NCBI RefSeq assembly: GCF_022758235.1
Contig: NZ_JALEBG010000001.1
Span: 248,001 to 312,000, forward strand
Reading direction: 5' to 3'
Length of the DNA: 64,000 bases
Source of the DNA: Pontibacter liquoris
Lineage (GTDB): Bacteria; Bacteroidota; Bacteroidia; Cytophagales; Hymenobacteraceae
Shown here: piece by piece, positions 1 through 64,000 of the stretch
Layout of the letters: every line of letters starts with the position of its first letter
How positions within the stretch are numbered: the first letter of the stretch is position 1
Program-made: the position numbers and the translations under genes
The notes under the pieces: generated by a model
Told to the model about the DNA's origin: nothing
Database searches by the model: none
Seen by the model: only the letters and a program-made list of their open reading frames with translations

Positions 1-206
1 GCAAGCCCGAGCGCGTGGTGCACGTGGGCATGTGGATAGGTGGCAACCAGGAATTCATTCACTCCTCGGGGCTGGTACACATCAGCAGCATGAACCCCGA
101 AGCTCCTAATTATGATCCGGGGCAGCTCAAGCGTTTTCTGCGTGCCAAACATATTACGCCCGAAGAAACGCTGCTGGACCTGCGCACCGCCTCGCTGTAT
201 GAATAA
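1..206 (+). CDS. NlpC/P60 family cysteine peptidase, C-terminal fragment
   Basis: The gene enters from the left edge; the open frame starts at base 3 and only about 67 C-terminal residues are visible. They contain VVHVGMWIGG followed by EFIHSSG, the typical end of an NlpC/P60 domain, in which the HVG histidine is one of the catalytic residues. The FIHSSG...P.APNYD...RFLRAK pattern is common in Bacteroidota cell-wall hydrolases that carry N-terminal SH3 domains and cleave peptidoglycan stem peptides. The catalytic cysteine lies outside the window, so activity cannot be judged. The GTG at base 15 is internal and is not the start. A strong hairpin follows 27 bases after the stop. Confidence 0.8.
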   Translation, partial: KPERVVHVGMWIGGNQEFIHSSGLVHISSMNPEAPNYDPGQLKRFLRAKHITPEETLLDLRTASLYE

Positions 207-232
207 GCATTAATAGCGTGTGTAGCGCGTTA

Positions 233-279
233 AAAAGCCCCGGCCAAGTATAGCTCGTCTATACTTGGCCGGGGCTTTT
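233..279. terminator. Bidirectional terminator hairpin with AAGTATA in its stem
   Basis: A perfect 21-bp stem (233-253 with 259-279) and a 5-base loop, flanked by A and T runs on both sides. It lies between two convergent genes and can serve both. The apex of each arm is AAGTATAG/CTATACTT, the heptamer over-represented across this window. Confidence 0.85.
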
Positions 280-304
280 AGCTTGTAAAGGCGGCAGGCG
301 TCGT

Positions 305-802
305 TTATGGGAGCTTCTTAAACTCGTGCCGGATCACTACTTTGGCGGCAGTTCTGGTTTGGGTGCTGTCCTGGTAGCTTTGGTTCTCAAAACTGTCTTC
401 CCACGTCATGGTAGCAGGCGAAACAGCCGTGATCGTGGTATGAGAGGTGCCGCCGCCACTTTGGGTAAAGGTAATGCGGGTCATGTCTTTGGTATCGGTT
501 AAGACAAACGTCATGGATTGCAAGGTTTTCTGGCTGCTGGTCGAGTCGTTCGTGAACTGGGTGGAATCCAGCACAATGGCCAGGTTATTGTCTTTGATCT
601 TATACACCAGGCTGTCGGGCGAGCCGGCGCTTTCAAAAACCAGCGTGCCTGCGGCGTCATAATAGCGTTGCTGGATGGCGGTGTTTAACCAGGCGCCCTG
701 CAGTTGGGCCACCACGTTAGGGTTGATTGTTTCCGTGCTGTCCTGGCACCCGAACAGGAGCAGTGCGGCGGATAGGAGTGGAGTCAGAAACAATTTTTTC
801 AT
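305..802 (-). CDS. Lipocalin-like lipoprotein, hypothetical
   Basis: A 165-residue exported lipoprotein. It has a short basic N-terminus, a hydrophobic run and a lipobox ending LLFGC with the lipidated cysteine at residue 19. The body has an early LQGAW motif and alternating beta-strand-like segments (YYDAAGTLVFES, TFVLTDTKDMTRITF), as seen in small lipocalin-like lipoproteins of Bacteroidota whose N-terminal GxW sits at the barrel mouth. The ligand is unknown. It is transcribed alone, converging on the NlpC/P60 gene with a shared terminator. The family assignment rests on pattern only. Confidence 0.65.
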   Translation of the reverse strand: MKKLFLTPLLSAALLLFGCQDSTETINPNVVAQLQGAWLNTAIQQRYYDAAGTLVFESAGSPDSLVYKIKDNNLAIVLDSTQFTNDSTSSQKTLQSMTFVLTDTKDMTRITFTQSGGGTSHTTITAVSPATMTWEDSFENQSYQDSTQTRTAAKVVIRHEFKKLP

Positions 803-921
803 AAGAAAGAGTCTGTTTTAAGGCGGCAGCTTATGCCGGAATAATAAGTTAAAGATAGCAAATATACGGGCACCAAACAGCGTTAGTCAAAAGATTAAAG
901 CAGCACACCCGGCAAACGGTG

Positions 922-950
922 TTTGTTTTGTATCTAATAAAGTATCTTTG
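922..950 (+). promoter_or_regulatory. Bacteroidota-type promoter (TTTG-N17-TATCTTTG)
   Basis: TTTG at 922-925, then 17 bases, then TATCTTTG at 943-950, matching the TAnnTTTG -7 box. It overlaps the alternative ATG at 948, so the downstream gene should start at the ATG at 1026 and not at 948. Confidence 0.6.
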
Positions 951-1025
951 GAAAGTATAGCGAAACCCTATTTTTCTGGCACAATTTTTAAGCAGTCAGA
1001 AGTATTCACCTACACCCTTACAAGT

Positions 1026-1376
1026 ATGAGATTTAATTTGACAAAGGCCTTGTTGCTGCTGGCCCTGACGGTAACATTTGCATCCTGTTCCTCTTCTAAA
1101 AAACAGCCTACCCGCACGTCGCGCTCAGGCCGCGTAATTGTGTTGGAAGACCGAAAGCAGGTGCGCGTGGAAAACGGGCGCCACGACAACGGCAAACACA
1201 AAGGCTGGTATAAAAATCCGAACAACCCGCATCACCCCAGCCACAACAAGGGCAAAGGCCAGAACACGACCGTGATCATACACAACGAGGATCAGCGCAG
1301 CAGCTACCAGCGCGAGGATCATGACAAAAAAGAAAAAGGAAAAGGACATCACGGCAAAAAAGGCAAGAAGCACTAA
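1026..1376 (+). CDS. Small basic His/Lys-rich lipoprotein
   Basis: A 116-residue lipoprotein with signal peptide MRFNLTKALLLLALTVTFASC and the lipid cysteine at residue 21. The mature part is very rich in Lys, His, Gly and Asn and ends in a KGKGHHGKKGKKH-like tail. That is consistent with a polycation or metal-binding surface protein, but no function is established. The start at 1026 is chosen because a good promoter lies at 922-950, and the longer frame would begin inside it and add a non-signal prefix. The core VIVLED...VRVENGRHDNG resembles the next gene, suggesting tandem paralogues. Confidence 0.7.
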   Translation: MRFNLTKALLLLALTVTFASCSSSKKQPTRTSRSGRVIVLEDRKQVRVENGRHDNGKHKGWYKNPNNPHHPSHNKGKGQNTTVIIHNEDQRSSYQREDHDKKEKGKGHHGKKGKKH

Positions 1377-1399
1377 GCTCAGTAACGCATAAACTCCCG

Positions 1400-1440
1400 G
1401 AGAGCTGCCCAGGTACACACCCGCCTGGCAGCTCTCTTTT
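1400..1440 (+). terminator. Rho-independent terminator after the basic lipoprotein
   Basis: GAGAGCTGCC (1400-1409) pairs with GGCAGCTCTC (1427-1436), extended by CAGG/CCTG with one bulged base, followed by a run of T. Confidence 0.75.
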
Positions 1441-1531
1441 TGTTTAAAAGCATATTATTTTAACTTTATAACTAATTAGTTATACTTTATGAGCGTAATT
1501 GCGTTAACGCCCCTTAAACAAAGTATAACAC

Positions 1532-1759
1532 ATGAACCTGTCTAAACACATCCTGCTGGTCCTGATCGTGGGCGCCCTTGCTGTTTCCTGCTCGCCGACG
1601 CGCGGCAAAAAAGCAATTGTCGTAGATGATGACGGCCGAAGCATGCGCTTCGATAACGGCCACCGGCAAAGCCGCGACAAAAGCTGGAACAGCACCAAGA
1701 GCACCGGTAAGCGGCAAAAGCAGCGCGACAAGGCCTTTAAAAAGCGGCGACGAAACTAG
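1532..1759 (+). CDS. Tiny basic lipoprotein, paralogue of the gene at 1026
   Basis: A 75-residue product with signal peptide and lipobox ending ALAVSC. The mature part starts SPTRGKKAIVVDDDGRSMRFDNGHRQ and ends in a Lys/Arg-rich tail (FKKRRRN). The segment VxVxDxxxxxRxxNGH is shared with the lipoprotein at 1026-1376. Both pair a short acidic-hydrophobic strand with an extremely basic C-terminus. The function is unknown; attachment to LPS, DNA or peptidoglycan is conceivable but unsupported. AAGTATA occurs at 1518-1524, just upstream of the ATG. Confidence 0.65.
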   Translation: MNLSKHILLVLIVGALAVSCSPTRGKKAIVVDDDGRSMRFDNGHRQSRDKSWNSTKSTGKRQKQRDKAFKKRRRN

Positions 1760-1809
1760 CGCCTGCCCCGGAAGTATACCTCTGGCCTGCCACAGCCGTA
1801 TAAGCGCTT

Positions 1810-2301
1810 ATGGCTAACTCAAACATGCATTATACCCGCACCGCGCAGTCAGAGAAGCTGAAGTGGGTAGACCATATTTCGCACCTGATGGACAGCCAGT
1901 TCCGGTTGCCCGGCACTAATTTCCGTTTCGGGCTGGACCCTATTCTGGGGCTGTTGCCCTTTGCCGGCGACCTGGCTTCTTTCGGCGTTTCGGCTATGCT
2001 GATCGTGACCATGGCCCGCCATGGCGCCAGCGGCAAGCTGGTGGCGCTCATGCTGGTAAATGTCGCCCTCGATACGCTTATCGGCAGTATTCCCATACTT
2101 GGTAACATCTTCGACTTTGCCTACAAAGCCAACGACCGAAATGTGCGCCTCTTGCGGCGGCATTACGAAGAAGGCAAGTACCAGGGCAGCGGCAAAGGCG
2201 TTATTGCAGGCGTGCTGATCGGGCTGGTGGTGTTGCTCGTATTCTTAGCCTGGAGCCTCTGGCAGATGGCAGAGTGGGCGTATCACCTGCTTACCTCATA
2301 A
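1810..2301 (+). CDS. DUF4112 domain membrane protein
   Basis: A 163-residue inner-membrane protein. The N-terminal part (LKWVDHISHLMDSQFRLPG, then FGLDPILGLLPFAGDL) is the DUF4112 signature. Hydrophobic helices lie at about residues 50-70, 80-100 and 130-155. DVNVALDT-like and GSIPILGNIFDFAYKAN segments are also family hallmarks (seen here as NVALDTLIGSIP). The molecular role is unknown. Its 3' end overlaps the convergent uvsE by 6 bases. Confidence 0.85.
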   Translation: MANSNMHYTRTAQSEKLKWVDHISHLMDSQFRLPGTNFRFGLDPILGLLPFAGDLASFGVSAMLIVTMARHGASGKLVALMLVNVALDTLIGSIPILGNIFDFAYKANDRNVRLLRRHYEEGKYQGSGKGVIAGVLIGLVVLLVFLAWSLWQMAEWAYHLLTS

Positions 2302-3195
2302 AGCCAGGCGGCCCATGGCTCCGGCCAGTTGCACGGCTTTTAAGGCGCTTTCTTCCTTGTCTTTTATTTCCAGCATGATGTCCATGTCCAGGCCTTCTGT
2401 TTCTGCCAGAAAGTCGTGGAAGAGCTGCTCCTGTATACTTTGCACGTGCTTGCCTTTGCGCTCATTAGGTGCCTGCGAGCTATAGTCCATCATCAGGATA
2501 CCATCGCGTCCGGCCTGCCAGGTAGAAGCGGCCATTTGCACGGCCTCCCGCATAGGCTCCCCGTTATTCACGCACTCGTGGTGGAAGTTATCAAAGATGA
2601 TGGGCACGCCGGTCAGTTGGTGCAGTTGCAGGCAGTCCTGCAAGGTATAGGTGCGGTCGTCGTTCTCTACGCAGAGGCGTGCTTTTACGGCATCGGGCAG
2701 CATCGTATGGTATACCTGGGCAAAGCGTTCCATAGCTGCCGGTTTGTCTCCGTAAGCGCCGCCGCCATGTATCTGCAGTTTGGCCGTCGTGTCCAGCCCC
2801 ATCAGATCAAGCACGGTGCCCTGGTATACCAGCTCGGCAATGCTATTTTTAACGGTCTGTTCGTTTGGTGAGTTGAGCACCACAAACTGGTCGGGGTGCA
2901 TAGAGATGCGCAGGTTATTTCTTTTGATGTAATCGCCCAGGCGCTGGAACGTCATCTTGAAATGCTCCTGCCAGTTATAGGTATTGACCGCATGCGAGGC
3001 AAACGGCACCAGGTCGGAGGTAAGGCGGAAGAACAGCAGGCCATGCTGCACGTTGTACTCGAGGATGCGGCGCAGGCAGGCCAGGTTCTGCGCTACGGTG
3101 TCGATGAGGCGCTCTTCGGAGTAAGAAGCAAGCCGGAAGGTGCGGGAGGAGCTACAGTCCAGCGTTTGGTTGATACAGGGATAGCCGATCTTCAT
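2296..3195 (-). CDS. uvsE: UV DNA damage endonuclease UvsE/UVDE
   Basis: A 299-residue protein, normal for bacterial UvsE, which nicks DNA 5' to UV photoproducts using a TIM-barrel metal centre. Conserved pieces are present in order: MKIGYPCIN at the start, LRISMHPDQF, LQIHGGGAYGDK, LCVENDDR, PIIFDNFHHE, ILMMDYSSQ and LEIKDKE. These supply the His, Asp and Glu metal ligands of the family. It is monocistronic, converges on DUF4112 with a 6-base overlap, and has no obvious neighbouring repair gene. The start ATG follows an upstream region with no alternative start. Confidence 0.92.
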   Translation of the reverse strand: MKIGYPCINQTLDCSSSRTFRLASYSEERLIDTVAQNLACLRRILEYNVQHGLLFFRLTSDLVPFASHAVNTYNWQEHFKMTFQRLGDYIKRNNLRISMHPDQFVVLNSPNEQTVKNSIAELVYQGTVLDLMGLDTTAKLQIHGGGAYGDKPAAMERFAQVYHTMLPDAVKARLCVENDDRTYTLQDCLQLHQLTGVPIIFDNFHHECVNNGEPMREAVQMAASTWQAGRDGILMMDYSSQAPNERKGKHVQSIQEQLFHDFLAETEGLDMDIMLEIKDKEESALKAVQLAGAMGRLAL

Positions 3196-3252
3196 GCGTT
3201 GTAAGTATGGTTGCTACCCATAACCTACGCAGCGCCGCAATGTTTTGCTGCC

Positions 3253-3888
3253 TTACTCGTAGCCGGTATTATTTTTAAAGAGCCTATTATACTCTTCCCG
3301 TTCTTTTCGCTCCTGCTCTGCCTGCTGTTGCCGGAGCAGCTCGTTGAGCTTGCGCTTTTCTTTTCCTTCTTTCGAGAGCATGTCGTAGAGCAAGGTGGCA
3401 GGGCTGGCAATGGTAGCGGCGGGCGCAGCCGGCGGCGGGGGCGGCTCCAACCCCGGAATATGGCCGGGGCGCTTTACCTGGCTGGTTTGCTCGTGCTTCA
3501 TGTTGCGCAGGGCCCGCTGGATCATCTCCGGCGAGGGGCGGCTGGTTACTTCCACTTCGCCCAGCAACACGCTGTCTTCTTTCATGATAATGTTAACGCG
3601 AAGCTCCGATACCGGCAATTGCTTGGGCAGGTAAAGCACCGGCTTAAAGCCTACCGCCCGAATCAGCAGGGTATCTTCCTGGGCAATATCGATTCTGAAC
3701 TGCCCCTCTTTATCGGTGAGCACGCCCAGCTTGCTGCTCACTTTTACAATCGTAGCGCCGGGTATGGGGGTTTTGCGGTCGGGCTGCAATACCGTACCAC
3801 TAAGCCGGATACTTTTCTGGGCCATAGCAGGCAGGCCGCAGCAAAGCAGGACAAACAGGAAGAAGTAATGCAAGGGCAGTTTCCGCAT
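3253..3888 (-). CDS. Exported carboxypeptidase-regulatory-like (CarbopepD) domain protein
   Basis: The start at 3888 is preferred over 3942 because MRKLPLHYFFLFVLLCCGLPAMAQ is a clean signal peptide, giving 211 residues. Mature residues about 25-105 match a CarboxypepD_reg-like fold, as in TonB-receptor N-terminal domains: LSGTVLQPDRKTPIPGATI, GVLTDKEGQFRI, DTLLIRAVGF. This is followed by a proline-rich linker and a charged, Glu/Lys/Arg-rich C-terminal helix (about 165-205). There is no receptor barrel, so this is a stand-alone domain of unknown role in the envelope. Confidence 0.75.
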   Translation of the reverse strand: MRKLPLHYFFLFVLLCCGLPAMAQKSIRLSGTVLQPDRKTPIPGATIVKVSSKLGVLTDKEGQFRIDIAQEDTLLIRAVGFKPVLYLPKQLPVSELRVNIIMKEDSVLLGEVEVTSRPSPEMIQRALRNMKHEQTSQVKRPGHIPGLEPPPPPAAPAATIASPATLLYDMLSKEGKEKRKLNELLRQQQAEQERKEREEYNRLFKNNTGYE

Positions 3889-4019
3889 GAACACGAATGG
3901 AAGGCCGCAGCTGCGGCAGTCAGGATTTACTAAGTACGCCAAAGTTGGCCAAAAAGTATGCCATCATCAAAAATATGGCAATCTTAATATGTGTGGAAGT
4001 ATCGGAAGTATAAAATAGC

Positions 4020-4052
4020 GAAAGCCTGTAGCTACGGGCGCTACAGGCTTTC
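4020..4052 (-). terminator. Hairpin, probable terminator of the lipoprotein at 4158
   Basis: A perfect 13-bp stem, GAAAGCCTGTAGC (4020-4032) with its complement (4040-4052) and a 7-base loop. The trailing T tract on the minus strand is weak. Confidence 0.5.
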
Positions 4053-4157
4053 AAGAATGTATACGACTGATATACAGGTATGTTATGATTTTAGAGGCTT
4101 GTTTTAGCTTCGGGCCTAATATTTTTCTGAGGCCCGCGTGCCAGCCACTTTCGCCTG

Positions 4158-4829
4158 CTATTCAGCTACCTTATACTTGCCGCGGTTCTTTTCATACTTG
4201 GTCCATTGCTCGGGTGTCAGGATCGCTTTTAGCTCCTTATCGGTTTGCGCGATAATGTTTTTCCGGGCGTTTTCAGTGTTCTGGGCGCTAGGCTGTTGGG
4301 TGGAGCCGGTACCGGTGGGGTTTGAAACGTTGCCGCTGCCTTGCTGCTCATTTGCCCCTTTGTTTGCCGCATTGCCGGCATAAACGTCGCCTTTGTTATT
4401 GGGACGGTTCGGGTCGCTGGTGGTGTTTTTGTTAGTGGCGGTATCGTTTTCGGTATCATTCCGGGGTTCGCCGCCCATGTTGCCGCTGGCGTTAGCGGTA
4501 GCCGTATTCCCAAGTTGCCCGATCTGCTGCTCCCTGGTAAGCAGCACCTGCATTACCTTGTTCTGGGTGGGTTGGTCCAAGTTCAGGTCCGAAGCCATCT
4601 GCCCGGCTACGATCTCAGCCCGCTTGCGGTACAGTTCGGGGGCGCCTTCTTCTGTGCCGGTCGCTGTTTGGGAAGGGTTGTTGCCATAGCCCCGGATGTG
4701 GTCGGGATCCACGTTCTCGTCATCATTGGCCGAGGCTACTTCTGTGGAAGTGCCTTTCTCTTTGGTGTTGCAGGAAGTGGCAAAAAAAATGGCGCTGCTG
4801 GCAACAATCGTATATAATACCTTTTTCAT
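4158..4829 (-). CDS. Lipoprotein with Asn/Thr/Gly-rich linker and LTPEQ-type helices
   Basis: A 223-residue lipoprotein with lipobox FFATSC (cysteine 20). Two short helical segments, at about 80-105 (ASDLNLDQPTQNKVMQVLLT) and 185-215 (TDKELKAILTPEQWTKYEKN), flank a long low-complexity linker rich in N, T, G and Q. The helices resemble the paired LTxxQ motifs of Spy/CpxP-like periplasmic proteins, but here they are split by the linker. The function is unknown; an envelope-stress or chaperone-like role is only a suggestion. Confidence 0.6.
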   Translation of the reverse strand: MKKVLYTIVASSAIFFATSCNTKEKGTSTEVASANDDENVDPDHIRGYGNNPSQTATGTEEGAPELYRKRAEIVAGQMASDLNLDQPTQNKVMQVLLTREQQIGQLGNTATANASGNMGGEPRNDTENDTATNKNTTSDPNRPNNKGDVYAGNAANKGANEQQGSGNVSNPTGTGSTQQPSAQNTENARKNIIAQTDKELKAILTPEQWTKYEKNRGKYKVAE

Positions 4830-5140
4830 AGCTCGTTTGGGGTTTAGTTGAAGATCAACCTTTTTTGGATTTAAAAATAGTATAAATCTAATGGATGGGT
4901 GCCTTAGGTTTTACGAAAGGGTTCCTATAATGTTTGTGCCACCAGCAGGGCAGGTGGTTCTGAAATCAAGTATCTGCTTTAGCAATCTAGTACAATAGGT
5001 GCCTTGCTGCGGAGGCCGCACGTGCCGGCTGCGCCAGGCATAAGGGTGGACGGTAAAGTATGGGGAAGAAAAGGAATTATACTTATCAAAGGTGAAACTT
5101 AAAAGGCCTGCCATTGCGGACCAGCCTTTTTAGGTAGGGC
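4830..5140. other. Intergenic region without a convincing gene
   Basis: It holds the upstream region of the lipoprotein at 4158 and the hairpin at 5101-5131. The 67-codon minus frame at 4911-5114 has no recognisable features. Confidence 0.5.
5101..5131 (-). terminator. Terminator downstream of the metallophosphoesterase
   Basis: AAAAGGC (5101-5107) pairs with GCCTTTT (5124-5130), with partial pairing inside. T-rich on the minus strand, 10 bases past the stop codon. Confidence 0.6.
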
Positions 5141-6385
5141 TCAGGCGCGTTTCAGCTCAAAAACAGTGATCTCGGGCAGAAAGCCTACCCGCCCCGGATA
5201 GCCTAAAAAGCCAAGGCCGGTGTTTACATACAGGTGCTGCCGCCCTTTTTTGTAGAGGCCCGCCCATTGCTTATACATATACTGCACCGGGCTCCACTTC
5301 CAGCCAAACAGGTTCACGCCAAACTGCATGCCGTGCGTGTGGCCCGAAAGCATCAGGTCGATATCAGGGTAGCGGGTAATTACCTCGCCATCCCAGTGCG
5401 AGGGGTCGTGGGAGAGCAGCACCTTAAATGGCGCTTCTTCCACGCCGGCATAGGCTTTGTCGAGGCGGCCATACTTCGGAAAGCCTGCGCGGTTTCCCCA
5501 GTTCTCCACCCCAAGTATGGCAATATGTTGGCCGCCTTTGGCAATCATGCGGTTTTCGTTTATCAGAATATCCCAGCCCATTTTGCCGTGGCTCTCGATG
5601 AGCGTGAGCAGGTTGCGCTGCTTGGCCTCGGCGCTGGGCCAGGATACATAGTCGCCGTAATCGTGGTTGCCCAGCACCGAGAAAACCCCGTCTTTAGCCC
5701 TGATCTGCTGCAGGGTGCTCATGTGCTGCTGCACCTCTACGGCCTGGTTGTTCACCAGATCGCCGGTAAAGAACACCAGGTCGGCCTGCTGGCTGTTGAT
5801 CAGGCGCACGGCCTCTTTTAGCGGTTCTGAAGAAGGAAAGCTGCCGGTATGCAGGTCCGAAATCTGCAGCATCTTATACCCGTCGAAGGCCTGCGGCAGG
5901 TTCGGGAAGTGCAGCGTGAGGCGCTTTACGCGGTATTCGTAGGCACCCTTCACCATCCCCCAGATAAAGGCGGTGAACGGAACAGCTGCCAGCAGCAGGC
6001 CAAGTTGGCTCAGGAGCTTGCTGCGTGCCGTATCAAAGGCAGGTGCCATCCCGGCGCTGTTCAGGGCCAGCTTGCCGATGCGCAGCACATCATCGAGCAT
6101 CAGGAACGCCACCATGACCAGTTTAGAGGCAAAAAAGATAAAAAGGCTGCTGACCAGGTAGGTCTGCATCGTGCCCGCAGGTCTGCGGCGGGTAAAAGAG
6201 AAAAGCGCAAAAGTGCCTGCCGTGAGAGTAAAAACGGCCCAGTAACCTATGTATAGCAGCTGCTGCGCGAAGGGTGCCAGGTTTTGAGAAACTACCCGGA
6301 TGGCCTGGAAAACATACAGGTCGATCAGGAAAAGGAGCAGGCACACGACTCCGATAGAAAGGAACTTAGAAAAAAATCGTTGCAT
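5141..6385 (-). CDS. Membrane-anchored calcineurin-like metallophosphoesterase
   Basis: 414 residues. Four hydrophobic helices occupy roughly 8-30, 42-64, 75-98 and 125-145. A metallophosphoesterase domain follows with all di-metal motifs: SDLHTG (D177, H179), TGDLVN (D209), LGNHDYGDY (N240, H241), LLSHDPSHW and GHTHGMQ. It resembles YaeI/YkuE-type phosphodiesterases, which act on lipid or nucleotide phosphodiesters. The substrate cannot be told from sequence. Topology predicts the catalytic domain after the fourth helix. Transcribed alone and divergent from radC. Confidence 0.88.
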   Translation of the reverse strand: MQRFFSKFLSIGVVCLLLFLIDLYVFQAIRVVSQNLAPFAQQLLYIGYWAVFTLTAGTFALFSFTRRRPAGTMQTYLVSSLFIFFASKLVMVAFLMLDDVLRIGKLALNSAGMAPAFDTARSKLLSQLGLLLAAVPFTAFIWGMVKGAYEYRVKRLTLHFPNLPQAFDGYKMLQISDLHTGSFPSSEPLKEAVRLINSQQADLVFFTGDLVNNQAVEVQQHMSTLQQIRAKDGVFSVLGNHDYGDYVSWPSAEAKQRNLLTLIESHGKMGWDILINENRMIAKGGQHIAILGVENWGNRAGFPKYGRLDKAYAGVEEAPFKVLLSHDPSHWDGEVITRYPDIDLMLSGHTHGMQFGVNLFGWKWSPVQYMYKQWAGLYKKGRQHLYVNTGLGFLGYPGRVGFLPEITVFELKRA

Positions 6386-6526
6386 AGGGAGGTGGCGCCT
6401 TTGCCGGAAAGTGGCCCGGGTTAGCGCCGGTAAATTTTTAGATATCCGATATAAAATAATTTTTGATGCCGCGACAGCCGCACTGAACTAATTTGTATTA
6501 ATTCCGCTTTTATTAGCAACATTTAC

Positions 6527-7276
6527 TTGCTCATCAAAATCTGTACTGTTGTGAAAGATACTGTCCTTGCTGCCGAAGTTGTGCCTTACCAGGTATCGTT
6601 GAACATTAAAACCTGGGCCGAGGAAGACCGCCCGCGCGAAAAACTGCTGCTCAAAGGCAAGGCCGCCCTCAGCGATGCCGAACTGATCGCCATCCTCATT
6701 GGCTCGGGCACAGCCAAACTGACAGCAGTGGATGTGGCCAAGCTTATACTTAGCGCCGTGGGCAACGACCTGAACGAACTGGCCCGCCTCACAGTAAAAG
6801 ATCTGATGAAGCACAAAGGCATTGGTGAGGCAAAAGCCATTACCATTGTGAGCGCCCTGGACCTGGGCCGCCGCCGCAAAGAGACCGCTGCCGTTGCCAA
6901 AACCTGCATCACCTGCTCTACCGATATCTACAACTACATAAAGCCGCAATTGTTGGACCTGCCGCACGAAGAATTCTGGATCATTCTGCTGAACCGGGCC
7001 AACGTGGTGATGAAAAAGGAAAGCATCAGCTCGGGGGGCGTGGCCGGCACCGTAGCCGATCCGAAGATCATCTTCAAAAAAGCGCTGGAGCAGCTCGCCA
7101 GCTCGGTTATACTGGTGCACAACCATCCCAGCGGCAACCTCAAACCTAGCGCCGCCGACATCTCCCTCACCAAGAAAATGAAAGAAGCCGGTCAGTTCCT
7201 CGACCTGCCCATACTCGACCATATCATCTTTACCGATACCGACTACTACAGCTTCGCCGACGAAGGAATGCTGTGA
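6527..7276 (+). CDS. radC: RadC family JAB/MPN protein
   Basis: The N-terminal part has the UPF0758 signature (IKTWAEEDRPREKLLLKG...LSDAELIAILIGSGT) and a helix-hairpin-helix (KHKGIGEAKA). The JAMM-type metal motif is complete: HNHPSGN (first His about residue 198) with SAADISLT. Despite its name, a direct repair role for RadC is not established. No ATG is near the conserved start. TTG 6527 gives 249 residues; GTG 6551 or GTG 6581 would give shorter forms and may be the true start. The gene is followed by GTTAGAAA-type repeats that begin at its stop codon. Confidence 0.88.
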   Translation: MLIKICTVVKDTVLAAEVVPYQVSLNIKTWAEEDRPREKLLLKGKAALSDAELIAILIGSGTAKLTAVDVAKLILSAVGNDLNELARLTVKDLMKHKGIGEAKAITIVSALDLGRRRKETAAVAKTCITCSTDIYNYIKPQLLDLPHEEFWIILLNRANVVMKKESISSGGVAGTVADPKIIFKKALEQLASSVILVHNHPSGNLKPSAADISLTKKMKEAGQFLDLPILDHIIFTDTDYYSFADEGML

Positions 7277-7345
7277 GTTAGAAAGTCAGAGAGTTAAAAA
7301 GTTAGAAAGTTAAAGGGTATGAGTGAAGAGGTAGAAGGCTAAAGA
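7277..7345. repeat. GTTAGAAA-type short tandem intergenic repeat
   Basis: Degenerate tandem units of GTTAGAAA/GTTAAAAA directly after the radC stop. The same units follow oxyR (20882-20905) and DUF502 (28297-28335), and occur inverted at 28470-28525. Confidence 0.6.
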
Positions 7346-7376
7346 AGTATAAGCGGAGCAAACCATTCCCCAAACG

Positions 7377-7404
7377 TCCCCCTTTGAAGGGGGTAGGGGG
7401 ATGA
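7377..7404 (+). repeat. G-rich palindromic repeat, left copy
   Basis: CCCCCTTTGAAGGGGG followed by TAGGGGGATG. Same orientation as the copy at 19001-19028; inverted relative to 7821-7850 and 12973-13001. Confidence 0.8.
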
Positions 7405-7450
7405 TTTACACCAGCAGATATCCCAGAGATTAAAGTATAAAATAAGACCA

Positions 7451-7780
7451 ATGATGGCGCCAAACAGCGGCTATAACAAAAAGCTTCAGCCTTTTGCTAA
7501 AGCACTTCGCAGCACATCTACCAAAGCAGAGGTTAGGCTATGGTGCGAAGTGTTGCGCAACGGTAAACTGGGCTATCCGTTCCTGAGGCAGCGGCCCCTG
7601 CTCAACTACATTGCCGATTTTATGTGCAAAGAGCTAAAGCTCATCATCGAGGTGGATGGCTATACCCACAAGTTTAAGACAGTAGAAGATATGGAAAGAG
7701 ACAGCGTACTGGCGGGAAATGGCTTTACAACCCTACGGTTTACGGATGAGGAAGAGATGAAGGATTTGCCCAATGTGTAA
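7451..7780 (+). CDS. DUF559 (Vsr-like) endonuclease-fold protein, C-terminus cut by a stop
   Basis: 109 residues with the DUF559 pattern: an early helix TKAEVRLWCEVL (E27, W31), FLRQRPL, YIADFMC (D56), LIIEVDG (E67, D69), then H73 and TLRFTDEE. This family has a PD-(D/E)XK-type fold related to Vsr, but DNA cleavage is mostly unproven. The frame ends at TAA 7778-7780 right after ..LPNV. The same frame continues past the stop for 12 codons as RTIEVWITDRQA, which fits the usual family ending (..gVL+TIE.WI). The stop therefore probably removes the terminal helix. ATG at 7454 is an equal start. Confidence 0.7.
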   Translation: MMAPNSGYNKKLQPFAKALRSTSTKAEVRLWCEVLRNGKLGYPFLRQRPLLNYIADFMCKELKLIIEVDGYTHKFKTVEDMERDSVLAGNGFTTLRFTDEEEMKDLPNV

Positions 7781-7820
7781 CGCACTATTGAAGTATGGAT
7801 AACCGACCGACAGGCGTAAA

Positions 7821-7850
7821 TCAACCCCCTGCCCCCTTCAAAGGGGGACC
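7821..7850 (-). repeat. G-rich palindromic repeat, right (inverted) copy
   Basis: CCCCCTGCCCCCTTCAAAGG and following bases, the inverted counterpart of 7377-7404. Confidence 0.75.
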
Positions 7851-7880
7851 TTTAAATTGGCTTTTAAATACAACTCAACA

Positions 7881-8081
7881 TCAGTCTTCCGGCAGAATTT
7901 CCTTCACCCGGCCCACTTCGCCGGTTTCGAGGCGGACTTTGATGCCGTGCGGGTGGGTGGATGAATTAGTCAGAATGTCCTGCACGTAGCCTTCTGTGAG
8001 TGCGCCGGTACGCTGGTCTTCCTTCAGCACAATGTTAACATGCAGGCCGGGCTTGATGTCGGCGCGTTTTGTTCCGTTCAT
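7881..8081 (-). CDS. YwbE family protein (DUF2196)
   Basis: A 66-residue protein starting MNGTKRADIKPGLHVNIVLK, then EDQRTGALTEGYVQDILTNS, THPHGIKVRLETGEVGRVKEI. This is nearly the whole YwbE consensus, a small SH3-like beta-barrel family of unknown function. The start at 8081 is chosen because homologues begin at MNG; the upstream extension to 8120 is not family-like. Converges on the DUF559 element. Confidence 0.88.
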   Translation of the reverse strand: MNGTKRADIKPGLHVNIVLKEDQRTGALTEGYVQDILTNSSTHPHGIKVRLETGEVGRVKEILPED

Positions 8082-8156
8082 ACGGGAATGAGGGTTGATG
8101 AAAGCCGCAAGATACGACATTTACAGGGATGCGGCAGCACGCTGCTGCTGGTAAAG

Positions 8157-8657
8157 CTAGCGTTGCAGGGTAACAATGTTGAGATAGGGCTCGTCGGGGT
8201 CGAAGCTGAAGCGGGCAGGCGCGGTTACGTCCTGCTGTTTTACTTCTACCCGGGCAATATCGGGCAGGTACGCCAGCAGCAGTTCCGGCTTGCTGACCAG
8301 CTTATCATCAATAGCGATTTTCAGGTTTTGCTGCTGCGCCGGTACCTTAAAAGCGGCGTATACTTCCTGCAGCCGTGCCAGTTTGGTATCATTCTTCAAG
8401 GTCATCACCACTGCGCCAGCCTTCGCCTTATCGCCATACTTGGCTATTGCGACGGGGCCTTTCAACACGTCCATCCGCTGGATATGATCCGGGTGCAGAA
8501 CCAGGGCGTTCATCGCCCCTTCTTCGGAGCCGACGAGCAGGTAGGGCCGCGGCTGCGTTATACTTACCTGTTTGGTGATAGTGGCAGGCATGAGTTGCTG
8601 CGCCTGGGCCGCCAGGGCAAGTATAAAAAGCACTGCAATACATGCGAATTGTTTCAT
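8157..8657 (-). CDS. Exported protein with a TonB-plug-like segment
   Basis: 166 residues with signal peptide MKQFACIAVLFILALAAQAQ. The central stretch IQRMDVLKGPVAIAKYGDKA, then GAVVMTLK, is strikingly like the plug of SusC/TonB-dependent receptors (..EVLKGPaAaalYGsrAanGVilItTK), but the protein has no barrel. It may be a small domain reused as a periplasmic binder. The rest (AIDDKLVSKPELLLAYLPDI) repeats a receptor-plug flavour. No experimental function is known to me. Confidence 0.6.
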   Translation of the reverse strand: MKQFACIAVLFILALAAQAQQLMPATITKQVSITQPRPYLLVGSEEGAMNALVLHPDHIQRMDVLKGPVAIAKYGDKAKAGAVVMTLKNDTKLARLQEVYAAFKVPAQQQNLKIAIDDKLVSKPELLLAYLPDIARVEVKQQDVTAPARFSFDPDEPYLNIVTLQR

Positions 8658-8669
8658 AAGGGAAGCGGG

Positions 8670-8900
8670 TTAGTTATTTAGCTGGCGGATGTGTTTATCG
8701 GTGGGGTGTTGGGCCTTATGCTCCTCCGTTACATGCTTGATGTGGATAAAGATTCCCGTAAGAATCAGCAGGTGGCCCGCCAGAATCAGGTGCAGGTCCA
8801 GGTTGTTGGCGCTGAGGTGCAGCAGCCGTAGCAGAAAGCCTCCTGCTATCATCAGCGCTGCCACTACATAAAAAGCTCTCCGAATGTTTGTCCTGTTCAT
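8670..8900 (-). CDS. Small two-helix membrane protein
   Basis: 76 residues from ATG at 8900: a basic MNRTNIRRAF start and two hydrophobic helices (about 9-28 and 36-57) joined by a short loop, then a charged tail with HIKHVTEEHKAQH. The 9023 start would add an implausible Cys/Trp-rich prefix that crosses an AAGTATA-type site, so the shorter form is preferred. Family not recognised. It follows the gene at 8657 on the same strand in reverse order (8670 lies 12 bases upstream of it) and may share its transcript. Confidence 0.55.
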   Translation of the reverse strand: MNRTNIRRAFYVVAALMIAGGFLLRLLHLSANNLDLHLILAGHLLILTGIFIHIKHVTEEHKAQHPTDKHIRQLNN

Positions 8901-9070
8901 ATCAACTATACTTGGTAAAACATTGCTTCTGGTGTCCCGCCACAGCGGGCAGCGCCAGTATAACGTAGCTCGATAGGTAAATTTATATAAAAACGGGGTT
9001 AAATAACAAATTATTATTCTCAAAATGAAGCAAGTATCGCTAAAAGGTATTTAAGAGACCTCAAAAAATG

Positions 9071-10927
9071 CTACTCCGGATCCCCGGCCAACCCCTCCAG
9101 CGCAGAGATATGCAGGCTGCGCAGCATGGATGTTTTCTTGTGCTGATGGGCCTGCATGCGGTTCAGGATATCGTCGAGTAGCTGGATGGCCTGCACAATG
9201 TAGGGGCCTTTGTTCAGCATTACGCAATCGGCGCGCTGGGCCATGGCAGCATCGGTGATCTCGGCCCGGGAGGGGCGGCCTTTTTTTGCCAGTGTTTCCA
9301 ATACCTGTGTGGCCCAAACCACCGGCAGGTGTGCCGCCTCGCTTAGCCACAGGATCTCTTCCTGCACTTCGGCCAGCCGCTGCCAGCCACATTCCACGGC
9401 CAGGTCGCCGCGCGCAATCATAATGCCGGCCGGGTAGCTGCGCATCACGGCCAGCAGTAGGGGCGCCAGGTTGCGGAAGCCTTCCTTGGTCTCGATCTTG
9501 AGCATAATGCCTGTGTCTTCGGCATTCAGCTCCCGGAGTTGCTCCTGCAGGGCTTCTACCATCGTGGTGTCGTTCACAAACGAAAGGCCCACCATGTCGG
9601 CATGCTGCGCTACAAAGCGCAGGTCTGCTTTGTCTTTATCGGTGAGGCCGTACAGGTGCAGTTTAGTGTCGGGCAGGTTGATGCCATTATCTGCCCGGAG
9701 CTTGCTGCCTGTGTCGCTGGCGTAGGTGATTTTTACCAGCAACTGTTCCGGGCTCACCTGCTGCACCTGGCCTTCTATCTTGCCGTCGTTAAACAGGATA
9801 GGTTGGCCGGGCTTTACATGCGCAAACACCTCGGGCAGCGTGCACGAAATATGTGCCGGCTGCACCACATGGCCCTGGGCATCATACTGTGCGGCCTCGC
9901 CCGGTAGTGGCGCTTTTGTAAGCACCAGTATGTCGTTTTTCCGGAGCAGTAAAGGATGTTCGAAAGCCGGTAGTTGCCCAACTTTGGTGGAGCGCTCCAG
10001 CACCGTATCTGCCTTTACTTTCAGCTCGGTGCCTGTGGTGATGTAGGAGCTTTTGAGCAGGTGTGTCAGTACGCCCCGGGCCTCTTTTAGTACCACGGCC
10101 AGGTGGCGGTGCCGCCCGCGCGTATCGGTAAAGGAAAGCGTGTCGCCGGGTTGCAGTTGGGCCAGCCAGTCCGCATCTACGGGCAGGATGGCATCGGGCT
10201 GCAGCGGCGGTTCCGCACTCGGCGGCGCCAGCCATACTTTGGCAGGAGCCATTACCTGGCCCAGCTCGTTCTGCACCGGTTGTATCACCAGCAGGGGCGG
10301 GGAAGGTTTCAAGGGACCGGTGCGCAGCTTCGGGCCCATCAAATCCATCAGGATGTGGCACGGAATATCAAGCTCGCTGCTGGCCTTGCGCACCTGCTGT
10401 ACCATCCGCAGCCATACTTCCTCTCCGTCGTGGGCACAGTTAATGCGGGCGCAGTTCATCCCAGCTTTCAGCAGGCGGCAAACCAGGTCATAGTCGTCTG
10501 CCAGGTCCGACGAAAACGTTACCATGATGCGGGTGCTACGGTTGCCGGGCGCGGGGCCTAGCAAAGCTTTGGTGTGGCTGGCAAGCAGGGGCTGGTTTTC
10601 TGCAAACGAAACGGCCAGATGCTCCTCCCTGGGCTCGCAACTGGCCAGGAAGCACAGCTGGTGGCGCACGGCCTGCAGGCTGGCAAGCACATGCCCTTCG
10701 GCGCGCCCCAGCGAGGAAAGCCCGAGCCGTGCCAGCGACGCCTGCAGCTCCCGGATGTCATGCTGCCGCAGGGCCAGGTAGTGGAGCAGGTTGCGGGCAC
10801 TGTTCCGGAAAGCAGGATATACTTTCTGAATGGCCGGCGCAAATTTCTGTTCCAGTTCCAGGGCTTGCGAGTGCAACAGGTCCAGTTGCGCGATCAGGTC
10901 TTTGTAATGCTTGTCAGGATGTGGCAT
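9071..10927 (-). CDS. Atypical pyruvate kinase-like protein with N-terminal extension
   Basis: 618 residues. Residues 1-125 are a helical domain absent from classical pyruvate kinase. From 130 on, the TIM barrel is recognisable: RIMVTFSSD, ARINCAHDG (R161; usually NFSHG), LMDLMGPKLRTG, MLKIETKEG (K477, E479), MIARGDLAVECG (D508), PVVWATQVLE (T540), GRPSRAEITDAA. The B-domain between about 205 and 420 is roughly twice normal length. Where pyruvate kinase has SGETA there is NKGPY, and the C-terminal allosteric domain is absent. Catalytic Lys, Glu, Asp and Thr are kept, so phosphoryl-transfer chemistry is plausible, but substrate and direction are uncertain. Monocistronic. Confidence 0.8.
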   Translation of the reverse strand: MPHPDKHYKDLIAQLDLLHSQALELEQKFAPAIQKVYPAFRNSARNLLHYLALRQHDIRELQASLARLGLSSLGRAEGHVLASLQAVRHQLCFLASCEPREEHLAVSFAENQPLLASHTKALLGPAPGNRSTRIMVTFSSDLADDYDLVCRLLKAGMNCARINCAHDGEEVWLRMVQQVRKASSELDIPCHILMDLMGPKLRTGPLKPSPPLLVIQPVQNELGQVMAPAKVWLAPPSAEPPLQPDAILPVDADWLAQLQPGDTLSFTDTRGRHRHLAVVLKEARGVLTHLLKSSYITTGTELKVKADTVLERSTKVGQLPAFEHPLLLRKNDILVLTKAPLPGEAAQYDAQGHVVQPAHISCTLPEVFAHVKPGQPILFNDGKIEGQVQQVSPEQLLVKITYASDTGSKLRADNGINLPDTKLHLYGLTDKDKADLRFVAQHADMVGLSFVNDTTMVEALQEQLRELNAEDTGIMLKIETKEGFRNLAPLLLAVMRSYPAGIMIARGDLAVECGWQRLAEVQEEILWLSEAAHLPVVWATQVLETLAKKGRPSRAEITDAAMAQRADCVMLNKGPYIVQAIQLLDDILNRMQAHQHKKTSMLRSLHISALEGLAGDPE

Positions 10928-11028
10928 GGCTATTTGCAGAAGGTATATCTTACAAACTGTCTTTAGACGGCTTGGGTTATAGCGAAAGCGGGCAGAGCAG
11001 TGGCTTTAATAGTATGGCCTAGTAGTGC

Positions 11029-11844
11029 TTACTCTTTATCCGGGTTATCGGCAGCGCCTAGGGCAAACATAAAAAGGCCATAGCAGATCGTGCCGACCGC
11101 CACGGCAATAAAGTAGAAATGCCCGACCCGGTCGCCGATAAAATCAAAGGCCTTGTCCGTGTTCACCACATAGCGGGCATTTTCCAGAACACCCGCTTTA
11201 AGGAAGAAAAAGCCAATAATTCCCAGAATGATCCCCCGGGCGACATAGCCTGCCCAGGCCAGGGGATGCACCAGCGGCTTCAGAATGGCATACAGGCGGT
11301 CGATGTCCAACCTTTCCTTATACCCTTTTGTGATTCCGTAGAGCAGCTGCACAATAGCCGTTATCAAGATGATCAGGCCCGCGCCGATAATAGCCCAATT
11401 GCCCATGTTGTGCTGCAATAGCTGGCTTACAAGCTGGCGTTGTTCCTGGGGCTGTCCGTTTTCGGGGATGTTGCTGATGCCAAGCAAAACTGCAATGGCC
11501 GCATAAGCAATAAAGGCATCAGCTACCGAGCTCAAGGCAATGCCGACCCGCAGGGCGATGCCTTTTAGCTGCCTGCCGTAGCCGTAAGGGTCTTTCAGGC
11601 TTTCGTAGATGCGCCAGATAATATAACTCACCGAGCCAAGCAGGATGATCCAGACAAACACTCTTCCGATGGTATAATCACTCAGGTAAGCAAGCAGGCT
11701 GCTTTCATCTGCGCCGCCCTGCTTGAGCCTTAAAAAGGAAAGTATGGCAATGACCCCGATGGCCACGTAAATGAGCCCGGTAGAAAAACACCCGTAAACG
11801 GGCAGCAGGCAAATCCAGCGTTTTATCTGTTTTGTGGCGTGCAT
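11029..11844 (-). CDS. DUF1206 integral membrane protein
   Basis: 271 residues with six hydrophobic helices arranged as three pairs, each starting with a glycine-rich turn (YGCFSTGLIYVAIGVIA, DAFIAYAAIAVLLG, WAGYVARGIILGIIGFFF). This three-fold repeat is the DUF1206 pattern. Charged loops SLKDPYGYG and KGYKERLD separate the pairs. Function unknown. The start ATG at 11844 is followed by a basic ATKQIKRW segment suited to a cytoplasmic N-terminus. Confidence 0.85.
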   Translation of the reverse strand: MHATKQIKRWICLLPVYGCFSTGLIYVAIGVIAILSFLRLKQGGADESSLLAYLSDYTIGRVFVWIILLGSVSYIIWRIYESLKDPYGYGRQLKGIALRVGIALSSVADAFIAYAAIAVLLGISNIPENGQPQEQRQLVSQLLQHNMGNWAIIGAGLIILITAIVQLLYGITKGYKERLDIDRLYAILKPLVHPLAWAGYVARGIILGIIGFFFLKAGVLENARYVVNTDKAFDFIGDRVGHFYFIAVAVGTICYGLFMFALGAADNPDKE

Positions 11845-12059
11845 GGATCGGGATTAGGGTTCTGAGGTGATCGGCTAACGTATTGGTGCGCTCTAAACAG
11901 AGTAGTATACTTGCTGCTAACAACATCTTGTTACGTAAGTGCAACCCCTTGCTAATTATACCTTATACTTTATCAATTCATCCCTACGTTAACGAAGCGT
12001 AATATTCTGCTGCTCTCCCCAAAATTTCCGACCTTTGCCCAAACCACTGTATTATCCTT

Positions 12060-12683
12060 ATGTCACGACCGCTGAGACTGATCATATTTGCCGGCATTGT
12101 ACTGGTGCTTTTCTATTTTGTAAAAGATACCCTTTTCAACGACGACAACTACATCAAACCGCTGCTGCAGGAGCGCCAGAACAAGGAACTCTCGTTCCGG
12201 AGCCGTGAGAACTCGCCGTTTACCGAAGATGGCCGCCGGGCATTCAAGGGCCTGACCTATTATGAGCCCAACCTGGCTTACCGCGTGAAAGCGCAGCTGC
12301 AGGCCATTCCGAAGCAGGACACAGTGCAGATGAAGATGAATAACGGCACGTCGGAACCCTACCTGCGCTATGCCACAGCCACCTTCGAGCTGGAAGGACA
12401 GCCCCAGCGCCTTACCTTGTTCAAGCGCCTGAGCGGTGAGAAGCAGGAGGAGCTGTTTGTGCCCTTCACTGACAAGACCAACGGCTTTGAAACGTATGGT
12501 GGCGGCCGTTTCCTGGATGTGGCTTATAGAGAGGATGCCAAAACCATTCAGCTGGATTTTAACCGTGCCTACAGCCCTTACTGCAACTATAATCCCGATT
12601 ACGTGTGCCCCGTGCCCCCGCAGGATAACCGCCTGGCAGTAGCTGTTCCGGCCGGGGAGAAAACCTACGAAGGAGCGCATTAA
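12060..12683 (+). CDS. DUF1684 domain protein, membrane-anchored
   Basis: 207 residues with an N-terminal hydrophobic anchor (about 5-22) and then the DUF1684 core: FRSRENSPFT, KGLTYYEPN, VPFTDKTNGFETYGGGRFLD, LDFNRAYSPYCNYNPDYVCPVPPQDN, GEKTY. The TNG.TYGxGR..D and paired-cysteine NPxxxCPxPP signatures match the family and also the second copy at 60102-61034. Function unknown; extracytoplasmic by topology. Island A starts right after the stop. Confidence 0.82.
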   Translation: MSRPLRLIIFAGIVLVLFYFVKDTLFNDDNYIKPLLQERQNKELSFRSRENSPFTEDGRRAFKGLTYYEPNLAYRVKAQLQAIPKQDTVQMKMNNGTSEPYLRYATATFELEGQPQRLTLFKRLSGEKQEELFVPFTDKTNGFETYGGGRFLDVAYREDAKTIQLDFNRAYSPYCNYNPDYVCPVPPQDNRLAVAVPAGEKTYEGAH

Positions 12684-12892
12684 GGCTTTAACCTAACTCC
12701 AGCCCTTTCCTGGGAGCAGGGGAGGGCAGGTGTGGCTTATGGTTTTCTGAAGTATAAGCGGAGTGGTACTGAGTCTAACCCCCCTACTCTCTCCTTGTTT
12801 TTTGAAGAGGGCCCCTACCCCCAGGAGGGGAGCCTGTAATTACTGCTTGAGAAGTATAAGTGGTGTAGGTTTGGCTTCTTTAGTTTTCTCAC

Positions 12893-12915
12893 AAGATCCT
12901 TTCAGGATGACAAAA
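12893..12915 (+). repeat. AGATCCTTTCAGGATGAC repeat, copy 1
   Basis: Contains ATCCTTTCAGGAT, an interrupted palindrome (ATCCT/AGGAT). Followed by an A/G-rich stretch, as in the other copies. Confidence 0.8.
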
Positions 12916-12972
12916 AGGGAAAGTGTGCTGTTTTGCTAGAGACAAGTATAAGCGGTATAGGTTAGGTGATAA

Positions 12973-13001
12973 CATCCCCCTACCCCCTTCAAAGGGGGAC
13001 T
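12973..13001 (-). repeat. G-rich palindromic repeat in island A
   Basis: Same unit as the one flanking the DUF559 ORF, in the orientation of 7821-7850. Confidence 0.8.
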
Positions 13002-13061
13002 TTCTGCCGATGGAAGAGCAGCAGCAAGCTTGCGTAGGAAAGGCTTAACCTCCCTTCCACC

Positions 13062-13084
13062 AAGATCCTTTCAGGATGACAAAA
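13062..13084 (+). repeat. AGATCCTTTCAGGATGAC repeat, copy 2
   Basis: Preceded by CTCCCTTCCACC, which also precedes or faces the copies in islands B and C in related form. Confidence 0.8.
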
Positions 13085-13147
13085 GAGAAGGAGGCAAGGA
13101 GAGCAGGTTTATACTTGTACTTCAGCTATACTTTCATAGCAGCTGCC

Positions 13148-13177
13148 ATCGTGCGGACAGGTCGCGACCTGCCCTAC
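13148..13177. repeat. CAGGTCGCGACCTG palindrome in island A
   Basis: A perfect 14-bp palindrome at 13158-13171 within GTGCGGACAGGTCGCGACCT; second copy at 51873-51903. Confidence 0.8.
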
Positions 13178-13217
13178 AGGGGTATCCACAAGCAAAGGCA
13201 GCTGCTATCGAAATCTT

Positions 13218-13382
13218 CCCAGTCCTTGGGTTGAGCGCCTTGGTGTGTTGCGGTGCCCGTCAGGGCAGCCCGCAGCGTAGCGAGGAGCAGCTTCACGCCA
13301 CAGTGCGATGCCAAAGGACAAGCCCTCGCGGGCTTGGAGCGCACCAAAGTCAAAAATCAAATAAGGCAAGTATAAAACTGAG
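13218..13382 (+). repeat. Dispersed element of about 170 bp, copy A
   Basis: Begins CCCAGTCCTTGGGTTGAGCG, passes through a GCAGCCCGC...GGCAGC-like hairpin-rich centre and CGCGGGCTTGGAGCGC, and ends GGCAAGTATAAAACTGAG. Copies: 18790-18956 (inverted) and 51975-52151 (direct). Confidence 0.8.
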
Positions 13383-13748
13383 CAATACAAGCAGCTAGTA
13401 AGTATAGCCAAACTAGCTATAAAACGTAGGAATACACCTAGCTACCAAGTATAGCCTAAGTTATAGAGCAGCATCTACAGCCACTACCAAGTATAACCAA
13501 AAGTAAAACGAAGCATCAACCAGCGGCTACCGAATATACCAACTAGTATAAACTACCACAGCAACCCCAAGCTGCCAACTATAACCGAAAGCACACCTCA
13601 GCATAAAACGGCAATAGCCTGTTACTCCCCAGCAACCCTTCTTTCAGACATTTTTCCTGGCCTTGCGCCACTAAACAGAATTATGCTTAATTTTGAAGAA
13701 CAGGAGCTGCTTTAAAGGCGGTTATACTTTCATACAACAGAAAACAAC

Positions 13749-16160
13749 ATGCTGATTTCGTTCGACTGGCTGAAACAACTGATCCACATAGACAAACCTG
13801 CAGAGGAAATAGGCACTTTACTTACGGGCGCAGGCCTCGAAGTGGAGGGCATTCATACGTACGAGGCGGTGCAGGGCGGCCTGGAAGGCATTGTGCTGGG
13901 GCAGGTGCTCACCTGCGAGCGCCACCCGGATGCCGACCGCCTCAGCATCACCACCGTCGATATTGGCACGGGCACACCGAGCCAGATCGTGTGTGGCGCC
14001 CCCAACGTGGGCGCCGGGCAGCGCGTGGTGGTGGCTACTGTTAACAGCACGCTGTACCCCACGGGCGGCGAACCTTTTAAGATCAAGAAATCAAAAATAC
14101 GCGGCGCTGCTTCCGAAGGGATGATCTGCGCCGAGGACGAAATTGGCATCGGTACCTCGCATGCGGGCATCATGGTGCTGGACACCGACCTGCCCAACGG
14201 CACACCGGCCGCCGCCTTCTTCGGGCTGGACTCCGACAAAGTGTTCGAGATCGGTCTGACGCCGAACCGGGCCGATGCCGCCTCGCATTACGGCGTGGCC
14301 CGCGACCTACAGGCCCTGACCGGTGCCAAAGCAGAACTGCCTTCTGTGGAAGCCTTCGGGGTAAGCAATACCTCCCGAAGTATAACCGTGGAAGTGGAAA
14401 ATACCGCTGCCTGCCCGCGCTATGCCGGGGTAACAGTTTCAGGTATAAAAGTAGGCCCTTCGCCCGAGTGGATGCAGCGGCGCCTGCGCGCCATCGGCCT
14501 CTCGCCCATTAACAACGTGGTGGACGTAACCAACTATGTGCTGCACGAACTGGGCCAGCCGCTGCATGCCTTTGACGCTGACAAGATAAAAGGCGGGAAG
14601 ATTGTGGTGAAAACCGTGGCCGAGGGCACCGTGTTTAAAACGCTGGATGGCGTGGAGCGCAAGCTGCAGGCTACCGACCTGATGATCTGCAATGCCGAAG
14701 AGCCCATGGCGATTGGCGGCGTATTTGGCGGGATAGAATCGGGGGTATCGGCCGAAACAACAAGTATCTTTATCGAAAGCGCATATTTCTCGCCGGACTG
14801 GGTGCGCCGCACGGGCATGGCCCACGGCCTGAAAACAGATGCCTCTTTCCGTTTTGAGCGGGGCACCGATCCGGACATGGTCATCACGGCGCTGAAGCGC
14901 GCGGCCCTGCTAGTGCAGGAGGTAGCCGGCGGCGAGGTCTCATCCCAAATCGTGGATGTGTACCCCAACCCGATCGGCAGCCGCGAGATTGTGGTAAGTA
15001 TAGCCCGTATTCACAGCCTGATCGGGCAGCACATCGGCACAGAGCGCATCAAAACGATTCTCACAGACCTGGGCATCACGATCACCGGCGAAACTGAAAC
15101 GCACCTGACCTTGTCGGTGCCACCGTTTAAGGTGGACGTGACCCGCGAGGCCGATGTGGTGGAAGAAGTGCTGCGTATCTATGGCTTTAACAACATCACG
15201 GTAAGCGAGCACATGTCGTCCACGTTTCTGGCCAACTTTCCGCGGCCAAACCCGGAAGATATCACTGACGCTATCATGAGCTATATTGCCGATAACGGCT
15301 TCCACGAGATCATTACCAACTCCATTACCAACTCTAATTACTATACACAGGACGGGGAAGAAGCGGGGTTGGTGGAAGTGGTGAACTATAACTCCGAAGA
15401 CCTGGACGTGTTGCGCAAGAGCATGGTGTTTTCGGGGCTGGAGGTGCTGCGCCGCAACATCAACCGCCGCCAGCGCGACCTGAAGCTTTTTGAATTGGGC
15501 AAAGTATACAGCAAGCTGGAAGGCGAATACAAGGAAAGTCGCCGGCTGGCCCTATACCTGGCCGGCAACGTGTCGGCCGAAAGCTGGAAGCAGCCAAGTA
15601 TAAAAACTGCTTTCCACGACCTGGCAGGCGTGGTGCAGAACGTGCTGCGCAAGCTGAACGCCGGCGATTTTGAGATGCAGCCACTGGCGCCTAACCGCTA
15701 CCTGCAGCAGGGTATTGCGTATACCAAAAACGGCACGGTGCTGGCTGAGCTTGGTCCGCTGGATGCCCTTGTAGCGCGGCAGATGGAAGTGAAAGAGCAG
15801 GTATGGTACGCCGAACTGAACTGGGATTACCTGCTTAAAAAGTATAAAGACAAGCTGACGGCCGAAGAGCTGCCTAAATATCCGGAAGTGCGCCGCGATC
15901 TGTCGCTGGTGCTGGATAAAAATGTTACCTTCGACCAAGTCCGCCAGATCGCGTTGCGCACCGAGCGCAAGCTGCTGCAGGATGTGAATGTGTTTGACGT
16001 GTACGAGGGCGACAAAATAGAAGCCGGTAAAAAGGCCTATGCCATCAGCTTTACGTTGCTGGACCGCCAGCAAACCCTGACCGATAAGGTGATCGAGAGT
16101 ACGATGAACCGCCTGATGCAACAATTTGAGAAACAACTGGGAGCTTTTATCCGCAAATAG
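13749..16160 (+). CDS. pheT: Phenylalanyl-tRNA synthetase beta subunit
   Basis: 803 residues, normal length for bacterial PheT, which with PheS charges tRNA-Phe. Domains run in order: N-terminal MLISFDWLKQLI, an EMAP-like tRNA-binding domain about 40-155 (RHPDADRLSITTVD, IVCGAPNV), B3/B4 with NRADAASHYGVARDL and YAGVTVSG, B5 (DVTREADVVEEVLRIYGFNN), a catalytic-like B6/B7 region, and a C-terminal anticodon-binding FDX-ACB domain (KYPEVRRDLSLVLD). pheS is not adjacent. The codon pair AGT ATA is used repeatedly (14382, 14996, 15598). Confidence 0.97.
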   Translation: MLISFDWLKQLIHIDKPAEEIGTLLTGAGLEVEGIHTYEAVQGGLEGIVLGQVLTCERHPDADRLSITTVDIGTGTPSQIVCGAPNVGAGQRVVVATVNSTLYPTGGEPFKIKKSKIRGAASEGMICAEDEIGIGTSHAGIMVLDTDLPNGTPAAAFFGLDSDKVFEIGLTPNRADAASHYGVARDLQALTGAKAELPSVEAFGVSNTSRSITVEVENTAACPRYAGVTVSGIKVGPSPEWMQRRLRAIGLSPINNVVDVTNYVLHELGQPLHAFDADKIKGGKIVVKTVAEGTVFKTLDGVERKLQATDLMICNAEEPMAIGGVFGGIESGVSAETTSIFIESAYFSPDWVRRTGMAHGLKTDASFRFERGTDPDMVITALKRAALLVQEVAGGEVSSQIVDVYPNPIGSREIVVSIARIHSLIGQHIGTERIKTILTDLGITITGETETHLTLSVPPFKVDVTREADVVEEVLRIYGFNNITVSEHMSSTFLANFPRPNPEDITDAIMSYIADNGFHEIITNSITNSNYYTQDGEEAGLVEVVNYNSEDLDVLRKSMVFSGLEVLRRNINRRQRDLKLFELGKVYSKLEGEYKESRRLALYLAGNVSAESWKQPSIKTAFHDLAGVVQNVLRKLNAGDFEMQPLAPNRYLQQGIAYTKNGTVLAELGPLDALVARQMEVKEQVWYAELNWDYLLKKYKDKLTAEELPKYPEVRRDLSLVLDKNVTFDQVRQIALRTERKLLQDVNVFDVYEGDKIEAGKKAYAISFTLLDRQQTLTDKVIESTMNRLMQQFEKQLGAFIRK

Positions 16161-16164
16161 TGTT

Positions 16165-16461
16165 ATGCCAAAAGAAAAGCAACTACAACAGCTCCAGCAT
16201 ATTGAAGATAAGCTGCGCCGCCTGATCAACCGCTATGCCGATGTGCAGCAGCGCCTTGCCAAAGCCCAGGAAGAAATTCAGGCTCTGGAAGAACAGGTGG
16301 CCGAGAAAGAGCAGCAAATAAAAAATTTTCAAAATCAGGAGAATATTGTTAAAATTGTAGACACGATAGCAGGAAACACTGCAAATTCGACAGAGTTAAA
16401 GCTCAAACTAAACGAATACATAAGAGAAATCGATAAGTGTATTGCTTACCTGCAGGACTAA
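16165..16461 (+). CDS. Small coiled-coil protein between pheT and zapA
   Basis: 98 residues from ATG at 16165, 4 bases after the pheT stop. Residues about 3-60 form an unbroken heptad-rich coiled coil (LQQLQHIEDKLRRLINRYAD, AKAQEEIQALEEQVAEKEQQ). A short C-terminal helical domain (KLKLNEYIREIDKCIAYLQD) follows. Position next to zapA and the coiled coil suggest a divisome-associated partner analogous to ZapB, but no sequence family is claimed. The longer frame from 16126 overlaps the pheT 3' end and is rejected. Confidence 0.8.
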   Translation: MPKEKQLQQLQHIEDKLRRLINRYADVQQRLAKAQEEIQALEEQVAEKEQQIKNFQNQENIVKIVDTIAGNTANSTELKLKLNEYIREIDKCIAYLQD

Positions 16462-16520
16462 AACCCTGCGCGAGTAGGGGCCTGTGAAGGCCCGAAAGCC
16501 AGGAGAACCCGGTAAGCTTA
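16462..16520 (+). ncRNA. Candidate structured RNA or leader between the coiled-coil gene and zapA
   Basis: Just after the stop, CCCTGC-GCGA-GTAGGG (16464-16479) forms a 6-bp stem with a GNRA tetraloop (one G-U). Next GCC-TGTGAA-GGC (16480-16491) makes a second stem, then CGAAAGCCAGGAGAACC. The last segment looks like the 3' core of cobalamin riboswitches, but the 5' half of that fold would lie in coding sequence and is absent. It could be a cis-regulatory leader of zapA-rny or a small RNA. Confidence 0.3.
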
Positions 16521-16539
16521 ACCATTAAAAACGCAACGG

Positions 16540-16827
16540 ATGAGTGAATTAGCAATCAAGATTCGCATCGCGGAACGCGAGTATCCGATGCGGGTGAAAG
16601 AAGAAGAGGAAGAAAGGCTGCGGGTAGTAGGCAAACTGCTAAACGAGCGCTTGCGCTTCTTTAAAGACCAGTTTGGGATACAGGAAAAACAGGATTTGCT
16701 GGCCATGGTGGCCTTTGAAACCATGGTAGACAAGCTGAAGCTGGAAGATGAGAAAAACGCTCATCAGACCAAAGTAGACCAGCAGCTCAACTTGCTCGAC
16801 GACCTTTTATCTGCTGCTACCAAATAG
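16540..16827 (+). CDS. zapA: Cell division protein ZapA
   Basis: 95 residues. The N-terminal beta-hairpin (LAIKIRIAEREYPMRVKEEE) and following helix (ERLRVVGKLLNERLRFFKD), then a long C-terminal coiled coil, match ZapA, which crosslinks FtsZ protofilaments. QEKQDLLAMVAFETMVDKLK is the family's central helix. Sits in the order pheT, coiled-coil protein, zapA, rny, probably one transcript. Confidence 0.9.
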   Translation: MSELAIKIRIAEREYPMRVKEEEEERLRVVGKLLNERLRFFKDQFGIQEKQDLLAMVAFETMVDKLKLEDEKNAHQTKVDQQLNLLDDLLSAATK

Positions 16828-16943
16828 CAGGCCGCGCCTCCTTACCGGCTGGCGCCGCTTACACTTCGTTTAGGCTTTAAAGCCATACTTTGTTTTTTGC
16901 AGGAACTGCTAGGTGTTTTTATAAACCATAAAAGCAATTAGCT

Positions 16944-18539
16944 ATGTCCATTCTTTATATTTTATTAACCGCTCTTGTTGCGCTCACTGCGGGCGTCTTC
17001 ATTGGGCGTATGCTGCTGCAGAAAGTGTACAAGCAGCAGGAAGAAGTCGCCCGCCAGACCGCTAAAACCATCATTCGCGAAGCCGAACTGAATGGCGAGA
17101 GCATCAAGAAAGACCGCATCCTGGAAGCCAAGGAGAAATACCTGAAGCTTAAGTCGGAGTTCGAGGAGGAGATGAATAAGAAAAAGAACATCATCATCCA
17201 GAACGAAAACAAGGTAAAGCAGCGCGAGCAACTGGTAAACAAGCAAATGGAGCAAACCAAGCGCCTCGAAACGGAGCTTGCCAAGGAAAAAGAACAGCTT
17301 GCCGCCCAGCTCGACAAAGAAAAGGAGCACTTGCACGCCCAGATGGAGCAGTTGAAAAAGCGCCGGGAAGAAGTAGAGCAGCAGCACCAGGAAATTGTGG
17401 ACCAGCTGGAAAAAATTGCCGGCCTGACCGCCTCCGAAGCGCGCGAGCAGCTGGTGGAAGCCCTCAAGAGCGAAGCCCAGACACAGGCCTCCTCGCACAT
17501 CAAAGACATTGTGGCCCAGGCCAAGCTCACTGCTACCAAGGAAGCCAAAAAGATCGTGATCGAGACCATCCAGCGCACGGCGGCAGAGCATGCCATCGAA
17601 AACTGCGTGTCGGTATTCAACATCGAAAGCGACGACATCAAAGGCAAGATCATCGGTCGTGAAGGCCGTAACATTCGTGCCCTTGAAGCGGCTACTGGCG
17701 TGGAGATCATCGTGGACGATACGCCGGAAGCCATCATCATTTCTGGTTTTGACCCGGTTCGCCGCGAGATTGCCCGTTTATCCTTGCACCGCCTGGTAGC
17801 CGACGGTCGTATTCACCCGGCCCGCATCGAGGAAGTGGTCGCCAAAACACGCAAGAACATCGAGGAAGAGATCGTGGAGATCGGCGAGCGCACCGCCATC
17901 GATCTGGGTATTCATGGCTTGCATCCGGAACTGATCAAGATGGTGGGCCGCATGCGTTTCCGCTCGTCTTACGGGCAGAACCTGCTGCAGCACTCGCGCG
18001 AAGTAGCCAACCTTTGTGCCACCATGGCCGCCGAGCTGGGCCTGAACGTGAAACACGCCAAACGCGCCGGTTTGCTGCATGACATTGGCAAGGTTACGCC
18101 GGATGAGCCGGAACTGCCGCACGCCATTATTGGTATGGAGCTGGCCAAGAAGTATAAGGAGCATCCGGATGTGGTAAACGCCATTGGTGCCCACCACGAC
18201 GAAGTGGAAATGACAGCAATGGTATCGCCACTGGTGCAGGCCTGTGACGCGATTTCCGGTTCCAGACCAGGTGCCCGCCGCGAGATCATGGAATCCTACA
18301 TCAAGCGTTTGAAGGAGCTGGAAGAAACAGCTATCTCGTTTGAAGGTGTTAACCAGTGCTACGCCATCCAGGCCGGCCGTGAGCTGCGCGTAATGGTGGA
18401 TGCCGATAACGTAACCGATGATAAAGCTGCTCAGATCTCCTTCGACATCTCGCAGAAGATCGAGAAAGAGATGCAGTACCCGGGCCAGATCAAGATCACG
18501 GTGATCCGGGAGATGCGCGCCATTAGCTACGCTAAGTAG
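16944..18539 (+). CDS. rny: Ribonuclease Y
   Basis: 531 residues, close to typical RNase Y (about 520). An N-terminal membrane helix (about 3-20), a long charged coiled coil (25-200), a KH domain (about 222-285: [20 protein letters not shown]), and an HD phosphohydrolase domain whose HD pair is H379-D380 in LLHDIGKV, followed by [10 protein letters not shown]. It initiates mRNA decay by endonucleolytic cleavage at the membrane. Preceded by a 116-base gap after zapA and closed by a strong terminator. Confidence 0.97.
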
Positions 18540-18561
18540 TATTTGAGTATAAATTAAGGTT

Positions 18562-18600
18562 AAACCGCCTGCTACAGCTTTTGTAGCAGGCGGTTTTGTT
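18562..18600 (+). terminator. Strong terminator of the pheT-zapA-rny region
   Basis: A 15-bp perfect stem (18562-18576 with 18582-18596), loop GCTTT, followed by a T-rich tail. Confidence 0.9.
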
Positions 18601-18789
18601 TTGTTATGATCGGGTTATACTTGGTAAGGGACATGTGTAGGTAGCAATTGTACTTCTTCAATTAAAGTCGTTCCGGCTATACTTGATAGCTGGCTGTATT
18701 CCTCAGGTTTATACTTTGGCTATACTTGGTAGCTTGTGTTTGATGTGGCAGTTTATACTTCCTGCTATACTTGCTAACCAGCTGTTTTG

Positions 18790-18956
18790 CTCAGTCTTAT
18801 ACTTGCCTTGTTTCATTTCTGGCTTTGAAGCGCTCCAAGCCCGCGGGGGCTCGTCCTTGCGTTTCGCGCTGCTTTCATTTCCTGCCTTCGTACCTCAGGC
18901 TGCCTCACTATCGTTCGTCACCGGAAATTCTCGAGGCGCTTAACCCAAGGACTGGG
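18790..18956 (-). repeat. Dispersed element of about 170 bp, copy B (inverted)
   Basis: Starts CTCAGTCTTATACTTGCCTT and ends CCCAAGGACTGGG. The ends and the GCGCTCCAAGCCCGCGGG core match copies A and C; the middle is more divergent. Confidence 0.75.
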
Positions 18957-19000
18957 ATCATTTTCGATAGCTCAGCTTTATACTATGCAACTTGAACCAA

Positions 19001-19028
19001 GTCCCCCTTTGAAGGGGGTAGGGGGATG
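19001..19028 (+). repeat. G-rich palindromic repeat in island B
   Basis: Same unit and orientation as 7377-7404. Confidence 0.8.
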
Positions 19029-19093
19029 TTCTTCATTCACCAAGCTACTTATACTTCAGCGCAAGTATAAACTTCCTCGTCATGCCTTTTTGC

Positions 19094-19117
19094 TTTTGTC
19101 ATCCTGAAAAGGATCTT
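19094..19117 (-). repeat. AGATCCTTTCAGGATGAC repeat, inverted copy
   Basis: GTCATCCTGAAAAGGATCTT followed by GGTGGAAAGG, the reverse complement of the island A units with one base difference. Confidence 0.8.
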
Positions 19118-19176
19118 GGTGGAAAGGAAACGAAGCCAAAACAACAGAGCTTATCCCTTAGCTAAAGTAGTGGCCG

Positions 19177-19220
19177 GCTCCCCTCCTTAGATAAGGAGGG
19201 ACAAGGGGTGGTTGGACCCG
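19177..19220. repeat. C-rich hairpin block, island B
   Basis: CTCCTTAGATAAGGAG is a palindromic stem. The flanks match the block at 51670-51714 in reverse orientation. Confidence 0.65.
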
Positions 19221-19322
19221 GTCCTGAACACCGACAGATCTATAAGGCAGGCGGCCAAGTACGTGCAGACGCCTTTTTAGACTTGTTCTACCGGGCAGCA
19301 AGCCAAAGTAGCTGCTACGCTG

Positions 19323-19796
19323 TTAACTAAGAAAAGCATTCAGCATCCAGAGGATTTTCTCGTTTTCGTTGATATCCTCGCTGAGCATACCTACTGTACC
19401 CTCATCGCCTTTATCGGCGGCCAGGATCAGCAGCTCGCGCTCCAGGTTAATGAGCGTGGTCAGGTTTTGATGGGTTGCAGTCACCGTCTCCTTGTCGCCG
19501 CTCAGGTTGCTTGTTTCCTGTATGGTCGACACTCGGATGTAATCGGTAAACGTGTGCAGGGGCTTCTGGCCGATCGTTAAAATACGCTCTGCGATCTCGT
19601 CGATTTTGGTTAGCGTATTGGTATAAAGTTCTTCAAACTTGGCATGCAGCTGAAAGAAATGCACGCCTTTGATGTTCCAGTGGAAACCGCGCAGGTTCTG
19701 GTAGTATAAATGATAGTTGGCCAGTAATTCGTTCAACTTTTCGCCGATCTGCTGGCTGTCTTCTTTCTCTAGTCCTATCTGAGTTAGTTTTCCCAT
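19323..19796 (-). CDS. dps: Dps family DNA-binding ferritin-like protein
   Basis: 157 residues, standard Dps size. The ferroxidase motifs are present: LRGFHWNIKGVHFFQLH and KIDEIAERILTIG, which supply the His, Asp and Glu ligands shared between subunits of the 12-mer. The protein stores iron using peroxide and shields DNA. The N-terminal tail is short and only modestly basic, so DNA binding is uncertain. Divergent from oxyR with a 148-bp shared intergenic region carrying an OxyR-type site, so OxyR control is likely. Confidence 0.92.
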   Translation of the reverse strand: MGKLTQIGLEKEDSQQIGEKLNELLANYHLYYQNLRGFHWNIKGVHFFQLHAKFEELYTNTLTKIDEIAERILTIGQKPLHTFTDYIRVSTIQETSNLSGDKETVTATHQNLTTLINLERELLILAADKGDEGTVGMLSEDINENEKILWMLNAFLS

Positions 19797-19887
19797 GTCT
19801 TATTTTTTATAGAATCGTTATCTTAAGCTACGTGACAAAAGTAAAGTGTATGGTTTGATCAGTCAAATTGATTAATTTTATGTAATT

Positions 19888-19902
19888 ATAGGTAATATCT
19901 AT
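19888..19902. promoter_or_regulatory. OxyR-type operator between dps and oxyR
   Basis: ATAGGTAATATCTAT fits the classical OxyR half-operator ATAGnTnnnAnCTAT at every fixed position. The second half-site expected 7 bases further is degenerate (GAATAGCTTATTC nearby). It is 43 bases upstream of the oxyR start and 92 from dps. Confidence 0.65.
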
Positions 19903-19944
19903 AAGTATGCTTGAGAATAGCTTATTCATTTTAAAACCGATCTT

Positions 19945-20886
19945 ATGACGCTGGTACAGCTGGATTATTTACTGGCCGTAGATACCTACCGCCACTTTGC
20001 CACGGCAGCAGAACACTGTTTTGTGACGCAACCCACGCTGAGCATGCAGTTACAGAAGCTGGAAGAGGAACTTGGCGTGCAGCTGTTTGACAGAAGCCGG
20101 GTGCCGGTGCGCCCTACCGAAATTGGCAAAGAAATTATTGCGCAGGCGCGGATTGTGGCAACCGAAGCTAAAAAGATCCGCGAGATCGTACAGAACCAGC
20201 AACTGGAGCTGGCCGGCGAGCTGCGCATTGGCATCATACCCACGCTGGCACCTTACCTGATGCCGCTGTTTATTACCCGTTTTATGCAGAAATATCCGCA
20301 GGTGCGGGTGGTGGTACAGGAGCTGCTAACCGACCAGATCATCCAGAAACTGCAACACGAGCAACTGGATGCGGGCCTGCTGGTAACACCCCTGGAAGAT
20401 AAAAGTATAACGGAAGTTCCCCTGTTCTACGAAGCTTTTGTGGCTTACATAAATCCCGGCCATCCGCTGGCCGACTCGCAAAGTATAAGTCCGGAGCAGC
20501 TGGATACCGACGAGCTCTGGGTGCTGAACGAAGGGCATTGTTTCCGGAGCCAGGTACTCAATATCTGCAACCGCGGCGGGAGCGGGCAAACGGGCAATTT
20601 CGATTATAAAAGCGGCTCTTTGGAAACCCTGAAACGGTTGGTAGACAGCCAGCGAGGCCTTACGCTGTTGCCCGAGCTGTCGGTGCTGGATATGCCGGCG
20701 GAGAAGCGAAAGCTGGTACATCCTTTCACAGCGCCACAGCCCCTGCGTGAGGTAAGCCTGGTAGTGCACCGCAGCTTCCTGAAACGAAAGCTGATTGAGG
20801 CGTTGCAACAGGAAATTCTAGCCGCTCTGCCCGATGAGATCCGGAACAGGCAGAAGCAGCAGGTGGTGGAAGTGAGGAGGAGTTAG
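19945..20886 (+). CDS. oxyR: Hydrogen peroxide sensor OxyR (LysR family)
   Basis: 313 residues. N-terminal winged helix-turn-helix (LDYLLAVDTYRHFATAAEHC, VTQPTLSMQLQKLEEELGVQ) and a periplasmic-binding-like sensor domain. The sensor holds EGHCFRSQVLNIC: computed from the codons, the two cysteines are residues 199 and 208, the same numbers as the redox pair of E. coli OxyR. Peroxide should form this disulfide and switch the protein to an activator. Divergent from dps. The stop codon lies inside a GTTAGAAA-type repeat that continues downstream. Confidence 0.93.
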   Translation: MTLVQLDYLLAVDTYRHFATAAEHCFVTQPTLSMQLQKLEEELGVQLFDRSRVPVRPTEIGKEIIAQARIVATEAKKIREIVQNQQLELAGELRIGIIPTLAPYLMPLFITRFMQKYPQVRVVVQELLTDQIIQKLQHEQLDAGLLVTPLEDKSITEVPLFYEAFVAYINPGHPLADSQSISPEQLDTDELWVLNEGHCFRSQVLNICNRGGSGQTGNFDYKSGSLETLKRLVDSQRGLTLLPELSVLDMPAEKRKLVHPFTAPQPLREVSLVVHRSFLKRKLIEALQQEILAALPDEIRNRQKQQVVEVRRS

Positions 20887-20920
20887 AAAGTTAGAAAGTT
20901 AAAGAGGTGGATAAAAACAA

Positions 20921-20949
20921 AAAAGGCTACTCCCCGGAGTAGCCTTTTT
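20921..20949. terminator. Bidirectional terminator between oxyR and sucD
   Basis: AAAAGGCTACTC pairs perfectly with GAGTAGCCTTTT around a 4-base loop, with A/T runs on both sides, between convergent genes. Confidence 0.85.
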
Positions 20950-20996
20950 GTAAAGTCTATAGTCTAATATCTAACGGCTAAAATCTAGTATCTAAC

Positions 20997-21887
20997 TTAC
21001 GCGTTGATGCCAGCTTCCTGCAGGGCTTTTACCATTGCATCGCCGATCTCGGCCGGAGACTCTACTACGTAGATGCCGTTCTCGCGCATAATCTTCATTT
21101 TAGCAGCAGCTGTATCTTCAGCACCACCTACAATGGCACCGGCGTGGCCCATGCGGCGGCCCGGAGGCGCTGTCTGGCCGGCAATAAAGCCAACTACCGG
21201 CTTTTTGTTGCCTGTTTCGCTGATATACTTGGAAGCCATGGCCTCGTAGTTACCACCGATCTCACCAATCATCACGATCGCATCCGTCTCCGGATCTTCC
21301 ATTAACAACTGAACAGCATCTTTGGTGGGCGTTCCGATGATCGGGTCGCCGCCAATACCGATGGCAGTAGAAATGCCAAGACCCGCTTTCACGATCTGGT
21401 CAGCAGCTTCGTAGGTTAAGGTACCGGATTTAGACACAATGCCGATACGGCCTGGCTTGAAAACGAAACCAGGCATGATGCCCACCTTGGCTTCGCCCGG
21501 GGTGATAACGCCTGGGCAGTTCGGGCCGATCAGGGTTACGTTCTTATCCTGCAGGTAGTGTTTTGCAGCAACCATGTCTTTTACAGGAATACCCTCTGTA
21601 ATACACACAATCACTTCAATGCCGGCTTCTGCGGCTTCCATGATAGCATCAGCTGCAAAAGCAGGCGGAACGAAAATGATCGATACATTGGCGCCAGTCT
21701 TTTTTACGGCATCTTCTACCGTATTAAAAACGGGCAGCTCCAGGTGATAAGTCCCCCCTTTGCCAGGCGTTACGCCACCCACTACGTTAGTGCCGTATTC
21801 AATCATCTGGTGTGCGTGGAAAGATCCTTCCGAGCCTGTGAAGCCCTGCACGATCACTTTCGAATCTTTATTTACTAAAACACTCAT
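20997..21887 (-). CDS. sucD: Succinyl-CoA synthetase (ADP-forming) alpha subunit
   Basis: 296 residues from ATG at 21887 ([18 protein letters not shown]); the 25-residue upstream extension is not family-like. CoA-binding Rossmann part: [28 protein letters not shown]. The active-site histidine lies in [13 protein letters not shown] and is phosphorylated during interconversion of succinyl-CoA and succinate with substrate-level ATP formation. sucC is not adjacent, as is common in this phylum. Transcribed away from the divergent CBS-like gene. Confidence 0.96.
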
Positions 21888-22144
21888 GTGTATCTTATTT
21901 AGTTGTGTAATAACTGTCGAACTAAGGATGTGCAAAAATAGGCTTTTTTGCGGCGCTTGCAAAAAATAGTTGTCCCTAATATATGCGGCCGGCAGGCAGC
22001 TGCCCGGAACAAGTTGCCCCTTATTTTCTGTTGCTTAGCTAGCCTGCACCCGCTCCTGTTTGCGGCAGCCACCCTTAGCAAGGTATACCGGGCCGCCATA
22101 GGCTGAGAGAAAGGGAATGGCAGAAAATTATTATTTTAATTATG

Positions 22145-22152
22145 TACCTTTG
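22145..22152 (+). promoter_or_regulatory. -7 promoter box TACCTTTG
   Basis: Exact match to TAnnTTTG, 28 bases upstream of ATG 22180. It lies inside the longer frame from 22117 and so supports the shorter start. No clear TTG -33 element. Confidence 0.5.
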
Positions 22153-22179
22153 CACCAGCATTCAATAAAGAAGAACCAG

Positions 22180-23166
22180 ATGACGTATCTGAACCATATA
22201 ACCGAAGCAATCGGTAACACGCCTTTAGTAAGGCTCAATAATGTAACCAAGGGCACCAAAGCAACGGTGCTTGCCAAAGTGGAGTACCTCAACCCGGGTA
22301 ACTCTGTAAAGGACCGCATGGCTATCCGGATGATTGAAGACGCTGAAAAGGCTGGCCTGTTGAAGCCGGGCGGCACCATTATCGAAGGCACTTCCGGTAA
22401 CACCGGCATGGGCCTGGCCCTGGCAGCCATTGCCAAAGGCTACAAATGTATTTTTACGCTCTCGGATAAGCAGAGCAAGGAAAAAATGGATATCCTGCGG
22501 GCCGTAGGTGCCGAGGTGGTGGTTTGCCCTACCAACGTAGCCCCCGAGCATCCGGATTCCTATTACTCGGTGGCCAGGCGCCTGAACAAGGAAATTCCGA
22601 ATTCTTTTTACCCTAACCAATACGATAACCTGTCTAACAGCCTCGCGCATTACGAAAGCACCGGCCCTGAGATCTGGGAACAGACCGCCGGCAAGGTAAC
22701 GCATTTTATAACCGGCGTGGGTACGGGCGGTACGGTTTCGGGTATCTCCAAATACCTGAAAGAGCAGAACCCGGATATCATCACAGTGGGCATCGATACG
22801 TATGGTTCTGTTTTTAAGAAGTATAAAGAGACGGGCATTTTTGACGAGAACGAGATCTACCCCTATGCCACCGAAGGCATTGGCGAGGACATCCTGCCCA
22901 AGAACGTGGACTTCAGCCTGATCGATACCTTTGTGAAAGTAACCGATAAGGACGGCGCCGTGATGACCAGAAGACTGGCTAAAGAAGAAGGGCTTTTTGT
23001 GGGCTGGTCGTGCGGTACGGCTGTTTTTGGGGCGCTGGAGTATGCCCGTGAAAACAACCTGACCGAAGACGATGTGATCGTGGTCTTGCTGCCAGACCAT
23101 GGCTCCCGCTACCTGGCCAAGATCTATAACGACGACTGGATGCGTGCCCAGGGCTATATCGACTAA
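22180..23166 (+). CDS. Cystathionine beta-synthase-like PLP enzyme
   Basis: 328 residues from ATG 22180. Fold-type II PLP enzyme: NPGNSVKDRMA with PLP lysine K44, TSGNTGMGLA, GVGTGGTVSG phosphate loop, and PDHGSRYLAKIYNDDWM, an ending typical of cystathionine beta-synthases more than of CysK. There is no N-terminal haem region and no C-terminal CBS pair. It likely joins serine (or O-acetylserine) with homocysteine or sulfide in sulfur amino-acid metabolism. Substrate choice between CBS and cysteine synthase is not certain. Confidence 0.88.
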   Translation: MTYLNHITEAIGNTPLVRLNNVTKGTKATVLAKVEYLNPGNSVKDRMAIRMIEDAEKAGLLKPGGTIIEGTSGNTGMGLALAAIAKGYKCIFTLSDKQSKEKMDILRAVGAEVVVCPTNVAPEHPDSYYSVARRLNKEIPNSFYPNQYDNLSNSLAHYESTGPEIWEQTAGKVTHFITGVGTGGTVSGISKYLKEQNPDIITVGIDTYGSVFKKYKETGIFDENEIYPYATEGIGEDILPKNVDFSLIDTFVKVTDKDGAVMTRRLAKEEGLFVGWSCGTAVFGALEYARENNLTEDDVIVVLLPDHGSRYLAKIYNDDWMRAQGYID

Positions 23167-23616
23167 AAAGCCCCACTGGCAAGTGTAACGTAGGCCCGGA
23201 CAGTAGGAGCCCGGCGCTTGGCTTGTCGCTTTCAAAAGGAAAACAGCCAAGGCAAAGTATAGCCTGAGCAAGACACACAAGGGGCAACCTTGGAAGCCTG
23301 CTGTAAGGTATAACGGGCGTAAAAGAGCCGGCTTTACCAAGGCGTGTGGCAGCTATACTTAAATTACTGCCGGATTTTAAAGAAGATTTTTATATTTTTG
23401 TTTATCGCTTCGAATACAAGCAGGTGCAGCTGCGAACAGCAAGAAGTAACAGCTTTTGGCATTTTCAAGCGGGTGCACAAACATATGGTAATCGGTGATG
23501 TAAGCAGAAGGACTCTGGCTTCAGCGCAAACCCTCACTTACAGAACCAGATGAGGAAACGGCTACGACAGCAGTGCGGCCTGTTTCCGGCACAGATAAGA
23601 CTTGATCAGCTGATTA
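23167..23616. other. Intergenic region with long leader of the receiver gene
   Basis: No convincing gene. It contains two AAGTATA/TATACTT sites (23255, 23353), a -7-like TATTTTTG at 23393-23400, and about 215 bases of leader before the receiver gene. Short frames here have no recognisable features. Confidence 0.45.
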
Positions 23617-24057
23617 ATGAAAAAACTTAGCGGAGTTTTACTTATTGATGATGATGATACCACCAATTTTCTGAACCAGCGGTTGCTGGACAGGATGGCG
23701 GTAACAGATAACGTGCGCACTTTTGTGAACGGCAAACAGGCCTTTGACTACCTGTACAACGTGAGCAACAAAAATTACGAGGGTACGGGCAGCAGTTACT
23801 TTCAGCCGGAGCTTATTTTCCTGGATATTAACATGCCGGTGATGGATGGCTTTGAGATGCTGGACTTGTTTGAGCGCCTGGACAAAGCGTTCCGGGAGCA
23901 GATCACAATGGTCGTGCTCACCACCTCTACCCACCCCCAGGACACGGCCAATTCTAAAAAGTATAATGCCGAATACCTGACCAAGCCGCTGACGGTGGAA
24001 AAGGTGAACATGCTGCTGGAAAAGCACTTTTCAAGCCACAATAACAAGGTAGCCTAA
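23617..24057 (+). CDS. Stand-alone response-regulator receiver protein
   Basis: 146 residues made only of a REC domain: acidic cluster D11-D14, phospho-acceptor D70 in IFLDINMPVMDG, Thr/Ser switch at 102-104 (LTTS) and K123 in LTKPL. There is no output domain, as in CheY-like or phosphorelay receivers common in Bacteroidota, where hybrid histidine kinases are partners. An Asn/Gly-rich loop insertion sits around 50-62. No kinase is adjacent, so the partner is unknown. Confidence 0.9.
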   Translation: MKKLSGVLLIDDDDTTNFLNQRLLDRMAVTDNVRTFVNGKQAFDYLYNVSNKNYEGTGSSYFQPELIFLDINMPVMDGFEMLDLFERLDKAFREQITMVVLTTSTHPQDTANSKKYNAEYLTKPLTVEKVNMLLEKHFSSHNNKVA

Positions 24058-24072
24058 CAACTGCCGCAATCA

Positions 24073-24111
24073 AAAAAAGCAGGAACTCCCCGATAGAGTT
24101 CCTGCTTTTTT
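24073..24111. terminator. Terminator between the receiver gene and ade
   Basis: A 16-bp perfect stem (24073-24088 with 24096-24111) with A and T runs, between convergent genes. Confidence 0.88.
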
Positions 24112-24135
24112 GTTTATACCTGGTTTATACGTGTG

Positions 24136-25773
24136 CTAGTGCGTGGCCAGGGTTACAAACTCAAAGGTATCGCCGTTAAACAAGCCTTTGTCGCTGAGCT
24201 TGAGCGAGGGGATCACGAGCAAGGCCATAAACGAGAGCGTCATGAACGGCGAGGCCAGTGTGCTGCCCATCTCTTTGCTCATGCGATCGATGGCCGAGTA
24301 CCGTTCTGCTACTTTATACCCGTCCTCGTTCGACATGATGCCGGCTACCGGCAACGAGAGCAGTTGTTCGTGTGCACCGTCTACGGCAGCCACGCCCCCT
24401 TGCGCCTCGATGATCAGGTTAACGGCCCGGGCAATGCTCTCATCATCCACTCCAACGGCAATAATGTTGTGCGAATCGTGCCCGACCGAGGAGGCAATGG
24501 CCCCCCGGCGCAGACCCACATGCTTGATAAAGGCCACGGCAGGGGCAGCATTTTCGTAGCGGTTCACCACCGTCAGCTTCAGCACATCCTGCGCCACATC
24601 CGGCACGATAAAACCATTTTCAATCTTTGGCGCAACCTCCAGCTCTTTGGTGATCAGCTGCCCGTCAAAAGCTTCGATCACGCGCAGGCGCGTGGCATTA
24701 TCGGCTGCCACGGCAAATTGTTCGGGTGCTTTTGGTTTTGTGTTAAAATTATTAATCTCAGCGCTGGGGGTAAAGGCTATCTTGGTTTTGCCTTGCTCTG
24801 CCACTAATTGTCCGTTAATATAGGTTGCCGCTACGTTAAAGTCTTCCAGGTTATCGACAAGTATAAAGTCGGCCGGGTCGCCGGCGCGCAGCAGGCCCAC
24901 CTCCAGCTTGTAATGTTCCACGGGGTTTACGCAGGCGGCCTGCAGCACATGAAACAGGTTGTTGCCTTTGGCCAGCGCCCGTTTTACCAGCAGGTTGATG
25001 TGGCCTTCCACCAGGTTGTCGGGGTGCTTGTCGTCGGAGCAGAACATCATATAGGGGTAATGCTCGGGTAGCAGCGGGATAAGGGCTTCAAAGTTTTTGG
25101 CAGCGCTGCCCTCGCGGATCAGGATCTGCATGCCTGCTGCCAGTTTGTCCAGGGCTTCTTCGGCTGTAAAGCATTCGTGGTCGGTGCTGATGCCGGCCGA
25201 GGCATACAACCTGGCCTGCTCACCCATCAGCCCGGGCGCATGGCCGTCCACAGCTTTGCCATACTTGTGGGCCAGTGCAATTTTCTCCATCACCACCGGA
25301 TCGCGGTTCAGCACGCCTGGCCAGTTCATCATCTCGGCCAGGTATTTTATTTCGTCGCGCTGAAACAAGGTTTCAATATCAGCAGCCGTTATTTCGGCAC
25401 CGGCCGTTTCGAAGGGAGTGGCCGGGACGCAGGAGGGGGCTCCAAAGTAAAACTTAAAAGGCACTTTCTTGCCGTTCTCCACCATGTATTCCACGCCTTT
25501 CAGGCCCAGCACGTTTCCAATCTCGTGCGGGTCCGACACAGTGGCTACGGTGCCATGCGGAACAGCCAGGCGTGCAAATTCCGAGGGTACCAGCATGGCA
25601 CTCTCCACGTGCACATGGGCATCTACAAAACCCGGCAGAATATACTTTTGGCTGCTGGCGGGCTCCCGAACTATTTTAGAAATGCGGCCGTTTGAAACAT
25701 GAACGGTGCCTTCGTAGATGGCCTGCTGGTGCAAATCTATGATGCGGCCGCTGAGCGTGAAGTCTGTTGGCAT
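24136..25773 (-). CDS. ade: Adenine deaminase
   Basis: 545 residues, in the usual 545-580 range of the Ade amidohydrolase family, which converts adenine to hypoxanthine and ammonia for purine salvage. Metal-binding HVHVES near residue 54, VDGHAPGLMG, STDHECFTAEEAL, FCSDDKHPDNLVEGHIN and VGHDSHNIIAVG are all present. Start MPTDFTLSGRIIDLHQQ gives the usual short N-terminal beta-sandwich. Monocistronic; AAGTATA occurs within it at 24858. Confidence 0.93.
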   Translation of the reverse strand: MPTDFTLSGRIIDLHQQAIYEGTVHVSNGRISKIVREPASSQKYILPGFVDAHVHVESAMLVPSEFARLAVPHGTVATVSDPHEIGNVLGLKGVEYMVENGKKVPFKFYFGAPSCVPATPFETAGAEITAADIETLFQRDEIKYLAEMMNWPGVLNRDPVVMEKIALAHKYGKAVDGHAPGLMGEQARLYASAGISTDHECFTAEEALDKLAAGMQILIREGSAAKNFEALIPLLPEHYPYMMFCSDDKHPDNLVEGHINLLVKRALAKGNNLFHVLQAACVNPVEHYKLEVGLLRAGDPADFILVDNLEDFNVAATYINGQLVAEQGKTKIAFTPSAEINNFNTKPKAPEQFAVAADNATRLRVIEAFDGQLITKELEVAPKIENGFIVPDVAQDVLKLTVVNRYENAAPAVAFIKHVGLRRGAIASSVGHDSHNIIAVGVDDESIARAVNLIIEAQGGVAAVDGAHEQLLSLPVAGIMSNEDGYKVAERYSAIDRMSKEMGSTLASPFMTLSFMALLVIPSLKLSDKGLFNGDTFEFVTLATH

Positions 25774-25867
25774 GGTGTTTAGTTAAAGTTGAGAGTTAAT
25801 AGCTAAAAGTTGGAAGTGCATTTTCAACTCTTCCCTACAAACGCATAACTCTTAACGCAAATGGTCT

Positions 25868-25875
25868 TATATTTG
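25868..25875 (+). promoter_or_regulatory. -7 promoter box TATATTTG
   Basis: Exact TAnnTTTG match about 17 bases before the TTG start of the mini-lipoprotein. The -33 element is not clear. Confidence 0.45.
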
Positions 25876-25892
25876 CAACAAAGTTAGTCGTT

Positions 25893-26048
25893 TTGAAGAA
25901 GATAATTTCATACCTGATCTTAGTGTGTTTTCTGGCCACCGGCTCGCTGGCAGGTTGCACGACCAAAACACCGCAGCAGAAAAAAACGGCCCATCTCAAA
26001 CGTAAAAGCAAGCTCGGCAACCTGCCCTGCCCCTGCGACTCTAATTAA
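25893..26048 (+). CDS. TTG-started mini-lipoprotein with PCPC tail
   Basis: 51 residues translated from TTG at 25893: (M)KKIISYLILVCFLATGSLAG then C (residue 22), a full signal peptide with lipobox SLAGC. A basic mature part (TPQQKKTAHLKRKSKLG) follows, with a terminal NLPCPCDSN. No ATG is available in frame, and a TATATTTG box ends 17 bases upstream, so a TTG start with a very short leader is the best reading. The two C-terminal cysteines suggest metal binding or disulfide formation. It lies 19 bases upstream of cmk and may share its transcript. Confidence 0.6.
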   Translation: MKKIISYLILVCFLATGSLAGCTTKTPQQKKTAHLKRKSKLGNLPCPCDSN

Positions 26049-26067
26049 TCCTGTTTACCTGTAAATA

Positions 26068-26778
26068 ATGAAGAAGATAGTAATCGCGTTAGACGGCCAT
26101 TCCTCGTGCGGTAAAAGTACCACAGCCAAAAGAGTGGCAGCAGAACTCGGCTACGCCTACATCGATACCGGCGCCATGTACCGGGCGGTTACCTTATACT
26201 TTCTTCAAAACCACGTTTCGCTCACAAACCCCAAAGAGATAAACGACGCCCTGCAGCACATCGATATCTCGTTTCATTATAACCCAAAAAACGGCCGTAA
26301 CGAAACCTACCTCAATGGCCTGAACGTGGAAGACGAGATCCGCAAAATGTATATCTCCAACCAGGTGAGCGAAGTGAGCGTAGTGCCTGAAGTGCGCCAT
26401 GCCATGGTAGCCCAGCAACAAAAGATGGGCCGCAAACGGGGCGTGGTGATGGACGGGCGCGATATAGGCACGGCTGTTTTTCCGGATGCGGAAGTGAAAA
26501 TATACATGACCGCGGATGTGGATACGCGTGCCCGCCGCCGGCAGATGGAGTTATTGGAAAAGAGCCAACTCGTAAACCTGGAGGAAATCCGGGCGAACCT
26601 GCAGAAGCGCGACCACATCGACTCTACCCGCAAGGAGAGCCCGCTGCGCCGCGCCGAAGATGCCGACCTGCTCGATACCTCGTACATGACGGTAGACGAA
26701 CAGGTAGATTTTGTGCTGCAAAAAGTTGCTTCCAAGATACTGGAAGAAGCCCATGCAGTTAAACGGAACGAAGCGTAA
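26068..26778 (+). CDS. cmk: Cytidylate kinase
   Basis: 236 residues. P-loop DGHSSCGKSTTAKR at the N-terminus, YIDTGAMYRAVTLY, VVMDGRDIGTAVFPDAEVK, TRARRRQMEL and the DHIDSTRKESPLRRAEDADLLD lid/NMP-binding motif, seen in pieces no longer than quoted here. It phosphorylates CMP/dCMP for nucleotide synthesis. Four bases precede ispH, so the two are probably cotranscribed, an arrangement recurring in many bacteria. Confidence 0.96.
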   Translation: MKKIVIALDGHSSCGKSTTAKRVAAELGYAYIDTGAMYRAVTLYFLQNHVSLTNPKEINDALQHIDISFHYNPKNGRNETYLNGLNVEDEIRKMYISNQVSEVSVVPEVRHAMVAQQQKMGRKRGVVMDGRDIGTAVFPDAEVKIYMTADVDTRARRRQMELLEKSQLVNLEEIRANLQKRDHIDSTRKESPLRRAEDADLLDTSYMTVDEQVDFVLQKVASKILEEAHAVKRNEA

Positions 26779-26781
26779 GAC

Positions 26782-27675
26782 ATGAACATTACGATAGACA
26801 AAAATTCAGGCTACTGCTTTGGCGTTGAGTTCGCCATCCAGATGGCCGAGGATGAAATGGAAACCTGCGACGAGCTGTATTGCCTCGGCGATATTGTACA
26901 CAATGGCATGGAGGTGCAACGCCTCTACGAAAAAGGCCTCCGCATTATTGACCGTCAGCAGCTCGAAGAGTTGCATGATTGCAAGGTGCTGATCCGGGCG
27001 CACGGCGAGCCGCCTGAAACTTACCGCGTAGCGCTGGAAAACAATATCGAGCTCATCGATGCCTCCTGCCCTGTGGTGCTGAAGCTGCAGAACCGCGTAA
27101 AGCACGCCTTCGACAGCAAGCGCAACGACAATGGCCAGATCGTGATCTACGGGCAGGTGGGGCATGCCGAAGTGATCGGCCTGGCCGGACAGACCCGCGA
27201 CGAAGCCATCATCGTCACCACCGAAGCCGACCTGGATAAAATTGATTTCAAACGGCCCGTTACGCTCTTTAGCCAGACCACCAAGAGCACCAAAGGCTTT
27301 TACCACATCAAGGCTTTAATTGAGGAACGCATCCGGCAGGCGAACCAAGACAGCACGCTACCCGACTTTGACGCCAACGACAGCATCTGCCGCCAGGTAT
27401 CGAACCGCGAGCCGCAACTGGCCCGCTTTGCCACCGAGCACGACGTGCTGGTTTTTGTAAGCGGCAAAAAAAGCTCTAACGGTAAGGCGCTCTACAGCGT
27501 ATGCAAGCAGCATAACCCCAACAGCTACTTTATCGAGAACGAAGAAGAGCTGGAGCGGGCGTGGTTTGCCAATGCCCAAAGCGTGGGTATCTGCGGCGCC
27601 ACCTCTACCCCCATGTGGCTCATGGAGCAGGTAGCCAGGGGTATTGCCGCTTTCGATACGGCCGCCGTTCAGTAA
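26782..27675 (+). CDS. ispH: 4-hydroxy-3-methylbut-2-enyl diphosphate reductase
   Basis: 297 residues. Three iron-sulfur cysteines are present: C12 (GYCFGVEFA), C96 (DASCPVV) and C203 (DSICRQVSNRE). Substrate-binding RAHGEPP, GQVGHAEVIG, SQTTKST, GATSTPMWLME also fit. This is the last step of the MEP isoprenoid pathway, making IPP and DMAPP. Tight operon with cmk; a rho-independent hairpin follows at 27714. Confidence 0.96.
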   Translation: MNITIDKNSGYCFGVEFAIQMAEDEMETCDELYCLGDIVHNGMEVQRLYEKGLRIIDRQQLEELHDCKVLIRAHGEPPETYRVALENNIELIDASCPVVLKLQNRVKHAFDSKRNDNGQIVIYGQVGHAEVIGLAGQTRDEAIIVTTEADLDKIDFKRPVTLFSQTTKSTKGFYHIKALIEERIRQANQDSTLPDFDANDSICRQVSNREPQLARFATEHDVLVFVSGKKSSNGKALYSVCKQHNPNSYFIENEEELERAWFANAQSVGICGATSTPMWLMEQVARGIAAFDTAAVQ

Positions 27676-27713
27676 ACGCAGCGCTTATACTATACAGCAA
27701 TTTTGCTACATTT

Positions 27714-27741
27714 AGGCTTTGCTCCGGCAAAGCCTTTTTTG
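27714..27741 (+). terminator. Terminator of cmk-ispH
   Basis: AGGCTTTG (27714-27721) pairs with CAAAGCCT (27728-27735), loop CTCCGG, then six T. The DUF502 gene starts 12 bases further. Confidence 0.85.
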
Positions 27742-27753
27742 TGACTTCACCCA

Positions 27754-28296
27754 ATGAAACGATTATTCCGCTATTTTTTGAACGGGCTGCTGATCATGGC
27801 GCCTATTACGATTACGATCTGGATCGTGGTGGCCGTGATCGACTGGCTCGATTCCCTTTTTGCCCTCGGCATACCGGGGCTGGGCATCCTGCTGATGGTG
27901 CTGCTGCTTACGCTGGTGGGCTTTATCGGCTCTTCCTTTTTTGTAAAGCCTTTCTTCATCATCATGGAGCGCATGCTAACCAAAGTGCCGCTGGTGAGCA
28001 TTATCTATACAAGTATAAAAGACCTGTTTGATGCCTTTGTAGGCGATAACCAGAAGTTTAACAAGCCGGTGCTGGTAAAGATGGCGGAAGACTCGGATAA
28101 CCTGAAACTGGGTTTTGTAACGCAGGACGCGCTGACAAGTATAATGATCGAGGACAGGGTGGCGGTATACTTTCCGCACTCTTATAACTTCTCGGGGGAG
28201 CTGTTTCTGATCCCGGCCCGAAACGTAACCTACCTGGACCTGCCAAGCAGCGAAGTGATGAAATTTATCGTATCAGGCGGCGTTTCTAAACTTTAA
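27754..28296 (+). CDS. DUF502 membrane protein
   Basis: 180 residues with two N-terminal helices (about 7-30 and 43-70), then the DUF502 soluble part: PLVSIIYTSIKDLFDAF, KLGFVTQDA, VAVYFPHSYNFSGELFLIPA. An N-terminal PITITIWIVV motif and the P-G rich turn between helices are typical. Function not established. Two S-I codon pairs are AGT ATA (28012, 28138). Confidence 0.88.
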   Translation: MKRLFRYFLNGLLIMAPITITIWIVVAVIDWLDSLFALGIPGLGILLMVLLLTLVGFIGSSFFVKPFFIIMERMLTKVPLVSIIYTSIKDLFDAFVGDNQKFNKPVLVKMAEDSDNLKLGFVTQDALTSIMIEDRVAVYFPHSYNFSGELFLIPARNVTYLDLPSSEVMKFIVSGGVSKL

Positions 28297-28534
28297 GGAG
28301 TTAGAAAGTTAGAAGGTTATAAAGTTAAAAAGTGATAAAAAATGATTTATACTTTGCCTTTCCTAGCGCAAGCGTCCGCTTGTGCCTCCCTGTTTTGAAC
28401 CAGTAGCTTTGGTAACTTGCAGACTGGGCACAAACGGACGCTAACGTCAGAGTGCGTATAAAACTGAGTGCCTTCAACTCTCTAACTTTCTAACCTTCTA
28501 ACTTTCTAACTTCCCAACTTTCTAACTTCCCCAA
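28297..28534. repeat. Intergenic repeat block between DUF502 and the alpha/beta hydrolase
   Basis: GTTAGAAA-type units in direct orientation at 28297-28335 and inverted at 28470-28525 flank a long imperfect inverted repeat (28371-28386 with 28426-28442, AGCGTCCGCTTGTGCC against its complement with one mismatch). Confidence 0.7.
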
Positions 28535-29344
28535 TTGCCTTACCTGCTCCATAACCGATCCAAGCTCCACTACCGCGTTATCGGGCACGGCAGCCGGGTA
28601 TTGCTGGCCTTTCATGGGTATGGGCAGAGCAGCGCCTATTACCAGCCAATGGAGAAAGCACTAGGCAGCGAGTACACGATCTACGCCTTCGACCTGTTCT
28701 TTCATGGGCACAGCCAGCTGCACAAGCATACCACGCCGCTTACCAAGGATTTGCTGCAGGCCTTTATAACGCACTTTTTAGACAAGTATAAAGTGGAGCG
28801 GTTCTCAGTAATGGCCTTTAGTATGGGCGGTAAGTTTGCCCTCACGCTGGCAGAGCGCATGCCCGAGCGCCTCGAGGAGCTGTTTCTGATCGCCCCGGAC
28901 GGCATCAGCACCAGTTTCTGGTACAACATTGCCACCTATCCTGGTTGGTTGCAGCAGCTCTTTAAGCGCACCGTGCTCAAGCCGGCGCCTTTCTTTACGC
29001 TGCTCCAGGTGCTGGGCAAGTATAACCTGGTGCACAAAAGCCTGGTGCGCTTTGCCCGTTTCCAGATGGATACCACCCCCAAACGCCTGCGCATCTACCG
29101 CAGCTGGATCGGCTTCCGTAACCTGTCCTTCGATATCCGCAACATTGTGGCGCAACTCAACAGGCACCAGGTGCCGGTCACCATGTTTCTGGGGGAGTTC
29201 GACCAGGTTATTTCGCCCCGGCGCGTGGGCGTTTTCGTAAAGGCGCTGACACATGGCAAGCTGGTGCTACTAAAAACGGGCCATACCCATTTGCTGCAGG
29301 AAGTAGCAGAGCTGCTGCACCGCAAACGCTCCGGAAATAACTAA
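28535..29344 (+). CDS. Alpha/beta hydrolase
   Basis: 269 residues. LLAFHGYGQSS (oxyanion region), FDLFFHGHS, nucleophile elbow MAFSMGGKFAL (Ser in F-S-M-G), GEFDQVISPR supplying the acid, and LLKTGHTHLL supplying the His complete the triad. No lid or targeting sequence that would define the substrate. The frame starts at TTG 28535 immediately after a GTTAGAAA-type repeat; no in-frame ATG exists near the N-terminal strand, so TTG is the likely start. Confidence 0.82.
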   Translation: MPYLLHNRSKLHYRVIGHGSRVLLAFHGYGQSSAYYQPMEKALGSEYTIYAFDLFFHGHSQLHKHTTPLTKDLLQAFITHFLDKYKVERFSVMAFSMGGKFALTLAERMPERLEELFLIAPDGISTSFWYNIATYPGWLQQLFKRTVLKPAPFFTLLQVLGKYNLVHKSLVRFARFQMDTTPKRLRIYRSWIGFRNLSFDIRNIVAQLNRHQVPVTMFLGEFDQVISPRRVGVFVKALTHGKLVLLKTGHTHLLQEVAELLHRKRSGNN

Positions 29345-29515
29345 CACCATAGCCCACTTTATACTTCTCCGGCAGCCCTGTTCCCGCAGCATCCCGACAA
29401 CATTGTATTTTTGTTGTAGTATACATAGCTTACAGTTCCGAAGCCCTGCCTGCAACAGGCACGGCTAGAGCTAAAAGCTATACTTTGTCGTCCTTCAATT
29501 TCAAACGATCACTTT

Positions 29516-30748
29516 ATGAAAAAACATTCTGGCCTCATCCTGTCCTTTATTACGATGATGGTTGTCAGCGTCGGCTGCTCAAGCAACGATACGTCTAACA
29601 AAGAGGAAGCTACTGCTAACAAAGAAGAAGTTACTAAAACCGGCCCAACGGAAAACCAGCAGGCCGAAACCGAGGAGCCAGCCGTAAGCCTGCCTTCGGG
29701 CCCTGTGGATAAAGACCTGGAGCGCATCAAACTGCCCGCTGGTTTCCGCATTGATTATTATGCCAAGGATGTGGAAAATGCCCGCTCCATGGCCATGAGC
29801 CCGTCCGGTATTCTGTTTGTGGGCACGCGCAGCAACGACAAGGTGTTTGCCGTGATCGACAAGGATAAAGACGGTAAAGCAGACGAAGTGGTAGTGGTAG
29901 CCTCAGGGCTGAACACGCCCAACGGAGTGGCCCTGAAAGACGGTGATCTTTATGTGGCCGAGATCAACCGCATCCTCCGGTACCGGGACATCGAAAACAC
30001 GTTCCGCAACAAACCCAAGTTTGAGGTAGTGAACGACAAGTTTCCGAGCGACGAGCACCACGGTTGGAAATACATCGCCTTCGGGCCCGATGGCAAATTA
30101 TACGTGCCGGTAGGAGCGCCCTGCAACATCTGCAAATCTGAAAAGCCTATCTACGCCTCCATTACCCGCATGAATGCCGATGGTACCGGGCTGGAAGTAT
30201 ACGCGGCAGGCGTGCGCAACAGTGTGGGCATGGACTGGAACCCGGCTACCAAAGCTTTATACTTTACCGACAATGGCCGCGACATGCTGGGCGATAACAC
30301 TCCGCCCGACGAGCTGAACCGCGCCACAGAAAAAGGCCAGAACTTTGGCTACCCCTACTGCCATGCCGGTACTATTTCAGATCCGGAGTTTGGCAAAGAG
30401 CACGACTGCAGCGAGTTTGTAAAGCCTGTCAGAACCCTGAGCCCGCACGGCGCCTCGCTGGGGCTTAAATTCTATACCGGCAACATGTTTCCGGCCGAGT
30501 ATAAGAACCAGATCTTTATTGCCGAGCACGGCTCCTGGAACCGCTCGCAAAAGATCGGCTACCGCCTGATGCTGGCCCGCCAGGACGCAAACGGCAATGT
30601 GACCAGCTATGAGCCTTTCGCGCAGGGCTGGCTGGAAGGCCAGAAGGAGTGGGGCCGCCCGGTAGATGTGCTCGTGATGAAAGACGGCTCGCTGCTGGTG
30701 TCTGATGATGCCAACAATGCCATCTACCGCATCACGTATTCTAAATAA
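29516..30748 (+). CDS. Sorbosone dehydrogenase-family (PQQ-type beta-propeller) lipoprotein
   Basis: 410 residues. Lipobox SVGCSS (Cys 21), an acidic low-complexity linker to about residue 65, then a six-bladed propeller of the glucose/sorbosone dehydrogenase family: GFRIDYYAKDVENARSMAMS, LFVGTRSNDKVFAV, GLNTPNGVAL, DEHHGWKYIAFGPDGKLYVP, AAGVRNSVGMDW, ELNRATEKGQNFGYPYCHAG, FIAEHGSWNRS, GRPVDVLV. It probably oxidises a sugar or aldehyde at the cell surface with PQQ. No PQQ biosynthesis genes are in the window. Confidence 0.88.
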   Translation: MKKHSGLILSFITMMVVSVGCSSNDTSNKEEATANKEEVTKTGPTENQQAETEEPAVSLPSGPVDKDLERIKLPAGFRIDYYAKDVENARSMAMSPSGILFVGTRSNDKVFAVIDKDKDGKADEVVVVASGLNTPNGVALKDGDLYVAEINRILRYRDIENTFRNKPKFEVVNDKFPSDEHHGWKYIAFGPDGKLYVPVGAPCNICKSEKPIYASITRMNADGTGLEVYAAGVRNSVGMDWNPATKALYFTDNGRDMLGDNTPPDELNRATEKGQNFGYPYCHAGTISDPEFGKEHDCSEFVKPVRTLSPHGASLGLKFYTGNMFPAEYKNQIFIAEHGSWNRSQKIGYRLMLARQDANGNVTSYEPFAQGWLEGQKEWGRPVDVLVMKDGSLLVSDDANNAIYRITYSK

Positions 30749-30768
30749 AACATGTCTGAATAAAGTAT

Positions 30769-30822
30769 GAATGCTGACTTATGATCCGGGTGGCTTCCAC
30801 CGCAATTCATAATTCAGCATTC
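30769..30822. repeat. Imperfect inverted repeat after the dehydrogenase
   Basis: GAATGCTGACTTATGA (from 30769) faces TCATAATTCAGCATTC (to 30822) with GGTGG/CCACC at the centre. Could act as a terminator although no long T run follows. Confidence 0.5.
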
Positions 30823-30856
30823 ATATTTGATAATTACCCCCTATCTTTAACCTCTG

Positions 30857-31339
30857 ATGAAAGAGGAAAACAGTAAAAAATCAAAACCTGTAAGAAAGGT
30901 GATCGGGCGGCGGGAGCTTGTTTCTTTTCCCGAGCTCGATATTGATGAAATTGAGGCCAAGATTGATACCGGCGCGTATACGTCAGCTATTCACTGCTCT
31001 GATATTCAGGAGGAAGTACTGGCTGACGGCACCCGCATCATCAGCCTGGATTTGCTGGACCCCTCTCATCCGCAGTATAACCACAAGCGGCTGCATTTTG
31101 CCGAGTATAACCTGCGCGCTATAAAGAGCTCTTTCGGCGAGGTGCAGGAGCGGTTCGTGATCCGGACCAGGATCAAGTTTTTTGAAGAAGAGATTGAAGC
31201 AGAGTTTTCCCTCTCAGACCGTAGCGACATGAAGTACCCGGTGCTGATCGGGCGCAAGTTGCTCCGGGGGCGCTTTGTGGTGGATGTGGCCCGCAAGAAT
31301 GTTGCCCGCAAGTATAAAATCAAACAGAAAAAGAAATAA
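30857..31339 (+). CDS. Retropepsin-like aspartic protease (RimB/ATP-dependent zinc protease family)
   Basis: 160 residues. The core IGRRELVSFPELDIDEIEAK then IDTGAYTSAIHC has the DTGAxTS aspartic-protease signature, and PVLIGRKLLRGRFVVD matches the family's second conserved strand. The family was named an ATP-dependent zinc protease but is retropepsin-like. It is the first gene of a tight operon with rimK (9-base gap) and an AstE-like gene. This trio recurs in bacteria and suggests control or trimming of RimK products. The C-terminus is very basic (KYKIKQKKK). Confidence 0.88.
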   Translation: MKEENSKKSKPVRKVIGRRELVSFPELDIDEIEAKIDTGAYTSAIHCSDIQEEVLADGTRIISLDLLDPSHPQYNHKRLHFAEYNLRAIKSSFGEVQERFVIRTRIKFFEEEIEAEFSLSDRSDMKYPVLIGRKLLRGRFVVDVARKNVARKYKIKQKKK

Positions 31340-31348
31340 ACAGCCTAT

Positions 31349-32251
31349 ATGAAGATCGCTATTCTCTCCCGTAACCCAAAGCTCTATTCTACCCGCCGGT
31401 TGGTAGAAGCAGCCGAGCAACGGGGGCATCAGGCTATCGTACTCGACCACTTGCGTTGCGACCTTGTTATTGAGCAGGGCGACCCGCACATTTTATATAA
31501 AGGCGAGCGCCTTACCGGTGTAGACGTAATTATTCCGCGCATTGGCGCCTCGGTTACGTTTTATGGCACAGCCGTGGTGCGCCAGTTCGAAATGATGAAA
31601 ATAAAAAGCGCCGTGGACTCACAGGCCATTGTGCGCTCGCGCGATAAGCTGCGCTCGTTCCAGATTCTGGGCAGGGCCAAGCTGGGTATGCCCAAAACAG
31701 CCTTTACTAACTACTCTAAAAACACCTCGGAGCTGGTAAGAGAAGTAGGTGGCGCGCCGCTGGTGATCAAACTGCTGGAAGGCACGCAAGGCCTTGGCGT
31801 GGTGCTGGCAGAAACGCAAAAAGCCGCCGAGTCGGTGATTGAAGCCTTTCATAACCTCAAAGCCCGCATTATTGTGCAGGAATTTATCTCCGAAGCCGGT
31901 GGTGCCGATATCCGGGCGTTTGTAGTGAACGGCGAAGTGGTGGGCGCCATGAAGCGGCAGGGCAAAGAAGGCGAGTTTCGTTCTAACCTGCACCGCGGCG
32001 GCAAAGCCATGCTCATCAAACTAACGCGACAGGAAAAAGCGGCCGCTCTGCTGGCTGCCAAATCGCTGGGCCTGGGTATAGCCGGGGTAGACATGCTGCA
32101 GTCCAAGCGCGGGCCGCTTATCCTGGAAGTGAACTCCTCGCCGGGACTGGAAGGCATCGAAAAGGCTACTCAGAAAGATATTGCCGCCAAAATTATCCAA
32201 TATGTAGAAGGGCTTGCCCAGCGGAAGTCTAAAAAGAGCGTACAGGAATAG
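31349..32251 (+). CDS. rimK: RimK-family alpha-L-glutamate ligase (ATP-grasp)
   Basis: 300 residues. N-terminal [20 protein letters not shown] and [14 protein letters not shown]-grasp core [50 protein letters not shown], and metal-binding [15 protein letters not shown]. coli RimK adds glutamates to ribosomal protein S6; homologues make poly-glutamate or modify other peptides. The target here is unknown. Middle gene of the retropepsin-rimK-AstE operon. Confidence 0.92.
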
Positions 32252-32252
32252 C

Positions 32253-33194
32253 ATGCCCGAAACGATCGTTATCAACGGCAAAAGCATTGACCGGGGTGAA
32301 AAGGTGCTCACCAAGCTGGTGATCAGCAAGTTGCCCAGCGGTACCGTGATCGAGATCCCGGTTTATGTGTTCCGCTCGGTGCACGATGGCCCGGTGGTAT
32401 TGCTGATGGCTGGCATGCACGGCGACGAGGTAAATGGCACCGAGATCATTCGCCGGATGCTTTCCAAAAAGATGCTCTACCCGCTCAAAGGCACCATCAT
32501 TGCCATTCCCATACTTAATATTTACGGCTTTCTGAATTTCTCGCGCGAGGTGCCCGACGGCAAAGATGTGAACCGCAGCTTTCCGGGTAACCGCGATGGC
32601 TCGCTGGCCAGCCGTGTGGCGCACCGCTTTATGAAAGAGATCATGCCCTACGTGGATTATGGCCTGGACTTTCATACCGGTGGTTCGAGCCGCGCCAATT
32701 ACCCGCAGATCCGGTGTGTGCTCAACGATTTTAAGAACGAGGAACTGGCCCGTGCCTTTGCGCCCCCGTTTATTCTGAACGCCGCTTACCGGCAGGGATC
32801 GCTGCGCAAGGAAGCGGCAAAATTAAACAAGCCTATTCTGGTGTATGAGACCGGCGAGAGCCTGCGCTTTGATGAAAATGGCATTGCCCTGGGAATTGAG
32901 GGCACCTGCCGGGTGTTGCACCACCTGGGCATGACGGCAAACCGCGCCACCCCCTTGGGCCCGCCGGTGATGTGCATGAAAGATCTTTGGTTGCGGGCCA
33001 AGAACGCCGGCCTTTGGCGCAGCTTTGTACCGCTGGGCGGGTACGTTAAAAAGAATCAGTACATCGGCAGCATCACCGACCCCTATGGCGAAATGGAAGT
33101 ACGCCTGAACGCCCCGGCTACCGGATACGTAGTAGGGCTGCAGAACATGCCGGTAGTCAACCAGGGCGACGCACTGATGCACATTGCGTTTTGA
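32253..33194 (+). CDS. Succinylglutamate desuccinylase/aspartoacylase (AstE/AspA)-like metallohydrolase
   Basis: 313 residues from ATG 32253, one base after the rimK stop. The M14-type zinc motif is MAGMHGDEVNGTE (His and Glu ligands) with a later DFHTGG (His ligand), then CVLND and YETGESLRF (catalytic Glu). A C-terminal beta-rich part (AKNAGLWRSFVPLGGYVKKN...PVVNQGDALMHIAF) is usual for the family. Its coupling to rimK suggests deacylation or de-glutamylation of the same substrate; it is probably not the arginine-catabolic AstE. The frame from 32214 overlaps rimK and is rejected. Confidence 0.88.
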   Translation: MPETIVINGKSIDRGEKVLTKLVISKLPSGTVIEIPVYVFRSVHDGPVVLLMAGMHGDEVNGTEIIRRMLSKKMLYPLKGTIIAIPILNIYGFLNFSREVPDGKDVNRSFPGNRDGSLASRVAHRFMKEIMPYVDYGLDFHTGGSSRANYPQIRCVLNDFKNEELARAFAPPFILNAAYRQGSLRKEAAKLNKPILVYETGESLRFDENGIALGIEGTCRVLHHLGMTANRATPLGPPVMCMKDLWLRAKNAGLWRSFVPLGGYVKKNQYIGSITDPYGEMEVRLNAPATGYVVGLQNMPVVNQGDALMHIAF

Positions 33195-33461
33195 GGGGTT
33201 GAATTGCTGGTTGTTAGTTGTTTATTGCTGTATTGTTTAATGGTTAAATTGCTGGGGTGTTGTATGAACCCGAGCTGGCGCAAGTGTTCAGCGCAGCGTT
33301 ACTTGTGCCTTCGTATGGGGAAAGTCTTCATACTTGCGTGAGCCATACTTTATACTTCTCTGCTCGTTCGGGTTTGCAAACCGAGAGTATGTTGTTACAA
33401 GGATTTGTAATCCGGCTTTATACTTACCGCTGCATTTACACTTGCTGCTAAACCGGAATAT
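33195..33461. repeat. Intergenic block of short palindromic repeats
   Basis: No gene. Contains T/G-rich GTTGAATTGCTG-like units (33195-33255), an imperfect hairpin GGCGCAAGT/ACTTGTGCC (33277-33309), the palindrome GGTTTGCAAACC (33371-33382), GGATTTGTAATCC (33401-33413), and two TATACTT sites. Confidence 0.6.
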
Positions 33462-33506
33462 AAAAAGAGAGGCCCCGCTACAAGTATAGCGGGGCCTCTC
33501 TTTTTT
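33462..33506. terminator. Strong terminator with AAGTATA across its loop
   Basis: A 19-bp perfect stem (33462-33480 with 33487-33505), loop CAAGTA continuing into TAGCG, so AAGTATA spans the loop-stem border. Lies between the AstE-like gene and the convergent OMP gene. Confidence 0.88.
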
Positions 33507-33558
33507 ATCTAATTATTGATTCAACAATCAACAATTTAGCCATTCAACAATTCAACCT

Positions 33559-34053
33559 TTAGAACACATAGCGTACGTGCAGGGCGGTATCCCAGAAGCC
33601 GCCACCACGCGGTATGTTGATGTAAGGCTTCACGTCGGCACCAATGGTGAACGGAATGTCGCGGATGTAATATTCCAGGCCCAGTACGCCGTCTACCCCT
33701 ACACCCATCACGTTGTCATCGTAGTAGCGGTCATGCTTGCGGTCATAATAGTAATGGCCGTCGTAAAAGCCGATGTGGCCACCCAGGCCATAGTACCATT
33801 GCAGGCCGCTTGTGTTAAAAGCCTGTGCATGCTTTTCGTATAGCACGGTGATAACGGTGCCTCTATACTTGAAGCTGGTGCTGATGATGCCTTCGATGGC
33901 AGCATCGCTCTTAATAAAATGCTTGATGGTAAGGCCCGAGGCTGCACCACCTCTTAAACCGATACCGGTGCTGTAACCACTCTGCGCCCGGGCACTTAAA
34001 GCTACTGAAAGCACCAGCATGAGGGCAAATAAACTGCGGAAAAGTATTTTCAT
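33559..34053 (-). CDS. Small outer-membrane beta-barrel protein
   Basis: 164 residues with signal peptide MKILFRSLFALMLVLSVALS ending ARAQ. The mature part alternates in the manner of an eight-stranded barrel (YSTGIGLRGGAASGLTIKHF, VITVLYEKHAQAF, GLQWYYGLGGHIGF, GLEYYIRDIPFTIGADVKPY) and ends in aromatic WDTALHVRYVF, a C-terminal barrel signal. A Tyr/Asp/His-rich loop (YYYDRKHDRYYDD) may bind metal. Function unknown. Confidence 0.82.
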   Translation of the reverse strand: MKILFRSLFALMLVLSVALSARAQSGYSTGIGLRGGAASGLTIKHFIKSDAAIEGIISTSFKYRGTVITVLYEKHAQAFNTSGLQWYYGLGGHIGFYDGHYYYDRKHDRYYDDNVMGVGVDGVLGLEYYIRDIPFTIGADVKPYINIPRGGGFWDTALHVRYVF

Positions 34054-34162
34054 GAACGTTATAAAGGGTTAAAAGTGCGTTGGCCGCAGCTGTGAGATAT
34101 GCCTTGGCTACTACAAAATTAAAACTTCTAACGAAGTATCCTGCTTTTATTGTACCGCTGAT

Positions 34163-34948
34163 TTACTTTTTGCTTTCGGCTTTGTAGTCCTGCAGGTAAA
34201 TGGTTTTGCCGGTGCGCCGCCCGATGAGCTTGAAGAACGAGATAAACTGCTGCTTATCAAGGGAGAGGGCTTTGGCAAAAGGGTCCTGCTTGTGCTGGTG
34301 CTCAAAATCCTGGATATATTGCTTTCGGACCAGTTCGGCGCCATCGAGTGCCTGTGCCACTTCTACCTGTACCAGGCCTGTTTTCTCCCATAGCTTGCGC
34401 CACCAGCTTATCGTATGTATAAAGTACCAGTAGTGCTGGTAATCCTGCTGCAGGAAAGCGGGCACCTGGTCCAGGGTTTCTATCTCGGAGGTAAAGCATA
34501 CATCGGCAATGGCAATGCGCCCTTCGGGTTTCAGAAAACGGCAGATGTAGGGCAGGTATTTCTCGTCGGTACCAAAGTACGTATAGGAGTCCACCACGAT
34601 CACGGCATCGAAGTATTCCTCGGCAAAAGGCAGGGCGCGGGCATCCGCCTCCAGCGGAATGACCTGCTGCTGGCAACCTGCCGCGCAGATACGCGCATAG
34701 TTGTCGGAGGCAGAGATAGCCTCATCCACCGCCCACACGGTTACCCCGAACTCTTTGGCCAGAAAGATGGAGCTGATAGCTTTGCCGCAGCCCAGGTCCA
34801 GCACGCGCATGCCGGGTTTCAGAGGAAGGTCTTTGGTCAGGCTTTCCAGGTTCAGAAGTACGTTCTCGCCCATCGAGTGGCGCCGCACCCACTCCGGGTC
34901 GTAGCGGGAGGCCTTTGGGAAAACGTGTTGTAATTGCTGTGCTGCCAT
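34163..34948 (-). CDS. Class I SAM-dependent methyltransferase
   Basis: 261 residues from ATG 34948 (34972 would add 8 residues). Motif I MRVLDLGCGKAISSIFLAKE, VWAVDEAISASDNY, acidic motif ADARALPFAEEYFDAVIVVD, and FLKPEGRIAIADVCF define the fold. Residues FPKASRYDPEWV at the N-terminus are typical of uncharacterised methyltransferases in this phylum. The substrate is unknown. Likely cotranscribed with the upstream SDR gene (about 45 bases apart). Confidence 0.85.
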   Translation of the reverse strand: MAAQQLQHVFPKASRYDPEWVRRHSMGENVLLNLESLTKDLPLKPGMRVLDLGCGKAISSIFLAKEFGVTVWAVDEAISASDNYARICAAGCQQQVIPLEADARALPFAEEYFDAVIVVDSYTYFGTDEKYLPYICRFLKPEGRIAIADVCFTSEIETLDQVPAFLQQDYQHYWYFIHTISWWRKLWEKTGLVQVEVAQALDGAELVRKQYIQDFEHQHKQDPFAKALSLDKQQFISFFKLIGRRTGKTIYLQDYKAESKK

Positions 34949-34993
34949 AAGTCCGGGTATCGTTCGTCGCATCGTCTTACGGAGGCGGGCACG

Positions 34994-35665
34994 CTACAGT
35001 TGGGTGCCCAGGCGGGCAATTTCGTCGGAGGGATGGATGTAGACGCCATGCTGGTTCAGGGAGGCCGCCTGCAGCATGGCCTGGGCTACTGTTTCGCCGG
35101 CAATGGGTTTATACTTCTTCAGCGGGCCAACCATCAGGTTGCTCAGGGGCAGCATCACTTTGGAGGCGATCTCCTCGCCGGAGCGGGTTTCCTCGCGCTC
35201 GCCCAGCAGCAGCGACGGCCGGAAAATATGCACTGTCTCCAGCCCCAGTTGCTGCACATCCTGTTCCATCTGGCCTTTAACCTTGTTATAAAAGATCATG
35301 GCATGGGCATTGGCTCCCATGGACGACACTACCAGGAACTGCGTGGCTCCTTTGGCGGCCGTTACCCGGGCCAGCTCTACCACATAAGTATGATCCACTT
35401 TATAAAAAGCTTCTTTTGAGCCCGCCTTTTTGATGGTAGTCCCCAAGCAGCAGAACACGTCATCGGCCACCATGTCGGGGGCAGCGGGTTTCAGATCATC
35501 AAAGTCAACGACGAGCTGCTCGAGCTTGGGATGAATGAGGGGCAGCTCCCGCCGGCCCACTGAAATAACCTGGCTATACCTGTCGCTTTTGAGCAACAGC
35601 TGCAGGCAGTGGCCACCAACCAAGCCGCTTCCACCGGCAATTAAAGCGGTTCGTACTTTTTGCAT
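34994..35665 (-). CDS. Atypical short-chain dehydrogenase / NAD(P)H-binding oxidoreductase
   Basis: 223 residues. Nucleotide-binding ALIAGGSGLVGGHCLQLLL (GxxGxxG), VVDFDDL, VFCCLGTTIKKAGSKEAF, LVVSSMGANA and FYNKVKGQMEQDV (Y and K of the active site) match HTATIP2-like atypical SDRs. The reaction is unknown; these often act in redox housekeeping. Probably forms a two-gene unit with the methyltransferase. Confidence 0.83.
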   Translation of the reverse strand: MQKVRTALIAGGSGLVGGHCLQLLLKSDRYSQVISVGRRELPLIHPKLEQLVVDFDDLKPAAPDMVADDVFCCLGTTIKKAGSKEAFYKVDHTYVVELARVTAAKGATQFLVVSSMGANAHAMIFYNKVKGQMEQDVQQLGLETVHIFRPSLLLGEREETRSGEEIASKVMLPLSNLMVGPLKKYKPIAGETVAQAMLQAASLNQHGVYIHPSDEIARLGTQL

Positions 35666-35678
35666 AAGGAGTTTTGAC

Positions 35679-38147
35679 TTACGCAGAGAGTACGTTTTTA
35701 AGGGCTATATAGTCTATAAAGTATAGTAGTTTCACCGAAAAATTGTTGCTCTGCGGTGCCTGCAGGGTATGCGACATATTCTCGAGGTAGCGCGGTACCA
35801 ATTCGGTTTTGCTGTCCTGGATGGCGTTCTTCCATACGACGCGCAGCTCACTGCCCGGCGCAAAACGCCAGCTGTAAACCAGGTCGATGTTGAAGAGGTT
35901 CAGGTTGATATCTTTAAAACCTGCCATGCTGCCGTTGCGCTCGGACGTGACCTGCTGCAACAAACCGTTCTGTGTGAGCTCATAAAACGAGTTGTAAGCT
36001 GCCTGCGACCAGTAATGGCGCATGTTCAGCATCAGCCCGGACTTCTCGCTGAAAATGTAAGCGCCCGAGAGCGTAGTGGTGAGCGTGGTTACCTGCCTGT
36101 CGCCGAAGATGGTATGGCGGGCGGCATCCTTGCCGGCATAGCCCAGGTCGTGGCGCTCTATACTATAGCTGTTGCCGTTGCTGAGCAGCAGCTTGTCGTT
36201 TACCCGGAAACGCGGCGTAAGGCCCAGCCACCACACCGACTGGTTGTAGCGGCGGGAGCGCCACAGGCCTGTGTTGGCATCCAGGGCCAGCCGCTTGCGG
36301 TAATCCGTGGAAAAGTTGCTGCTTACCTCAAAGGCGGGAGGCTTAACAAACACCTGCGGAAACGCCCGTGCTTCGTAGTAATCATAGGCATTTTCGGGCC
36401 GCACCGACCAGTTTATACCTACCCAGGTAAAATCGCGGAGCTTGGCCCCGGAGCTGCCGCTAAGGCCCCAGCTGGTAAAAGCGCGCGGCGCATACAGCAT
36501 ACTATGGTTCACGCTCAGGCGGTTGTTCCAGTTCAGGAACTTCCAGTAAGGCTGGTAGAGGTTGTAATTAACCTGTGCCGATGTGCTCACCTCGTTGTTG
36601 TTCTGCAGGTAGCCCAGGTCGTTAATATCGTAGGTATCCGATTCGGTGGTGTGGCGCAGGCTGTAGAGCAGGTTGCCGCTTATTTTGGCCAAGCTGATGT
36701 TGTACTGGTGGCCAAGCGCCACGTCGCCGTTAGTGTCTTTGCCGTAGAGCTGGCTCAGATTGCCGCCTGCTGCCACAGCAAAGGTGTTGGAGCGGTCGGC
36801 AAAGCGCACTTGCAGCCCCGACACGTTGGCATCGTACAAGTTGCTGCCGCGGGTTACGTTGGTGTTGGTAAAGGTGATGTAGGAGTTGCGTGGCAGCGTC
36901 TGGTCCAGCACAAACACGTTATAGTTGGTAGCCGGGTCGGTCAGGATCTCGCGGGTCTGTCCGGTTATCGAGTCCTGGGCGGTGGCAAACATGTTGCGCG
37001 TAATAGCATTGAAAATGCCGATGCCCAGGCCCCGGCGCGTGCGCCCTGATACTTTGGCCGCATTAACCAGGCTGCTCACCAACGGGTTTTCAACCAGGGC
37101 TTCACCTGCGTGCAGGCTGTCTGCGGCGGAGTTGTAGAGGATGGGCTTGCCCCCGATGCGGCGCGAGTAGAACAGGTTGGCTTTGTTAAACAGCTCGGTG
37201 CCTTCGGTAAAGAACTGCCGGTTCTCGCTATACTTCACCTCGAAAGGACTCAGGTTGAGTACCTTGTTGTCTGATGCGGTCTGCCCGAAATCGGGGATCA
37301 GGGTCACGTCCAGGGTAAAGGCGTCGTTGATGCCATACTTAACATCCATGCCGCCGTTTATAGCGTGGCTGGTAATCGGCTTATTTTCGGCATCACCTGA
37401 ATACGTGCTCACATACCCCGACACGTACGGCGTAAACTGCAGGCGCACCGGCGACCGGAGCCCTTCGATGCCAATGGCGCGGCCTTCCTGGTTCACAAAC
37501 CCTTCTACTGCATTATCCACATGGTTCCAGAACGATTTCTCGCGGGTGCGCCGGATCACACGCATAAAGTTGAGGCCCCAGGTCTGCACCTGCGCGTCCG
37601 GAAAGCGGATAGCTCCGTACGGAATGCGCAGCTCTACCGTCCAGCCATCTTCATTCAGTTTTACCTTACTGGCCCACACGGCATTCCAGTTCCAGTCCTC
37701 GCGCCCCTGCGAGAGCTTCATATCTGTTTGCACGCCCGCCGCCGATACCAGGAAGGCAAAGGCATTCTGCTTGTCGTTATACGTGTCGAGGTACACGCCA
37801 AACATATCGGCATTGGTCTCGCCCGAATCGCGGTTACCCAGCTGCGTCAGAATCGAATCCGGAGCGGTGTCGTGCAGTTTGGCCCCGATGTACACAGCAT
37901 CATCGTCGTAGAGCAGGTATACGTCGGTGCGCTGGGCGGAAGGCTTACCGTTGAGCGGGTCGAAGCGGATAAAGTCTTTGGCAGGCTGGGCCTGCTGCCA
38001 TACTTCGGGCTCAAGTTCGCCGTCCAGCACCGGTGCTGTGGCCGTACGCACAGCGGTGGTGGTTTTATACTTGCCCGCCTGAGCAAAAGAGACAAAGGAA
38101 GAAAGGAACGCTACGGCAAAAAGAAAAGGTACTACTTTGGAAAACAT
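35679..38147 (-). CDS. DUF5916 protein with N-terminal CBM9-like domain
   Basis: 822 residues. Signal peptide ending SFAQA, then a CBM9-like sandwich at about 30-215 (APVLDGELEPEVWQQAQP, DVYLLYDDDAVYIGAKLHD, WTVELRIPYGAIRF), then the DUF5916 part with GLNFMRVIRRTREKSFWNHV, YGINDAFTLDVTLIPDFGQT and ENRQFFTEGTELF. The C-terminal half looks like a long outer-membrane barrel. Function unknown; surface carbohydrate or protein binding is suggested by the first domain only. Confidence 0.88.
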   Translation of the reverse strand: MFSKVVPFLFAVAFLSSFVSFAQAGKYKTTTAVRTATAPVLDGELEPEVWQQAQPAKDFIRFDPLNGKPSAQRTDVYLLYDDDAVYIGAKLHDTAPDSILTQLGNRDSGETNADMFGVYLDTYNDKQNAFAFLVSAAGVQTDMKLSQGREDWNWNAVWASKVKLNEDGWTVELRIPYGAIRFPDAQVQTWGLNFMRVIRRTREKSFWNHVDNAVEGFVNQEGRAIGIEGLRSPVRLQFTPYVSGYVSTYSGDAENKPITSHAINGGMDVKYGINDAFTLDVTLIPDFGQTASDNKVLNLSPFEVKYSENRQFFTEGTELFNKANLFYSRRIGGKPILYNSAADSLHAGEALVENPLVSSLVNAAKVSGRTRRGLGIGIFNAITRNMFATAQDSITGQTREILTDPATNYNVFVLDQTLPRNSYITFTNTNVTRGSNLYDANVSGLQVRFADRSNTFAVAAGGNLSQLYGKDTNGDVALGHQYNISLAKISGNLLYSLRHTTESDTYDINDLGYLQNNNEVSTSAQVNYNLYQPYWKFLNWNNRLSVNHSMLYAPRAFTSWGLSGSSGAKLRDFTWVGINWSVRPENAYDYYEARAFPQVFVKPPAFEVSSNFSTDYRKRLALDANTGLWRSRRYNQSVWWLGLTPRFRVNDKLLLSNGNSYSIERHDLGYAGKDAARHTIFGDRQVTTLTTTLSGAYIFSEKSGLMLNMRHYWSQAAYNSFYELTQNGLLQQVTSERNGSMAGFKDINLNLFNIDLVYSWRFAPGSELRVVWKNAIQDSKTELVPRYLENMSHTLQAPQSNNFSVKLLYFIDYIALKNVLSA

Positions 38148-38255
38148 ACGGTAAGGCCGGGCAGGGGAGCGCCCGGCTAAAATTAAGGTGATCGACTTGG
38201 TTTAAGCGTGTGCGGGTGAGAGGACGGGAGTGGGGCGCGCCGGGTGTGGCGGCCC

Positions 38256-39095
38256 CTAGCGCCTCAGGCGGATGCTGTCTTCGGAAAGCTCGATTTTGCC
38301 TTCGCGGTAGAGGCCGCCAATAGCGCGCTTAAAGGTTTTTTTGCTCATGCCCAGCAGCTTGTAAATGTCTTCGGGCGTGCTGCTGTCGGAGAGCGGGAGC
38401 CAGCCCGAGCCTTGCTGCAGCAGTTGCAGGATCTTCTCGCCCGCTTCCGACGACTCGCCCAGGGCGGTGGCGCCGGGCTTGCGCAGCGTCACATCTATTT
38501 TGTTATCCGGCCGGATCGTTTTTACATAGCCTACTAGCTTATCGCCAAGTTGCAGGTCCCGGAATACCTCATTTTTATAGAGGATGCCCATGTAGGCGTT
38601 GTTAATGATCACTTTGATGCCGATCTCGGTAAAGCCAGCTACCAGCAGCTGCACTTCCTCGTTCTCTTTTAGCTGGCTGTCTTCGTTATGTAAATACTTT
38701 CCCAGCTTCGAGGTGGCCACTACCCGGTCGGTTGTCTCGTCGAGGTATACATAGACGCAATACTTCTGGCCTACCTGCATTTTGTTTTTCTGGTTGTGCA
38801 GCGGCACGAGCAGGTCTTTTTCCAATCCCCAGTCCAGGAACGCGCCAAAAGGAGCGGTGTCGCGGCAGGTGAGGCAGGCAAACTCGCGCACGGTAGCCAG
38901 CGGCGTCAGGTTGGTGGCAATTACGCGGTCTTCGGAGTCACGGTACACAAACACCCGCACAAAGTCGCCTACTTTGGCACCCTCCGGCACATATTTGGCA
39001 GGCAACAGGATATCGCCGTCTTCAGAAGTGAGGTAAACGCCAAAGTCTACTTCCCGTGCGATCTCCAGTTCGTTGTAATTGCCTAAATCTACCAT
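38256..39095 (-). CDS. cvfB: CvfB-like S1 domain RNA-binding protein
   Basis: 279 residues. Three S1-type modules (about 1-65, 70-135 and 140-205; DFGVYLTSEDGDILLPAKYV, GAFLDWGLEKDLLVPLHNQK, GIKVIINNAYMGILYKNEVF) followed by a C-terminal winged helix (LQQGSGWLPLSD, DIYKLLGMSKKTFKRAIGGL). This is the CvfB/YitL architecture, an RNA-binding regulator linked to virulence expression in Firmicutes. The role in Bacteroidota is not established. Confidence 0.9.
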   Translation of the reverse strand: MVDLGNYNELEIAREVDFGVYLTSEDGDILLPAKYVPEGAKVGDFVRVFVYRDSEDRVIATNLTPLATVREFACLTCRDTAPFGAFLDWGLEKDLLVPLHNQKNKMQVGQKYCVYVYLDETTDRVVATSKLGKYLHNEDSQLKENEEVQLLVAGFTEIGIKVIINNAYMGILYKNEVFRDLQLGDKLVGYVKTIRPDNKIDVTLRKPGATALGESSEAGEKILQLLQQGSGWLPLSDSSTPEDIYKLLGMSKKTFKRAIGGLYREGKIELSEDSIRLRR

Positions 39096-39274
39096 TGCTG
39101 TAAGTATAATATCTGTTAAGGGTGCCCTACAAATCTACTAAAAAGCGCGCGTGGTTAAAAATTGCGGCAACAGATAAAAAAGCGGCCAGCATTATATTTA
39201 TCGGAAAGTACAACCCGCAGCAGGCGATTAACAGGATCGGGCTTACCTTTGAGCAGGTATAAACGTTTGCGCCT

Positions 39275-40177
39275 ATGATATTCGACTTCAGGCTTCAGGT
39301 TTTTAAGGCAGTGGCAGAAAACCGCAGCTTTTCGAAAGCAGCAAAGATTCTGTTTATCACGCAGCCCGCTGTTTCCAAACATATCAGTGAGCTGGAGAAT
39401 CAAACAGGCGCGGCGCTTTTTAACAGGCATGGCAATGCCATCAGCCTGACGCCCGCAGGCGAGTTGCTTTTGCGGTATGCCACCCAGATTTTCGAACTGT
39501 ACCGTAATCTGGAGGAAGAGCTGCATGCCATGCAACAGGGGCAGTCGGGGCAGTTGCGGATAGGCTCCAGCACCACCATTGCACAGTATATCCTGCCGAA
39601 GATCCTGGCCGCTTTCAAAAAAAGCTATCCATCTATCGACCTGACGCTGGTAAACCATAACACCGAAAAGATCGAGCAGCTGCTACTGGAAGGAAAGGTG
39701 GATGTAGGCCTGATTGAAGGAAGCGGAACCCTGCCGCAGCTGCAGTATAGCCCGTTTGTGCACGATGAGATTGTGTTGGTAACCAGCACCAGCAACAAAA
39801 AAACGTACCCGGTCGAGTTGCCGGTGGCGCAGCTCAAGCACATCCCGCTCGTTATCCGCGAGGCAGGCTCGGGCACGCTTGCCGTTATTGAACAGGCGCT
39901 GAAACAACACCACCTCAGCCGCAAAGACCTGCAGATAGAGATGCAGCTGGGCAGCACCGAAAGTATAAAACAGTACCTGCAATATGCCCGGGCCTGCGCG
40001 TTCTTATCAATCCATACAATCATAGAAGAGCTGGCAGCCAACAAGCTGCAGGTGATCGAGGTGACCGGCTGTGAAATAAACCGGACCTTTCAGTTTATCA
40101 ACCTGCATGGACGGCAATCAAAGCTGCTGCACCTTTTCCGGCAGTTCTGCATCAGGCAGTATAACCTTAGGCAATAG
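39275..40177 (+). CDS. LysR-family regulator, partner of the YeiH-like gene
   Basis: 300 residues. Winged helix at 1-60 (FRLQVFKAVAENRSFSKAAK, ITQPAVSKHISELENQTGAA) and LysR substrate domain (GQLRIGSSTTIAQYILPKIL, VDVGLIEGSG). It sits immediately upstream of a YeiH-type transporter on the same strand, the same pairing as E. coli yeiE-yeiH, and so resembles YeiE. The ligand is unknown; sulfite is proposed for YeiE homologues. A TACCTTTG box at 39244-39251 lies 23 bases upstream of the ATG. Confidence 0.85.
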   Translation: MIFDFRLQVFKAVAENRSFSKAAKILFITQPAVSKHISELENQTGAALFNRHGNAISLTPAGELLLRYATQIFELYRNLEEELHAMQQGQSGQLRIGSSTTIAQYILPKILAAFKKSYPSIDLTLVNHNTEKIEQLLLEGKVDVGLIEGSGTLPQLQYSPFVHDEIVLVTSTSNKKTYPVELPVAQLKHIPLVIREAGSGTLAVIEQALKQHHLSRKDLQIEMQLGSTESIKQYLQYARACAFLSIHTIIEELAANKLQVIEVTGCEINRTFQFINLHGRQSKLLHLFRQFCIRQYNLRQ

Positions 40178-40182
40178 CTTAG

Positions 40183-40226
40183 CACTTTTAGTGATTGGTA
40201 CCCCCTGCGCAGCGGGCGTAAGTTTG
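40183..40226 (+). promoter_or_regulatory. Promoter and operator candidate of the YeiH-like gene
   Basis: A perfect CACT-TTT-AGTG palindrome (40183-40193) abuts a TTG -33 (40195-40197), 21 bases before TAAGTTTG (40219-40226). LysR control by the adjacent regulator is plausible. Confidence 0.55.
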
Positions 40227-40249
40227 CAGAAAATAAAGCAAACAAGGCA

Positions 40250-41191
40250 ATGCAGACACTAACGCTAAAAGAGAGGGGTTTTCAAAAGATTATTTTTATA
40301 GGGGCGTTACTGGTGTGTGCTACGCCCTGGATCAGTGCGCCCGTTGCGTTGGTAGGCGGCTTTCTGTTTACTTACTGCTGGGGCCACCCGTTTCAGCAGT
40401 TGGGCCGCAAAGCAACAGGCTGGCTGCTGAAAGCATCGGTGGTGGGCCTGGGGTTTGGCATGAATCTGCCCCAGGTTATTCGGGTGGGGAAGGAAGGGCT
40501 GGTCCTGACGGCTGCCTCGATCGGGGCCGTGTTTGTGCTGGGTGTGGTAGTGGGTAAGCTGCTCCACATGAGCGGCCGCTCCACGCATCTGGTTTCGTCC
40601 GGGACAGCTATTTGCGGGGGCAGCGCCATTGCGGCGGTGGCGCCCGTGGTGAATGCCTCCGAAAAAGAGATCTCGGTGGCGCTGGGCACTGTTTTTCTGC
40701 TAAACGCCGTGGCGCTGGTGGTTTTCCCGCCGGTGGGGCACTTCTTTCATTTATCGCAGCACCAGTTTGGGTTATGGAGCGCCATTGCCATACATGATAC
40801 CAGTTCGGTGGTGGGAGCGGCTGCCACGTATGGCCAGCAGGCGCTGCAGGTTGCTACTACCGTGAAATTAGCCCGCGCCCTTTGGATTATACCTGTCAGC
40901 CTGCTTTCGGCGCTGGTGTTTAAAAGTGATGCCAAAAAGATTTCTATTCCTTGGTTTATTGCTTTGTTTATGGGGGCGATACTGGCCAACAGCTACCTCT
41001 CTTTTGCCGGGTTATTTAACACCCAGGTGGTAGCAGCCTCCAAAGCGGCTCTGGTGGCCACACTCTTTCTTATTGGCGCCGGGCTGTCCGTAGAACAGAT
41101 AAAAGCTGTCGGCTGGAAGCCGCTGGCACTGGGGGTGGTGCTCTGGTGTTTTATCGCTGTGGCCTCGCTGCTCGTTATCCTGCATCTGTAG
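40250..41191 (+). CDS. YeiH/UPF0324 family putative exporter
   Basis: 313 residues with about ten hydrophobic helices. Family motifs: KASVVGLGFGMNLPQV, LVSSGTAICGGSAIAAVAPV, NASEKEISVALGTVFLLNAV, AIHDTSSVVGAAATYG and LIGAGLSVEQIKAVGWKPL. The YeiH family is annotated as putative sulfate or sulfite-related exporter; transport substrate is not proven. Controlled by its own promoter at 40195-40226 and probably by the LysR gene upstream. Confidence 0.88.
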   Translation: MQTLTLKERGFQKIIFIGALLVCATPWISAPVALVGGFLFTYCWGHPFQQLGRKATGWLLKASVVGLGFGMNLPQVIRVGKEGLVLTAASIGAVFVLGVVVGKLLHMSGRSTHLVSSGTAICGGSAIAAVAPVVNASEKEISVALGTVFLLNAVALVVFPPVGHFFHLSQHQFGLWSAIAIHDTSSVVGAAATYGQQALQVATTVKLARALWIIPVSLLSALVFKSDAKKISIPWFIALFMGAILANSYLSFAGLFNTQVVAASKAALVATLFLIGAGLSVEQIKAVGWKPLALGVVLWCFIAVASLLVILHL

Positions 41192-41225
41192 CTGCAGGTA
41201 GAATGCCGAAGTATAACCGCACTTT

Positions 41226-43124
41226 TTACCTGAAATCGGCTACGCCGGGGCTGGAGAACCTAAAATCGGTGAAGTCATAATAGGAGCGCGAGGAGCCGAA
41301 TGTTTTAAAGCTGCGGTCTTCATTTACCGGCAGCCGCGGGTAATAGCTCACCAGGAATTGAATGGTGCTGAAGGCCAGGTACTCGTTGCGCAGCCGCACG
41401 CCCAGGCCGTATCCGCGGTAAGGCGTTTCTTTAAACGGCGAGCTTTTGTTGCCCGTCGAGAGCCAGGCCACATCAGCAAAGGCCACGGCGGCCAGGCGGA
41501 AACCGAAGAGCGAGAGGGGCGTGTACAGGTTTGCTTCGTAGTTTAACGTGACGCGCCGGGAGCCCCGCACCCGGTCGGAACGAAAGCCCCGCAGGCCGCT
41601 TTCGTTGTTGATGGAGAGTAGTTCCTCGGGGTGGCGGTTGATGCCAAAGGTAGCCCGACCCTGGATGTAATGCCGCAGTTTCCATTCCTGCCATTCATAC
41701 AGCTTTGTGAAGTATAGCGACTGCACTTCCAGCACGCCCTGCTCGCGGTTGCTGTTGCGAAGAAAAGTGCCATAGTTCACGCTGCCGTACAGGTAGCCAA
41801 AGCTCTTGCTATACCTGGCCAGCGAGGTGGAGGCGCCAAAATACCGCCTGTTGGTAAGGGCTCCCTTCTCAAAGCCTGAAGTAATGGTAAGCAGGGCGCC
41901 TGCCGGAATATCCTCGGTGCGGCCAAAACCAAACAGGTACCGGTCTTTGTAGTACTTTCGGATGCTATAGCCCAGGCTTCCCAGCAGCAGCGTGTTATTC
42001 TGGAAATTGTCGGTAGGCGTGGTCCCATACCGGGTGTCGATCACCCGCGCGGCGGCAATCATACGTCCCTTCGATTCGTAACCAAGATTATAGGATTTAA
42101 ACTTAAAAGAGCGCCCCAGCCAGGCATCGCGGCGCGAGTAGCTCAGCTGGCCATATTGGGCCACGGTATCTTCGGGCAGGGAGGGCAACAGCAACCGCTC
42201 GTCAATGTAGCTCACACCCACGGCACCGGCATACTTGGTATTGGTTGCGTAAAAATCGCGCCGCAGAAAGGCGCTTTTCTCTTTGTAATAGTTTTCGTTT
42301 ACATAGTTGATATCCGCCGAAATGTAGCTTTTGCTGATGTTCTCTATCCGGTAAGAGCCCGAAAGTTCCCAGGGCCGGGGGCGGTCCAGGTTAAAACGGT
42401 AGCCGGTGCGGAACTGATGGCCCTGCCCCAGGAAGTTGAGCTCGCGCAGCGAGATGCGGCCGGAGCCGGAAGAGGGTGTGAAAGACCCGGAACCTCCCAG
42501 GGTGAAAATGTCTTTTGTTATCACAAAAACATCCACGCTGTCGTTGGTGGTGGTTTCTTCGTTCACGATGATGCGGGCATCGAGCAGGTAATCGGTCTGG
42601 CGCAGCAAACGCTCCGATTCTACCAGCGCCAGCGGCTCCAGTGGCTCCATTTTCTCAAAAAGCAGCTTGTTGCGGATCAGGCCGCGGCCCGTTTTGACGT
42701 GCAGCGAATTGCCTGCCTTTTCCAGTATGTTCTGCGGTTTGCGGGTCGAGTCGTTGATCGAATAGCCAAAGGCATCCAGGCTCACAATATCAATGCGGCG
42801 CACGATCTTATAGTTGTGCTTGGCATACTCCTGCCGGATCAGCTCGGCGTCCATGCCATACACGGTATCATCTTTGCGGTCAAATACCAGAATGGCCTTC
42901 AGCAGCTTGCCCATAATGGTTTTGCGTTCCGATATGCGTTGCAGGTTACCCATAATGCGGTCGTCAAACGTTTGGCGGGTCGAATCAGCGGGAGGGGGTA
43001 CCTGGGTCGTGTCCTGGGGTGCTTTCGGAACCTGCTGCGCCTGCCCCGTTCTGGCCCACAGGCACAGGATGCACAGCAGGCATACCGGAGCAAAGCGGGT
43101 AGAGAAGCGGTTTGGAAGCAGCAT
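41226..43124 (-). CDS. BamA/TamA-like outer-membrane protein
   Basis: 632 residues. Signal peptide ending TGQAQ, a periplasmic part to about 215 with one or two POTRA-like folds (YKIVRRIDIVSLDAFGYSIN, YLLDARIIVNEETTTNDSVD), then a 16-strand-like barrel. LRGFRSDRVRGSRRVTLNYE carries the RGF loop-6 motif of the Omp85 superfamily. With so few POTRA domains it is more like accessory Omp85 proteins than BamA itself. The role is probably insertion or secretion of an unknown substrate. Monocistronic. Confidence 0.8.
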   Translation of the reverse strand: MLLPNRFSTRFAPVCLLCILCLWARTGQAQQVPKAPQDTTQVPPPADSTRQTFDDRIMGNLQRISERKTIMGKLLKAILVFDRKDDTVYGMDAELIRQEYAKHNYKIVRRIDIVSLDAFGYSINDSTRKPQNILEKAGNSLHVKTGRGLIRNKLLFEKMEPLEPLALVESERLLRQTDYLLDARIIVNEETTTNDSVDVFVITKDIFTLGGSGSFTPSSGSGRISLRELNFLGQGHQFRTGYRFNLDRPRPWELSGSYRIENISKSYISADINYVNENYYKEKSAFLRRDFYATNTKYAGAVGVSYIDERLLLPSLPEDTVAQYGQLSYSRRDAWLGRSFKFKSYNLGYESKGRMIAAARVIDTRYGTTPTDNFQNNTLLLGSLGYSIRKYYKDRYLFGFGRTEDIPAGALLTITSGFEKGALTNRRYFGASTSLARYSKSFGYLYGSVNYGTFLRNSNREQGVLEVQSLYFTKLYEWQEWKLRHYIQGRATFGINRHPEELLSINNESGLRGFRSDRVRGSRRVTLNYEANLYTPLSLFGFRLAAVAFADVAWLSTGNKSSPFKETPYRGYGLGVRLRNEYLAFSTIQFLVSYYPRLPVNEDRSFKTFGSSRSYYDFTDFRFSSPGVADFR

Positions 43125-43584
43125 GAAATTGAGTTGGTGGCGGTAATGCTTTTTGAGCCTACTAATATAACGGATTCTGGTATCAGATGCACTAACAGCG
43201 GCCCGTAAACTGCCCGCTAGTGGCTGGCGGCAGGTTTTTTGGCAGGAAGAAAGTATACATTAAAATGCTAATATATTTAGCGTAATAGGGTTTGTTGATA
43301 ACCATGTGCATAAGTAAATGCTAAAAGTATTGGCTTTGTGTCGGCGCGTTACGTATCTTTAAACCGGTAAAAGGATTGAGCAGCAGGTAAATGGCCTCTG
43401 TGATGCAGGGTAAGCTAATAAGTTTAGTATAGTCGCTTGTTAGCCGGCAATGCTGACCTGCAGCGCAGGAAACCGGGAGTGGCTGTTCTTCTACTTTTAA
43501 AAGTATAGTGCCATGGCAGTTGTTAAGAAATCGAATTTTCAGAATCATACTTCCCCATCAAGTCAACCTAAAAAGATTATTGTT
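43125..43584. other. Intergenic region, no clear gene
   Basis: A/T-rich stretch with AAGTATA sites near 43250 and 43502 and a -7-like TATCTTTA at about 43353. The frame beginning at 43513 is an extension of the small gene at 43585. Confidence 0.4.
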
Positions 43585-43728
43585 ATGAGAAAGAACCAGA
43601 AAGTTGCCCGCGTATCCCTGTACTGCAAACTGAATATGCTGGTACCGCACCTGCAAAGTCTTTCCGGCCGCATGCAGGGCGAAGGCAACGAGAAAAGCCG
43701 CAATGGCAGCCATACTTCCAAGCAGTAG
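43585..43728 (+). CDS. Small basic hypothetical protein
   Basis: 47 residues from ATG 43585: MRKNQKVARVSLYCKLNMLV, then PHLQSLSGRMQGEGNEKSRN and SHTSKQ. Codon choice on this strand (CTG, GGC, GAA, CGC) matches neighbouring genes better than the antisense 90-codon frame at 43558-43830, which is why the plus strand is preferred. No family recognised. The in-frame extension to 43513 is unlikely. Confidence 0.35.
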   Translation: MRKNQKVARVSLYCKLNMLVPHLQSLSGRMQGEGNEKSRNGSHTSKQ

Positions 43729-43848
43729 GTTTACGGCTGTGCCGTAACAGGCGGCTGCACCAGCCCCACACCAAGGGCTATGATGTATAGCGCAAAAAAA
43801 AATGCGCAGCGGGTTTCCGCTTTTGGGCAAGCGCCAGCTTTGCTTCGG

Positions 43849-43977
43849 TTACAAGCCCTGCGCCTGGCGTGAACTGCCCTTTTTCTGCTTGGCTATGTAG
43901 TCGCCACAAGCAGGGGGATTGCTGATGTTGGTATTATCGCGGGAGGGACGATGCTCGACCACATGCGGCGCATACAT
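43849..43977 (-). CDS. Possible small ORF, 42 residues
   Basis: On the minus strand ATG 43977 opens MYAPHVVEHRPSRDNTNISN then PPACGDYIAKQKKGSSRQ and ends at TAA 43849-43851. Composition is protein-like and the frame is open about 12 codons further upstream. It fills part of a 500-base gap. No family is recognised and it could be chance. Confidence 0.25.
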   Translation of the reverse strand: MYAPHVVEHRPSRDNTNISNPPACGDYIAKQKKGSSRQAQGL

Positions 43978-44247
43978 GATCTTAGCCAAACGGGTAAGCC
44001 GTAATGCTGATTCTTCTTATTTTTTTCTCAACCAGGTAAAGCGAGCCTGTTTTTAATTGCTTCTTTTTCAGAAGGATAAGCAAAAACTGATTTCATACGG
44101 GAATTATTTATACTTGTTACGGAACTTTTTGTGGGGCAAATACGTTAAAAACAGTATATATAATTCTAATTGTACTGCACACAGACGACCTATCCGCCCG
44201 CTTTAAAATTCCGGATAGCTGTTTGCTGCAATAAAAATACTTGCTCT

Positions 44248-44616
44248 ATGAATGCACGCGTACGAAATAAACTCATTCAGGTAGCTCGAGGCAGAGCCCA
44301 CCTGATGACGTTTCAAAACCTCATTTATGAAGCCGAATTAGGACTTAACCTGGAGAATCCGTATGAAAAATCGCGATTGGCCGAGGTAGTGGACGAAATA
44401 TCGGAACAGGAACATGCTGCCGGCCGCCCTTTATTAAGCGCGCTTGTGCGGGTAAAAGGACAAAAGAACCAGGGCGATAGCTTTTTCAGGCTTTGCGAAC
44501 GGCTGGGCTACGGCCCCTGGAAAGATTTGAAACGCGATAACAAGTTTATCGAAGATCAACGGGAAGCTTGCCGCGAGTTTTGGCAAGATAGTACAAATTT
44601 TACCTCCTACCTATAA
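44248..44616 (+). CDS. Conserved-looking hypothetical protein (GRPLLSALV motif)
   Basis: 122 residues from ATG 44248; the 26-residue upstream extension is Cys-rich and unlike the rest. The body has LMTFQNLIYEAELGLNLENP, then EVVDEISEQEHAAGRPLLSA, LVRVKGQKNQGDSFFRLCER and LGYGP, ending in helical KDLKRDNKFIEDQREAC. The pattern helix, EIS..E...GRPLLSALV, then G.SFF.L...LG occurs in small uncharacterised proteins I have seen in this phylum and cyanobacteria. No function is assigned. Transcribed alone and followed by a terminator. Confidence 0.7.
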   Translation: MNARVRNKLIQVARGRAHLMTFQNLIYEAELGLNLENPYEKSRLAEVVDEISEQEHAAGRPLLSALVRVKGQKNQGDSFFRLCERLGYGPWKDLKRDNKFIEDQREACREFWQDSTNFTSYL

Positions 44617-44632
44617 CATTGGCTGAAGCGGC

Positions 44633-44669
44633 AGACCCCTGTCTCACCCTGGCTGTCGCTTCAGTTTTT
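44633..44669 (+). terminator. Terminator after the GRPLLSALV protein
   Basis: CTGAAGCG (44633-44640) pairs with CGCTTCAG (44657-44664), with further partial pairing (GCAGA/CTGT), followed by TTTTT. Confidence 0.8.
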
Positions 44670-45101
44670 CCTTTTCCTTCCTTTCAGACTGTTAATACCG
44701 TTGTTTTCCTGCCTCCCTATTTAGTTATATGGGGTGCTGCCTGCAGCCTATTCATATTTGTAACCACTGCCGGAGGGTAGCTTTAATATAGTACCTGCTT
44801 TTTCTTCAGCCCCTCTCTATTCTTTCTTTTCAAAATACTTTTATTTAGCTAAGCTGTTCATGGGCCACTACGGCGCTTCTGAATCTTTTCATTTATCCAT
44901 ACAGCTCAGAAACCAAGTTATTGGATGAATTGATGAACAAATTTTACAGAATTTAGTATGTGAGTTTGAATATATAATAAAAGTCCTTTTCTTTAATATA
45001 TCAAACAAACAGCCTGTAAAAGAGCATATTTGCGTCTCTTTATGCCTGCCTGGCAGGCGTTGGCTGCACGTGTGCGTGTACTAATCCTTTTATGTTCATC
45101 T
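44670..45101. other. A/T-rich intergenic region upstream of DUF3857 gene
   Basis: About 430 bases without a gene. ATATTTGC near 45026 may be part of a promoter; otherwise nothing distinctive is seen. Confidence 0.4.
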
Positions 45102-47144
45102 ATGAGAACTATAACTTCTACATTATCCGGAGTGCTTCTTTTTGCGTTGGTGCTGAGCGTGCATGTGGCACAGGGCCAGGCAGCTAAATTCGGCAAGGTC
45201 AGTGAGGAGGAGCTGAAAATGCGCGTGTATGAAAAAGATACCAGCGCTGCTGCCGTTATCCTGTCCGATTATGGCTACTCGCATTTTCAATATTCCAATA
45301 GCGGCTTTCAGCTGGTCTTTGAACGGCAGATGCGCATCAAGATCCTCAAAAAATCCGGTTACGATTGGGCGGATGTGGTGGTGCCCTTCTACAAACGCGG
45401 AAGCGACAAGGAAGCCGTATCCAGCATCAAAGGCTTTACTTACAACCTGGTAAACGGAAAAGAAGAAAAGACCAAGTTGGAGTCTAAAGCTGCTTTTGAA
45501 GAGCAGATGAGCGAAAACTGGTTTGCCAAAAAGTTTACAATGCCCAACGTGAGGGAGGGCTCGGTAATCGATGTGAGCTATGTCATCTACTCCGACTTTT
45601 TCCAGAACATGCGCGAGTGGGAGTTCCAGCACACCATTCCCGTGGTGTGGAGCGAGTACAAGGCCCGCATCCCCGAATATTTCGATTACAAGCTACTGCA
45701 ACAGGGCTACCTGCCTTTTTATAATTCCGGGAAAGAAAAGACTACCGAAAACTTTACTGTAAAGTCTGCAGCGGAAATAGAGCCGGGGCTAAATGGCGGC
45801 AGAACGCCCTCTGCCACATCAACAGTAAAAGCAGATGGCGATGCCTATGTATGGGTGATGAAAGACGTGCCCGCGCTGCAACCCGAAAAGTATATTACCA
45901 CCCTAAGTGATTACCAGGCCAAGATTGAGTTTGAGCTGCAGCAGGTAAAATTCCCGGGGCAAATTGCGAAGGTGGTGGTAGGTACCTGGGAACAGGTAAC
46001 CGATGAACTGCTCAGATCCGATCGGTTTGGCACCCAGCTAAACCGCAGCAGCTTTTTCAAAAATGAGCTGGCTGCGCTGATGATCAAACATACTACCCCA
46101 GAAAGCCGGATGGTGGCCATCCACAACCTGGTGAAAAGCAAGATGCAATGGGACGGCAAGAATAGCATCTATGCCCATACGCCGATTCGCAAAGTATATG
46201 AAAATAAAAAGGGCAGCGTGGGCGAGATAAACCTGCTGATGACTTCCATGTTGCTGGAAGCCGGCCTTGATGCCGCCCCGGTGCTGGTAAGTACCCGTAC
46301 CAATGGCCGCGTGTACAAAGGCTCGCCTATGCTGAGCAAATTTAATTACCTGATCACACATGTGCGCATCGGCGACAAGGAATACCTGCTGGATGCCACC
46401 GAGCCTTTGCTGGCTGCAGGAGAGTTGCCGGTGCGTAGTCTTAACGGCGAAGGGCGCCTGATAAAAAAGGATGACCAGCGCTGGGTGGAGCTCAAGCCCG
46501 GGACGGTTTATTCCAAATTGTTTAACGGTACCATTACCATCAGCAGCAACGGCGAGATGAAAGGCACAGGCATGGAATCAATGGGTGGTTATAACGCCTT
46601 TTATACCCGCAAGTCGATCCTGGAAGAGGGCGAAGCGAAATTTGTGGAAGGTTTTGCAAAGGAAACAGGCGATATGAAGGTGCTCAAACCGAAGATTGAG
46701 AACCTCAGCGACGAGAAAAAGCCCATCAGTATTTCCTTCGAGATCGCAACTGCCGGAAACGGACAGGAGAACAGCGTGATCTACCTGAACCCGATGCTGG
46801 GCCACAACGAAAAGGAAAACCCTTTTAAGCTGGAAGAACGGGCTTACCCGGTGGATTTTGCCACGCTGCAGGACGAGACCTATATGTGCAAGTTTATTCT
46901 GCCGCCGGGCTACGAGATCGAAGAAATGCCACAGAACAAGATGGTGTCGTTGCCCGAAAACGGTGGCCGTTTTATGTATGTGGTGCAGCAGGAAGGCAAT
47001 ACGGTGCAGGTCATGAGCAAGGTTAATATCAACAAAACGGTGTTCTATGCACCCGAATACGGCCACCTGAAGGAGTTCTACAATCAGATCGTGACCAAAC
47101 AGGCCGAACAGATCGTGCTGAAAAAAGCTACTGCCCGCAACTAA
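45102..47144 (+). CDS. DUF3857/transglutaminase-fold protein lacking catalytic residues
   Basis: 680 residues from ATG 45102 (signal peptide MRTITSTLSGVLLFALVLSV ending AQGQ). DUF3857 domain at about 40-270 (GYDWADVVVPFYKRGSDKEA), transglutaminase-like core about 330-440, C-terminal beta domain. Aligned with the next gene, the catalytic triad is lost: Val373 at the Cys position (GSVGEINLLMTSML) and Tyr416 at the His position (KFNYLITHV); only Asp431 remains (LLDATEP). This points to a pseudoenzyme with a binding or scaffold role in the periplasm or at the surface. Confidence 0.85.
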   Translation: MRTITSTLSGVLLFALVLSVHVAQGQAAKFGKVSEEELKMRVYEKDTSAAAVILSDYGYSHFQYSNSGFQLVFERQMRIKILKKSGYDWADVVVPFYKRGSDKEAVSSIKGFTYNLVNGKEEKTKLESKAAFEEQMSENWFAKKFTMPNVREGSVIDVSYVIYSDFFQNMREWEFQHTIPVVWSEYKARIPEYFDYKLLQQGYLPFYNSGKEKTTENFTVKSAAEIEPGLNGGRTPSATSTVKADGDAYVWVMKDVPALQPEKYITTLSDYQAKIEFELQQVKFPGQIAKVVVGTWEQVTDELLRSDRFGTQLNRSSFFKNELAALMIKHTTPESRMVAIHNLVKSKMQWDGKNSIYAHTPIRKVYENKKGSVGEINLLMTSMLLEAGLDAAPVLVSTRTNGRVYKGSPMLSKFNYLITHVRIGDKEYLLDATEPLLAAGELPVRSLNGEGRLIKKDDQRWVELKPGTVYSKLFNGTITISSNGEMKGTGMESMGGYNAFYTRKSILEEGEAKFVEGFAKETGDMKVLKPKIENLSDEKKPISISFEIATAGNGQENSVIYLNPMLGHNEKENPFKLEERAYPVDFATLQDETYMCKFILPPGYEIEEMPQNKMVSLPENGGRFMYVVQQEGNTVQVMSKVNINKTVFYAPEYGHLKEFYNQIVTKQAEQIVLKKATARN

Positions 47145-47156
47145 TCGGACTACAAA

Positions 47157-47215
47157 ACGGCAGCCTTACCAGCCATACTTATACCTTGCAAGTATGGCGA
47201 TGATACGGCTGCCGT
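47157..47215 (+). terminator. Two-level hairpin between the DUF3857 genes
   Basis: ACGGCAGCC (47157-47165) pairs with GGCTGCCGT (47207-47215), and inside it CCATACTT (47173-47180) pairs with AAGTATGG (47190-47197). A moderately T-rich tail follows. Confidence 0.75.
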
Positions 47216-47258
47216 CTTCTCTTCTAAAAAATCAACTTACGTTGTTACCCGTCTTTTT

Positions 47259-49148
47259 ATGCGTTATTTATACTTTTTACTTGCCTTTTGCTTCTGGGTG
47301 CCGCCAGCGCACGCCCTGCCCGCCGAGGATATTACCAAAGATGCCAACGCAGTGATCCGCTCCGAGGAAACGGTCTTTACTGTTCAGTCCGTGAGCAGCG
47401 GCACCACCTATTTCAAAACCACCATCACTATTCTGAACGAGAACGGGAACGACCGGGCCAAACTATACGTGCCCTACGATAAGCTGAAAAAGGTCGATTA
47501 CCTGAACGCCACTTCCTTCGACCGTGCCGGCAAGAAGATCAAATCGCTGCGCAAAGGCGATATCGGCGATGTGAGTGCTATTTCGGGTATTAGCTTGTTT
47601 GAGGACAATCGGGTAAAAATTGCCGACCTGCGGCATACCGTTTTCCCGTATACCGTGGAGTTCGAGTACCAAACCACGACCACCAACATGCTGCTTTACC
47701 CGGTATGGACGCCGCTGGATGAAGAAAAGCTGGCGGTAGAAAAATCACGTTTTCGGGTGGTAATGCCGCAGGGCATGGAGCTGCGTTATCTGGAAAAGAA
47801 CCTGCCTGTCCCGGTAAAGAAAGAGCAGACCGCTACCCAGCAATTTTATACCTGGCAGGTAGAGAACCTGGCGCCGGTAGAGATGGAGGCTTTCGGGCCC
47901 GCTCTTTCGGAGCTGGTGCCGCTGGTGCGCACAGCCCCCGTTACCTTCGAAGTGGAAGGCTACCAGGGCAACATGCAGACCTGGAAAGACTACGGCCAGT
48001 GGATAAATAAGCTCAACAGCGGCCGCGATATGCTGCCCGAAGCCACCAATCAGAAGCTGCAAACCCTGGTGGCAAATAGCAAAACGCCCGAAGAAAAGAT
48101 CCACAAAGTATACGATTACCTGCAAGCCAACACCCGCTATGTGTCCATTCAGCTGGGTATAGGAGGGTGGCAGCCCTTCGAAGCTTCTTTTGTAGATAGC
48201 AAAGGCTATGGCGACTGCAAAGCCCTGACCAACTACACGCAGGCCATGCTGCAGGCGGTGGGCATTACCTCGTACCAGGCGCTGATTCGCGCCGGGGATG
48301 AGATGCCCGATATTTTAACCGAGTTCCCGAGCCAGCAGTTTAACCATGTGGTACTATGCGTGCCGCAGGAGCGCGACAGCCTGTGGCTGGAGTGCACCAG
48401 CCAGAACAAGGCCGCCGGGTATGCCGGTAGCTTTACCGGAAACCGCCATGCTTTACTTATCACGCCCGAAGGTGGCAAACTGGTTAAAACGCCGGCTTAC
48501 GGCACCTCCGAAAACAAACAGATACGGAGCATCCGGGTAACGCTGGATGAAAAAGGAAATGGCACGGCGCAGGTGAAAACCCTGTTCAGCGGAGAGCAGT
48601 CGGAAGAGCGGAGCGAGGCCGTGCATAACGCCAAGCCCGACGAGCAGAAAAAGTGGCTGTATAGCCAGGTAAAAGTACCCGCATTCGATATTACCAGCTA
48701 TAAGTGGGAGGAGAAGAAGGCCGCAGTGCCTTCTGTTACTGAAAACCTGGAACTGGCTTTGCGCCAGTATGCCATCGTCAGCGGCAAGCGCCTTTTCCTG
48801 AAGCCAAATTTGATGAACAAATGGACGTACACGCCTGCTTCAAAAGAAAAACGACTGACTGAGGTGGTGATGCGCGGCATAGCTTTTCAGGATGTGGATA
48901 CCGTTGCGTTTGCCTTGCCGCCTGGCTTTACACTGGAGTATCAGCCGCAGGACGTTCATCTGAACACCGCCTTTGGCGAGTATCATGCAACGACCAAAGT
49001 CAGCGGCCAGCAGGTGCTTTATATCCGCAGGCTGCAGATGCCCAAAGGCCGTTTCAAACCCGAAACCTATCCGCAACTGACCGAATTTCTAAACAAGCTA
49101 GTGTCTTCTGATAACCAACAGATCGTGTTTGTAAAGAACGTGCCTTAA
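47259..49148 (+). CDS. DUF3857 transglutaminase-like protein with intact triad
   Basis: 629 residues. Signal peptide MRYLYFLLAFCFWVPPAHA. DUF3857 domain at about 30-215, transglutaminase-like domain with Cys320 (GYGDCKALTNY), His363 (QQFNHVVLCV) and Glu378 (LWLECTSQN), positions computed from the codons; a C-terminal beta domain follows. Members act in the envelope as peptidases or transamidases, but substrates are unknown. Paired with the triad-less paralogue upstream, separated by a terminator, so the two may be expressed independently. Confidence 0.88.
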   Translation: MRYLYFLLAFCFWVPPAHALPAEDITKDANAVIRSEETVFTVQSVSSGTTYFKTTITILNENGNDRAKLYVPYDKLKKVDYLNATSFDRAGKKIKSLRKGDIGDVSAISGISLFEDNRVKIADLRHTVFPYTVEFEYQTTTTNMLLYPVWTPLDEEKLAVEKSRFRVVMPQGMELRYLEKNLPVPVKKEQTATQQFYTWQVENLAPVEMEAFGPALSELVPLVRTAPVTFEVEGYQGNMQTWKDYGQWINKLNSGRDMLPEATNQKLQTLVANSKTPEEKIHKVYDYLQANTRYVSIQLGIGGWQPFEASFVDSKGYGDCKALTNYTQAMLQAVGITSYQALIRAGDEMPDILTEFPSQQFNHVVLCVPQERDSLWLECTSQNKAAGYAGSFTGNRHALLITPEGGKLVKTPAYGTSENKQIRSIRVTLDEKGNGTAQVKTLFSGEQSEERSEAVHNAKPDEQKKWLYSQVKVPAFDITSYKWEEKKAAVPSVTENLELALRQYAIVSGKRLFLKPNLMNKWTYTPASKEKRLTEVVMRGIAFQDVDTVAFALPPGFTLEYQPQDVHLNTAFGEYHATTKVSGQQVLYIRRLQMPKGRFKPETYPQLTEFLNKLVSSDNQQIVFVKNVP

Positions 49149-49157
49149 CATACAAGG

Positions 49158-49946
49158 ATGCAGGAGGAGCTTACAGAACAATTGCCGGTAATGGAAGAGG
49201 CGCTGCCCCCGGCCGGCAAATTATACAATGCCCGGGCCATTGCCGTCTGCGCTTTAGTGGGCGGCCCGCTGGGCGGCGCTTACCTGCTGGCAAAGAACTA
49301 TATCAGCATCGGCGAAGAGGAAGCCGGCCGTAAGGCGCTTTGGTGGGGTATAGCAGCAACCGTTAGCTTTATGCTGATAATGTTTTTGCTGCCGCAGTAT
49401 ACCAACGTATTACCCAAATACCTGATCCCCGTGCTGGAAGCAGGCCTGTTTTACGGGCTCACGCAGCGGCTGCAGGGAGCGTTTCTGCAGGAGCACAGCC
49501 GCTTGCAGGGGGCCTTCCGGTCCAGGTGGCGTGCGGCGGGCGTGGGGCTCATCAGCGCGGTGAGCACCATTGTGCTGGCCGTGGCGCTGTGGCCCTTTTT
49601 GCCCGAGGAGCAGCCGGCGATGGTAAAGTTTGGGCAGGCAGGCCACGAGATATACTATGATGAGGCGACCGTAACAGCAGAACAGGCTAAAAAAGTAGCT
49701 TACTTTCTGGCAGATCACGATTTCTTCGGGCAGTATGTCCGCAAACAGGTGCGCGTAGAGCAAAGTAAGTGGGCATATAAAGTGCTGATTCCGGCCACCC
49801 CGGACGATTTTAACAGCAGCTCCATTATCGGGTATTACCGGCTGGTGCAGCAGGACCTCGATGCCGGGCATTTTGAGAAACCCGTTAAGCTGGTTCTGTT
49901 CTACCAACCGGAAGGCCAGGAGCGGCAAATCAAAAATATCGAGTAA
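49158..49946 (+). CDS. Membrane protein with three helices and soluble C-terminus
   Basis: 262 residues, 9 bases after the DUF3857 gene. Helices at about 27-46, 62-80 and 132-152 separated by charged loops; a soluble part of about 110 residues (KFGQAGHEIYYDEATVTAEQ, AKKVAYFLADHDFF, IGYYRLVQQDLD). No family recognised. The tight spacing suggests the same transcript as the active DUF3857 protein and perhaps related function in the membrane. Confidence 0.7.
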   Translation: MQEELTEQLPVMEEALPPAGKLYNARAIAVCALVGGPLGGAYLLAKNYISIGEEEAGRKALWWGIAATVSFMLIMFLLPQYTNVLPKYLIPVLEAGLFYGLTQRLQGAFLQEHSRLQGAFRSRWRAAGVGLISAVSTIVLAVALWPFLPEEQPAMVKFGQAGHEIYYDEATVTAEQAKKVAYFLADHDFFGQYVRKQVRVEQSKWAYKVLIPATPDDFNSSSIIGYYRLVQQDLDAGHFEKPVKLVLFYQPEGQERQIKNIE

Positions 49947-50028
49947 AATTTTTCGGCAAACCTGCGTCTTTTCAGTTGCGGCGCCGTCATCAGGGTGAAC
50001 ATTAAAAAAACACTCAGACAGCAAAGCC

Positions 50029-50445
50029 ATGAAACGATTTCACGTAAACGTAAGAGTAAAGAACCTCGAAGAATCCATCGCCTTTTACAATGCCCTTTTT
50101 GCAACAACGCCCACTGTGTGCAAAGCAGATTATGCCAAGTGGATGCTCGAGGATCCGCGTATTAATTTTGCCATCTCGCTGCACCCCGAAAATGCCGGCA
50201 TCGAGCACCTGGGCATTCAGGCCGAGAGCCTCGAAGAACTGGTTCAGGTATACGGCAACCTGAAAAAAGCCAAAGGCGCCATCCGCGAAGAGGGCAAGTG
50301 CACCTGCTGCTACGCCAAATCCGAAAAATCCTGGATCACAGACCCGCAGGGGGTGGATTGGGAAGCCTTTTATACCTACGGCGAAGCCACTATCTACGGA
50401 GAAGGCCCTAATGCGCGACCAGCCAAAGAAGCCACGGTCCTTTAG
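50029..50445 (+). CDS. arsI: ArsI/CadI family dioxygenase (glyoxalase fold)
   Basis: 138 residues. The vicinal-oxygen-chelate fold has metal ligands H5, H60 and E112. The cysteines C91, C93 and C94 in CTCCYAKSEKSW match the ArsI arsenic-binding pair (family CC next to YAKS). ArsI is an Fe(II) dioxygenase cleaving the C-As bond of methylarsenite and roxarsone-type compounds; CadI is the close cadmium-inducible relative. The gene stands upstream of an ArsN-like acetyltransferase and sigZ, supporting an arsenic role. Confidence 0.88.
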   Translation: MKRFHVNVRVKNLEESIAFYNALFATTPTVCKADYAKWMLEDPRINFAISLHPENAGIEHLGIQAESLEELVQVYGNLKKAKGAIREEGKCTCCYAKSEKSWITDPQGVDWEAFYTYGEATIYGEGPNARPAKEATVL

Positions 50446-50463
50446 TATAAAATAAAACCCCTC

Positions 50464-50504
50464 CGCAGCAGGAACAGGTAGCAAGTATACCTGTTCCTGC
50501 TGCG
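50464..50504 (+). terminator. Hairpin after arsI with AAGTATA at loop
   Basis: A 17-bp perfect stem (50464-50480 with 50488-50504) and loop GCAAGTA, so that AAGTATA spans the loop and the top of the stem, as at 33462-33506. No long T run; an attenuator between arsI and the acetyltransferase is possible. Confidence 0.7.
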
Positions 50505-50534
50505 TTGTTTCTAAATTTTTAGTTTCTTAGCGCC

Positions 50535-51044
50535 ATGCAAGCAATCACGCCAACGCTTACAATAACGGCTATGCTGCCGGAACATTACGAGCAGGTAAAA
50601 GCGATCTACGAAGCAGGCATCGCCACTAACAATGCGACCCTGGAAACCAGCGCACCCAATTGGTACGAATGGGACGAAAAGCACATGCTCTCTTGCCGGC
50701 TGGTAGCGTTGCAGGATGGACATATCGTAGGCTGGGCAGCGCTGACGTCAGTGTCGGGCCGCTGCGTGTACCGGGGCGTAGCCGAAGACAGCGTGTATGT
50801 GCACCCGGCACATGCTGGCAAGGGAATAGGGCGCTTATTGTTGCAGCAACTGGTGGCGGCCTCAGAGCAGGAAGGCATCTGGACCTTGCAGGCGCATATT
50901 TTAAAAGAGAATCATGCCAGTATACAACTGCACGAGCAGTGCGGTTTCCGGGTGGTGGGGCTGCGCGAGCGGCTGGGCCAGCTGCATGGCCAGTGGCGCG
51001 ACACTTATTTGCTGGAAAGAAGAAGTAATACTATAGGCGTATGA
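50535..51044 (+). CDS. GNAT acetyltransferase, ArsN/Pat-like
   Basis: 169 residues. GNAT fold with acetyl-CoA motif A VYVHPAHAGKGIGRLLLQQL, VGWAALTSVSGR and ENHASIQLHEQCGFRVVG, all typical of phosphinothricin acetyltransferase-like enzymes. ArsN1 of this group detoxifies arsinothricin. Its ATG-to-stop overlap (51041-51044) with sigZ and its place after arsI make ArsN-like function plausible but unproven. Confidence 0.8.
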   Translation: MQAITPTLTITAMLPEHYEQVKAIYEAGIATNNATLETSAPNWYEWDEKHMLSCRLVALQDGHIVGWAALTSVSGRCVYRGVAEDSVYVHPAHAGKGIGRLLLQQLVAASEQEGIWTLQAHILKENHASIQLHEQCGFRVVGLRERLGQLHGQWRDTYLLERRSNTIGV

Positions 51045-51658
51045 CCGAAAATTGCTGTAACTCGTCTGAAACATTTCCGGCCGCGGATGCCTGCGCGGCC
51101 GTTGCCCCTGTTTTCCTGGCTTACGAGGCCCGGTTAAAAGGCTTTGTGCTGAAGCGCATTGCCGATAAAGCCGACGCCGACGATATGCTGCAGCAGCTTT
51201 ACCTGAAGCTATATAAAAACTGCGAGCAGTTGCAGGACGTGCGCGATATCAAAGCCTGGCTTTACCAGATCACGCGCAACGCCCTCGTCGATTTTTACCG
51301 CGAGCACAGCCGCCATACTAGTATAGCCGATGCCGGGGAGCTGCCGGAGGAAGACTTTTCCGAACACGCCCAGCCGGAAATAGAAGCCCTGGTGCTGCCG
51401 CTCCTTACCTTGCTGCCGCCCGAATATGCCGAAGCATTGCGCCTGAGTGAGCTGGAAGGCATCAGCCAAAAGGAAATTGCAGCACGCCTCGGCATCTCTT
51501 ACTCAGGCGCAAAATCGCGGGTGCAGCGCGGCCGCGAAAAGCTGAAAGCCCTCTTTCTGGAATGCTGCCACATGGAGTTTAGCCCCGACGGAAGCATTGT
51601 TTCCGCAAGTATAAAGAGCGCTTGCAAGCCGCTGGAGCACTTAGCTGAAGGAAGGTAG
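51041..51658 (+). CDS. sigZ: RNA polymerase sigma factor SigZ
   Basis: 205 residues, overlapping the acetyltransferase by 4 bases (ATGA). Region 2 is in VLKRIADKADADDMLQQLYL; region 4 is in LSELEGISQKEIAARLGISY. The C-terminal extension ECCHMEFSPDGS...SACKPL is the SigZ hallmark, with three cysteines. An extra Cys-rich N-terminus (TENCCNSSET..DACAA) precedes region 2 and is unusual. The cysteines plus arsenic neighbours suggest thiol-based metalloid sensing, an inference. No anti-sigma gene is adjacent. Confidence 0.88.
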   Translation: MTENCCNSSETFPAADACAAVAPVFLAYEARLKGFVLKRIADKADADDMLQQLYLKLYKNCEQLQDVRDIKAWLYQITRNALVDFYREHSRHTSIADAGELPEEDFSEHAQPEIEALVLPLLTLLPPEYAEALRLSELEGISQKEIAARLGISYSGAKSRVQRGREKLKALFLECCHMEFSPDGSIVSASIKSACKPLEHLAEGR

Positions 51659-51773
51659 GAGAGGAGTTACCGGGTCCAACCACCCCTGCCCCTCCTTATT
51701 TAAGACGGGGAGCCTGTTGTTGCTACTTTCAAAGTATAAGCATTGTTGTTTTAGCTTCGTCTCCCTTCCAATA

Positions 51774-51794
51774 GGATCCTTTCAGGATGACAAA
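51774..51794 (+). repeat. AGATCCTTTCAGGATGAC repeat in island C
   Basis: GGATCCTTTCAGGATGACAA, one base different from the island A units, preceded by CTCCCTTCCA. Confidence 0.75.
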
Positions 51795-51872
51795 GAAGAA
51801 AGAGGCGAAGAGAGAAGGTTCATACTTATACTTAGTTTAATGTTTCATAGCTAATGTTTCATGGCGAGCGTC

Positions 51873-51903
51873 ATCGCGCGGACAGGTCGCGACCTGTCCC
51901 TAC
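51873..51903. repeat. CAGGTCGCGACCTG palindrome in island C
   Basis: A perfect 14-bp palindrome in the same GCGGACAGG context as 13148-13177. Confidence 0.8.
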
Positions 51904-51974
51904 GTAAATGCAATGCTAATAAAGTTAAAGCTTATATTTATGCTCAAGTATAAACAGCAGCTATTGGAACAGAT

Positions 51975-52151
51975 CCCAGTCCTTGGGATGAGCGCCTTGG
52001 TGTATTGCGGTGCCTGCAAGGCAGCCCGCTAGGGCAGCTTCACACCACAGCGCGATGCCCGAGAGAGTTTACCCCGAAGCATTTCGGGGAGCCCCCGCGG
52101 GCTTGGAGCGCTCCAAAGTATAAGATGAAACAAGGCAAGTATAAAACTGAG
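51975..52151 (+). repeat. Dispersed element of about 170 bp, copy C
   Basis: Begins CCCAGTCCTTGGGATGAGCG and ends GGCAAGTATAAAACTGAG like copy A. Contains a small extra insert around CCCCGAAGCATTTCGGGG (a hairpin) missing from copy A. Confidence 0.8.
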
Positions 52152-52359
52152 GAAGACAGCTAGCTAGCAAGTATAGCAGGAAGTATAAATCATCACATCA
52201 AACTCAAGCTGCCAAATATAGCCAAAGGATAAAACTGTCATTAAACGGCTCCTGGCAAGTATAGCGTCATAGGCTAGATCCGCATCAGAACAGTATCAAT
52301 AAGTGCCACAACAGTTCCACCTTACCACTCTACCTACTTACTCTCACCACCACCATTCC

Positions 52360-54450
52360 TCAAAACTGATACCTGACCTGTACTTTCACATCCGAGCGGC
52401 GGGAACCTTCGATCAGATCCAGGCCGGAGCCGATGGAGTCCTGGTGGCGGTAGTGCGTGAGGCCATACTTTACCCACACATCTAGCGAACGAAGTGGACT
52501 AACCTGCAAAAGCGCATACACCCGTGTGCCGGTGCCGCTGAACGCCGGAATGGAAAACGCAGACAGCACATCCCGCTCATACACATACTGGCGCGTATCA
52601 TAGCTGTCGGTATCGAAAAGGGCATAACGGGTGCTGAGGCGTATTTTACGGAAGGTAACGTTTACATCCTGCGCAATCAGATAGCCGGTCGTTTTCGGGG
52701 ATTCCTGCGCATAGCTGCTGCACTGTACCCGCGATTTGAAGCTTACCACTGCGGTAGGGGCAAACTCATAGTATAAGAGGTAATTCCGGCGCAGTGCCTG
52801 GGCCACGTAGTCTATTGGCGTGGTGTTGTTGGCCATATTCAGGCCTTTGCTTTCGGTACGGAACTGCCCGTACAGCATCGTTTGCTTGTTTGGTTTAACA
52901 GATAGCCGCAACAGGTACTCATATCCGCCGGAGGGTGCATCCACGCGGTAGCGCAGCCACGGAAAACGAAAGCGGTCGTAGTAAGCGGTGAGCTCCCATG
53001 GCCCGAAAGGCTTTATTTTGATGCCCGTATACAGCCCCCGTTCGTTGATGCTGCGCGTGGCCTCGCCAAAGGCGCTGCCATAAAAGGTGTGGAAGTGACG
53101 GGTATAGGCCCGGTAGAGCATCGCCAGTTCTACCCGGTTAGACAGGCTGGCCACAAAGCCGTTTACCATGCCCAGGCCGCTACTTTTGCTGATAGCCGTT
53201 TCGCCAAATAAGTAGACATTCTGCCAGGTATAGCCATAGTTGGCGCCCAGGTTATAGTTGGTTGCGCCGCTGAACTCAAAGCGCTGGTAGGGCGCGCCGG
53301 CTTTCCGGATGGGCGAACTATAATGCAGCCCGAAGGCCGTTACGCCCAACAGCAGTGTTTTATCACGGCTCTGGTAACTAGCGTTCGCTCCGAAGAGCTG
53401 CTCCCGCGCCTGGCCCTTGTTGGCCAGCTCAGTAGGCGTACGGTGGAAGCCGGTCGTCTGGATGCCGCTGAAATATGCATCGGAATTCTCTAACGTATCC
53501 TGCTGTACCTGCAGGCTGGCGTCCACGCGCTTGTTGGAGTAAAACCCTGTCACGTCCACCATTCCTAATGTATAGGTAGCTGCCGCACCCCTGAAATAAG
53601 CATATTCCAGCACCGAGCTGTAGGGCCTGATGCCCAGGTTTGGCCGGCTCACGGTCGTAATAGTTTCGCTGCCCTTGCCCACGCTGTAACCTGACGAGAG
53701 CAGCAGGCCCTGCCCGAACTGCAACTGGTAATCGCCGAGGGCAATGGCTTTAAACCGGCCTTTGTTGTAGAACTGCAGGTGCGCCGAGTAATAATCAAAT
53801 CCATAGCGGTGGGTGCGGCTATCCCAGGTAAACTGCTCGCCGGCATCTTTCTCAGCGGTTATGCCAAAACTATAATCGCGGGCGTGGCTGATGCGGTAAC
53901 GTAAGTATAGTTTATCCGGCGAGCCCAGGTAGCGGCTTGTCGAACGGCTGTCCGGGTCCAAAGGGGTATAGCCGCGGCGTTGTTGCAGGGTGCGCTCATA
54001 GCGAAGTATAAGGGCATTGTTGTCTTCGCCCACCATCCGTTGCCAGAGCGGGCGCTGGTCGGCTGCCAGGCCGGCATCCTGCACCTGCACAAAATACACC
54101 AGCTTATAGATGGTGAGCAGATCAAAATCGGGGATGGCCTGCAGCTCATAGATGCTCAGCAAGGGGCCATTCGCTGCCAGGTAGCTGAAAAAGGACGTGA
54201 TCTGCGGCCGTGAAAGTATAAAGAGGGCGGCCAACTCTTCGGGGCTGGTGTGGTTCAGGTCGATGGGGCGCTGGTAGTACTGGAAGAGCGTTTCGTAATA
54301 ATCCTCGTAGGGCACCTGGTCGTCGTCCTGCTGGGCAAAGAGCTCCTGTACCAATAGGTCGAAATCCAGTTGCCGGCGCGGATAGTCCTGCGCCTGCAGC
54401 AGGGGCAGCCCACAAAGTATAAACCAGCAAAGCAGTAAACTTCGTCGCAT
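52360..54450 (-). CDS. Helix-hairpin-helix outer-membrane barrel protein
   Basis: 696 residues. Signal peptide ending PLLQAQ, then a helical part at about 25-130 with HhH repeats (PIDLNHTSPEELAALFILSR, LSIYELQAIPDFDLLTIYKL, as in ComEA-type modules), then a long beta barrel ending in KVQVRYQF with terminal Phe. HhH motifs usually bind DNA, so an OMP with periplasmic HhH repeats could take part in DNA handling, but this is unproven. Followed on the same strand by nothing; upstream is a PorV/PorQ-like gene. Confidence 0.8.
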   Translation of the reverse strand: MRRSLLLCWFILCGLPLLQAQDYPRRQLDFDLLVQELFAQQDDDQVPYEDYYETLFQYYQRPIDLNHTSPEELAALFILSRPQITSFFSYLAANGPLLSIYELQAIPDFDLLTIYKLVYFVQVQDAGLAADQRPLWQRMVGEDNNALILRYERTLQQRRGYTPLDPDSRSTSRYLGSPDKLYLRYRISHARDYSFGITAEKDAGEQFTWDSRTHRYGFDYYSAHLQFYNKGRFKAIALGDYQLQFGQGLLLSSGYSVGKGSETITTVSRPNLGIRPYSSVLEYAYFRGAAATYTLGMVDVTGFYSNKRVDASLQVQQDTLENSDAYFSGIQTTGFHRTPTELANKGQAREQLFGANASYQSRDKTLLLGVTAFGLHYSSPIRKAGAPYQRFEFSGATNYNLGANYGYTWQNVYLFGETAISKSSGLGMVNGFVASLSNRVELAMLYRAYTRHFHTFYGSAFGEATRSINERGLYTGIKIKPFGPWELTAYYDRFRFPWLRYRVDAPSGGYEYLLRLSVKPNKQTMLYGQFRTESKGLNMANNTTPIDYVAQALRRNYLLYYEFAPTAVVSFKSRVQCSSYAQESPKTTGYLIAQDVNVTFRKIRLSTRYALFDTDSYDTRQYVYERDVLSAFSIPAFSGTGTRVYALLQVSPLRSLDVWVKYGLTHYRHQDSIGSGLDLIEGSRRSDVKVQVRYQF

Positions 54451-54606
54451 AGGCAGAGGTGAACGGTTACTTGTTAAATGGCCCGTTGGTGCTTGCTAAA
54501 CTGTTGTAAAAACCATGGCTGCGCACTCCCAATCAAGCAACCCTCATCATCTCCTACCTATACTTCAGTCGGGAATAGTTAAAGGTGTTCTTTTCTATTC
54601 TCCTTT

Positions 54607-55440
54607 CTAAGACTTTCCTTTTCTGAACTGGCAGGCAACAGATAGATGGTGGCTCTGCCCCAGCACGGTGTAGGTGCCGAACGCATACGCGAGCTGCAGC
54701 TGCCGCGCCCGGAAACCGGCTCCAAACGTAGCCTGGCCTGTCAGGGTACTGAAACCGGTGCGCAGCGCCAGTTTTTCCGGAAGCAGGAAATACTCCAGCC
54801 CCGCCTTAAAATCGGCATCGTAGTCGAGGTTCTTTTCTGTTTCAATGGCCAGCAGCAGCTTTTTGTAGGGGCGGTAAGCAAGCCCCGCTTTCATGATGGC
54901 CGGCATCCGCTCGTCGGCTATGTCGGCAAGTCGGGCCTGGTTGAGGTTATAGGCGTATGCGCCGAAGTATAAGCCTGGCACCACTTCGGCCTGCAAGCCT
55001 GCCGAGAGCGTTACAGCTTTGCGGCTGCCATACCCGCTCACCGCCACCTGCCATACTTCGGCTTTGGCACCCAGGCTAAACTGCCCCAACTTATGTGCCG
55101 CGCCAATCCCTATCGACTGCCGGCTGTACTGCGTATCACCAAACCTGCTCAGGCTTACCCCATAGCTGCCATACCTGGCTGTGGGGTAAACAGCCGTCAG
55201 AGCCACCGTCGTGAACGCCTGCACGCCAAAGCGGTTCTCGGTATAAGCGCCCACCTGCAGCTGTTGCACGCTTGCCATACAGGCTACGTTGTTATGCAGC
55301 GCCCACAGGTCAGGCAGCGTAACGGAGGCATTGCCCATACCGGCAGCGCGGCCGCCGCCGGGCACATCAGCCTGGGCCTGCGCCAGGCAGGGGAGCAGCA
55401 CGAAAAGCAGGTATAAGCTGAAGCGTAAAGCTAGCCTCAT
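54607..55440 (-). CDS. PorV/PorQ-like outer-membrane protein
   Basis: 277 residues. Signal peptide ending CLAQAQA, then GGGRAAGMGNASVTLPDLWALHNNVA, seen in parts, the opening of PorV/PorQ-type FadL-like barrels in type IX secretion systems (AGMGnAs...D.wAl.nNpA). The C-terminal strand is HLSVACQFRKGKS. Located upstream of the HhH barrel on the same strand, 156 bases apart; the two may work together. No T9SS core genes are visible here, so a secretion role is only suggested. Confidence 0.75.
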   Translation of the reverse strand: MRLALRFSLYLLFVLLPCLAQAQADVPGGGRAAGMGNASVTLPDLWALHNNVACMASVQQLQVGAYTENRFGVQAFTTVALTAVYPTARYGSYGVSLSRFGDTQYSRQSIGIGAAHKLGQFSLGAKAEVWQVAVSGYGSRKAVTLSAGLQAEVVPGLYFGAYAYNLNQARLADIADERMPAIMKAGLAYRPYKKLLLAIETEKNLDYDADFKAGLEYFLLPEKLALRTGFSTLTGQATFGAGFRARQLQLAYAFGTYTVLGQSHHLSVACQFRKGKS

Positions 55441-55815
55441 TCCGTATAGGTTGGATTTTGCACTTTAAGAAGTATGATTGTACGGTGACTTGCTTTTTTG
55501 TTTACAATTTTATAGGAAAATCTATACTTCTGGTTGAAGATGAGAGTGGATGCGCAGGAGTAGCGGCAATAAGTTTAGTAGCTATACTTTGTTTCCGGTA
55601 ATCAGCAACCCTGGATCTCTGCTTGAATGTAAAGCTATGAACTGCCACGAATCTGAGTGCAGCACCATCTTGTAGTTAGATGACGTCCGTCATTTTATGT
55701 GGGAAATCCAAAGGATGAGGTAACGCTTTCCCGATTGTTTAGGTAAATCAAAGCTAAACAAAAAGGCGCCGGAGATGTCTCCGGCGCCTTTCCTATACTT
55801 TAAAAGCAGGCTTGT
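55441..55815. other. Intergenic region with terminator
   Basis: No gene. Three TATACTT sites (55525, 55583, 55795) and the hairpin at 55762-55791. Confidence 0.5.
55762..55791 (-). terminator. Terminator of the S46 peptidase
   Basis: AAAGGCGCCGGAGA pairs with TCTCCGGCGCCTTT. T-rich on the minus strand. Confidence 0.8.
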
Positions 55816-58146
55816 TTAGTCTTTTACCTGAAGTTTTACCTTCGCGTCGCCTTTTTTCTTTTCGATCTTGAACTCTGTTTTGCCGGCGCGAAGCTTTTCG
55901 TTCGCTTCTTCCATGGTGGCATTCAGCAATTCAGCCTGCGGGGTTTTGGTTTTTACCTCAGCCGTGGCCGCATCGGCGGCACCCGGGTTGCCGTCGTTTA
56001 CCAGCGTCATTTCCTGGATCAGGTTGGTAGCACCGGCATACTTGTCGATGATGAACAGCACATACCGGATGTCTACGTTAATGCAGCGCTTGTAATCCGG
56101 GTCATATACCAGGTCGCCAGTCATCGCTTCCCAGTTGCCGTCGAAGGCCAGGCCCATCAGCTCGCCTTTTCCATTGATAACCGGGGAGCCCGAGTTACCG
56201 CCTGTAATGTCGTTGTCGGTGATGAAGTTAACAACCAGCTCGCCTTTGGAGTTGGCATAGCGGCCATAGTCTTTGGCCTGGTAGAGCTGCTTCAGTTTGG
56301 CTGGCACCACAAATTCCTCGTTGGTCGGGTCTTCTTTTGCCATCACGCCATCCAGCGTAGTATAGTAGTTGTACATCACGCCATCCTGCGGGCTGTAATC
56401 TTTCACGGTGCCGTAGCTCAGGCGCAGCGTTGAGTTGGCATCCGGATAGTATACTTTGTCGGGGTTCATCAGGCGCAGGCCGGCCACATACAGGCGGTTG
56501 GCTTTGTCGAGGATGGCGTTGCTTTCAGCCATTTTAGGCGCTATGTTGGTCACATAGTTCATCATGATGGCGTTGATGAGCTGGAAAGCAGGATCGGCCT
56601 CCAGTTTTTTCTGCGACGGATTTTTCAAAAAGTCATTTACCTTCTGCTCCGACATCAGGAAAGAGTTGCCATACACATAATCGGCCAGCTTGCTGAAGTT
56701 GCCTTTATACTTGCTTACCAGGCTTTTGAATGCCTCGGGCTGCTGGTCTTTGGCAATGTCCTCCGAATAAGCCTTCATCATGGCAGCAAACACCTTCTTG
56801 TCGGTGGGCAGGTTGTAATCCTTGAAGTGGGACTCCACACGCGGGCGCAGATCTTCGATGGCTTTCTGGGTAGCGGCAGCATTGCCGGCTTTCAGGGAGT
56901 TGTAAAGCGGGATAAAGCGGTAGCCCAGCATCATCGCCTCGGTGCCCAGCACAGCTTCGTTGAGGTAAATGCTGCCCAGGTTATACTTCTCGATGGTGGC
57001 GTAGGCGCTGGCAATATCGCCCAGCACGTTGCCGTAAGTGGCTTTGCGCTGCGCATCGGCGTTGGCCCAGGCCTGGAACTTATCTTCGTCGGCTATTTTG
57101 CCTTCGATGGTGTGCATGCGCTTGATGCCTGCGTTCTGGCCGATAGAGTATTTGTAGTAGTTGGAGGTAGAAGCATACTTAGACGCATACTTGATGCGGG
57201 TAGCGGCGTCCTTATCCATGTCTTCCTTCCAGAGGTTCAGCTTCTGGTCGCGCAGCTTAATGCGGGACTTGTTCAGCTGGTTTACTTCCAGTTTCAGGCC
57301 ATGCGAGGTCATAAAGCGCTTGGTGCGGCCCGGAAAGCCAAATACCATCGCGAAATCGCCTTGTTCTTTATCGCTCAATGAGATTGGCAGGAAGTGCTTT
57401 GGCTTGTAAGGTACGTTGGTTTTGCTGTAAGGAGCGGGCTTGCCGTCCGGGGCCATGTATACGCGGAACATAGAAAAGTCGCCGGTATGGCGTGGCCACA
57501 TCCAGTTGTCTGTGTCGCCGCCATACTTGCCTACCGATTGCGGCGGTGCGCCTACCAGGCGCACGTCAGTGTAGCGGTTGTAAACGAAGAGGTAAAACTC
57601 GTTGCCATTGTAAAAATCCCGCACATAGGTTACGTACTGGTTGTTTTCGCTGGCTTCCTGGGCAATGGCTTTCGTGCGCTGCGCTACCAGTTGGGCGCGC
57701 TCTTCCTGGGTAGTAGCCGGTGTAATGCCTTCCAGCACTTTGCTGGTCACATCGTCCATGCGCACCAGGATGTCTACAAACAAACCTTCGTTCGGAAGCT
57801 CCTGGTCTTTGGAGGTGGCCCAGAAACCATCGGTCAGGTAATCATGCTCCGTCGTGGAGTGCGACTGGATTGAACCGTAGCCGCAGTGGTGATTGGTGAT
57901 CAGCAATCCTTCCGGGGAGATAAACTCGCCGGTGCAAAAGCCACCGAACTGCACAATGGCATCCTTCAGGCTCGAATTGTTGACACTATAAATTTCTTCG
58001 GCAGTGAGCTGCAGGCCCTTTTTCTGCATATCGGTGTAGTTGAGGCGCTTTACCAGCATCGGCAGCCACATACCCTCGTCGGCTTTAGCGGCAAAAGGCA
58101 CGCTAAGCGAGACAAGAAGTAAGAAGGAAAGGATTTTTTTTAGCAT
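55816..58146 (-). CDS. S46 family dipeptidyl peptidase (DPP7-type)
   Basis: 776 residues from ATG 58146; the signal peptide MLKKILSFLLLVSLSVPFAA supports this start over 58185. The serine-peptidase triad of S46 is visible: NHHCGYG (H86/H87), GGDTDNWMWP (Asp) and TGGNSGSPV (Ser). GLAFDGNWEAM has Gly where DPP11 has Arg, which predicts a preference for hydrophobic P1 residues (DPP7), not acidic ones. It liberates dipeptides in the periplasm for amino-acid uptake. Monocistronic. Confidence 0.92.
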   Translation of the reverse strand: MLKKILSFLLLVSLSVPFAAKADEGMWLPMLVKRLNYTDMQKKGLQLTAEEIYSVNNSSLKDAIVQFGGFCTGEFISPEGLLITNHHCGYGSIQSHSTTEHDYLTDGFWATSKDQELPNEGLFVDILVRMDDVTSKVLEGITPATTQEERAQLVAQRTKAIAQEASENNQYVTYVRDFYNGNEFYLFVYNRYTDVRLVGAPPQSVGKYGGDTDNWMWPRHTGDFSMFRVYMAPDGKPAPYSKTNVPYKPKHFLPISLSDKEQGDFAMVFGFPGRTKRFMTSHGLKLEVNQLNKSRIKLRDQKLNLWKEDMDKDAATRIKYASKYASTSNYYKYSIGQNAGIKRMHTIEGKIADEDKFQAWANADAQRKATYGNVLGDIASAYATIEKYNLGSIYLNEAVLGTEAMMLGYRFIPLYNSLKAGNAAATQKAIEDLRPRVESHFKDYNLPTDKKVFAAMMKAYSEDIAKDQQPEAFKSLVSKYKGNFSKLADYVYGNSFLMSEQKVNDFLKNPSQKKLEADPAFQLINAIMMNYVTNIAPKMAESNAILDKANRLYVAGLRLMNPDKVYYPDANSTLRLSYGTVKDYSPQDGVMYNYYTTLDGVMAKEDPTNEEFVVPAKLKQLYQAKDYGRYANSKGELVVNFITDNDITGGNSGSPVINGKGELMGLAFDGNWEAMTGDLVYDPDYKRCINVDIRYVLFIIDKYAGATNLIQEMTLVNDGNPGAADAATAEVKTKTPQAELLNATMEEANEKLRAGKTEFKIEKKKGDAKVKLQVKD

Positions 58147-58235
58147 GAATTTATGTTTAAATGTAAACAGCAGCAAAATTAGCAAAAATTAACGCATTTT
58201 GCCTCTATAACAACGGATATGTGTAAAGACCAACT

Positions 58236-58457
58236 ATGATCTGGGTATTTAAAAAGCTGGTGCTGGCGCTGCTTTGGGCCTACCAACACCTGATTTCGCC
58301 CTTAACCCCTTCTGCCTGCCGCTATACGCCTACCTGCTCGCAATATGCTGTGGAAGCCGTAAACAAGTATGGTCCCTTTAAAGGCGGGGTGATGGCCCTG
58401 AAGCGCATTGGCCGCTGCCACCCCTGGGGCGGCAGCGGGTACGATCCGGTAAAGTAA
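58236..58457 (+). CDS. yidD: YidD membrane-protein insertion efficiency factor
   Basis: 73 residues: a hydrophobic helix start ([20 protein letters not shown]), [48 protein letters not shown], practically the YidD consensus including its three cysteines. It assists YidC-dependent insertion. Divergent from the S46 peptidase; rnpA/yidC are not adjacent, as is often so in this phylum. Confidence 0.95.
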
Positions 58458-58460
58458 AAA

Positions 58461-58486
58461 GGGCCTGTGCGGGCTTTTTAGGCCCT
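58461..58486 (+). terminator. Weak terminator after yidD
   Basis: GGGCCT (58461-58466) pairs with AGGCCC (58480-58485), with an internal T run; structure is ambiguous. Confidence 0.45.
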
Positions 58487-58603
58487 GCTACAAGTATAAT
58501 CGGCAACTTACTGGCAACTTACTCGATAATTTGTTAAACTGCACATGCTTTAGCTCAGGAGAGCTTCCGCCTAGGTTTTCATCTATTTTTAAACATAGGC
58601 AAC

Positions 58604-58906
58604 ATGGTTACCATTATACCCGGGCCCGTAGATTCCACTAGTACGACTATCAGTATCGAAGATATTGTGCGTGTAAAGGCGCATACCCTTGCCTGCCCGG
58701 GAATGAATTTTTATAGCCTTTACGTGTATGTGGCCAAGGCCGCCGGCGAGCATTTTTACCTGTTCAGCTACAAGCAACTCTCGGACATGGAGCTGGCCTA
58801 CAAGCAGCTTAATGCGCTTATAAAAAGCAATAACTCCAAAGAAAACGCTGTACAGATCGTTCCGTTTGAAGGCGCTATGCCGGTCCTGCGCGACACGGCC
58901 GTTTAA
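58604..58906 (+). CDS. Hypothetical protein, about 100 residues
   Basis: MVTIIPGPVDSTSTTISIED, then VRVKAHTLACPGMNFYSLYV, AKAAGEHFYLFSYKQLSDME and AYKQLNALIKSNNSKENAV. Alternating strands followed by a helix and coding-like codon use suggest a real small cytosolic protein. No family recognised. Flanked by 150 and 435 bases of non-coding DNA. Confidence 0.55.
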   Translation: MVTIIPGPVDSTSTTISIEDIVRVKAHTLACPGMNFYSLYVYVAKAAGEHFYLFSYKQLSDMELAYKQLNALIKSNNSKENAVQIVPFEGAMPVLRDTAV

Positions 58907-59342
58907 ACCCATACCTGCGCAGTATATCATCCCATTCCTGTTCTTACTTCATTACGTTCCTGGCATACGCTCTAGCTTGCGGCTATGAACGCCGTCTAGG
59001 CATTTCTGTGCCGCATCACTTCAGCCATACTTAATTTTTCAGAGGCCGGGAGTTTCATAATTATTCAGGCCCGGCAGAAGCGCCTGGGCAGCGAAACGCC
59101 AAAGCGGTCAGGGCAGCGCTTCAGCTGTACTTTCTCCGGAGGAAGTCTGCCTAAAGGAGCGAAATCAAAACAAATAGCTTTTCTGGGATGTTAAAGCAGT
59201 AGCATAGCCTGTCTACATTATAATCTCTACTAACCTTGTAGGAAATAAGGAGATTGGCTATATTTGATATAGGATGCTCGGGCTACCCAGGTAGTTGGAG
59301 CATGCACAGCCTATACTTATCATGTACTAAAAACTATCGAAA
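58907..59342. other. Intergenic region upstream of the peroxiredoxin
   Basis: No gene. One TATACTT (59315) and the promoter at 59236-59266. Confidence 0.45.
59236..59266 (+). promoter_or_regulatory. Promoter of the peroxiredoxin (TTG-N20-TATATTTG)
   Basis: TTG at 59236-59238 and exact TAnnTTTG box TATATTTG at 59259-59266, about 77 bases before the ATG. No OxyR-type palindrome was seen by eye. Confidence 0.6.
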
Positions 59343-59978
59343 ATGGCACTACAACTAAATGACGAGGCTCCCAACTTTAGAGCACAGACCACAGAGGGAG
59401 AAATAAATTTCCATGAATGGCTCGGTGACTCCTGGGGCGTTTTGTTCTCGCATCCGGCCGATTATACCCCGGTTTGCACCACTGAGCTGGGCGCAACGGC
59501 CCGCCTGAAAGATGATTTTGCCAGACGCAATGTAAAAGTGGCCGCCCTGAGCGTAGACGAAGTAGAATCGCATAAAGGCTGGATCAACGACATAAACGAA
59601 ACACAGAACACACAGGTGGAATTCCCGATCATTGCTGACCCGGACAGGCATATTTCGGAATTATATGGCATGATCCATCCCAAAGCTTCCGGCACCCTGA
59701 CCGTGCGCTCGCTGTTTATCATTGGTCCGGACAAAAAGATTAAGCTGATGATCACTTACCCGGCTTCTACGGGGCGTAACTTCCAGGAGATCCTGCGCGT
59801 GATCGACTCGCTGCAACTCACAGCTAAGTATAGCGTGGCCACCCCAGCCGACTGGAAAGAAGGCGAAGACGTGGTGATCTCGAATGCTGTGAGCGACGAA
59901 GAGATTCCAACTAAATTCCCCAAAGGCCACCGCGTTGTGAAGCCATACCTGCGCATGACGCCGCAACCCAACAAATAA
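59343..59978 (+). CDS. 1-Cys peroxiredoxin (Prx6 group)
   Basis: 211 residues. Peroxidatic cysteine C45 in HPADYTPVCTTELG, GWINDINE, PIIADPDRHISELYGMIHP, and PASTGRNFQEILRVIDSLQ. A long C-terminal arm (VATPADWKEGEDVVISN, FPKGHRVVKPYLR) and absence of other conserved cysteines mark the Prx6 group. It reduces peroxides with an external thiol or ascorbate-type reductant. Monocistronic. Confidence 0.93.
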   Translation: MALQLNDEAPNFRAQTTEGEINFHEWLGDSWGVLFSHPADYTPVCTTELGATARLKDDFARRNVKVAALSVDEVESHKGWINDINETQNTQVEFPIIADPDRHISELYGMIHPKASGTLTVRSLFIIGPDKKIKLMITYPASTGRNFQEILRVIDSLQLTAKYSVATPADWKEGEDVVISNAVSDEEIPTKFPKGHRVVKPYLRMTPQPNK

Positions 59979-60101
59979 CAAGGCTTTTAGTTACCTGTCA
60001 ACTCCTGCTCAGGCGGTGGCTCTAGGCACCTGCGCTGCGCAGGAGTTGCTTTTATACCTTCCTTTTATATTTCCCCCATCCAAGTATAAATTACTTTTCT
60101 C

Positions 60102-61034
60102 ATGACTTACTTCTTTGGCAAGTTGCTTGCCTTGTTTGCCGCATTGCTGTTGCTGGCTGCCTGCACCCAACAAGAAAAAGCGCCTGCTGCCACCACGCCT
60201 TTACCAGATACCGAAACAGCGTATGTGGACAGTGTCAACCAGTGGCACCACGAGCGGGAGGAAAACCTGAAAAAAGAAGATGGCTGGCTCTCGCTGGCCG
60301 GGCTGTTCTGGCTGAAAGAGGGCAAAAATACCTTTGGCAGTGGCGACGGCAACGACCTTGTTTTTCCGGAAGGCAAGCTGCCCGCGCAGGCAGGTGTGCT
60401 GACACTGGACCACGGTAAAGTTACGGCAAGTATAGCCAAAGGGGTGGACGTAAAACTGAACGGAAAACCAGTGCAGCAGGAGGCCCTGGTGTATACCGAA
60501 GGGCAGGAACCTCCCCAGATGACGTATGGGCCGCTTACCTGGTTTGTGCTGAAGCGTGGCGACCGCTACGGCATTCGGCTGCGCGATGCGGAAAGCCCGG
60601 TGCGCACCGCCTTCAAAGGTGTCGATCGTTTTCCGGTGGCAACAAAGTGGCGGCTGCCGGCGCGGCTCGAGCAGAACCCGCTGCCCAAACAGATCCCCAT
60701 CACAAACATACTGGGGCAAACCGAACCGGAGCCTTCGCCAGGAGCGCTGGTGTTTACGGTTGGAGACAGCACCTACCGCCTCGATGCGCTCGAAGAGGGC
60801 GACGAGCTCTTTATTATCTTTGCCGATAAAACCAACGGCACCGACACCTACGGCTCCGGCCGCTACCTTTACGTGCCCAAACCCGGCCCGGATGGCTCTA
60901 CCACCATCGACTTTAACAAAGCCACCAACCCGCCCTGCGCTTTTGTGCCGTATGCCACCTGCCCGTTGCCCCCGAAGCAGAACTTTTTACCGCTAAGCAT
61001 CACCGCCGGCGAGAAGACCTATGGGCATCAGTAG
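60102..61034 (+). CDS. DUF1684 lipoprotein
   Basis: 310 residues. Lipobox LLLLAACTQQ (Cys 21). Full-length DUF1684: WHHEREENLKKEDGWLSLAG, FWLKEGKNTFGSGDGNDLVF, KRGDRYGIRLRDAES, FADKTNGTDTYGSGRYLYV, IDFNKATNPPCAFVPYATCP, GEKTYGHQ. It is the longer paralogue of the gene at 12060-12683. Function unknown; surface or periplasmic lipoprotein. Two cysteines in the NPPCAFVPYATCP segment may form a disulfide. Confidence 0.88.
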   Translation: MTYFFGKLLALFAALLLLAACTQQEKAPAATTPLPDTETAYVDSVNQWHHEREENLKKEDGWLSLAGLFWLKEGKNTFGSGDGNDLVFPEGKLPAQAGVLTLDHGKVTASIAKGVDVKLNGKPVQQEALVYTEGQEPPQMTYGPLTWFVLKRGDRYGIRLRDAESPVRTAFKGVDRFPVATKWRLPARLEQNPLPKQIPITNILGQTEPEPSPGALVFTVGDSTYRLDALEEGDELFIIFADKTNGTDTYGSGRYLYVPKPGPDGSTTIDFNKATNPPCAFVPYATCPLPPKQNFLPLSITAGEKTYGHQ

Positions 61035-61338
61035 TATAGCCGAAAAGTGATTTTCCGGTATCGTTTACTGGTTACAACCTAAGGATGGCCAGCTTGGGGC
61101 ATCAAAACTCTACTTGCTTGTGGCGGAGTGCTGTGCAGTCAAGTATGAGGACTTGCTTTCCGGTTAGGGTAACTCATTGCTTTGTGAAGTATAAGGCAGC
61201 GTACGGAAGCAGGAGAGCAGCAACCCAGCTGCGACACCCAACCAACCGCCAGCCTGCTAGAGGAACTATTTATACCAGGCACTTGTGGTATTTAGATAGT
61301 AATATATTTTATCAGGATCAAAAATAACGCATTCAATT
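61035..61338. other. Intergenic region without gene
   Basis: An 80-codon frame at 61085-61327 has no recognisable feature and unusual composition; AAGTATA at 61185. Confidence 0.45.
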
Positions 61339-62001
61339 ATGACGCACATACTTAAGACACCATCTCCGGTTACGCCCGATTACCTGGCGAAAGCCCTTAC
61401 CTATACACAATACCGGGAACTGGCAGACCAGCTCATGGCAGAAAACAAAACTACCGGAAACAACCACTCTGAAGAAATGGTAGCCTACACGCGCATGAAC
61501 CTGCACCGCATGCGCCGCGTGGAAAAAACCACCCGCCTGGACGATGAACTGGTGCAGTTGCTATTAAGCGTACAAACCAAGATGGTATGGCTGGTGCTGA
61601 CAGAAGCCTGGTGCGGCGATGCGGCGCAAAACCTGCCTGTGCTGGTGAAAATGGCCGATGCTTCGCCGCTGATCGACCTTAAGCTGTTGCTGCGCGACGA
61701 GAACCCCGAGCTAATGGACCAGTACCTGACCAACGGCGGCCGTTCCATCCCAAAGCTGATCGCTTTAAAAGCTGATACACTGGAAGAGCTTGGCACCTGG
61801 GGCCCCCGCCCGGAGCCGGCCCAGCGGTTGTATGCTGACCTGCATGCGCAAAACATCCCTTATAAAGAGTTTGCCGAACAGTTGCATGGCTGGTATGGCA
61901 AAGACCGCGGCAAGGCGCTGCAGCAGGAGTTCAAAAGCCTTCTGCCCCAGTGGTCGGAGCTGACCGCGCCGGAAGACCAGCCGCTAGAGCGCAGATATTA
62001 A
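61339..62001 (+). CDS. Thioredoxin-fold protein with CGDA motif
   Basis: 220 residues. Thioredoxin-like centre LVLTEAWCGDAAQNLPVLVK and cis-proline region GGRSIPKLIALKADTLEELG. The second redox cysteine of CxxC is Ala (W-C-G-D-A), so it cannot make the usual disulfide. An N-terminal helical segment (YTQYRELADQLMAENKTTGN) precedes the fold. Such proteins are widespread and uncharacterised in this phylum. Followed by a strong terminator. Confidence 0.85.
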   Translation: MTHILKTPSPVTPDYLAKALTYTQYRELADQLMAENKTTGNNHSEEMVAYTRMNLHRMRRVEKTTRLDDELVQLLLSVQTKMVWLVLTEAWCGDAAQNLPVLVKMADASPLIDLKLLLRDENPELMDQYLTNGGRSIPKLIALKADTLEELGTWGPRPEPAQRLYADLHAQNIPYKEFAEQLHGWYGKDRGKALQQEFKSLLPQWSELTAPEDQPLERRY

Positions 62002-62016
62002 AGTATAACTATTCTT

Positions 62017-62060
62017 AAACAGAGAAAGGCGACACCCACGTGTCGCCTTTCTCTGTTTTT
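62017..62060. terminator. Bidirectional terminator between two convergent genes
   Basis: A 19-bp perfect stem (62017-62035 with 62040-62058), 4-base loop, followed by T run. Confidence 0.9.
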
Positions 62061-62086
62061 GGGATGCTTCTTCTGGGCTAGCCGGT

Positions 62087-64000
62087 TTATAAGGTGCCTG
62101 CACCGATGAGTTCTACGTCCAGGATCTTGTCGCCTACTTCCAGCTGGTGCACTACGTCCATGCCTTCTATCACTTTGGCAAAGATAGTGTAACGGCCGTC
62201 CAGGTGCGGGGTAGGGGCGTGGGTGATAAACCACTGGTTGCTTTCGGTGTCTTTTCCGGCCGAGGCCATCCCCAGGTAACCTTCGCCATACTTCAGGTGT
62301 GCAAACTCAGAGCGGATGGAGTAGTCGGAGCTGCCCCAGCCGTCGCCGCGCTTATCGCCGCCCTGCGCCACAAAGTTGGGTACCACGCGGTGAAAGTATA
62401 AGCCGTCGAAAAAGTTCTCCTTTACCAGCGCTACAAAGTTGGCCACTGTGCCCGGGGCATCTTCTACAAACAGCTGGAGCACCACATTTCCTTTGTCGGT
62501 ATGCACCACCGCCTGCTGCGCTGCCGGAATGCTGGCAACCAGCGCCCAGTCAATAGGGTGGGTGAATGGGTTCTGGGGTGTTTCGCCTTCGCCTTTTCCG
62601 CTCAGGAAATTAATGGTTTTCTGCAGCTCAATGTTGGTTTCCATGTCGCGGGGCAGTTGCAGTTTCTGCTGGGCCAGGGTCAGGAAGGTCACATCGCGGT
62701 ACTGGCTCCGGAAGTTCAGCTTCGGATCACGGATGGCAGCGGCCGCCATGCCTACTAGCGCCACATCGCCGGAGCTCACCGCCCGTTGGAAAATAGTGGC
62801 AAAGTTGTTCTCGTAGCCTTTCGGAAAATCAGGCTGCTGCCGCATAAAGATCAGCGCATCCATGCCCGAAGTAGAGATAACCGGCTGCTGGGCCGCAAAA
62901 ACCTCATCGGCAATAAAAGAATAATTGGCATAATCGCCGGCAAGTCCTTTCAGGAAAGCAGCTTTCTCGTAAGGAGTGCGGGCATTCTGATACTGCTGCT
63001 TGTAGCGGGTGTTAAGATAATAGCGGTTTTGCTGCGGGCTGTTGTGCAGGATTACCCATATCAGGCTGCCCCGCACCCGCGCATCCTGTAGCCGGGGCAT
63101 CACCTCCAGCAGCGCTGCGGCATCTACGCCAGCAGGGTTTGCCTGCAGAAATTCGGCAGTGGCCACGGCCGTGTTAATGTTCTTGTCCTGCAGGGCAGCA
63201 AGTATGGCTGGCTTCACTTCCTCAAAATCCAGGCCGACCATCGCCTTTATAGCACTTAACCGCACCCTGTAATCGGGGTCGCTCTGGGCAATGGTAGACA
63301 GGAAACGCGCCTTGTCCGGAGCCCTTACTTTACTGAGTGCCTGCGTGGCCGCCATGCGTACCTCAGGAGCCTTGTCGGACGTGGCGGCATTTAAAACCGC
63401 CTGCCGGTAGGGCGTCAGGTCCAGTTTGGTAATGCGGGTCAGGAATTGGGCTGCCGGCACGCGGGCTTCCAGCGGGTTGGTTGGCGCCAGTAACCGGATA
63501 ACCTGCTCCACAGCCTGCTGGGTATATTGCTGGCGCATGCCGGCGCGGTAAAGCCCCCATGCCTGCCCGGCAAGGGCTGTCGGGCTGGTAGCTTTGTAAG
63601 TTGCCAGGTAGGCCACGCCGGCCGGTGTGGCGATCTTGCCCAGGGCCTCGAGCAATTCACCCTGCACCTGTGGCCGCCGTTCCTGCTGCAGGTGTTGCAG
63701 TAAGGCGGTCTCTGCCTTGGCATCGCCGATCTGCCCCAGAGCATAAGCGGCAGCTACGCGAACGGCTATGGTGGTGTCGCTAAGTTGGCTGAGCAAAGGC
63801 GCTATGGCCAGTGTATCCTGCACCGAAGCAAAGGCCAGTGCTGCCTCGCGGCGGTATTCTGTTTTAGGATGCTGCAGGTAGGTAAGCAGCCCGGCTGTCT
63901 GGCGCTCATCCTGCAAGGTATGGATGCGCTGCAGAATGGCATCGCCGAACTTGTTTTTAGCGGTAGGTTTTGGACTTTGTTGCGGTACCTGCTGGCAGCC
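62087..64000 (-). CDS. HEAT-repeat lipoprotein with C-terminal cyclophilin domain, partial
   Basis: At least 638 residues; the gene enters from the right edge. The frame from base 64000 reads GCQQVPQQSPKP, so the lipid cysteine is probably the second visible residue and only the signal peptide is missing. Residues from about 20 to 420 are HEAT-like repeats (ALGQIGDAKAETALLQHLQQ and similar). The C-terminal 170 residues are a cyclophilin: LYFHRVVPNFVAQGGDKRGD, GYLGMASAGKDTESNQWFIT, HLDGRYTIFAKV. Likely an envelope prolyl isomerase with a protein-binding scaffold. The TTG at 63916 is not the start. Confidence 0.88.
   Translation of the reverse strand, partial: GCQQVPQQSPKPTAKNKFGDAILQRIHTLQDERQTAGLLTYLQHPKTEYRREAALAFASVQDTLAIAPLLSQLSDTTIAVRVAAAYALGQIGDAKAETALLQHLQQERRPQVQGELLEALGKIATPAGVAYLATYKATSPTALAGQAWGLYRAGMRQQYTQQAVEQVIRLLAPTNPLEARVPAAQFLTRITKLDLTPYRQAVLNAATSDKAPEVRMAATQALSKVRAPDKARFLSTIAQSDPDYRVRLSAIKAMVGLDFEEVKPAILAALQDKNINTAVATAEFLQANPAGVDAAALLEVMPRLQDARVRGSLIWVILHNSPQQNRYYLNTRYKQQYQNARTPYEKAAFLKGLAGDYANYSFIADEVFAAQQPVISTSGMDALIFMRQQPDFPKGYENNFATIFQRAVSSGDVALVGMAAAAIRDPKLNFRSQYRDVTFLTLAQQKLQLPRDMETNIELQKTINFLSGKGEGETPQNPFTHPIDWALVASIPAAQQAVVHTDKGNVVLQLFVEDAPGTVANFVALVKENFFDGLYFHRVVPNFVAQGGDKRGDGWGSSDYSIRSEFAHLKYGEGYLGMASAGKDTESNQWFITHAPTPHLDGRYTIFAKVIEGMDVVHQLEVGDKILDVELIGAGTL

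Follow-up and report, generated by a model that had tools for sequence, protein, structure and literature searches.

A DUF559 nuclease gene between inverted copies of a dispersed palindrome: a candidate REP/REPIN-like mobile unit in Pontibacter liquoris and related Bacteroidota

REP-type palindromes are widespread, and candidate enzymes have been put forward chiefly for the RAYT-linked ones. RAYTs presumably act on REPINs, and REP/REPIN-RAYT systems combine an enzyme gene lying within inverted palindromes, class-specific pairing of gene and palindrome, gene-less inverted doublets, dispersed solo copies and few gene copies per genome. The DUF559 units described here share all of these features, whereas they differ in the enzyme (an HUH Y1 transposase in RAYTs, an EDxHD/PD-(D/E)XK-like DUF559 protein here), in the tag (a conserved GTAG or CGTC there, a second G-run here) and in being found additionally in frame inside essential genes; moreover, RAYT-type genes with other palindromes coexist in the same genomes. 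MITEs and Rickettsia palindromic elements (RPEs) are likewise short inverted-repeat elements, and some RPEs are translated in frame inside host proteins; a conserved nuclease ORF can, however, form part of the DUF559 unit, whose hairpin and tag recur in the doublets. Vsr/YcjD-type DUF559 proteins belong to the same Pfam family, and the E. coli locus examined (L415; the DUF559 member of this species is presumably YcjD) has no flanking inverted repeat. YcjD is named as a PD-(D/E)XK protein in PMC1189080, I-Bth0305I exemplifies the EDxHD family according to PMC3943268, and PMC3733652 describes CGTC-tagged REPs as apparently without a dedicated transposase. The homing endonuclease I-Bth0305I is a profile and fold relative of DUF559 and is also encoded by a mobile nuclease gene, whereas DUF559 was seen without intron, intein or separate DNA-binding domain and is bracketed by dispersed palindromes. 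Among the matches listed in a search of openly licensed papers, none tied DUF559 to dispersed palindromes in its title or the start of its abstract.

The locus lies in a 64,000-nt stretch of Pontibacter liquoris DNA (the window; RefSeq assembly GCF_022758235.1, contig NZ_JALEBG010000001.1, positions 248,001 to 312,000), whose features are collected in the table. The original prediction, made from the letters of the window, was that a DUF559 ORF sits between oppositely facing palindromes that recur alone in islands. Both parts hold: Pfam assigns the ORF to PF04480 (E 7.8e-27), the two inverted arms of 41 nt are 90% complementary and separated by 400 nt, and solo cores lie in two non-coding, repeat-holding stretches. 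Arms of the same kind (class A) also flank class A relatives. Allowing up to three mismatches, the core CCCCCTTTGAAGGGGG is matched 9 times in the window, counting both strands, compared with a maximum of 4 in dinucleotide shuffles (0/100 reached 9). The 4.9-Mb genome contains 54 exact copies, 27 forward and 27 reverse, with none for the reversed pattern. The in-frame TAA at 7778-7780 falls within the family alignment, meaning that the window protein has lost part of its C-terminus; the shortened enzyme may be impaired at this locus. Open class A copies are present in relatives and at C1:1405433 of the window genome. Rfam gave no match across 6400-8200, so that a known RNA was discarded as an explanation of the locus, as was a phage origin, with just 3 weak phage records matched. 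The islands themselves (12650-13750 and 18500-19320) are mosaics of several repeat families, including GGACAGGTCGCGACCTG, AAGATCCTTTCAGGATGACAA and the class A palindrome, and of the 30 genome copies of this palindrome that were read, many have flanks similar to those in the islands.

Table. Features of the window at and around the DUF559 unit.
Feature	Coordinates	Strand	Remarks
Left inverted arm, class A palindrome	7372..7412	+	C-run/loop/G-run plus second G-run tag GGGGGATG; core 7378-7393
DUF559 (PF04480) EDxHD/PD-(D/E)XK-type nuclease ORF, 109 aa	7451..7780	+	C-terminus shortened by early TAA
Right inverted arm, class A palindrome	7813..7853	-	Inverted repeat; core 7832-7847
Class A palindrome core, solo	12983..12998	-	Non-coding repeat island
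Class A palindrome core, solo	19003..19018	+	Non-coding repeat island
radC, left neighbour of the DUF559 unit	6527..7276	+	Syntenic in relatives, most without the DUF559 unit; presumed identity (name from the original prediction)
ywbE-like small ORF, right neighbour	7884..8081	-	Served the empty-site test; presumed identity (name from the original prediction)
8-nt array of GTTAGAAA type	7277..7330	+	Apparent remnant of the 23S_rRNA_IVP (four-helix-bundle) unit occupying the gap in relatives

The DUF559 protein has a conserved, nuclease-like core. Residues E16, D45, E56, D58, H62 and D69 (class A reference numbering) are kept in 91-93 of 93 rows, and the fold alignment comprised 51 fetched loci plus the window, excluding L373, L374 and L409 (internal stops) and shorter or partial loci. 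For an intact relative of class A, an AlphaFold2 model (pLDDT 88.6, pTM 0.82) matched a Neisseria structure (3hrl, Foldseek E 3.6e-7) and the homing endonuclease I-Bth0305I (3r3p, 8.3e-4), both also found by sequence profile (1.4e-24 and 1.7e-5), while Vsr itself was a poor match (1vsr, E 0.5). Nothing of an HUH/Y1 tyrosine transposase was found: Pfam gave DUF559 only, and the fold is EDxHD/Vsr-like. Similarly, the window protein matched no known transposase family (one relative gave a weak, below-cut-off IS1380 match) and no PADLOC defence family (two relatives at E 0.005-0.009 only), and NCBIfam PRK09767 was matched below its cut-off. Free-standing copies are mostly open frames of about 110-190 aa. 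Purifying selection is indicated by the dN/dS ratio, which is 0.11 for the window copy compared with that of G103; dS could be estimated for 8 of 78 class A pairs, and these gave ratios of 0.04-0.14. Within a single genome the highest paralogue identity was 75% among the 74 pairs compared, a subset of all paralogues, and there is therefore no sign of recent gene multiplication in these pairs.

DUF559 is present in 134/150 family genomes and 170/296 phylum genomes sampled, and its bracketing was scored as the best inverted repeat between left and right flanks (250-350 nt, seeds of 8-10 nt; RAYTs were given their best score over nine flank settings), with thresholds that differ between tests. 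Among the 30 top-scoring DUF559 matches of the family search, 27 scored at least 18, against a maximum of 14 for shuffled flanks; the same proportion was obtained in a second set of 30, read from 53 matches in 9 genomes and sharing 4 loci with the first. A further test was a hold-out of 20 DUF559 loci in 20 congeners, whose flanks had been unread before: 19 scored at least 16 and 18 at least 18, whereas a score of at least 16 was reached by 3/139 neighbouring ORFs (90-250 aa long, from those stretches of up to 20 kb) and 8/550 random placements (Fisher p 1.7e-20). The REP/RAYT-like layout that had been proposed for the window is thus real and general. The three control positives come from one stretch and are a GIY-YIG nuclease, an adjoining unnamed ORF sharing its repeat, and a gene of Y1_Tnp/RAYT type (PF01797, E 2.5e-7; its match to NCBIfam REP_Tyr_transpos was below cut-off). 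Since a RAYT gene is among them, the blind flank test also recovers the known REP/RAYT layout. Chance as the cause of the bracket was rejected by shuffles, neighbouring ORFs, and random and shifted placements. Bracketing is not universal, though: among 80 named loci picked up through their similarity to class A, 40 scored at least 18 and 40 less, compared with 0/151 shifted controls. Nine loci from other phyla (out of 33 plasmid-collection records) included scores of at least 18 in Pseudanabaena (40), Sphingomonas (23) and Deinococcus (20.5), and 17 in Picosynechococcus; the other five, E. coli (L415) included, scored 0-9. As a separate observation, the GIY-YIG ORF (L242:7709-8096; PF01541, E 2.4e-14) lies within 80-nt inverted copies of TGTCATTTCGACGAAAGGAGAAATC... 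with a score of 66, which makes GIY-YIG the third nuclease fold seen here with a repeat of its own.

The palindromes fall into classes, exemplified by GTCCCCCTTTGAAGGGGGTAGGGGGATGA (class A), TCCCCTTGAGGGGACTACAGGGGTGT (class B) and ATTCCCCTCCTCGGAGGGGTTAGGGGTGGGT (class B'), and several DUF559 classes can coexist in one genome. In a tree of 56 DUF559 domains the grouping follows the palindrome and not the genome. This pairing was quantified on a hand-made locus list from which repeats of the same place were removed and loci with an arm score of at least 15 kept (111/122). Between nearest protein neighbours in different genomes the palindrome similarity averaged 26.2 versus 12.0 when shuffled (0/2000 as high; 111 loci). 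When the shuffle was confined to paralogues of one genome, the observed value was 25.8 against a shuffled mean of 14.9 and maximum of 20.9 (0/2000; 27 multi-copy genomes, 72 loci). Among paralogues within one genome the mean similarity was 10.5. For the hold-out loci, the palindrome class was compared by eye with the class of the nearest protein. DUF559 genes that lack the window palindrome had been put forward as grounds against the association; other clades turn out to carry palindromes of their own, and some have none that the flank test detects (six Rufibacter loci, and the five low-scoring loci from other phyla). The commonest design is a C-run, a loop, a G-run, a few bases and a second G-run, so that the C-run can pair with either G-run; in single-strand folds the choice between the two pairings varies. 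The tag position varies among T, C and G (GGGGGTAGGGGG, GGGGGCAGGGGG, GGGGGGAGGGGG), other classes are without it, and the DUF559-linked palindromes do not carry a GTAG or CGTC tetranucleotide tag.

Away from the genes, the class A pattern occurred in 44/50 genomes (0-47 copies) and the class B pattern in 36/50 (0-69 copies), with none for either reversed control. In G000, class A palindromes are mostly solo. Class B palindromes often form inverted doublets. Sixteen class B doublets were fetched, with start-to-start distances of 61 (4 doublets), 72-73 (2) and 84-87 bp (10), that is, inverted doublets of set spacing as in REPINs. The hairpin and tag are common to these gene-less doublets and the gene-bearing units; a shared TTTACACC extension was considered and found to be partial only, with TGTTTAC coming after the left tag in 8/16 doublets and GTTTAC after the tag in 1/4 class B gene units. 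Copy numbers were less specific. The number of A-palindromes was associated with presence of the A gene (p 0.024), and also of the B (p 0.035) and B' genes (p 0.0045), and that of B-palindromes with the B (p 0.0004) and B' genes (p 0.0023) and not the A gene (p 0.29), in a test that is confounded by the correlation of A and B counts (rho 0.65) and by gene fragments being scored as present. Fourteen genomes had at least 10 A-palindromes without an A-DUF559. The pattern can be read as lasting old palindromes plus shared ancestry, and gives weak support at best to a link between gene and copy number.

We consider it probable, on balance, that the locus, whose enzyme is shortened, represents a family of small mobile units in which a DUF559 nuclease gene lies between inverted copies of its clade's own palindrome, and in which the nuclease recognises, cuts and spreads the palindromes. 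The best reading is a REP/REPIN-like system in which an EDxHD/PD-(D/E)XK-type nuclease takes the place of the HUH transposase. DUF559 would recognise its own palindrome, most likely when this is extruded into a hairpin or cruciform, a target proposed because the C-run can pair with either G-run, and would nick or cut there. Repair of the break could then copy palindromes or the entire unit elsewhere. The enzyme would also act in trans on solo palindromes and doublets, much as is proposed for RAYTs on REPINs, presumably by hydrolytic cutting and not by HUH chemistry. The original prediction had ventured that the nuclease is responsible for spreading the repeats; the bracket and the class-specific palindrome speak for this, while the agency of the enzyme is what we infer, the class-specific copy-number correlation being weak and no boundary, target duplication or recent gene copy having been found.

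The main alternative is a MITE-like element that has the palindromes as its ends and that another enzyme, such as a RAYT, or the host replication/repair machinery moves in trans, with DUF559 as cargo of other benefit to the element or host. Like insertion sequences and MITEs, the DUF559 unit does have terminal inverted repeats. The co-divergence of gene and palindrome does not decide the matter, since a mere cargo gene would co-diverge with its ends too, and orphan palindromes persist without the gene of their class. In relatives, a bracketed gene that is not a nuclease exists at the very site of the window unit. radC is followed by ywbE in 29/30 fetched genomes, the window included (from 50 matching genomes, 30 were fetched; a class A protein was the only probe for the gap), and the DUF559 unit occupies 2/29 of these gaps, in the window and one other species. 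This dismisses a fixed host gene, and with it the conserved radC/ywbE synteny that would have spoken against mobility; the unit is missing here from 27 of the 28 relatives with both neighbours in reach. In five of the relatives read, the gap is instead occupied by a four-helix-bundle-type ORF of 112-134 aa (the one tested matched PF05635 23S_rRNA_IVP, E 4e-16), which may be cargo of the kind that DUF559 is supposed to be. In several of those printed (among L119, L134, L137, L128 and L142), the ORF is framed by inverted arrays of the 8-nt GTTAGAAA, which gives the site another type of bracketed unit with a single gene. RAYTs, on the other hand, do not appear to supply the mover. In 12 genomes, 15 of 30 RAYT-type loci read (of 37 listed places) had flanking inverted repeats scoring at least 16, and none of these 15 matched a panel of eight DUF559-class motifs that matches 52/70 DUF559 arms, so that a RAYT as mover of the DUF559 palindromes was rejected. 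Furthermore, no other gene common to the DUF559 units was seen, and the active-site residues are conserved across clades. We regard the cargo explanation as unlikely. The RAYT-type genes of Pontibacter (L419-L448) have several distinct palindromes, e.g. GGCGCGAGCTTGCAGCTCGTGCC, alongside the DUF559 classes.

DUF559 units were also found inside or at the ends of protein-coding genes, in a survey of 40 DUF559 matches chosen for long open frames (and hence no measure of in-frame frequency), of which 13 representatives were scanned for families. The host proteins include MetH, LeuS (two sites), RecQ, RecG, a RecB/AddA-like helicase, a methylmalonyl-CoA mutase and several R-M proteins; a further locus, L041, has the unit at the end of a PurQ-type (GATase_5) protein. 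The reading frames stay open through the units, and arms scoring at least 18 were present in 20/40 long-frame loci versus 0/160 control placements. For MetH, 13/16 genomes of one genus have a plain 28-aa linker and 3/16 the DUF559 unit, with one MetH match per genome and matched arms in 2/3 units. In the LeuS loop, DUF559 occurs in 5/30 loci read (of 77 matching genomes, all but one with a single match), with matched arms in 2/4 units tested and a fifth that appears degraded; the remainder have short loops, some of other repeats. Both insertions thus have empty alleles in congeners. By eye, neither a target-site duplication nor an exact boundary was evident in 16 doublets or in the MetH and LeuS alleles, with flanks too diverged for a firm reading. 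The loop, which lies in the LeuS editing domain (loci L202-L231), is an in-frame landing site for unrelated short repeats as well (AAAGTCGAAAGT arrays and a GTCATTGCGAACGAAG... repeat).

These alleles bear on a second alternative, in which DUF559 would cut solo palindromes spread by other means and gene conversion would copy the unit into them, in a homing-like manner. The homology to I-Bth0305I fits such a process, near-palindromic arms would permit pairing at any solo copy, and high-identity duplicate genes were absent among the pairs compared. However, the 13 plain MetH linkers are without such a palindrome, the LeuS loops lacking DUF559 have no recognisable one (some have other repeats), and the doublets resemble gene-less forms of the unit, all of which makes homing into pre-existing palindromes improbable. 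Returning to units spread by their own nuclease, we suggest more tentatively, and with slightly more doubt than belief, that they might form a separate class of bacterial mobile element, whose sole enzyme, an EDxHD/PD-(D/E)XK-type nuclease, would recognise the C-run/G-run hairpins at its own ends, disperse hairpins and gene-less doublets through the genome, and repeatedly insert itself in frame as a tolerated extra domain of essential enzymes. Such a class would be widespread in Bacteroidota and apparently also present in cyanobacteria, Deinococcus and Sphingomonas. If so, repeats of this type would gain a candidate agent in a second nuclease, unrelated to RAYTs and matched to its palindromes clade by clade, REP systems would be of convergent origin, and the odd extra domain in LeuS, MetH, RecQ and RecG of Bacteroidota would be explained. 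The DUF559 clades offer matched enzyme-palindrome pairs for direct biochemistry.

Several observations count against spreading by the DUF559 nuclease: near-identical paralogues and a target duplication or boundary were not found, the copy-number correlation is weak and unspecific, the Rufibacter gene is under selection without arms, half of the 80 named loci score below 18, arms are missing from several in-frame units, and the window copy is shortened. The idea that DUF559 is an ordinary, Vsr-like host repair or restriction nuclease, and that the palindromes near it act as transcription terminators or stem from random REP insertion, was already disfavoured and seems very improbable, since the arms are inverted and class-matched, occur even within open reading frames (20/40 versus 0/160 control placements) and are rare around controls (3/139 and 0/151), even though some DUF559 genes adjoin BREX-type genes or sit in R-M genes, the Rufibacter copies are fixed, and the Caulobacter DUF559 protein VsrA is held responsible, in PMC12907096, for an SOS response in cells without a methyltransferase.

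In Rufibacter (L338, L339, L340, L345, L346 and L348), class A DUF559 is fixed at one site and no arms were detected at the six loci (scores 0-9). A MoxR-type AAA ATPase lies on one side of it and a DUF58 protein on the other (their families were confirmed in one species, and the same neighbours seen by eye in all six). Among the five copies compared, dN is low; the closest pair has a dS of 0.29 and a dN of 0.046, and otherwise dS is high or saturated. It is possible that the Rufibacter gene has been domesticated under apparent purifying selection, in a manner comparable to domesticated RAYTs.
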